Assembly: GCA_023382175.1 (NCBI GenBank) | Contig: JAMCQB010000030.1 | Coordinates: 1 to 32,640 of the forward strand | DNA from: Nitrospirota bacterium | GTDB taxonomy: Bacteria > Nitrospirota > Thermodesulfovibrionia > Thermodesulfovibrionales > UBA9159 | Length of the DNA stretch: 32,640 bases | Reading direction: 5' to 3' | In this document: in pieces, positions 1 to 32,640 of the stretch | How the letters are laid out: each line of letters opens with the position of its first letter | Position numbering within the stretch: the stretch's first letter is position 1 | Notes under the pieces: generated by a model | The model's database searches: none | What the model was told of the DNA's origin: nothing | Seen by the model: only the letters and a program-made list of their open reading frames with translations | Translations under genes and position numbers: made by a program

Positions 1-903
1 ATGCAGTAAACACAAACCATAGCCTAATGTGAATTTCGCTGTTCCATCTTTACCCGCAAACTTTGCAATGACCTCTGCCTCTGTAACCTTTACCTCACCC
101 ACAGTATATGGTTCACCGGTATGGGGATGCTTAATCCTCACAGGCAGGAAACCAACCCTCAATTCTCCAATAGTGGGATGGATGTCTCCATAACCGCGCA
201 TGTTGGAATAGGCCAAAAGCAATAGTCCCCCTGTCTCTGCCCTCGCCATTGTCTGCATGGAAGCGCTTCTTGGTGCCGGGAATGTAAGGGATTGTCTTGT
301 AATGTCAAAGATTTCATTGTTTCCGTTTCTCTGATTCACTGATTTATCGTTTCCCGTCCCTTCCACTAAAAGCTTTTCTTTTCTCAAGATTTCTACAATC
401 TTCGGGAATGAATCCGGAAAAGGATGCAGGGTGCGAGATGCGGGAAGCATGTCTTTAAACAGTTCTTTTAAAAAGGCTTCTCTTTTATTAGCAGACTCAT
501 CTAAAAGCTCAAAATCCAGAAGCCTCAAAGTGTAATCAGATGTCGGCCCAAGTATCTGACCTCCCGGTATGTCCTTAAAAGCGGCAGAGATACGTCTTAT
601 GACCCTCATCCCTTTCGTTGACTGAGGCAGGGAATAACCAATGCGGGGCTTTGTTGTCCTGTATGCCCTGAGCATAAAGGAAGCCTCAAAGCTATCTCCT
701 GCAGACTGTTTGATCGCAAGTGCAGCAAGCTCAGGCGCATAAAGGGAGCCTTCTCCCATGACCCTTTCCACAAGGAGGTACAACTGCCCCTCTATCTGCT
801 CGACTTTGAGCGGCGCTGAAGCTCCTTTTATCCTCTCGTAAGTGAGAAGCTTGGCTGCATTTTCTATTGCCTCTGTTCCGCCTTTTACCGCTACATAACC
901 CAT
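1..903 (-). CDS. phnI: C-P lyase subunit PhnI (3' end outside window)
   Basis: Minus-strand ATG at 903; translation begins MGYVAVKGGTEAIENAAKLLTYERIKG..., PhnI-like; follows phnG and phnH in operon order; open to the window edge. Confidence 0.9.
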   Translation of the reverse strand, partial: MGYVAVKGGTEAIENAAKLLTYERIKGASAPLKVEQIEGQLYLLVERVMGEGSLYAPELAALAIKQSAGDSFEASFMLRAYRTTKPRIGYSLPQSTKGMRVIRRISAAFKDIPGGQILGPTSDYTLRLLDFELLDESANKREAFLKELFKDMLPASRTLHPFPDSFPKIVEILRKEKLLVEGTGNDKSVNQRNGNNEIFDITRQSLTFPAPRSASMQTMARAETGGLLLLAYSNMRGYGDIHPTIGELRVGFLPVRIKHPHTGEPYTVGEVKVTEAEVIAKFAGKDGTAKFTLGYGLCLLH

Positions 904-904
904 C

Positions 905-1501
905 TTATATCACCTCTATTTTCGTTGACCGTGGAATACACATAATCCTGTTTTCAGCGTCTATAAAAATTGAATCAACGCCAAGTGGATATTCAGAATT
1001 TATTTCCTTTAAATAATGAAACTCATCTTTTTTAATGCCGCCGATGAACGGCGTTATTTCACCATTGATACCCGGGCCTTTAAGAGTAATCCTCAAATTC
1101 CCCCTCATTCCCCCCTTTACGAAAGGGGGGATAGGGGGGATTAGTGAAAGGGAATTAATAGAATAAATAACTGTCGCGCCTGTATCGGGATATTCAAGGC
1201 TTCCCCTCTTTGCATGAAGGATTGCCCCATCGCTGCCACCCGAGGGGATTATGATAAAATCAGCATCTTCTATGTTTGCCGTCCTGCTGCTGGTTGCCCT
1301 TATTATCCTGTGTTCCCATTCCTCTCTCTGATGCCCAAAAACATTAAAAGCAACCTCATGGTCGAGGAGGGTTTGAATAACCAAAATTAATCCGCTTTCC
1401 AGCTCCTGACTCAATGAATAAACCCTCCCCGGATGACTCACTGCCTGTAAGAGTGTCGTGAATGTTTTTTGTGTTATTAGATTTTCTTCTTTTGCTGTCA
1501 C
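905..1501 (-). CDS. phnH: C-P lyase subunit PhnH with a repeat-derived in-frame insertion
   Basis: 198 aa; TFTTLLQAVSHPGRVYSL...LLDHEVAFNVFG...ADFIIIPSGG...LKGPGI is PhnH-like; sits between phnG and phnI. Confidence 0.9.
   Translation of the reverse strand: MTAKEENLITQKTFTTLLQAVSHPGRVYSLSQELESGLILVIQTLLDHEVAFNVFGHQREEWEHRIIRATSSRTANIEDADFIIIPSGGSDGAILHAKRGSLEYPDTGATVIYSINSLSLIPPIPPFVKGGMRGNLRITLKGPGINGEITPFIGGIKKDEFHYLKEINSEYPLGVDSIFIDAENRIMCIPRSTKIEVI
1093..1143. repeat. GC-rich palindromic repeat (CCCCCCTTT-ACG-AAAGGGGGG) inside phnH
   Basis: Perfect 9-bp stem at 1110-1130 with C-rich/G-rich outer arms; a second family member lies at 17011-17046; encodes the low-complexity peptide LIPPIPPFVKGGMRGN. 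Confidence 0.8.
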
Positions 1502-1522
1502 TTGAAATTCTCCTGACTATTT

Positions 1523-1978
1523 TTAACCTTTTGACATGCTCTCAAAGGAGACCTTTGTCTTTGCTACGAGTGCAGACTCTTTTTCTCTTATTGAATTAAT
1601 TTTCTCCATTTGTTCTGATACAAACCCTCTTATTCGTTTTTTCAAATCCTCATTGTCTCCCTGCATAACCGCATCAACCGATGCTGCAAGCAATGCCCTT
1701 TCAGGTTCATCGCCCATCACCATCGCGTATCCTGTTTTTCCTCTGCATTCCACCTCCGCCTCGGTTACAAGGATTTCACCGAGGTAAAAATCCGTATCAA
1801 AGGAGTCTTGAACGGTCATCATCAAAAGTCCTGTTTGGGGTGGCTTGATTATGGATATGTTTTGCTCTGAAAGCATGCCTAAAAGACTTTTTACTGCCGA
1901 TTCATCCGTTGCCTGTATTATCGAATTAATATCTATTCCTTCATTCTGAATTAATAATTTTGCATTTTGCATTTTCAC
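1523..1978 (-). CDS. phnG: C-P lyase subunit PhnG
   Basis: 151 aa; GLLMMTVQDSFDTDFYLGEILVTEAEVECRGKTGYAMVMGDEPERALLAASVDAVM is PhnG-like; overlaps the phnE stop. Confidence 0.9.
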   Translation of the reverse strand: MKMQNAKLLIQNEGIDINSIIQATDESAVKSLLGMLSEQNISIIKPPQTGLLMMTVQDSFDTDFYLGEILVTEAEVECRGKTGYAMVMGDEPERALLAASVDAVMQGDNEDLKKRIRGFVSEQMEKINSIREKESALVAKTKVSFESMSKG

Positions 1979-3549
1979 ACCACTTTTTTCCTTAAATACG
2001 CCGAAATCCTGTCAACTGCCGTTATGGTTATAAGTATTATGATGATTAATGTGGCAGTCCTCTGATGTTCAAATATCCTCATGCTCATGATCAACTCAAA
2101 GCCTATGCCTCCAGCGCCGACTACACCCAGGACTGTTGATGCCCTTATGTTCCTGTCAAGGATGTATAGGTTATAGCTGTTAAAAAGGGGCAGCGCCTGG
2201 GGGAAAACCGCATGTATTATTTTTTGTAAAAACCTTGCCCCTGTCGCCTCCACAGCCTCGACAGGCTTTGGATCGATGTTTTCTATGGCCTCGGCATAAA
2301 ACTTGCCCAGGAATCCTGCTGTATGAAGGGCAAGGGCCAAAACACCGGCAAATGGGCCAAGCCCTACGGCAGCCACGAATACAAGAGCAAATACCAGATC
2401 CGGTATGCCTCTTAAAAAATTGGCGATCTCCCTTGCTGCATTGGAGATTACAGGGCTATGGGTTACATTCCTTGCCGCAAGCATTCCCAGGGGGATAGAT
2501 ATAACAATGGCAAAGAATGTCCCGCAGATACCAATTGCTATGGTCTCAAGCATTAACCAGATATACCTTGGTATATCCGATCTCTCGGGTGGAAACATGT
2601 TTGATAAAAACTCCCATATCCTCGGTAATCCATAAACTATCTCTTTGAGGTCTACAGGTATGAAATAGATGGATATAAAGGCCATTGCAGCCACAATAGC
2701 CATCAATACATAGTCTCTGAATTTATTGGCACTGAAAAGTGTTCCTTCAATTATGCCTTTCCTCAAATACGCTGATACCCTGTCTATGGCAATTATTATG
2801 ATGAGCATGACTATAAGGATTGCTGATACCTTCTGGTAATTGAACGACCTCATCTGTGTAAAGAGTTCAATCCCAAGGCCGCCTGCGCCTACAAGACCCA
2901 GGGCCATGGCTGCCCTTATGTTATGGTCTAAGGCATAGAGGTTGTATCCCATGAATAACGGAAAAACCTGGGGGACCACCGCATGCCTTATGACGCTCAA
3001 TTTATGGCTGCCTGCTGCTTCTATTGCCTCGACAGGTTTAGGGTCGATGGTTTCTACAGCCTCTGCATAGAATTTGCCGAGCAGCCCCACAGTTGCAAGC
3101 ATTAAGGCTATTACTCCGGCAACAGGACCGATACCGATAGCTGTGACAAAGATGAGCGCATAGATGATGTCAGGGACAGCCCTTAATAGATTCACCAGTT
3201 CCTTGGAAGTGTTATAAATGACTGCATTCGGTGATGTGTTTTTCGCCGAAAAAATACCCAGTGGAACTGAAACAAGTATTCCAAGGAGCGTTCCCCAGAA
3301 ACCTACTGAGATTGTTTCGGCGGTGAGTGTGATAATGCGTTTCCATCTCGCAAAATCAGGGGGAAACATCTCCTTTATAAGTGAGAGGGCATGGGGCATG
3401 CCATCGATGAACGTTCTTATATCGATTTGGGATGCTTTAAAGGATAGGGCCAGGATAATGATGAGAAGAAACCACAGCAGAAACCTCCTGACCTTTGTCC
3501 CTTGACCCATGACCCTCTTATAGTGTGACAAACTTACGCTGCTGCGCAT
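1975..3549 (-). CDS. phnE: Phosphonate ABC transporter permease, two PhnE domains fused in tandem
   Basis: 524 aa with two homologous halves, each carrying a GLGPFAGVLAL...GKFYAEA(V/I)E(T/N)IDPKPVEA(I/V)EA-type permease segment. Confidence 0.93.
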   Translation of the reverse strand: MRSSVSLSHYKRVMGQGTKVRRFLLWFLLIIILALSFKASQIDIRTFIDGMPHALSLIKEMFPPDFARWKRIITLTAETISVGFWGTLLGILVSVPLGIFSAKNTSPNAVIYNTSKELVNLLRAVPDIIYALIFVTAIGIGPVAGVIALMLATVGLLGKFYAEAVETIDPKPVEAIEAAGSHKLSVIRHAVVPQVFPLFMGYNLYALDHNIRAAMALGLVGAGGLGIELFTQMRSFNYQKVSAILIVMLIIIIAIDRVSAYLRKGIIEGTLFSANKFRDYVLMAIVAAMAFISIYFIPVDLKEIVYGLPRIWEFLSNMFPPERSDIPRYIWLMLETIAIGICGTFFAIVISIPLGMLAARNVTHSPVISNAAREIANFLRGIPDLVFALVFVAAVGLGPFAGVLALALHTAGFLGKFYAEAIENIDPKPVEAVEATGARFLQKIIHAVFPQALPLFNSYNLYILDRNIRASTVLGVVGAGGIGFELIMSMRIFEHQRTATLIIIILITITAVDRISAYLRKKVV

Positions 3550-4304
3550 TCATACTCCCCCGCAAATTCATATATAGAACTGATATGCTCTCTCGTAAGG
3601 CAGTCTGTTCTCCCGTCAAAGCAAATCTCCCCATCCTTGAGGGCGACAACCCTGTGAAAGTGATCTCTTACGGATTCGAGGTGATGGAGCACGGTTATTA
3701 TGGTTATCCCCCTTTCCCTGTTTATCTTTGTCAGAAGCTCCATTATTTTTTGGCTCGTCCTCGGGTCGAGATTGGCTATGGGCTCATCGGCAAGGAGTAT
3801 TTCAGGCTCCTGCATAAGCGCCCTCGCAATGGCGACCCTCTGTTTCTGTCCACCGCTCAAGCGGTCGACCCTCTCAAATGCCTTGTCTTCAATGCCGACA
3901 AAGTTTAACAACTCCATTGCCCTTTCCCTTACCTCTGTACTGAAAAGCCCTATTGTTGATGATATCAGTTCAAATCCCCTGTCCATCCTGCCGAGGGCGC
4001 CTGATACAACATTATCTATGGCAGATGTCCTGTCTACGAGATTGAATAGCTGATAAATCATTCCTATCCTTTTCCTCATCTGCCTCAACTCATCCTTCTT
4101 CCTGTAATCTATTTCTTTTCCTCGCACGACAACCCTTCCGTTATCCGGGAGCACAAAGCCGTTTATGACCCTTATGAGCGTGGTCTTCCCTGAACCGCTC
4201 GGTCCGATGAGCGCGACAGCCTCGCCTTTTTTTACCTTCAAATCCACATTTTTTAAGACCTCTGCACCATTGAAACGCTTATGAATGGACTCCATTTTCA
4301 GCAT
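3534..4304 (-). CDS. phnC: Phosphonate ABC transporter ATP-binding protein
   Basis: Walker A GPSGSGKTT, signature LSGGQKQRVAIARAL, Walker B ILLADEP. An internal ATG at 4304 preceded by AAGGAGG is preferred over the listed 4328 start. Confidence 0.93.
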   Translation of the reverse strand: MLKMESIHKRFNGAEVLKNVDLKVKKGEAVALIGPSGSGKTTLIRVINGFVLPDNGRVVVRGKEIDYRKKDELRQMRKRIGMIYQLFNLVDRTSAIDNVVSGALGRMDRGFELISSTIGLFSTEVRERAMELLNFVGIEDKAFERVDRLSGGQKQRVAIARALMQEPEILLADEPIANLDPRTSQKIMELLTKINRERGITIITVLHHLESVRDHFHRVVALKDGEICFDGRTDCLTREHISSIYEFAGEYECAAA

Positions 4305-4319
4305 CTTTGCCTCCTTTTG

Positions 4320-4346
4320 CAGGGGCACGGCAATGCCGTGCCCCTG
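4320..4346. repeat. Perfect 12-bp stem-loop in the phnD-phnC intergenic gap
   Basis: CAGGGGCACGGC-AAT-GCCGTGCCCCTG, fully complementary arms with a 3-nt loop. Confidence 0.9.
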
Positions 4347-4351
4347 TCATT

Positions 4352-5287
4352 TCATTTAAGACTGTCTATCGCCTTTTTGACCTCTTTAATAAGGGTGTAA
4401 TCTTTATCGCTCACTATCTTGTAGCCTGTTATCTTTCCATAACCTGTAACCACATCCTTCGGCACTCTGGAGATAGACCTCTTTAATTTCTCTTTGATAC
4501 TTTCAGGCAGGTCGCTCCTGAGAGCCAGGGGAGAGCCGGGAAGCGGGTCTGATTTCCATATAACCGCATTGGTATCTGGAGAAATCTTTCCGCTCTCTGC
4601 CATCTTCGGATAGGTCACATCATTGTCCGCTACCATGTCGATTATTTTGTTCTTCACTACCAGTTCCGCCGCATCATGGGTGCCGACATAACCGACCTTT
4701 TTGAATACCTTATCAGGATCAATCCCTGCCTTCATCATGTAATATCTTGGAACAGCGTAACCGGATGTGGAGGCTGTCTCTGTAAAGGCAAAAGTGAATG
4801 ACTTTTTATGGTTATTAAGTTTCCCCGCAAGGATATTCATCCCTGCTTCACCTTCAAGCGGATTCGCTATTCCGAGTTTCTGAGCAGCTTCAGGCGTTGC
4901 AACCAGATAGGAGCGGTAGGTTGTGCTGCCCTTTGCATCCATTCCTACGGCAAATGCCTCAGCGCCTGCTCTGTCATGGGCAAGCACGTAGGAAAACGGC
5001 CCGAACCATGCAAAATCAACCTTCTTTGCCCTCATTGCCTCAACAACGCCTGTGTAGTCAGTGGCGGTGAATATCGTTATACACATTCCCATATCCTTTT
5101 CCATCCAGTTCTTCATCGGTGTATACTGCTCCATCATTGCCCTCGGGTCTTCGGCAGGGATAAGGCCCATTATCAGACAATCCTCCCTTGCCTCTGCTCT
5201 GCCGAAAACAGCCATTAGTGTCAGAATCCCAAATATTGCTATCAAAAATTTCTTCATTTCATTCCTCCTGAGTGAGTGAAAATTCAT
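4352..5287 (-). CDS. phnD: Phosphonate ABC transporter periplasmic substrate-binding protein
   Basis: Signal peptide MKKFLIAIFGILTLMAVFGRAEA; PhnD-like MRAKKVDFAWFGPFSYVLAHDRAGAEAFAV and SGYAVPRYYMMKAGIDPDKVFKKVGYVGTHDAA. Confidence 0.93.
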   Translation of the reverse strand: MNFHSLRRNEMKKFLIAIFGILTLMAVFGRAEAREDCLIMGLIPAEDPRAMMEQYTPMKNWMEKDMGMCITIFTATDYTGVVEAMRAKKVDFAWFGPFSYVLAHDRAGAEAFAVGMDAKGSTTYRSYLVATPEAAQKLGIANPLEGEAGMNILAGKLNNHKKSFTFAFTETASTSGYAVPRYYMMKAGIDPDKVFKKVGYVGTHDAAELVVKNKIIDMVADNDVTYPKMAESGKISPDTNAVIWKSDPLPGSPLALRSDLPESIKEKLKRSISRVPKDVVTGYGKITGYKIVSDKDYTLIKEVKKAIDSLK

Positions 5288-5306
5288 TTTGTGTTACCAT
5301 TAAAAC

Positions 5307-5327
5307 GATAGAAAGTCTCTTTCTATC
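5307..5327. repeat. Perfect 9-bp stem, 3-nt loop hairpin between phnF and phnD
   Basis: GATAGAAAG-TCT-CTTTCTATC. On the minus transcript it is followed by GTTTTAA. Confidence 0.75.
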
Positions 5328-5414
5328 AGGCGGTTGCCGCTATGTCCTTGTCCGGCTGGCGGCAGCCCCTCTGTTCACCATTACTCCATCACTCCATTGC
5401 TCCATCAACGTTTT

Positions 5415-6149
5415 TCACCTCCCTTCTCCATTGAAATCCACCGAAACGCTGCACATATCTCCTCTGAATTTAGTGATGCAGTATTCAACCATACCTCCCT
5501 TCTGGTCTTTTGAAATGCTTTTTACGGCGAGCATTGGCACCTTCGGGGAGATGTTAAGCATGTCCATATCAGAACTTTCAGGCATTGACACCTCAAAGGT
5601 GGAGGATGCCCTTGTTGCATCCACTCCGTAATGTTTTTTTAACAGGCCATAAAGGGAGAAAGAGCCATCTATAAAATTTCTTAGACCTGGAAAATTTTTT
5701 GAACTTAAAAAGGATGTTGTATGACAGAATGGAACTTTATTGACGAATCTCAATATTTCCAGAACGATAACCCTATCTGAAGCGGAAATGTTCAATTTTT
5801 TTGAAAGTTCCCTGCCGGCAGATATTTCATAGTAATCAATCAGCCTTGCATCAGGATTTAGACCGACATCAAGGATGGATGTTGTAAACTGCGTCTTTTT
5901 TGATACCTTATAGGGGATTTTATAATCTGCAACAAATGTTCCTTTCCCCTTTATCTTGTAAACAAGCCCTTCATCTTCAAGCCTTTCAATGGCTTGTCTG
6001 ACAGTATGCCTGTTAAGCCTGTATCTCTTAGACAACTCTATCTCTGTTGCTAATTGACTGCCGGGCTTAAATATTCCTTTTTCTATCTGTTCTATCAATA
6101 TTTTGGAAAGCTGTTGATAACACGCCACGCCGTTTTCTTTATTTATCAT
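5415..6149 (-). CDS. phnF: GntR-family (PhnF/UTRA-type) transcriptional regulator
   Basis: GntR wHTH LATEIELSKRYRLNRHTVRQAIERLEDEGLVYKIKGKGTFV plus UTRA-like C-terminus. ATG at 6149 preceded by GGAGG; the ORF extends to 6173. Confidence 0.88.
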   Translation of the reverse strand: MINKENGVACYQQLSKILIEQIEKGIFKPGSQLATEIELSKRYRLNRHTVRQAIERLEDEGLVYKIKGKGTFVADYKIPYKVSKKTQFTTSILDVGLNPDARLIDYYEISAGRELSKKLNISASDRVIVLEILRFVNKVPFCHTTSFLSSKNFPGLRNFIDGSFSLYGLLKKHYGVDATRASSTFEVSMPESSDMDMLNISPKVPMLAVKSISKDQKGGMVEYCITKFRGDMCSVSVDFNGEGR

Positions 6150-6218
6150 CTTGCCTCCAACTTGTCTATACATCTATACAAAGATTACAGAAAAAATATT
6201 TCATGCGTATTAAGGGTT

Positions 6219-6236
6219 TGTTACATTTCCGTTAAA
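6219..6236 (-). promoter_or_regulatory. Pho-box-like 11-bp direct repeat upstream of the phn operon
   Basis: Plus strand TGTTACATTTC-CGTTAAA; same architecture as 8362-8379, with a shared downstream CCC-N-TAATAC...AATATTT segment. Confidence 0.6.
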
Positions 6237-6286
6237 TCAGAAGATTGTAAATGCGGCAGATGTTTAAAAGAGAATGGATGTATGTT

Positions 6287-7597
6287 TTAGGAGAAATCCC
6301 TGCTTTTTATCAGGTATGAGTAGTATGCTGCTGCATTGGTGGGACTGCGTCTCAAGGTGTCAAAATCGATCCTGTAGAGTCCGAATCTTGCATCAAGGCC
6401 CTGGAGCCATTCATAGTTGTCAATTAAGGACCAGTAGAAATATCCCCTCACATCAATACCGTCTTTAATGCATCTCTCAAGCACATCTATGTGTCTTTTC
6501 ATGAACTTTATCTTCTTTTCATTGTCATGGGTTGCGATGCCGTTTTCCGTTATTATCAGCGGGACATTGAGCTTTGATGCATACCGTAATACCTTTTCGA
6601 GGCCGTGGGGATGTATCTCCCATCCCATATCCGTGAGACCATATCCGTCAATGTCTCTGTGCCTCAATTCAGCGCCCATCTTTTTAAATGGATTGAATCT
6701 CATGTGGACCCTTGTGTAGTAATTAACACCGAAGAAATCGAGCTTGTCTTTTATTGGGACAGCAATGTTTATCTCCTTTGTAAAGGGAAACTTTATGTTC
6801 AGATTGCCTGTCATAAAGACATCGAGAAGTGAATGGTTATAAAAATATTTTGCGATCTTTGAAAGCAACCTGTCCAAAGGGTTCCATCTCCTCCACGGTG
6901 CAAGGGCAGCCATATTATGTGCCACGCTCACCATTGCATCAGGTATTTTTGAGTGGATAATATCGTATGCCATGCCGTGACAGGCGAGGATATTTTTTAG
7001 CGCCTTTATTGCCAGACCAGCGTCCCTTATCCCAGGCGGCATACAGCCTTCAAGATAGCCGCCGAGTAAAAGCACATAGGGCTCATTGAACGTGATCCAG
7101 TATTTCACTCCTTTTATTGCGGAGACCAGCCTTTCTGTATAACTCAGGAATTTCCCCATGGATGCATCTTCATGCCACGGATACTTTTTGACGAACCAGA
7201 GGGGATGTGTGAAGTGATGGATTGTGACCATAGGCTCTATATTGTTTTCAAGGAGGATGTTTATTATCTCCTGATAATGGGCTATTGACAAGTCGTCCCA
7301 TGAATTTTCCTTCGGCTGTATCCTGCTCCACTCAAGGGAGAAACGGTAGGCGTTTACGCCGAGCTCTTTTAATAAATTCAGGTCTTCTTTATAAAGGGTG
7401 TAATGGTTCGTGACATCGGGATTTTCATTCAGTATTTCATCCCACGATGTCCAGTCGGCATAGGGAGACCCCTCAAGCTGAAAAGCCGATGTCGCAACCC
7501 CCCAGAGAAATTTGCCAGATAAAGCCTCTGATGAAAAAGGGCAATATACAGGGTCAGTCCCTTCGGTAATATCATGCATCAGATGTTTTTCCGTCAA
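6287..7597 (-). CDS. Glycoside hydrolase family 1 (beta-glucosidase-like)
   Basis: FLWGVATSAFQLEGS, YRFSLEWSRIQP, ITFNEPYVLLLGGYLEG, PLIITENGIA, DGIDVRGYFYWSLIDNYEWLQGLDARFGLYRIDF are GH1 motifs. Confidence 0.92.
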   Translation of the reverse strand: MTEKHLMHDITEGTDPVYCPFSSEALSGKFLWGVATSAFQLEGSPYADWTSWDEILNENPDVTNHYTLYKEDLNLLKELGVNAYRFSLEWSRIQPKENSWDDLSIAHYQEIINILLENNIEPMVTIHHFTHPLWFVKKYPWHEDASMGKFLSYTERLVSAIKGVKYWITFNEPYVLLLGGYLEGCMPPGIRDAGLAIKALKNILACHGMAYDIIHSKIPDAMVSVAHNMAALAPWRRWNPLDRLLSKIAKYFYNHSLLDVFMTGNLNIKFPFTKEINIAVPIKDKLDFFGVNYYTRVHMRFNPFKKMGAELRHRDIDGYGLTDMGWEIHPHGLEKVLRYASKLNVPLIITENGIATHDNEKKIKFMKRHIDVLERCIKDGIDVRGYFYWSLIDNYEWLQGLDARFGLYRIDFDTLRRSPTNAAAYYSYLIKSRDFS

Positions 7598-8315
7598 AAT
7601 AATAGCCGATCCCCCTTCTTGTCTTTATGTACACCGGATTTGACGGGTTATCCTCAATTTGCGTCCTTATTCTGCTTATATGGACATCCACGGTCCTTGG
7701 CTCCACAAAGGCCTCATCCTTCCAAACAGCATTCAGGAGGTGCTCACGGCTATAGACCTTTCCCTTCCTTTCCACAAGATATAAAAGAAGCTTGAATTCT
7801 GTTGCACTAAGGTTCAGGGGAATGTTTTTTCTTGAAACTGTATAGGTCTCCGTACTGATCACAAGGTCTCCAAAAGCAATGGTATTTTCTTTTGAAGAGA
7901 CTTTGGAGGCTCTTCTTAAAACTGCTTTTATGCGTGCTATAAGTTCCCTCGGGCTGAAGGGCTTTGTTATATAATCATCAGCGCCTATTTCAAGACCAAG
8001 TATCCTGTCTACTTCTTCCCCTTTTGCCGTGAGCATGATTACCGACAGGTCTTTTGTTTTTGGGTCGTTTCTGAGAATACGGCAGAGTTCCACGCCCTGG
8101 AGTCCCGGAAGCATGAGATCAAGGATGATAAGGTCGAAAACTCCCTCTCTGATTTTTTTTAGGGCTTCTTCACCATCTAATGCAGAGGAAACTTTAAACC
8201 CTTCTTTTTCAAGATTATAAGAGAGCAGTTCTATAATGTCGCTTTCATCATCTATAACAAGGATTCTCTGCTTATTTTGTTTTATCTCGTGCAAAGGTCG
8301 TGTGTCAATTTGCAT
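7572..8315 (-). CDS. OmpR/PhoB-family response regulator (copy 1)
   Basis: Receiver domain with DLIILDLMLPG and ITKPFSPREL; winged-helix output domain EPRTVDVHISRIRTQIE...IKTRRGIGYYF. Confidence 0.92.
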   Translation of the reverse strand: MQIDTRPLHEIKQNKQRILVIDDESDIIELLSYNLEKEGFKVSSALDGEEALKKIREGVFDLIILDLMLPGLQGVELCRILRNDPKTKDLSVIMLTAKGEEVDRILGLEIGADDYITKPFSPRELIARIKAVLRRASKVSSKENTIAFGDLVISTETYTVSRKNIPLNLSATEFKLLLYLVERKGKVYSREHLLNAVWKDEAFVEPRTVDVHISRIRTQIEDNPSNPVYIKTRRGIGYYFDGKTSDA

Positions 8316-8361
8316 CTTGGGGATAGTATAAGGAGCAAATATTACTGCAGTATTACGGGCA

Positions 8362-8379
8362 TGTTACATTTCTGTTACA
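8362..8379 (-). promoter_or_regulatory. Pho-box-like 11-bp direct repeat upstream of phoB-like copy 1
   Basis: Plus strand TGTTACA-TTTC-TGTTACA, two exact 7-mers at 11-bp period, 47-64 bp upstream of the start at 8315; partly overlaps the phoR 3' end. Confidence 0.62.
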
Positions 8380-10108
8380 GGATAATTTTGACTCTTGTGC
8401 CCTTGCCGGGAGCGCTCTCTATCTGCATAGTCCAGCCGTGGGCCTTTACAAGGTGCTTGACGATGGCAAGGCCGAGTCCTGTGCCTCCCATCTTCCTTGA
8501 ACGGGCCGGATCAACCCTGTAGAACCTCTCTCCCAGCCTCGGCAGGTACTTGGCAGGAACTCCTATTCCGGTGTCTTCGACAAATAAGAAGGTCTCTTCA
8601 TCTTCCTGATCAATGCCGAAAGTTACACCACCGGCTTCGGTAAACTTCATCGCGTTGTCTACAAGGTTGGTTAATATCTGGATGAGACGGTTCCTGTCCG
8701 CGTCGATTTCCAGGAGTCCGGGTCTGTTCGAAACCGCCAAAGAAAGGCTCTTTGCGGCAGCCTTATCGTAAAAGAGAGCAAGGACGGTGTTAAAAACATC
8801 ATCGATGTCGATCATGGTTTTTTCTACCTTGATTACGCCCAGCTCTATCTTCGAGATCGTCATGAGGTCGTCGACGAGGCTGTTTATGCGCTCGCTGTTA
8901 GCCTTTATGGTCCGGATGAATCCGGCTGCGTTTTCCTTATCCTCGAGGGCGCCTTCAAGGAGTGTATCGGCAAACCCTTTAATGGCTGTAATCGGGGTCT
9001 TTATTTCATGTGAGACGTTGGCGACAAAGTCCTTTCTGACCTGCTCAAGCTTTTCAATCTGTGTGATGTCGTGGAAAACAGCCAGGAAGCCGGATAGCTC
9101 GTTCTCTTTATAGAAGAGCGGCGACACCCTTACGCTCAGATATTTTTCCACAGGCGTCTCTATGCTGAATTCTGTCATGCCCGGCGAATGACTCCTTCGC
9201 GCTTCTTCCATCAAATCAGAGAACTCATGGTTTCTTACAACCTCGACAAACCGCATGCCTGTCATGGGAATATCCCCGAAGAATTCCTTTGCGGAAGAAC
9301 TGGAAAGCGTTATTACTCCTTTGGCGTCGATGATCAAGAGAGCATCGGGAACGCTTTTGAGAATGACATTCAGGCGGTTCTTTTCCTCCTCATTCTGCGC
9401 CATCATACCCTGCAGCTTGACAGACATGGAGGTAAGATTATCAGCGATCTCGTTGAATTCGCCTGCGTTTTTCAGAAAGAGCCTCTTGTCTATCTCTCCC
9501 CTGGATAATGACCTTGAAAAATCTGTTATCTGCCTGAGGAGCCTTCTTAAATGATCCGTCTGCCATACTGAAAATATCCATGTTATCAGTAAGACGCTCA
9601 ACACAACAAGGATAATCCTTATTCTGAGGAGGTTGACCGAATGGTCAACTTCTTTGAGTGGCACAGCAAGCCTTATAAACCCTTCCTCTTTTTCATTATG
9701 AGAGATCTTTTTCGCTACGTAGAGAAAATCGTATTTCAGCGTATCGCTGTAGCGTTTCGCCATACCAACATCAAAAAGGAGCGCCTGTTCTATCTCCGTC
9801 CGGTGCAGATGATTGTCCATGAGCGCCGAGTCAGTATCCGAATCGCCGATGACCTTTCCGTCATTCGCGATAACCGTCACCCGCGCGCCGGTATCTTTCT
9901 TGAATTGTTTGCAGAGGTTGTCTAAATTCGTTTGATTGAAAGATATGCTTTTTGAGATAAGAGTTATCTGTACAGAAAGGTTTTGCCTAAGATTATCGAT
10001 ATGGTTTTCCCTGACTGCCGAGGTGATATACATTTCTCCAAAGAGGCCCGACAGCAAAATGAGGAGAGCGTACAATATAAAGATTCGCCTGAAGATACCC
10101 TTTTTCAT
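8375..10108 (-). CDS. phoR: PhoR-like membrane sensor histidine kinase (HAMP, PAS, HisKA, HATPase)
   Basis: TM segments, PAS region, H-box FVANVSHEIKTPITAIKGFADTLLEG, N-box LVDNAMKFT, G-box GTGLGLAIVKHLV. Confidence 0.92.
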   Translation of the reverse strand: MKKGIFRRIFILYALLILLSGLFGEMYITSAVRENHIDNLRQNLSVQITLISKSISFNQTNLDNLCKQFKKDTGARVTVIANDGKVIGDSDTDSALMDNHLHRTEIEQALLFDVGMAKRYSDTLKYDFLYVAKKISHNEKEEGFIRLAVPLKEVDHSVNLLRIRIILVVLSVLLITWIFSVWQTDHLRRLLRQITDFSRSLSRGEIDKRLFLKNAGEFNEIADNLTSMSVKLQGMMAQNEEEKNRLNVILKSVPDALLIIDAKGVITLSSSSAKEFFGDIPMTGMRFVEVVRNHEFSDLMEEARRSHSPGMTEFSIETPVEKYLSVRVSPLFYKENELSGFLAVFHDITQIEKLEQVRKDFVANVSHEIKTPITAIKGFADTLLEGALEDKENAAGFIRTIKANSERINSLVDDLMTISKIELGVIKVEKTMIDIDDVFNTVLALFYDKAAAKSLSLAVSNRPGLLEIDADRNRLIQILTNLVDNAMKFTEAGGVTFGIDQEDEETFLFVEDTGIGVPAKYLPRLGERFYRVDPARSRKMGGTGLGLAIVKHLVKAHGWTMQIESAPGKGTRVKIIL

Positions 10109-10803
10109 ATGTCCGCTTCCACGTAGTATCCGATTCCCCTTCTCGTCTTCAGGTGCGTCGGATTTGAAGGATCATCCTCGATCTGGGTTCGCAGTCTCCT
10201 TATATGCACATCAACGGTCCTGGGCTCCACGAATGTTTCGTCTTTCCATACTGCGTCAAGAAGCTGGTCACGGCTGAAGACCTTCCCCTTTCTTTCAACG
10301 AGATAAAGGAGAAGCTTGAATTCAGTGGAGCTGAGCGTCAAGGGAATATTCCCCTTTGAGACCGAATATGTTTCCTTGTTGATCAAGAGTTTTCCTATCC
10401 TGATAACCTTGTCGCCTTCAGGCTTTTCGCTGATCCTTCGCAAGACAGCCCTTACACGAGCCACAAGTTCCCTCGGACTGAAAGGCTTGGTTATATAATC
10501 ATCAGCGCCTATTTCAAGGCCGAGTATCCTGTCTACTTCTTCCCCTTTCGCCGTAAGCATGACTATAGGCAGGTTTTTTGTCTTTGGGTCATTTCTGAGG
10601 ATACGGCAGAGTTCCATGCCCTGGAGTCCGGGCAGCATGAGGTCAAGGATAAGGAAATCGAACCTTCCCTTCCTGATTTTGGCAAGCGCTTCTTCACCGT
10701 CCGAAGCGGAGGAGACCTGAAAACCCTCTTTTTTGAGGTTGTAGGAGACTAACTCAACTATATCAGGCTCATCATCCACTACCAGTATCTTTTTGGAGTC
10801 CAT
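10105..10803 (-). CDS. phoB: OmpR/PhoB-family response regulator (copy 2)
   Basis: KILVVDDEPDIVELVSYNLKKEGF...; ATGA overlap with phoR; closely similar to copy 1. Start at MDSKKIL (10803) preferred; the ORF extends to 10848. Confidence 0.9.
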   Translation of the reverse strand: MDSKKILVVDDEPDIVELVSYNLKKEGFQVSSASDGEEALAKIRKGRFDFLILDLMLPGLQGMELCRILRNDPKTKNLPIVMLTAKGEEVDRILGLEIGADDYITKPFSPRELVARVRAVLRRISEKPEGDKVIRIGKLLINKETYSVSKGNIPLTLSSTEFKLLLYLVERKGKVFSRDQLLDAVWKDETFVEPRTVDVHIRRLRTQIEDDPSNPTHLKTRRGIGYYVEADI

Positions 10804-10878
10804 GGAATACATATTACATCCGCTGGTATAAGGATGCAAGCTTTGCATTCCCTCTTTAATTATATTAGTCTATTAGTC

Positions 10879-12204
10879 ATGGCTAAACCTCTCGTCGTGA
10901 TAGTCGGCAGGCCGAATGTGGGGAAATCCACCCTCTTCAACAGAATCGTGGGCTCTGAAAAGGCCATTGTGGAAGGCATCCCGGGCGTTACCAGGGATAG
11001 AAATTACATGGAGGCGGAGCGGGAAGGGAAACCTTTCATTGTTGTGGATACAGGCGGATTTTATCCTGAACCCTCAGAGGACATGTTCCAGCAGGTCAGA
11101 GAACAGGCGGTCTTTGCCGTTGAAGAAGCCGATGTCATCATCCACCTGCTGGACGGCAAGGAAGGGCTGAATCCCCATGATATCGAGCTTGCACAGTTGC
11201 TCAGGGCGTCCGGGAAAAAAGTCCTGTGGGCAGTGAACAAGATTGATGCTCCCACGAGGGAAGACAGGCTCTACGATTTCTACCGGTTGGGCGTTGATGA
11301 TTTGCTTCCTGTTTCCGCTGCCACGGGATATGAGTTCGACGAATTCATGGACAGGGTCATTGCCCTCCTTCCTGAGAGGAGCGGCGAAGAAGAGGGGACT
11401 GAGTATCCTAAGGTCACTGTGGTGGGAAGGCCGAATGTGGGAAAATCCACACTGGTGAACACCCTCCTGGGGAAAAAGCGCATGATCGTCAGCCCTGTGC
11501 CCGGCACCACCCGGGATTCCATAGACTCTCCCTGTACCTACTACGGGAAAAAATATCTTCTCATAGACACTGCAGGCATAAGAAAGAAAGGCAAGATCGG
11601 TTATTCCATCGAGCGGTATTCCATGGTGAGGGCGGTCAGGAGCATTGAGCGTTGTGACGTTGCCCTCATCGTCCTTGACTCATCCGAAGGCATTGTGGAA
11701 CAGGACAAAAGGATCGCCGGCATAGTGAGCCAGTACGGCAAAGGCGCGGTATTTCTCTTCAACAAGTGGGACCTTGTGGAGGAACCGGAGGCTGCGTACA
11801 AGAAATTCATCCGTGAATTTCAGGACAAGTTCTGGTTCTTCAATCATGCCCCGGTGCTCACCGTTTCGGGACTTGAGCGCAGGAGAGTGACAAAGGTATT
11901 CCCCCTGATCGACGGGGTGATCGCGGAAAGAAAGAAGCGGATAGGCACTGCAGAGCTCAATACTGTCCTGAGGAGGGTCGTATCTCAAACCTCGCTTCCT
12001 CTTTACCGGGGCAGGGCCGTGAAGCTTTTCTACATGACCCAGGTAAAGACAGACCCGCCTGAATTCGTGGTCTTTGCAAACCATCCCGAAGGGCTCAAAG
12101 ATTCACACCTGCGGTTTCTGGAAAGAAGCCTCAGGGAACAATTCTCCTTCAGCGGTACCCCCATAAGGATCTTTGTAAGGCCAAGGTCCGGAGACCGGCA
12201 GTGA
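10879..12204 (+). CDS. der: Ribosome biogenesis GTPase Der (EngA)
   Basis: Two tandem G domains (GRPNVGKSTLFNRI, GRPNVGKSTLVNTLLG; DTGG, DTAG; NKID, NKWD) and a KH-like C-terminus. ATG at 10879 gives MAKPLVVIVGRPNVGKST. Confidence 0.95.
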   Translation: MAKPLVVIVGRPNVGKSTLFNRIVGSEKAIVEGIPGVTRDRNYMEAEREGKPFIVVDTGGFYPEPSEDMFQQVREQAVFAVEEADVIIHLLDGKEGLNPHDIELAQLLRASGKKVLWAVNKIDAPTREDRLYDFYRLGVDDLLPVSAATGYEFDEFMDRVIALLPERSGEEEGTEYPKVTVVGRPNVGKSTLVNTLLGKKRMIVSPVPGTTRDSIDSPCTYYGKKYLLIDTAGIRKKGKIGYSIERYSMVRAVRSIERCDVALIVLDSSEGIVEQDKRIAGIVSQYGKGAVFLFNKWDLVEEPEAAYKKFIREFQDKFWFFNHAPVLTVSGLERRRVTKVFPLIDGVIAERKKRIGTAELNTVLRRVVSQTSLPLYRGRAVKLFYMTQVKTDPPEFVVFANHPEGLKDSHLRFLERSLREQFSFSGTPIRIFVRPRSGDRQ

Positions 12205-13016
12205 GGTTCATAAAGGTGCTCGTGAAAAGTTTTTTCGACTTTTTCAAGGACAGCGGGCTGATGCTGGCCGGTTCCCTGTCATACTTTTCCATGATGGCCA
12301 TTGTCCCCTTCTGCCTTTTCCTCGTGACCATCTTCGGATATTTTCTGGGTGAGGAAAAGGCGTTCTATCAATTCCTTTCAGCGCGGCTCACAAGCTATTT
12401 CCCCGATGTTACCCGCGAGATCACTGAGGAGCTGAGGAGGATCATCACCTACAAAGGCCTCGGGAAACTCTCTCTGGTCCTTTACGGCTTTCTCTCCTAC
12501 GAGCTTTTTTCCTCCCTTGAAGCGGCCACCAACGTGATATTCAAAGTAAAAGTCAAACGCTCCTTTATCGTCTCGGTGATCCTCTCCCTGGTTGTCGTCA
12601 CGTCCATCATCGCCTTCTTCCTCATCTCCTTCAGCGCGACATCAATGATATCCATGCTCAAGCCCATCCAGGAACTCTTCCCCGGCCTGAAGATCGGCAG
12701 GATAACAGTGTTCTTCATACGATTCGTGATCCCCTTCGTTCTCATGTTTGTGACTGTGGCAATACTGTATGTACTCCTGCCGAAGAAGAGAATAAAGTTC
12801 ACCCACGCATTCTCAGGCGCCCTGTTCACCGCCGTTTTCCTCGAAGCTGCAAAACACCTCTTTACCCTTTACGTAGTGAATGTCTTTAAGCTCGGAACCG
12901 TCTATGGCCCTCTCTCGGCTTTTGTGATATTCTTGTTATGGGTGTTTTACTCTGCGTGCATATTCCTCATCGGCGCTGAGGTGGTGCACAATCTGGAGGC
13001 CTCAAGGGAGAAATGA
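12201..13016 (+). CDS. YihY/BrkB family inner-membrane protein
   Basis: LAGSLSYFSMMAIVPFCLFL... and LYVVNVFKLGTVYGPLSAFVIFLLWVFYSACIFLIGAEVVHNLE are characteristic. Confidence 0.88.
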   Translation: MRFIKVLVKSFFDFFKDSGLMLAGSLSYFSMMAIVPFCLFLVTIFGYFLGEEKAFYQFLSARLTSYFPDVTREITEELRRIITYKGLGKLSLVLYGFLSYELFSSLEAATNVIFKVKVKRSFIVSVILSLVVVTSIIAFFLISFSATSMISMLKPIQELFPGLKIGRITVFFIRFVIPFVLMFVTVAILYVLLPKKRIKFTHAFSGALFTAVFLEAAKHLFTLYVVNVFKLGTVYGPLSAFVIFLLWVFYSACIFLIGAEVVHNLEASREK

Positions 13017-13017
13017 G

Positions 13018-13185
13018 ATGATCGATCTCCTGGGGAAATATGTGGAGGTCATTGCCAACGAGATCACCTACACGGGGAAGCTTGTGGAGATCGGCGAGGA
13101 AGAGGTTTTCCTCGAGTCAGAATCCGGATGGGTCGTCATTCCCGTGGAAAGGGTGTCGGTCATAAAACAGAGGGAAGAGGACTAA
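13018..13185 (+). CDS. Small (55 aa) acidic Sm-like/beta-barrel hypothetical protein
   Basis: MIDLLGKYVEVIANEITYTGKLVEIGEEEVFLESESGWVVIPVERVSVIKQREED; ATG 2 nt after the upstream stop. Too short for the ORF track. Confidence 0.65.
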   Translation: MIDLLGKYVEVIANEITYTGKLVEIGEEEVFLESESGWVVIPVERVSVIKQREED

Positions 13186-13254
13186 TCTCCGCCTGACTCG
13201 CATCATTCCTTCATCTTTCCCAAGCATTGTCTTGTCTGCAGTTCACCATAAATA

Positions 13255-13304
13255 TTCTAAATTTAGAAATTGAAGTTGACAAAAACCCCTCAACAAATTT
13301 ATTT
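13255..13304 (+). promoter_or_regulatory. Putative promoter with adjacent 14-bp perfect palindrome
   Basis: TTCTAAATTTAGAA at 13255-13268, then TTGACA (13276-13281) and an AT-rich -10-like element TTATTTT near 13299-13305. Confidence 0.5.
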
Positions 13305-13453
13305 TAGTTTAGTGCGTAAACCCTTTATTTACAATGGGTTACAAAAGGCAACAGGGCATTACAAATAGCAGCGGGAGAGGAGGTGATAGGAAGAAATCAT
13401 CTTAGTAGAGTAGGTTGAGTGGGAAAGAGAACAAGAGCAAACGGGGAGGAAAA

Positions 13454-13684
13454 ATGAAAAAGAAGTTTGCATTAACGTTAGTGCTGGTATTCGCCGCGCT
13501 GTGTTATACGGTGTTCATGGGGAGTTTCGGTTCGGTTAAGGCTGCAGGGAAAGAGGGACCGGGAAGAAATATGCTGGCCGCAAATGAAACCGGTCGGTCC
13601 CATAGGGTGCGTCAGTTCCCCGATGATGGTAAAATAAACCATTGCATATTCATGCATAAGGAACCGGCATGTCGGCAAGACTGA
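13454..13684 (+). CDS. Small secreted hypothetical protein (76 aa), possibly truncated
   Basis: GGGGAGG then ATG at 13454; signal peptide MKKKFALTLVLVFAALCYTVFMGSFGSVKAAG; the rest has no recognised domain and overlaps the next ORF. Confidence 0.4.
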   Translation: MKKKFALTLVLVFAALCYTVFMGSFGSVKAAGKEGPGRNMLAANETGRSHRVRQFPDDGKINHCIFMHKEPACRQD

Positions 13685-14877
13685 ACATTATTTCATTTGC
13701 ACTGAAGAACCTGAAGCGGAAGATCATAAGGACATTGTTGCTCCTTCTGGCCGTTACCGTGGTCACCGGCACCCTGTTTTCTGCAACCCTCTTTATATCC
13801 AGCATGCAAAATGCCCTTAAGATAGGGACATACAGGCTTGGTGCGGATGTCCTCGTCGTTCCTGAAAAGTATGCCTCCGAAGCCCGCTCGGCCCTCCTCG
13901 CCGGGGAGCCCACAAGTTTCTACATGGACAAGTCCATCCTCGAAAGGGTGAAAAAGGTTGAAGGGGTGAAGAGGGCGTCCCCGCAGCTTTTTGTGAAACC
14001 GTCATCTTTTACCTGCTGCTATAATGTGGACGTGTTCCTTGTAGCCTTTGATCCCGAAACAGACTTTACCATAACCCCCTGGCTCACGAAGAATCTCAAG
14101 AAGTCCCTGGTGGGAAATGAGATCATCACCGGAAGGGAAGTGCCCGTCGTCCCGGGGGATACCATCCCTTTTTTCGGCACGGCATTTAAGGTGGCGGGCA
14201 CCATGGAGCCAACGGGAATGAAATTCTTCGACCATTCTGTCTTTATGACCATGGATGCAGCATACAAAATGGCGGAAGATTCCAAAACAAAGTCCATGCA
14301 GCCCATCTCCATAGAAAAGGACAAGATATCTGCTGTGCTCGTACAGGTCCAGGAAGGATTTACTCCGGACAGGGCCGCCATAAGGATCGAGCATGACATT
14401 GACGGCGTTAAGGCAATTGCTTCTGACGAGGTCATCAGTACGGTGAGGAAACAGCTGGGCGGTCTTCTCAAGGGAATCCTCGCTGTCAGCGCGGTCGTGT
14501 GGGTCCTCGCTCTCCTGATGATCGGTTTTGCTTTCTCCATGATAGTGAACGAGCGACAAAGGGAGCTTGGCCTGTTGCGGTCCATGGGAGCGAAAAAAGG
14601 GCATATCTTCAGGCTCATCATCGCTGAGGCGGTAATTATCTCCGTCAGCGGAGGCATCGTAGGGTTGATAGCAGGTTCCACCTTACTCTTTACCTTCAAA
14701 GGGCTCATCCTCCACAGCCTGAAACTCCCCTACCTCATGCCGTCAGCAACGGTACTTATAGAGTTGGTAGCAGGTGCCATCTTTTTTTCGCTGCTTACAG
14801 GACTTCTGTCATCCCTCATGCCTGCCATTTCTGCCAGTAAGATGGAGCCTTACGAAGCCATACGGAAAGGAGAATAA
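13669..14877 (+). CDS. FtsX/MacB-like ABC transporter permease
   Basis: 402 aa; N-terminal TM, MacB-like extracytoplasmic region, C-terminal FtsX-like NERQRELGLLRSMGAKKGHIFRLIIAEAVIIS...PYEAIRKGE. Confidence 0.88.
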   Translation: MSARLNIISFALKNLKRKIIRTLLLLLAVTVVTGTLFSATLFISSMQNALKIGTYRLGADVLVVPEKYASEARSALLAGEPTSFYMDKSILERVKKVEGVKRASPQLFVKPSSFTCCYNVDVFLVAFDPETDFTITPWLTKNLKKSLVGNEIITGREVPVVPGDTIPFFGTAFKVAGTMEPTGMKFFDHSVFMTMDAAYKMAEDSKTKSMQPISIEKDKISAVLVQVQEGFTPDRAAIRIEHDIDGVKAIASDEVISTVRKQLGGLLKGILAVSAVVWVLALLMIGFAFSMIVNERQRELGLLRSMGAKKGHIFRLIIAEAVIISVSGGIVGLIAGSTLLFTFKGLILHSLKLPYLMPSATVLIELVAGAIFFSLLTGLLSSLMPAISASKMEPYEAIRKGE

Positions 14878-14882
14878 GAGAA

Positions 14883-15314
14883 ATGACATTCATCAAAACG
14901 AGAGTAACAAGTTTCGCAATGTTCCTTGTCCTGGCCGTTGTCTTTCCCGGGTTCCTCTACTCTCAGCCTGTGCCGGTGCCTCAGGGTGCAAAGTGTGTTG
15001 AATGCGGAATGACGGTGGACCAGAACTCAAAATTTGCAGGTGAAGTTATCACCAGAGACAATAAGAACTTATTTTTCTGCGATATAGGGGATATGCTTTT
15101 GCATTTCAGAGCAAACAGAGAAAAGATGAAGGACATTTACGTGCGGGATTACACCACAGGCGAATGGGTTGATGGGAGAAAGGCGTTCTACGTCCTGAAC
15201 AAGAATCTGAAGACCCCCATGTCCTGGAGCATTGCAGCCTTTATTGAGGAATCCGCCGCAAAGAAGTGGGGGAACCCGGTAGACTTCGACAGCGCATTTA
15301 AACTGTTGCGATGA
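14883..15314 (+). CDS. NosL-like secreted metal-binding protein
   Basis: Signal peptide; VPQGAKCVECGMTVDQNSKFAGEVITRDNKNLFFCDIGDMLLHF..VRDYTTGEWVDGRKAFYVL is NosL-like (CxxCGM). Confidence 0.82.
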   Translation: MTFIKTRVTSFAMFLVLAVVFPGFLYSQPVPVPQGAKCVECGMTVDQNSKFAGEVITRDNKNLFFCDIGDMLLHFRANREKMKDIYVRDYTTGEWVDGRKAFYVLNKNLKTPMSWSIAAFIEESAAKKWGNPVDFDSAFKLLR

Positions 15315-15706
15315 TTAACTGGAAATTCGGCGTAATGCTTTTTCTCCTGGGCCTCATGGTAGTTTTGGTACCGAGGTTCATTCTGCCGGTATGCGAATAC
15401 CAGGGGTATGACCCTATGGCGTGCAGCCACACCGCCATCGCGGAAATGTTTTTGGGGGTCATGGTGATGGCTGCTGCAATGGGATTGTTCTTTTCTAAAA
15501 GCAGTGAGAGCCTGCGGTGGCTTTCTTTTGCCGCACTTGTTGCGGGAGTGTCCGTACTCTGGATGCCCGATGCGATCGGGTACTGCCACAGCAGCCGTAT
15601 GCCGTGCAACTATGGCACTGTCCCCGTATTGCGCCTGCTGGGGGTATTGATCATCCTTCTGTCCCTGGCTGGTTTTCTTCTCTCTTTCAGAGGGGAGGAG
15701 AGATAG
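15311..15706 (+). CDS. DUF4418-like small integral membrane protein
   Basis: 131 aa, four predicted TM; paired Cys motifs PVCEYQGYDPMACSHTAIAE and CHSSRMPCNYGTVPVLRL; 4-nt overlap with the nosL-like gene. Confidence 0.65.
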   Translation: MINWKFGVMLFLLGLMVVLVPRFILPVCEYQGYDPMACSHTAIAEMFLGVMVMAAAMGLFFSKSSESLRWLSFAALVAGVSVLWMPDAIGYCHSSRMPCNYGTVPVLRLLGVLIILLSLAGFLLSFRGEER

Positions 15707-16333
15707 GTGAGCATGATCAGGTTACTTTCTGTTGTAATCCTCGTTTCGGCGTTCCTGCCTGCACTCTCATGCAAAAAGGAAGAGCCTGCTTCTGAGAAAG
15801 CACCTCCCCAGCAGGCCCTTAACCCCTATTCCAGCGAGTCTGTTTTCGATGAAGTAAAAAAGAAACTCCAGGAAAATCCTAATGATCTGGATGCGCTCTA
15901 TCACCTTGCCGATTTATATGACCGCAATGCGCAGTATCAGGAAGCCATCGAGGCATATAAGAAAGTGATCCAGCTGAAGCCCGATATGGGATATGCGTAT
16001 TTCAAGATGGGCACTGCCTACGACCGTCTCAACCAGCCTTCGGAGGCAATAAATGCCCTGAAGAAGGCCATAAAGCATATGCCGAACTATGCGGTGGCTT
16101 ACAACAATTTGGGGGTTGCATACGGAAAGCTTGAGAAACATAACGATGAAATAGCGGCCCTGAAAAAGGCGATAACGCTGAGACCGACCTATTCATCAGC
16201 CCGATATAATCTCGGGGTTACCTATTTAAAGACAGGAAACCGGAAAGCGGCAATGCATGAATATGAAGCCCTGAAGAAATTCGATGAGGGCGCTGCAGAG
16301 GCATTAATGAAAGAGATAAAGAAGAGGGCTTAG
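15707..16333 (+). CDS. TPR-repeat lipoprotein
   Basis: Lipobox LPALSC near the N-terminus, followed by TPR units (DALYHLADLYDRNAQYQEAIEAYKKVIQLKPDMGYAYFKMG...). Confidence 0.85.
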   Translation: MSMIRLLSVVILVSAFLPALSCKKEEPASEKAPPQQALNPYSSESVFDEVKKKLQENPNDLDALYHLADLYDRNAQYQEAIEAYKKVIQLKPDMGYAYFKMGTAYDRLNQPSEAINALKKAIKHMPNYAVAYNNLGVAYGKLEKHNDEIAALKKAITLRPTYSSARYNLGVTYLKTGNRKAAMHEYEALKKFDEGAAEALMKEIKKRA

Positions 16334-16344
16334 CAGGAGGACCG

Positions 16345-17010
16345 GTGATCGAGGTAAAGGACCTTACAAAGACATACACCATTGACGGGCAGGCCCTTAA
16401 GGCTGTGGACAAGGTTTCTTTTGCGGTGGGTAAAGGGGAGATGGTATCCATCATCGGCCATTCAGGGAGCGGAAAGACGACCCTGTTGAGTCTCATCGGC
16501 GGGCTCACAAAGCCGGATTCCGGCCAGGTCATGATCGACGGGATAAATCTCTGGTCCATGAACGATGACTGCCTCTCGGAATTCAGGAATAAGAAAATAA
16601 ACTTCATCTATCAGTTTTCGAGCCTCATCCCTACCCTCACCACGATCGAAAACGTTATGCTCCCCACTGCCTTCGGAAACTACAGCGAGGATATTGAGGG
16701 ATATGCGAGGGAACTTATCAGGGTCGTCGGGCTTGAGGACAAGATGAACTCCTATCCGTCCCATCTGTCAGGGGGTCAGCAGAGGAGGGTCGCCATTGCA
16801 CGGGCCTTCATCAATAGCCCGGAGATCGTCCTGGCGGACGAACCCACCGGGGACCTGGACGAAGATACAGAGAAAGAAGTGATCCAGCTCTTTCACAGGA
16901 TGAATGAAGAGAAAGGGATAACTTTCATCGTCGTTACCCATAACAAGGAGATTGCCAATCAGGCAAAGAAACAGTTTAAGATGACCAACGGTATTCTCTC
17001 TGCCATCTAA
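16345..17010 (+). CDS. MacB/LolD-type ABC transporter ATP-binding protein
   Basis: GHSGSGKTTLLSLIGGL, LSGGQQRRVAIARA, IVLADEPTGDLD. Confidence 0.92.
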   Translation: MIEVKDLTKTYTIDGQALKAVDKVSFAVGKGEMVSIIGHSGSGKTTLLSLIGGLTKPDSGQVMIDGINLWSMNDDCLSEFRNKKINFIYQFSSLIPTLTTIENVMLPTAFGNYSEDIEGYARELIRVVGLEDKMNSYPSHLSGGQQRRVAIARAFINSPEIVLADEPTGDLDEDTEKEVIQLFHRMNEEKGITFIVVTHNKEIANQAKKQFKMTNGILSAI

Positions 17011-17046
17011 TCCCCTTTATCCCCCCTTAGCAAAAGGGGGGATTTG
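17011..17046. repeat. GC-rich hairpin repeat, second copy of the family in phnH
   Basis: TCCCCTTTATCCCCCCTTAGCAAAAGGGGGGATTTGG between two convergent ABC genes; could act as a bidirectional terminator. Confidence 0.75.
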
Positions 17047-17059
17047 GAGCTGTCAGCCG

Positions 17060-17740
17060 TCAGCTATTATTTTCGAATCTTCCGTCCACCATCTTCAGGA
17101 CCCTGTGGCAGCGCTTCGCAAGGGATTCATTGTGTGTGACGAGCACAAAGGTTATCCCCTTGTCCTTATTCAGCCTCAGCAATAGGGTAAAGAGGTCTTC
17201 CCCTGTGGCGGTGTCCAGGTTTCCCGTAGGCTCATCAGCAAGCACGACCTTTGGGTTAAGTATCAGGGCCCTTGCCACAGCCACCCTCTGCTGTTCACCC
17301 CCTGAGAGTTCTCCGGGCCTGTGGTCCTTCCTTTCGAGCACACCCAGTTCATTCAGAAGCTCCTCGGCCCGGGATGCAAGCTCAGCCTTATCAGCAGAAC
17401 TTATCATGCCGGGTATCATCACGTTTTCCAGGGCAGTGAACTCAGGGAGAAGATGATGGAACTGAAACACAAACCCTATGGTCCTGTTCCTGAAGGAAGC
17501 GAGGGAGGTATTATCCATGGTAAAGACATCTTTCCCTCCGTAGAACACATTGCCGGAAGTCGGCCTGTCCAGCGTGCCGAGGACATGGAGGAACGTGCTT
17601 TTGCCCACGCCAGAGGCCCCCACAATTGCAAGGACTTCCCCCTCACCAATGGAGAGATCAACGCCTTTGAGTATCTTCAGTTCCCCTGCAGGAGGATAAA
17701 AGGATTTTTGTATGTTTGCGGCCTCAACGAGACTTTTCAT
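17060..17740 (-). CDS. LolD-like lipoprotein-release ABC ATPase
   Basis: GASGVGKSTFLHVLGTLDRPTSG, FQFHHLLPEFTALENVMIPG, LSGGEQQRVAVARAL, VVLADEPTGNLD. Confidence 0.9.
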   Translation of the reverse strand: MKSLVEAANIQKSFYPPAGELKILKGVDLSIGEGEVLAIVGASGVGKSTFLHVLGTLDRPTSGNVFYGGKDVFTMDNTSLASFRNRTIGFVFQFHHLLPEFTALENVMIPGMISSADKAELASRAEELLNELGVLERKDHRPGELSGGEQQRVAVARALILNPKVVLADEPTGNLDTATGEDLFTLLLRLNKDKGITFVLVTHNESLAKRCHRVLKMVDGRFENNS

Positions 17741-17984
17741 CTTTCTTGCTTTCTTTACTTCCCGTGATCTCTTTCACCTTTTCCGTTGTCTGTTCAATGC
17801 CCCTTATGACCTTTTCGCTGCCGTGCTTAATCTTATCCGCCTTTTCTCCCACCTTTTCGCTCTGCTGCTCCACCTTTTTCCCGAACCACCGGAACTTTTC
17901 GCCACCGCTGTACATCGACAAGGCGATGAAGACGATAACGGCAATGATGCATAAAAAGATAATTTTTAACAGAAGCTTAAACAT
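17724..17984 (-). CDS. Small membrane-anchored lysine-rich hypothetical protein
   Basis: 86 aa; one N-terminal TM then a charged helical tail; 17-bp overlap with the LolD-like gene. Confidence 0.6.
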   Translation of the reverse strand: MFKLLLKIIFLCIIAVIVFIALSMYSGGEKFRWFGKKVEQQSEKVGEKADKIKHGSEKVIRGIEQTTEKVKEITGSKESKKDEKSR

Positions 17985-18068
17985 ACTCTTCTCCCTCTCA
18001 GAAAATATTATTGAAGTTTACCAGAAAAGAGGGGAAAAAGTGAAAGGCGTGCAAAGCGTCTTATAACT

Positions 18069-18096
18069 GTCATTGCGAGCGAAGCGAAGCAATCTT
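18069..18096. repeat. Short dispersed repeat (GTCATTGCGAGCGAAGCGAAGCAATCTT)
   Basis: Matches a familiar intergenic repeat type seen in diverse bacteria; noncoding position. Confidence 0.55.
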
Positions 18097-18130
18097 ATCT
18101 CACAGCAAAACACCCCTCGCCCTTTCCTCT

Positions 18131-18213
18131 GTCATCCCGACTTGTTCGGAATCCTTCTTATTCCCGCAGCGGATAAGTCGAGCTGGGAAAGATTCCGGAC
18201 AAGCCGGAATGAC
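18131..18213. repeat. Inverted-repeat intergenic element
   Basis: GTCATCCCGACTTGTTCGGAATC ... GATTCCGGACAAGCCGGAATGAC; related to 29533-29594. Confidence 0.7.
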
Positions 18214-18397
18214 AACTATATCAATGTCTTCGTCGCCTGCTTGACTCTGGAATAACAGGTTGATAGAATAGCCTCAACTGAGGGGGAGAACAATCATGGG
18301 GTAACGGGCGGTAAAGATGATTCGGGAAAATTAACAGGAGGGTGATAAATGAAATTATCATTATTGAACGAGGGGTTAAAGCCATACGGCTAGAGTC

Positions 18398-18425
18398 GGG
18401 ATATCCGCACCACTTCGGATATCCC
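18398..18425. repeat. Perfect 10-bp inverted repeat
   Basis: GGGATATCCG-CACCACTT-CGGATATCCC. Confidence 0.8.
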
Positions 18426-18426
18426 T

Positions 18427-18498
18427 CCAAAACCGGGGTCATATACGAAACAAAAAAGTTCGGATACAACCCCAAATTTGGCATCATATACGAAACAA
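18427..18498. repeat. Two degenerate direct repeats at 45-bp period
   Basis: CCAAAACCGGGGTCATATACGAAACAA and CCAAATTTGGCATCATATACGAAACAA share a 15-bp identical core. Confidence 0.75.
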
Positions 18499-18671
18499 GT
18501 TCGCATAACATTCGGATGTGAACGAGTTAGCCGTTCATTGCAGGCGGGAAAGCAGGGAAAAATAAAATTAATGTTAGAAAATAGAACCGTTCCATTTTTA
18601 CCAGTTTTTCTTTACGGACCTTAAGATTTAAGATAGCTATCCGCGGATCAATCAGAAAGGAGGAAACGATC

Positions 18672-19496
18672 ATGGCTACAAGAGAGATGAATATAAAGAT
18701 TTGGGGGGTCATATGTATTTTGGTCATTGCAGCATGGCTCTTGGGGTCTGTCACACATGCTGTGGCAGTGAAAGGCGAGGAGCTGATCTACAAGGCGAAC
18801 GGCGTCGTGCTCAAAGGCTACCTGGCGTACGATGACGCTGTCGCGGGCAAGCGTCCGGGCGTGCTCGTGGTGCACGACTGGTGGGGGCCCGGTGAATTCG
18901 TGCGCGACCGTGCCCGCGAGTTGGCCAAGCTCGGCTATACGGCGTTTGCTGCGGATATGTATGGAGAGGCCAAGGAGGCCACTAATCCTGACGAGGCCGG
19001 CAAGCTCTCTGGCGAGGTCGGGAAAAATCCTCCCATGATGAAGGCGCGCTTCGATGCTGCGAAGGACGTGCTGGGCAAGCATCCGTCCGTGGATCCCAAG
19101 CGTATCGCGGCGATCGGCTACTCGTTCGGCGGCCGTGTCGTCCTCGAGATGGCGCGTCAGGGCTCCAATCTTGCAGGCGTGGTGGTCTTCTGGGGCAGCC
19201 TCAGCACGGAGAGGCCCGCCCAGAAGGGAATGGTCAAGGCCAAGGTGCTGGTACTGAACGCCATGGACGATCCGTGGGTGCCCGCGGAACAGGTGAAGCA
19301 GTTCAAGGCCGAGATGGATGCCGCGGGCGTGGACTATAAGGTGATCGATTATCCGAAGACCAAGCACGGATTCTCGCGTCCCGATGCCGACAGTCGGGCC
19401 AGGAAATTCAATTTGCCGCTGGCCTACGATGCTGATGCCGACCGGAAGTCCTGGGCCGAGATGGGGGCGTTCTTCAACATGCTATTTCGCAAGTGA
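18672..19496 (+). CDS. Secreted dienelactone hydrolase family protein
   Basis: Signal peptide; PGVLVVHDWWGPGEFVRDRARELAKLGYTAFAADMYG, IAAIGYSFGG, TKHGFSRP. Confidence 0.9.
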   Translation: MATREMNIKIWGVICILVIAAWLLGSVTHAVAVKGEELIYKANGVVLKGYLAYDDAVAGKRPGVLVVHDWWGPGEFVRDRARELAKLGYTAFAADMYGEAKEATNPDEAGKLSGEVGKNPPMMKARFDAAKDVLGKHPSVDPKRIAAIGYSFGGRVVLEMARQGSNLAGVVVFWGSLSTERPAQKGMVKAKVLVLNAMDDPWVPAEQVKQFKAEMDAAGVDYKVIDYPKTKHGFSRPDADSRARKFNLPLAYDADADRKSWAEMGAFFNMLFRK

Positions 19497-19740
19497 TCCG
19501 CCGAACAAAACGGGCCGTGAATAACAAATGGGATGGTTCTCTTTTAAAATGCCTGCAACGGACGACTAACACCTGAGTTTGCGACGCTCCAATATCCATA
19601 TCCGATGTTGGGGATTTGCTCCATGTGCCTGTTCTATTATTGAGATTAAAGTTGACCTTAGCAGGCACACGGCGCAACCCACAACGTTAGCGGATATATG
19701 ACCAGTTTTTAGAATGGTATAATATTCCTGTGTGGATTAA

Positions 19741-19927
19741 ATGAAATTTGGCGAACTGGTAAGATTATTAGAGGAAAACGGCTTTAGGATTATAAAAGAA
19801 AAAGGGTCTATTAGATATTACGGTAAGCCAGGATGGGATAAATTAATTCGTTGATTATCATGGCTCAAAAGGAGTACCAACAGGCACCTGCCATGCAATA
19901 TTAAAGGCAGCAGGGATAAAGAAATAA
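19741..19927 (+). pseudogene. HicA-like toxin, frameshifted
   Basis: Frame 1 MKFGELVRLLEENGFRIIKEKGSIRYYGKPGWDKLIR* (stop 19852-19854); frame 2 from 19850 VDYHGSKGVPTGTCHAILKAAGIKK* completes a HicA-like C-terminus. Confidence 0.75.
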
Positions 19928-19945
19928 AGACAGGGAGGGAAAAAC

Positions 19946-20191
19946 ATGATTGAATTAGAATATACTTTGATAATTGAGGCTACTGAAGAGCCTGACTATT
20001 TTGGATTTTATTCTCCTGACTTAGAGGGTTTTTCAGGGATAGGACATTCAATAGAAGATTGTATTTATAAAGCAAAGTGGGGGATGATAGAGCATATCAA
20101 CTTGTTGAGAGAACGAGGGTTACCCATTCCACCGAAAAATCCGAATCCAAAAATCATCATTCAAAATGAAGAAAAATTGGTTCCTGCTTAG
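19946..20191 (+). CDS. HicB-family antitoxin
   Basis: 81 aa; YTLIIEATEEPDYFGFYSPDLEGFSGIGHSIEDCIYKAKWGMIEHINLLRERGLPIPPKNPNP; directly follows the HicA-like remnant. Confidence 0.8.
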   Translation: MIELEYTLIIEATEEPDYFGFYSPDLEGFSGIGHSIEDCIYKAKWGMIEHINLLRERGLPIPPKNPNPKIIIQNEEKLVPA

Positions 20192-20216
20192 AATTGGTCA
20201 TACGTCCGCTAACACT

Positions 20217-20315
20217 GAGGCATTAGAGAATATCAAAGATGCCATTCAATCGTATCTGGAGACCGTCGAAGACTTGAGCAAGAACAAGAATTCCCGATAT
20301 ATTGAAGTCGGATAG
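20217..20315 (+). pseudogene. 3' fragment of a second HicB-like gene
   Basis: EALENIKDAIQSYLETVEDLSKNKNSRYIEVG* resembles a HicB C-terminus but has no 5' portion. Confidence 0.6.
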
Positions 20316-20340
20316 AATGTCGACATGATATCAACACTCC

Positions 20341-21303
20341 ATGAAAGCGGTTCTTATCAGACAATTCGGACCACCTGAAGTAATGATGGTCGAAGAGGTT
20401 GAAAGACCCGCAATCTCAAGCGATCAGGTGCTGATTCGCGTTCATTACTCCAGCGTGAATCCCGTGGACTGGAAGATCCGAAACGGCTCTCTGAGACTTC
20501 TCACCGGATCAAAATTCCCCATGCGACTTGGTTTTGATATCGCGGGAGAGGTGGTCGAAATGGGTTCTTCGGCGACCAGATTCAATAAGGGCGACAGGGT
20601 CTTTGGTATGCTCGATTTCAGACATATTGGAGCCTATGCCGAATATGTCTGTATCAGTGAAAATAAGCTCGCATTAATTCCGGAAAATCTGGACCTCAGG
20701 GAAGCCGCTGCAGCGCCCCTTGCAGCCCTCACCGCCTACCAGGCGCTCCATTATAAAGGTAAGATAAAAAGCGGTGAGACTGTTCTTGTGAATGGTGCTT
20801 CAGGAGGGGTCGGCTCTTTTGCAGTACAGATTGCCAGGGCTGCCGGTGCGATGGTCACTGCTGTCTGCGGTACTGACAACATTGAACTCGTCAGAACTCT
20901 GGGAGCAGATAGAGTAATAGATTACAGGAAGCAGGATTTCACTGAATTGCCCGATAGGTATGACATCATCTTCGATGCCGTGGGTAATTTTTCGTTCTTC
21001 AAAATAAGCAAAAAACTGACATGCTCTGGCCGCTATATTACTACCCTGCCGAACAAACCGGCTGATATTCTCAGTTTTTTCCTCACTTCCCTTCTGCCTC
21101 CATTCTTCAAGGGGAAAAAGTCCACCTATATCAATGTCCGGCCCAGCGGCTCAGACCTTGGTGCTCTGAGTCTGCTGATAAGGGAGAAAAGGATGGCGCC
21201 CATTATCGATCGTATGTTTAGCCTGGAAGAGATTATGGAGGCACATGCGTATAGTGAGACAGGCCACGCCCGGGGAAAGATTGTCATAAAAATATCCGCA
21301 TAA
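20341..21303 (+). CDS. Zinc-type alcohol dehydrogenase / quinone oxidoreductase-like NAD(P)-dependent protein
   Basis: MKAVLIRQFGPPEVM..., VNPVDWKIRNG, GFDIAGEVVEMG, VLVNGASGGVGSFAVQIARAAGA. Confidence 0.9.
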   Translation: MKAVLIRQFGPPEVMMVEEVERPAISSDQVLIRVHYSSVNPVDWKIRNGSLRLLTGSKFPMRLGFDIAGEVVEMGSSATRFNKGDRVFGMLDFRHIGAYAEYVCISENKLALIPENLDLREAAAAPLAALTAYQALHYKGKIKSGETVLVNGASGGVGSFAVQIARAAGAMVTAVCGTDNIELVRTLGADRVIDYRKQDFTELPDRYDIIFDAVGNFSFFKISKKLTCSGRYITTLPNKPADILSFFLTSLLPPFFKGKKSTYINVRPSGSDLGALSLLIREKRMAPIIDRMFSLEEIMEAHAYSETGHARGKIVIKISA

Positions 21304-21509
21304 GAAGACCGGATGCCGAAAAAACAGAATTGCGACACCTTTAAAAACTAATCCACACTTCTCACATCGAACCCCTTCTCACTTCCGCCTGCCTTTTACA
21401 ACTCAATTTGAGGATTGCCGTCTCAAGATCTCGTCGATTAATTCTGTTTATGAGGCATTCGATCTTCTGCAATTAAGAATTCAATGGGCAGTTATTATGT
21501 CAGTCAGCA

Positions 21510-22484
21510 GTGATGTCTTTTGAGTTCCCTGATGCACTCCCTGCCTCTCTTTTTGACATCCACGTCCGAAAAATGATACCTTTCAGGGTGGACCCCATCA
21601 CTCACGCCCTGACAGGCGCAACCATTAAGCAACTGGGTTTCAAAAGAAAAGCAGCCCTTGGTGTCCTGCTCCTCTCTTCCCTCGCCCCTGATTTCGACTA
21701 CATCACGAGGTTCTGGGGGGCGGATACATTCCTCAGATACCACAGGGGGATAACCCACGGCATCGTCGCTCTGGTGGCAGTCCCGCTTATCATCGCGCTT
21801 ATTGTCGGGTTTAAAAAGGGCTTTCTCTACTATTTCTTCCTCTCCCTTCTGGCCTATGGAGCACACCTGTTTATGGACCTCACCAACCAGTACGGCACGA
21901 GGATTCTCTCTCCCCTTGACTGGGAACAGTATGCCCTGGACCTCTCCTTCATCATAGACCCTTACGTCACCCTGGGCCTTCTCCTCTGTGTAATCCTCGG
22001 CTGGAGGATCAAAAAAAGGGCACAAATCATCGCAGCGGTGACGTTACTCCTGCTGGCCTCCTACTTCGGCATCAGGTATTACCTTCACAATAAAACAGAG
22101 GACTTTCTCAGAGCGAGGCTTGATGCCAACACTTACAAGATGTGCCCGTTGCCCAATGATTTTCTGAGATGGTGGTTCGTTGCGCGGTCCGGCGATGAAT
22201 ATATCACCGGTTTCGCCGATCTTTTCACGCAGAGGGTCTGCATCCAGGAACGCTATTTCATTGATCAACAAGATCCCTTTATAAAACGATCCAGGGAAGA
22301 CCGAGCAGTGAAAAACTTTCTCTATTTTGCGAAATATCCCTTTGCCGAAGTGAGGAGAGAAGAAGGAAGAGTAGTGGTCATCTGGCGTGAACTGGCCTAT
22401 TCTTTCAGGGCAGATGAGCACTTCGTCACCAAAGTTGTGTTTGACAAAGAGGGCAGGATAGTAACTTCGCGGTTCAAGTTTTGA
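21510..22484 (+). CDS. YdjM-like membrane-bound metal-dependent hydrolase
   Basis: DPITHALTGATIKQLGFKRKAALGVLLLSSLAPDFDYI...HRGITHGI. The true start is probably internal (ATG 21573 or GTG 21588). Confidence 0.85.
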   Translation: MMSFEFPDALPASLFDIHVRKMIPFRVDPITHALTGATIKQLGFKRKAALGVLLLSSLAPDFDYITRFWGADTFLRYHRGITHGIVALVAVPLIIALIVGFKKGFLYYFFLSLLAYGAHLFMDLTNQYGTRILSPLDWEQYALDLSFIIDPYVTLGLLLCVILGWRIKKRAQIIAAVTLLLLASYFGIRYYLHNKTEDFLRARLDANTYKMCPLPNDFLRWWFVARSGDEYITGFADLFTQRVCIQERYFIDQQDPFIKRSREDRAVKNFLYFAKYPFAEVRREEGRVVVIWRELAYSFRADEHFVTKVVFDKEGRIVTSRFKF

Positions 22485-22495
22485 GGACAGGACAG

Positions 22496-23131
22496 ATGAA
22501 GGTCTGCGAGATATTCTCAAGCATCCAGGGGGAATCCACCTATGCAGGAATGCCGTGCGTATTTGTAAGGATGACCGGCTGTAATCTGCGGTGCTCATAT
22601 TGTGATACCGTGTATGCGTACGAGGAGGGCACGGAGTTAACAGGGGAAGAAATCATGGATAAGATACAGGCCATTGGTCTTAAGACAGTGGAGATAACCG
22701 GTGGTGAGCCGTTACTCCAGAAAGATGTGCCCCCTCTCACAAAAAAGCTCCTTGACAGGGAATACAGGGTCCTCATCGAGACAAACGGCAGCCAGGATAT
22801 CCATGGCATCGATGAAAGAGCAGTGATAATCCTCGATATAAAAACACCGGGAAGCGGCATGGCAGATAAGGTGATGCTTTCGAATCTCCCCCTTCTTAAG
22901 CCTCAAGACGAAGTGAAATTCGTTATCACCCACAGGAATGATTACGAATGGGCAAAGATCTTTGTCAGAGAACATTCCCTTATGGGGAGATGCACGATTC
23001 TCTTCTCTCCTGCTTTCGGGATGCTGGATCCTCGGCATCTCTCAAAATGGATTCTGGAAGACAGGCTTGAGGTGCGGCTGAACCTCCAGTTGCACAAATA
23101 TATCTACGGCCCGGATGTGCGCGGGGTATGA
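22496..23131 (+). CDS. queE: 7-carboxy-7-deazaguanine synthase (radical SAM)
   Basis: MKVCEIFSSIQGESTYAGMPCVFVRMTGCNLRCSYCDTVYAYEEG; EITGGEPLLQ. Confidence 0.92.
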   Translation: MKVCEIFSSIQGESTYAGMPCVFVRMTGCNLRCSYCDTVYAYEEGTELTGEEIMDKIQAIGLKTVEITGGEPLLQKDVPPLTKKLLDREYRVLIETNGSQDIHGIDERAVIILDIKTPGSGMADKVMLSNLPLLKPQDEVKFVITHRNDYEWAKIFVREHSLMGRCTILFSPAFGMLDPRHLSKWILEDRLEVRLNLQLHKYIYGPDVRGV

Positions 23132-23673
23132 AGGCTGAGATACTCAGTAAATTCATGCTCGAAATTATCACTCAATATTCCCTTGCCCATCGCTTCCTTT
23201 ATCTCTTCCAGGCTCCAGAACCTCACCTCATCGATCTCTTCACTGTTAAAGCGGATATTATCTCCTGAATAAGTGCAGCGATAGGTGGTCACAAGCTCTG
23301 TTTCATACGGGTTGGTGTGGATATAGGAATAGAGGAATTGGATTTCAGCGCCGGTGATGCCCAGCTCCTCCTCCGTCTCCCTTTGCGCAGAGAGGGAGAG
23401 TTCCTCCCCTGCCCCAACATGTCCTCCCACTGAGGTATCCCACCTGCCCGGGGCGACGTCCTTGTTCATCGAGCGCTTCTGCAAGAGCAATCTGTTCCCT
23501 GAATCGAACACAAGGACATGCACTACCCGGTGGATGAGGGCAGGATTGCCGTGGATCACAGACCTTGGAGCACGGCCGATAACCTCTCCTTTTTCATTAA
23601 CGATTTCTAACTGCTCTTCTGAATCTGCCATGGTTTGAGCCTCTGAACCAAAATATAATTGCACAGCAACCAA
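23104..23673 (-). CDS. NUDIX hydrolase (isopentenyl-diphosphate isomerase-like)
   Basis: Nudix box GGHVGAGEELSLSAQRETEEELGI; N-terminal EKGEVIGRAPRSVIHGNPALIHRVVHVLVF. Confidence 0.9.
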   Translation of the reverse strand: MVAVQLYFGSEAQTMADSEEQLEIVNEKGEVIGRAPRSVIHGNPALIHRVVHVLVFDSGNRLLLQKRSMNKDVAPGRWDTSVGGHVGAGEELSLSAQRETEEELGITGAEIQFLYSYIHTNPYETELVTTYRCTYSGDNIRFNSEEIDEVRFWSLEEIKEAMGKGILSDNFEHEFTEYLSLHTPRTSGP

Positions 23674-23829
23674 GAAAAAGCCAATAAGCAGGACTCACTT
23701 GATACAAAAACTTCCGAAACTTCATTTGTACTATTGCATAAAAGCGTAGGAAGGTCAAGATTCTTTGTGCAGTGCACATGGCCCTGCCCTCTTCTTTCAA
23801 AACGGTGCCGAATCTGCTACAATGCTGTC

Positions 23830-24297
23830 ATGCAATGGAAGACAAACGAGCTCAAAAAGAGGGTATTTCACGAGATGCTCGATTTGGCAGGACGTGTCTT
23901 CATTGTGGCGAGATACTCCGAGAATGTGATCATAGGAAACCGCGGGGTCACGGAGGACGAAAAAAAGAACGGCATTGTCCTTGTCTTTAACACCAGCATG
24001 AACTTCTCATGGGATGATTCCGGGATTTCTTCAACCCTTGTCTTCGGTACGTCCCCTCAGAAATGCTTCATCCCTACAGATGACATCGTGGCGATATATT
24101 CTCCTGAACTGAACTCCCAGTTCATCACTGCACTGCCCCCCCGCGCAGAGACATCGGACGAGCAGGACAAAACCGTAGCTGAGGCCCGGGAGGAAGAGGC
24201 AGGGTCCAAGGTAGTAAAAGTTGACTTCACGAAAAAGAGAACATCCAGAAGGACTAAATCAACCCTCAGCGAGGAGAGCACTCATCATGAGTCCTGA
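23830..24297 (+). CDS. SspB-like ClpXP adaptor family protein
   Basis: [47 protein letters not shown] resembles the SspB core; C-terminal [10 protein letters not shown] resembles a ClpX-binding tail. Start moved from 23659 to 23830 (MQWKTNEL). Confidence 0.65.
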
Positions 24298-26200
24298 GAA
24301 GAAGATCAGGGTTCTCACCGACTTCGACCTCCACCTCATCGGAGAGGGGAGTCATTATAAAAAATACGAAAAGCTCGGCGCCCATGTTATGGAAATCGAA
24401 GGAATGAAGGGCGTCCATTTCGCTGTCTGGGCTCCTAATGCGAAAAACGTAAGCATCATCGGCGATTTCAACAACTGGAATCCAAAAACTCACCCCATGC
24501 GCGGTCTCGGCTCGTCAGGCATATGGGAGCTCTTCGTCCCCGGGATTGGAGAAGGAACCCTGTACAAATTCGAGATACGTTCGCGTTACAACAAGTTCAC
24601 TGCACAGAAGGCCGACCCCTTTGCCTTTTCTTTTGAACTGAGACCCAAGAGCGCCTCCATCGTGTACGACATAAACGGCTATCAATGGACTGACAGAAAA
24701 TGGATGGAGGAGAGATCGAAGACTCACTGGCTTGATTCCCCTGTTTCAATGTACGAAGTCCACCTCGGCTCATGGATGCGGGCGCCCGAAGAGGGCAGCC
24801 AGTGGCTCACTTACAGGGAGCTGGCCGATAAACTCATTCCCTATGTCAAAGAGATGGGATACACCCATATCGAACTTCTCCCCATCACCGAGCATCCTCT
24901 GGATGCCTCCTGGGGCTACCAGACCCTGGGATATTTCGCCCCCACCTGCAGGCATGGCGAGCCAAAAGATTTCATGTATTTCATGGACCGGTGTCATCAG
25001 GCCGGGCTGGGAGTGGTCCTCGACTGGGTGCCTGCCCACTTCCCCACGGACGGTCACGGCCTCGGATTCTTTGACGGGACATGCCTTTATGAACATGAGG
25101 ACCCCAGGAAAGGCTTCCATCCCGACTGGGGAACGAAGATCTTCAACTACGGCCGCAACGAGGTGAGGAATTTCCTCATCTCCAATGCCCTTTTCTGGTT
25201 CGAGAAATACCACATTGACGGACTCCGGGTGGATGCTGTTGCATCCATGCTCTATCTCGATTATTCGAGAAAGGAAGGGGAATGGATTCCGAACATGTAC
25301 GGCGGAAGGGAAAACCTGGAGGCCATCGCTTTTCTGAAGAGCTTCAACGAGGTCTCCCATCAATACCATCCCGGCGTGCTCACCATTGCAGAGGAGTCCA
25401 CGGCATGGCCCAATGTCTCAAAGCCGACCTATCTCGGGGGACTTGGGTTCAGCATGAAGTGGAACATGGGATGGATGAACGACACCCTGGAATATTTTTC
25501 AAAAGACCCTGTCCACAGAAAATACCACCACAATAACCTCACCTTCAGCCTCCTCTATGCCTTTACGGAGAACTTTATCCTTCCCCTGTCCCATGATGAA
25601 GTGGTGCACGGGAAAGGGTCATTATTGAACAAGATGCCGGGGGACATGTGGCAGAAATTTGCCGGCCTGAGGTCGCTCTATGGCTTCATGTACGGCCATC
25701 CCGGCAAAAAGCTCTTTTTCATGGGCGGGGAGATCGGTCAATGGGATGAATGGAATTTCGATAAAAGCCTTGACTGGCACCTCCTGGAGTATGAGCCGCA
25801 TAAAGGACTTCAGAGATTCGTTAAGGACCTTAACCGTATCTACAGATCCGAGCCGTCCCTCTACGAGATTGATTTCGAATATAGGGGCTTTGAGTGGATA
25901 GATTTCCACGATGTGGAGGGCAGCGCCATAGCCTTCTTACGACGGGCGAAGAACCATGAAGACTTCACTGTCTTTGTCTGCAACTTCACCCCTGTACCGA
26001 GGCTGAATTACAGGATAGGGGTGCCTGAGCCAGGGTTCTATAAAGAGATACTGAATAGCGACTCTTCCCTATACTGGGGGAGCAATATGGGAAATGCAGG
26101 CGGTGTTTATGCCGAGCATATCCCGTTCCAACTCAGACCATGCTCTATCCAGATCACCCTCCCGCCATTGTCAGTGGTTGTTTTCAAACCTGAAAAATAA
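24287..26200 (+). CDS. glgB: 1,4-alpha-glucan branching enzyme
   Basis: [76 protein letters not shown]. Confidence 0.95.
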
Positions 26201-26203
26201 GAC

Positions 26204-27167
26204 CTACCCCTTCAGCATCTCTTCAAGAGTGATCAGCACAGAGGCTGCCAGGGCATTTAAGTCGTAGCCGCCTTCCAGGGCGAATACTGCGGGGGCAGGA
26301 AACGAAAGTATCGCCCTCACGATGATCCTGATCCCTTCGTCAGATACCCGTATCGCTGCAAGTGGGTCATCCTTATGGATATCGTATCCGGCCGAAACCA
26401 GGACAATATCCGGTTCGAATTTTGTCATGAGACCTGGGAGGACATTATGGTAGGCAGAAAAATATTCCTTGTCCCCTGATCCGCCCGCCATCGGAATGTT
26501 ATAGGTAAACCCTTTACCCTTCCCTGTCCCGTGCTCCGAATCCCGTCCTGTCCCCGGATAGTGGGGATACTGATGGGTGCTGAAATAAAAGACCGTGTCG
26601 TCGTCCTCGAAAATGTGCTGCGTGCCGTTTCCGTGGTGAACATCAAAGTCAACAATAAAGACCTTCTTGTAGCCGACCTTCTGGGCATACCGTGCGCCCA
26701 CCGCAATATTATTGAAAACGCAGAAGCCCATTGCCCTGTCTGCCTCTGCATGATGCCCCGGAGGCCTCACCGCACAGAAGGCACTGTGGATCTCGCCCTT
26801 CCTGCATCTCTCCACAGCCTCCACAACGGCTCCGGCAGCGAACAGCGCTGCATCAAGACTTCCTTTGGAGAGATATGTATCAGGGTCCAGGTATCCCTCC
26901 CCAACCCGTTTTATCTTCTCCACATAACCGTGGGTATGGACCGCCTCAATATCCTCGAATCCTGCCTTCCCCGGCTTGATATGAATGAGTTGGTCCCAGA
27001 TGGGGGAATCTCCTAAGGTATTGAGGATGGAGATCAATCGTTCCTTGCATTCAGGAATCTCCTAATGTATTGAGGATGGAGATCAATCGTTCCTTGCATT
27101 CAGGATGCCACTTCGGTGTCCCATGGCCGAGGAAGATATCGTCATAGAAAAACCCCACTTTTTTCAT
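26204..27167 (-). pseudogene. HDAC-superfamily deacetylase / acetoin utilization-like gene disrupted by a 49-bp tandem duplication
   Basis: Intact core (RPPGHHA, DFDVHHGNGTQHIF, VSAGYDIHKDDPL). True N-terminus MKKVGFFYDDIFLGHGTPKWHPECKERLISILNTLGDS* from 27167 is cut off by a frameshift. Confidence 0.8.
27006..27103. repeat. 49-bp tandem duplication
   Basis: GAATCTCCTAAGGTATTGAGGATGGAGATCAATCGTTCCTTGCATTCAG repeated immediately with one mismatch (AAGG / AATG). Confidence 0.95.
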
Positions 27168-27242
27168 AACGTAATTGTATACCGAATGCGGTCATTAGTC
27201 AAAACGTTTGCGGGAGAGGGAACTGATACATTAGAATAAACA

Positions 27243-28478
27243 ATGGAGGACAAAAAGTACATCGACGAACTCTCAAAGTGCGTCAGGTGCGGAAGCTGCA
27301 AGGCGTACTGCCCCACCTACGACGAGGGTTTGACCGAGGCCATGGGAGCGAGGGGCCGTCTCACCCTCCTCAGAGGACTTCTGAGCGGGCAGCTGAAACC
27401 CTCACCCCTTCTTAAGGAACGGATATTCAGCTGCATCCTCTGCGGGGCATGTGAAAAGCTCTGCCCTCCCGAGGTGGGTATTACCGAGGCTATTTACCAC
27501 GGCAGGAAATTACTCCACCCTCTGGACCGGAGGATAAAATATCTCGGACATCTCATGCGTTTCTCCGTCCGGAGACCGATGCTAAGCTTCAGGATTGCAA
27601 AGACATTACAGCATATCGGGGTTTCGCCTCAAAATATTCTTGATGTCCTCGGAACTCCCTATCGGCGGCCCCGGGGAGAAAAGAATACCGCCTCTGCTGA
27701 AAGGGGGATACTCCCTTTTACGCTCACCATCCCCGACAGTCCCCTCAGGGATCACCGGCAGGTATATAAGCCCGAAAGGAAGATTGGCCGTGTTGCGCTC
27801 TTCACAGGCTGCAGCACAAATTTTCTCTACCCCCATCTCGGGATATCCCTGATCAATGTTCTCCTGCGTCTCGGGTATGAGGTTGTGCTTCCCACGGGGG
27901 AAATCTGCTGCGGCGCTCCCTTCAGGAGTCTCGGACTGGAGGATGACGCTGTAGAGCTGGCAAAGAAGAATCATGAGACATTCAGCAAGCTGAGTGCAGA
28001 GGCCATTCTGAGCCTCTGCCCCACCTGCATTATCTCCATAAAGACGCACTATCCGAACCTCATAGGCAAAGGGCTGGAGAAGGCCATGGATGTCTCGAGG
28101 TTTCTTATGAATAAGCTGGGATCTCTTGAGCTCTCTCCTCTTCGCCACATGAAATCTGCGACCTATCATGATCCCTGCCACCTGAATTATTCCCTCGGGA
28201 TCAAGAAAGAACCCCGGGAGCTGATTCAGCGCGCAGGGGTAGAGTTGATTGAGGCGAGGGGAGAAGGGTGCTGCGGATTCGGCGGCGTCTTCACCCTGCA
28301 CAATCCGGACCTTTCAAAGGATTTGAGGGATAAGCGTGTGGACGCCTATGCCGGGACAGGGGCAGAGGCCCTCGTCACTGCATGTCCCGGCTGCATGATG
28401 CAACTCAGCGCCGGCATAAAGGACAGGCCGGTTTACCATGTTGTCGAACTGGTGGAGAAAGCGATCTGCCGAGGGTGA
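27243..28478 (+). CDS. GlcF/LutA-like (Fe-S)-binding protein
   Basis: Two 4Fe-4S motifs (CVRCGSCKAYCP, CILCGACEKLCP) and two CCG domains (EICCGAPF, GEGCCGFGG). Confidence 0.88.
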   Translation: MEDKKYIDELSKCVRCGSCKAYCPTYDEGLTEAMGARGRLTLLRGLLSGQLKPSPLLKERIFSCILCGACEKLCPPEVGITEAIYHGRKLLHPLDRRIKYLGHLMRFSVRRPMLSFRIAKTLQHIGVSPQNILDVLGTPYRRPRGEKNTASAERGILPFTLTIPDSPLRDHRQVYKPERKIGRVALFTGCSTNFLYPHLGISLINVLLRLGYEVVLPTGEICCGAPFRSLGLEDDAVELAKKNHETFSKLSAEAILSLCPTCIISIKTHYPNLIGKGLEKAMDVSRFLMNKLGSLELSPLRHMKSATYHDPCHLNYSLGIKKEPRELIQRAGVELIEARGEGCCGFGGVFTLHNPDLSKDLRDKRVDAYAGTGAEALVTACPGCMMQLSAGIKDRPVYHVVELVEKAICRG

Positions 28479-28611
28479 GGGGCATTTTCGAGTCAATGAC
28501 AAGAGCAGAACAAGATACGGATGATGGTTTTACAGACTAGAGACTTGTTATAATAAAAAAGGCACGATCTACAATTTCTTTTATTGAATTTGATCCTCAG
28601 GGGGAGGCAAT

Positions 28612-29259
28612 ATGAAATTCTTTATTGATACGGCAAATGTCAGTGAGATCAAAAAGGCCTGGGATGTGGGAGTCATCGACGGGGTCACCACAAACCCTTC
28701 CCTCATATCCAAAGAAAACAGGGATCCGGTGGAACTTCTGAAGGAGATCTGCAGCATTGTCCACGGTCCTGTGAGCGCCGAGGCAGTGAGCATGAAGGCT
28801 GAGGACATGGTGAAGGAAGCCCAGTCCCTTGCGAAGATACACGAAAATATCGTGGTCAAGATACCCATGACAGAAGAAGGGCTCAAGGCCGTGAAAAAGC
28901 TCTCGGGCATGGGCATTAAGACCAATGTCACCCTTGTCTTCTCTTCCGGACAGGCCCTCCTTGCTGCAAAGGCAGGGGCTGCCTATGTGAGCCCCTTTGT
29001 GGGCAGGCTCGATGATATCGGCCATATCGGTATGGATATTGTCGGTGATATGATGCAGATCTTCGAGAACTACATGTTCACTACGGAGATCATCGTGGCA
29101 AGCATCCGCAACCCCCTCCATGTGATCGAGGCAGCGAAGATAGGCGCGCACATCGCCACCATACCCTACGCGGTGATTACGCAGCTCACCAAACATCCCC
29201 TCACCGACATCGGGATCGAGAAGTTTCTGAAGGACTGGGAGAAAGTTCCGGGGAAGTAG
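28612..29259 (+). CDS. Transaldolase / fructose-6-phosphate aldolase family
   Basis: [79 protein letters not shown]. Confidence 0.94.
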
Positions 29260-29260
29260 C

Positions 29261-29464
29261 ATGCCGATATTTGAATATAAATGCAATGCGTGCGGTGAAG
29301 ATTTCGAAAAACTGGTCTTTGGAAATCAGAGGGTAACCTGTCCGAAATGCAGTTCCGAAGACATCAGGAAGAAGTTCTCCACCTTCGGCATGAGCGGTGT
29401 CCAGAATCCCGGCTCATCAGGCTGCAGTTCCTGCAGCAGCGGCTCCTGCAAAACATGCCACTAA
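29261..29464 (+). CDS. FmdB-family zinc ribbon protein
   Basis: MPIFEYKCNACGEDFEKLVFGNQRVTCPKCSSEDIRKKFSTF. Confidence 0.9.
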   Translation: MPIFEYKCNACGEDFEKLVFGNQRVTCPKCSSEDIRKKFSTFGMSGVQNPGSSGCSSCSSGSCKTCH

Positions 29465-29466
29465 CC

Positions 29467-29494
29467 CGTAAAGCGTGAGGCGTAAGGCGTAAAG
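29467..29494. repeat. Four degenerate heptamer repeats
   Basis: CGTAAAG-CGTGAGG-CGTAAGG-CGTAAAG. Confidence 0.75.
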
Positions 29495-29532
29495 AGGCAA
29501 AGTGTGGTGTCTTATGAATAACTTCACTTCTC

Positions 29533-29594
29533 GTCATTCCGGGCTTGACCCGGAATCCAGTTCTTAGCAGGATTCCCGCTTTCGCGGGAATGAC
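29533..29594. repeat. Double-hairpin intergenic element
   Basis: GTCATTCCGGGCTTGACCCGGAATC...GATTCCCGCTTTCGCGGGAATGAC; related to 18131-18213. Confidence 0.75.
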
Positions 29595-29667
29595 GCCTTC
29601 CGAATTAATACAAGGAGTTTTGAGGGACTGAGTACTATCTCGTCTTACTTTCCTGTTTTAGCCTTTG

Positions 29668-30132
29668 CTATTTCTCAGGATATTTGAAGGGATTTCCCCT
29701 CACGATCTTGCTCAGTTTCAGAGGCGTCCCTTCCATCTGAAAGACCGCCATTCCCCGCTCTCGTATGGTGTCTTTACCCACGACCCAGGCTCCCTTCCAG
29801 GCGATATTCACATAGACCTTTGACTTTTCTATCTCGACCCACCGGGGCGTAAAGGTTAGATCAACAGAATCAAAATACCTGATGGAATCGATGATGTCAC
29901 GGTATCCTTCCTTTGTGCACTTGTCGGCAATGACCGTAAAGTCCTTTTTCGCATAAGCATCCCGCACTGCCTCTGCAACGGCAAAGGCATCCTGCGCCAT
30001 GGCGGACTCACGGGACACCGCTTTTACCTCTTTTTTGCCGCCACAGGCAACGATGAATACCAGGAGACCGCAGCACAAGACGCAGAATGTAGCCCTCAGC
30101 GTCATGTGCGCTGTCCTTGCTTCTTTCATGTT
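29668..30132 (-). CDS. Putative lipoprotein
   Basis: Lipobox LLVFIVAC|GG; remainder resembles an NTF2-like/nuclear-transport-factor-type fold, weakly. ORF extends to 30147; MKEARTAHM start preferred. Confidence 0.65.
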   Translation of the reverse strand, partial: NMKEARTAHMTLRATFCVLCCGLLVFIVACGGKKEVKAVSRESAMAQDAFAVAEAVRDAYAKKDFTVIADKCTKEGYRDIIDSIRYFDSVDLTFTPRWVEIEKSKVYVNIAWKGAWVVGKDTIRERGMAVFQMEGTPLKLSKIVRGNPFKYPEK

Positions 30133-30208
30133 ACCTCCGCCCTTCATTTTATAGTGAATCCTAACAGAGGCTCACCGCATTGTCAAGGGAACCGACATTT
30201 CACCGGAA

Positions 30209-30931
30209 TCAGAATTTGATCCCGAAATCCGGCATGAGGCTTGTGAGTTCCCTCACCCTGTTTGTAAGGAGCATGATGCCGAAAAGTATAAGGAGAAGAC
30301 CGCTTGTGATCATGATCCCGCGCATGTATTTCATGAGTCTCCGGGAGTAGCTGAGAAAGCTGTTGATGGCAAGGGATGAGATAAAAAAGGGCAGCGCCAG
30401 ACCAAGGGAGTAGGCCGCCAGGAGCTTGATTCCGCTCAGCGCAGAACCCTGCGTGCTTGCATAGAGGAGGATAGTCCCGAGGATCGGGCCAATGCACGGG
30501 GTCCAGCCCGCGGCAAAGGTCATCCCCACCAGGAATGTGCCCACATACCCCATGGGTTTCCCGCTGAGATGCAGCTTCCTGTCCCTCATGAGAAAATCCA
30601 TTTTGAGAAATCCTGCAACAAATAACCCGAAGACGATGATGAGAATGCCTCCGATGATCCTTATCCATTCCTGATACTCAAACAAAATTTTTCCGATGGC
30701 GGAAGATGACGCCCCGAGGGCCATGAATACTGCAGAAAAACCGAAGATAAAAGAGAGGGAATTGGTTATGGTGAGATGCCGTATCCTTTTTTTGTCCACG
30801 CCTCCGGTGAGATCCTCAAAGGATATCCCGGTGATGAATGAAACATAGGAGGGAACAAGGGGCAGAACACACGGTGAGAGGAACGAGAGGAAACCGGCCA
30901 GAAATGCCAGAGGGAAGGAAACGTCCTTCAT
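30209..30931 (-). CDS. ccdA: CcdA-family cytochrome c biogenesis membrane protein
   Basis: AFLAGFLSFLSPCVLPLVPSYVSFITG; AAGWTPCIGPILGTILL. Confidence 0.92.
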   Translation of the reverse strand: MKDVSFPLAFLAGFLSFLSPCVLPLVPSYVSFITGISFEDLTGGVDKKRIRHLTITNSLSFIFGFSAVFMALGASSSAIGKILFEYQEWIRIIGGILIIVFGLFVAGFLKMDFLMRDRKLHLSGKPMGYVGTFLVGMTFAAGWTPCIGPILGTILLYASTQGSALSGIKLLAAYSLGLALPFFISSLAINSFLSYSRRLMKYMRGIMITSGLLLILFGIMLLTNRVRELTSLMPDFGIKF

Positions 30932-30941
30932 CGTTTACCTC

Positions 30942-31427
30942 CTATGTCCTTGCGCATTCAGAGGTATCTCCCTTTATTTTTTCCACAGCGTGGGGAATGA
31001 CATCTATGATCACCTCAAGGTTCTCTTTCACCGCCATGGGGCTTCCCGGGAGGTTTATGATCAGGGTCTGACCTTTAATGCCTGCCACGGCCCTGGAAAG
31101 CATGGACCTCGATGTCTTCTTCTGCCCCTCCGACCGCATGGCCTCGGCGATTCCCGGAACCTCCCTGTCGATGACTTCGAGGGTGGCATCCGGGGTTACG
31201 TCCCTTGGGCTGAGCCCCGTGCCCCCGGTGGTGAGGATCAGGTCCACCTTTAGGGAATACTCCAGCAGTTTCTCCTTGATCATCTCCTTTTCGTCGGGCA
31301 ATATCTCATAATGCTTCACTTCAGCGCCGATTCCCTTGAGCATCGCGCTGATGGCAGGTCCGCTCAGATCTTCCCTTTCTCCCTTCGAACCCTTATCACT
31401 TAAGGTCAGAACAGCAACCGTAATCAT
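30942..31427 (-). CDS. MogA/MoaB-family molybdenum cofactor biosynthesis protein
   Basis: VAVLTLSDKGSKGEREDLSGPAISAMLKGIG; LILTTGGTGLSPRDVTPDATLEVIDREVPGIAEAMR; LIINLPGSPMAVKENL. Confidence 0.92.
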   Translation of the reverse strand: MITVAVLTLSDKGSKGEREDLSGPAISAMLKGIGAEVKHYEILPDEKEMIKEKLLEYSLKVDLILTTGGTGLSPRDVTPDATLEVIDREVPGIAEAMRSEGQKKTSRSMLSRAVAGIKGQTLIINLPGSPMAVKENLEVIIDVIPHAVEKIKGDTSECART

Positions 31428-31846
31428 CAGTGTCAGTGATTAGTGTCCGTGTCAGATAAAGATTTAATCAAGCCGCTCAACATTTTACTGATCTCTTCCA
31501 GTTCAGTTCGCAGCACAGAATAATCATCCTCGGATAAGTAGCCTAAATCTCTCGCAAGCAAAGAATGATATTTCAGTTCACCGGTAGATCCCTTAGAAAT
31601 GCTGACGAACTGACGAAATTCTTTTCTGCTCAGTCGGTGACTGCCTTCCATCAAATTTGTTGCAATAGATGCTGACGCCCGTCTCATCTGAGATGTTAGT
31701 CCGAACTTCTCAGATTGCGGAAACATTTCTGTCACCTTATATACCTTTAGAGCAAGGTTGTGACTTTTCTTGAACACTTCAAGTTCTTCCATGCTATTAA
31801 CCTTAGACATTTCTAATACTGACACTGACACTAATCACTGACACTT
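31428..31846 (-). mobile_element. Putative non-autonomous cassette: four-helix-bundle ORF bounded by about 27-bp inverted repeats
   Basis: Left 31429-31455 AGTGTCAGTGATTAGTGTCCGTGTCAG; right 31819-31845 CTGACACTGACACTAATCACTGACACT; 26/27 complementary. Confidence 0.65.
31433..31831 (-). CDS. Four-helix-bundle protein (23S rRNA intervening-sequence protein family)
   Basis: LEVFKKSHNLALKVYKVTEMFPQSEKFGLTSQMRRASASIATNLMEGSHRLSRKEFRQFVSISKGSTGELKYHSLLARDLGYL. The start may be ATG 31810. Confidence 0.9.
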   Translation of the reverse strand: MSVSVLEMSKVNSMEELEVFKKSHNLALKVYKVTEMFPQSEKFGLTSQMRRASASIATNLMEGSHRLSRKEFRQFVSISKGSTGELKYHSLLARDLGYLSEDDYSVLRTELEEISKMLSGLIKSLSDTDTNH

Positions 31847-32271
31847 ATTGTGTCTCCTTCTTTTATTTTTCCGCCTTTCAGTATCCTGACAAAAATCCCT
31901 TCCTTGGGCATCACACAATCCCCTGCCTGATAATAGATGGCGCAACGGGTATGACATTCCTTCCCTCTCTGGCTCACTTCGGCTTCAATACCATTCCCAA
32001 TGGTTAAATGAGTCCCCACGGGAAGGGAGAGGAGATCAATGCCTTCGGTGGTGATGTTCTCTGCAAAGTCCCCGGGCTTCACATCCAGCCCCAGATCCTG
32101 CATCTTCTTTATACTCTCCAATGCAAGGAGGCTCACCTGCCTGTGCCATTCAGAAGAGGCATGGGCATCACCCTCGATGCCATACCCGGTCCTGAGCATT
32201 ACCTCCCCGACCGGTTTTTTTCTTACCCCTTTTTTCTCGCTGATATTGATGGAAACGATTTTCCCGGGCAT
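31831..32271 (-). CDS. MOSC domain protein
   Basis: GIEGDAHASSEWHRQVSLLALESI; PGDFAENITTEGIDLLSLPVGTHLTIGN; GKECHTRCAIYYQAGDCVMPKEGIFVRIL. Confidence 0.9.
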   Translation of the reverse strand: MPGKIVSINISEKKGVRKKPVGEVMLRTGYGIEGDAHASSEWHRQVSLLALESIKKMQDLGLDVKPGDFAENITTEGIDLLSLPVGTHLTIGNGIEAEVSQRGKECHTRCAIYYQAGDCVMPKEGIFVRILKGGKIKEGDTISVSD

Positions 32272-32419
32272 ATTTTTCCGCTCTTCAGCTTTTAAAATAA
32301 CACAAATAAGAAAGGGAAGTCAGCAGATGGCATGGGAAGGAGAAAGGATGCATTTGGCCTGAGTTTACGACATTATGAACTCAACGCTGCAAACCGGACA
32401 GTTCACGCTTAACCCTCCC

Positions 32420-32635
32420 CTATTTTGTTTCAGGCCCTTCACCTGCGGGCAGGACCTCCTCGGTATCGCAGACAGGCACATACCTCTCTTTCTTTGCACT
32501 GAATCGGGCAATGGCGTACAGCGCTGCTGCAAGCACTGCCAGACTTATGACAATGACTGCCGTGCCCAAGACATGTTTCGGGAGGTTTTCATACAGCCCG
32601 TAAACGCCAAAGGCTATGAAGATAAGCGCCGCCAT
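32420..32635 (-). CDS. Small membrane protein, possibly truncated by the window edge
   Basis: 71 aa, two predicted TM helices; may start beyond 32640. Confidence 0.45.
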   Translation of the reverse strand: MAALIFIAFGVYGLYENLPKHVLGTAVIVISLAVLAAALYAIARFSAKKERYVPVCDTEEVLPAGEGPETK

Positions 32636-32640
32636 CCATT

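Follow-up and report, generated by a model that had tools for sequence, protein, structure and literature searches.

In pneumococcal capsule genes (the type 3 locus, cap8E and tts), tandem duplications that arise spontaneously inactivate the affected gene in a reversible manner, according to passages of PMC4243769 and PMC13410964 that cite Waite et al. (2001; 2003). Microhomology-mediated tandem duplications (MTDs) in the ssp1 gene of Schizosaccharomyces pombe are likewise reported to be reversible in a review (PMC13207564). The locus described here lies in a stretch of 32,640 nt (hereafter the window) from an uncultured Nitrospirota bacterium, where a gene for an HDAC-like deacetylase carries a near-perfect tandem duplication. 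It resembles the capsule genes in that a short tandem duplication within an open reading frame appears to inactivate the gene; however, the cited passages (PMC4243769, PMC13410964) describe reversion and phase variation as shown for the pneumococcal case, whereas from the window we know a single assembled allele, the copies of which are already one base apart. With the ssp1 MTDs, as portrayed in that review (PMC13207564), it shares the two copies, the few bases of microhomology at their bounds and the premature stop, but those duplications are reversible and belong to a eukaryote, while the window case is known from one assembled allele.

The protein itself is closest to HDAC6-type and bacterial class II HDAC-like deacetylases (PDB 5g0h, HDAC6; 5zmp, lysine deacylase). 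An intact relative aligns with these from end to end, so that both the HPE N-terminal region and the catalytic motifs are covered; in the window copy, in contrast, the N-terminal 26 or so residues are out of frame with the rest. Taking all lines of evidence jointly, we hold it probable that the window carries a real, recent and ordinary gene-inactivating tandem duplication.

The tandem duplication and the split reading frame

Tandem Repeats Finder (TRF) placed a 49-bp array at positions 27005-27105 (2.1 copies, 98% matches, no indels), the strongest of only three arrays that it lists in the window. In a base-by-base comparison, 27054-27105 was identical to 27005-27056 save for one base, G at 27017 versus T at 27066; such agreement, 51 of 52 bases at the one fixed lag of the duplication, is far beyond chance. 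Together with a repeat search, these analyses delimit copy 1 of the unit at 27005-27053 and copy 2 at 27054-27102, the latter followed by a GGA (27103-27105) that lengthens the match between the copies to 52 bp. The GGA trinucleotide is common to both copies at the junction and amounts to a 3-bp microhomology at the breakpoints, present but short, and hence weak. A first-pass annotation of the window had described a near-perfect 49-bp duplication with a single base difference between its copies; both points proved right, except that the first base of the array is 27005, not 27006, that the repeated string is 52 bp long and that the copies overlap in the GGA.

Other repeats were few. Across 763 kb (about 27%) of the genome, no other near-perfect tandem duplication with a period > 20 bp was detected apart from a 195-bp array, which comprises about three copies (L150:8957-9531), has a period divisible by 3 and possibly represents a repeated protein domain. 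The window also contains an imperfect 24-bp tandem repeat within the Fe-S oxidoreductase gene (28218-28261; period again divisible by 3), as well as a short array of a 6-bp repeat (ACTGAC; 31818-31845) where two minus-strand open reading frames meet.

The deacetylase gene is encoded on the minus strand. Upon translation, its native frame begins at ATG 27167, reads MKKVGFFYDDIFLGHGTPKWHPECKERLISILNTLGDS and ends after 38 codons at a TGA (27053-27051), so that this N-terminal piece, which is homologous to the N-terminus of relatives, occupies 27051-27167. The catalytic remainder, 277 codons at 26204-27037 on the same strand, is open only from TTG 27037. Copy 2 lies in the native N-terminal frame and copy 1 in the frame of the remainder; the gene is split because 49 = 1 mod 3, and the TGA stands in the native frame because the duplication brings it there. 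This is the arrangement that the first-pass annotation had read from the frames, i.e. an N-terminus running into TGA and a rest open only from a TTG.

The remainder, as delimited in the list of open reading frames, matches the Hist_deacetyl profile (PF00850) with an E-value of 1.2e-87 and 294.5 bits, against a gathering score of 27.9. All catalytic and metal-ligand motifs (HH, DxDxHH, distal D and GGY) are kept, namely GHHAE at 94, DFDVHHGNGT at 130, SAGYDIHKDDP at 215 and EGGYD at 255. The N-terminal strand and the HPE loop of a complete fold are not in frame with the rest: the native frame is limited to its 38 codons, and the remainder begins in helix 1. Judged from these frames, the gene as assembled is a broken member of the Hist_deacetyl family and not a working one.

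What the split would remove can be seen in an AlphaFold model of the intact G006 orthologue (mean pLDDT 85.7), in which the part ahead of the position of the TTG forms a strand (3-6), a helix (9-12) and the HPE loop leading into a further helix (25-37). According to the model, a TTG-started protein would begin inside helix 25-37, here termed helix 1, and lack strand β1 and the conserved HPE loop. Since the product would lack both elements, loss of function is likely, and the two-copy allele is probably null.

For a working protein to be made from this allele all the same, which we consider quite improbable, ribosomes would have to restart at TTG 27037 or undergo a +1 frameshift at TCC-TGA. A possible restart site can be recognized from its context (27035-27050, minus strand), with AAGGA placed 4 nt before TTG 27037 and the TTG located 13 nt past the stop; yet a wrong-frame ATG (27050-27048) directly adjoins the TGA and would compete for restarting ribosomes, and the shortened product would suffer from the structural loss just described. 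The +1 frame at the TGA runs into ECKERLISILNTLGDSPIWD, and an AGGAG Shine-Dalgarno-like string precedes TCC-TGA in an arrangement that resembles the prfB site; a protein made by such a slip would have 16 residues of helix 1 in duplicate. However, TCC is a poor slip codon, and the Shine-Dalgarno-like string belongs to the ancestral coding sequence anyway. Both routes are conceivable, and we judge them to be minor. RNA structure at the split did not exceed that of shuffled sequences (z 0.94), no Rfam element was found at the duplication site, and a search for anti-phage defence families gave no match.

The intact gene in relatives and the ancestral start

Relatives of the gene were present in 59 of the 61 genomes searched (a count that includes the window's own genome, whose nearest named relatives are uncultured Thermodesulfovibrionales and Nitrospirota). 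In nearly all of these gene relatives, a single open frame spans both the N-terminus and the catalytic part, and nearly all, within the same family or order, are 305 aa or longer. Their N-terminal consensus is MKKVGFxYDDIFLxHETPxWHPExKER, in which Y, L, H, HP and R do not vary across 37 relatives. At the DNA level, the segment that is duplicated in the window is single-copy in five family members. The window and G006 have a glgB / deacetylase / Fe-S oxidoreductase neighbourhood in common, and glgB is also kept by the other family members checked; the window gene and its family relatives are therefore orthologues. Only one genome of the genus turned up, no same-genus genome being among the relatives, and a scan of genome contigs returned more distant relatives only.

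A promoter scan identified a sigma-70-type sequence (TTGACT-17-TACAAT; 27174-27202, minus strand) that ends 6 nt before ATG 27167, and an equivalent promoter with the same kind of ATG spacing was seen in five family relatives. The deacetylase mRNA is predicted to be leaderless, since a transcription start placed some 7 nt downstream of the -10 box would coincide with the ATG itself. The conserved promoter and spacing support ATG 27167, and not TTG 27037, as the probable ancestral start. Because relatives keep the N-terminus in one frame and the promoter and ATG are conserved, it is the duplication that splits the gene. Hence, the proposal that MKKVGFFYDD...HPECKER is the natural N-terminus stands; relatives with a short start and no N-terminal homology, which would have spoken against it, are not what we encountered, as nearly all carry this N-terminus. 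The locus thus combines adjacent near-identical copies, a repeat length that is not a multiple of 3 and a coding sequence that is intact in relatives, as is expected of an inactivating duplication.

Assembly of the duplicated segment

The source of the window is a MAG of 2.85 Mb in 171 contigs, 86.8% complete. From such material, strain-variant contig pieces with either G or T at the variable site might have been joined end to end with an overlap of about 50 bp left unmerged, an explanation that we regard as unlikely but that carries real weight. Strain microdiversity is present, since contig-end overlaps contain single mismatches in 137 and 189 bp, and the base that sets the two copies apart leaves Thr unchanged in the native frame (ACA/ACC), as a population SNP or strain polymorphism would; 23% of the possible changes would be synonymous. 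Moreover, the one-base difference corresponds to a divergence of about 2%, which is unexpected in a very fresh duplication and so counts against a real, recent one.

The properties of the assembly speak the other way. Three contig-end pairs overlap by exactly 127 bases, pointing to an assembly k of 127, and one contig has a 10-N gap; we take the two together to indicate a SPAdes-type assembly. A single 127-mer holds the whole 101-bp array, so that ordinary graph assembly depends on reads that cross it; read support for the two copies is therefore likely, and any read at least 128 bases long should reach across the array. Furthermore, Ns are absent at the site, neither k nor k-1 matches the repeat length (49/52 bp), and no similar duplication occurs in the 763 kb sampled.

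An unmerged join did occur in a relative, in the same segment of the same gene. In CAKKPH010000015.1 (G003), 100 N (L012:1223-1322; L032:2860-2959) interrupt the N-terminus of the gene, with an exact 55-bp duplicate on the flanks. We rejected this segment as an independent natural duplication, given that it is an exact contig overlap around Ns. It does show that such joins happen, and it resembles the window case in size, about 50 bp, and in its place within the gene; it is exact and N-spaced, whereas the window repeat is 49 bp long with one mismatch, has no Ns and comes from an assembly with k = 127. Considering the number of relatives examined, that the overlap lies in the same gene segment is probably a coincidence.

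Weighing these points, we favour a real duplication, for which the exact array structure with its 3-bp junction microhomology, the single copy and single open frame of relatives in the same gene neighbourhood, and a k that exceeds the array length all argue.

Probable recency, proposed reversibility and possible loss of the deacetylase

In the 5' part of the HDAC-like (class II-type deacetylase-like) gene, the duplication probably arose through strand slippage or template switching during replication, from one GGA trinucleotide to another at a distance of 49 bp. Ribosomes that start at the native ATG would then terminate at the TGA after 38 codons, 49 not being a multiple of 3, and the catalytic part would be made only via a weak restart at the TTG 13 nt further on. 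The catalytic remainder shows zero departures from invariant positions (82 of its 277 columns are invariant), although this is a weak test of age, as only about 2 departures would be expected under neutrality at the divergence of the duplication. Because of this lack of departures, the break, if real, would be recent; equally, the absence of any sign of decay elsewhere in the gene counts against the favoured reading.

The genome has a second HDAC-like copy, located downstream of an aconitase gene (contig C43 of G000, L112:6371-6655), whose likeness to deacetylases ends after residue 82. It is most similar to the second copies of G001, G002 and G004 (62%, 63% and 57% identity, respectively), all of them intact, and its C-terminal part was not found in the 86.8% complete assembly. 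The truncation is consistent with a lineage that is losing the function. Subject to the incompleteness of the assembly, two copies that broke independently are more readily explained by ordinary decay of a function that can be spared than by a switch.

The first-pass annotation had left a choice between a recent duplication and a switchable on/off allele. In the latter case, the duplication would form and collapse at an appreciable rate and thereby switch the population's deacetylase between off and on. By their nature, direct tandem repeats of this length can collapse; the native promoter, the ATG and all catalytic residues are kept; and reversible duplication has a precedent in the pneumococcal capsule genes, as cited in PMC4243769 and PMC13410964. 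However, repeated collapse and re-formation would keep the copies identical, and they are one base apart; the one-copy allele of the species was not seen, with only one genome of the genus among the relatives; no relative has a duplicate at the same place as a real feature; and the second deacetylase is broken as well, in keeping with decay. Phase variation is not generally known to act on deacetylases of the housekeeping type. We therefore retain the recent origin, which agrees with a remainder free of departures from invariant positions, and regard the switchable allele as unsupported: toggling in the population appears highly improbable, and the specific claim that a reversible 49-bp duplication turns the HDAC-like deacetylase of this uncultured Nitrospirota bacterium on and off slightly more so.

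If the allele were switchable after all, reversible switching by tandem duplication, and with it phase variation, would extend to a bacterial deacetylase. Most likely, the window duplication is a fresh instance of an already known and common kind of mutation. Its consequence is mostly one for annotation, as an automatic gene caller would report a complete deacetylase of 277 aa beginning at TTG, though the gene is split. Along with the truncated second copy, the split gene suggests that the lineage may lack any functional deacetylase of the Hist_deacetyl family.
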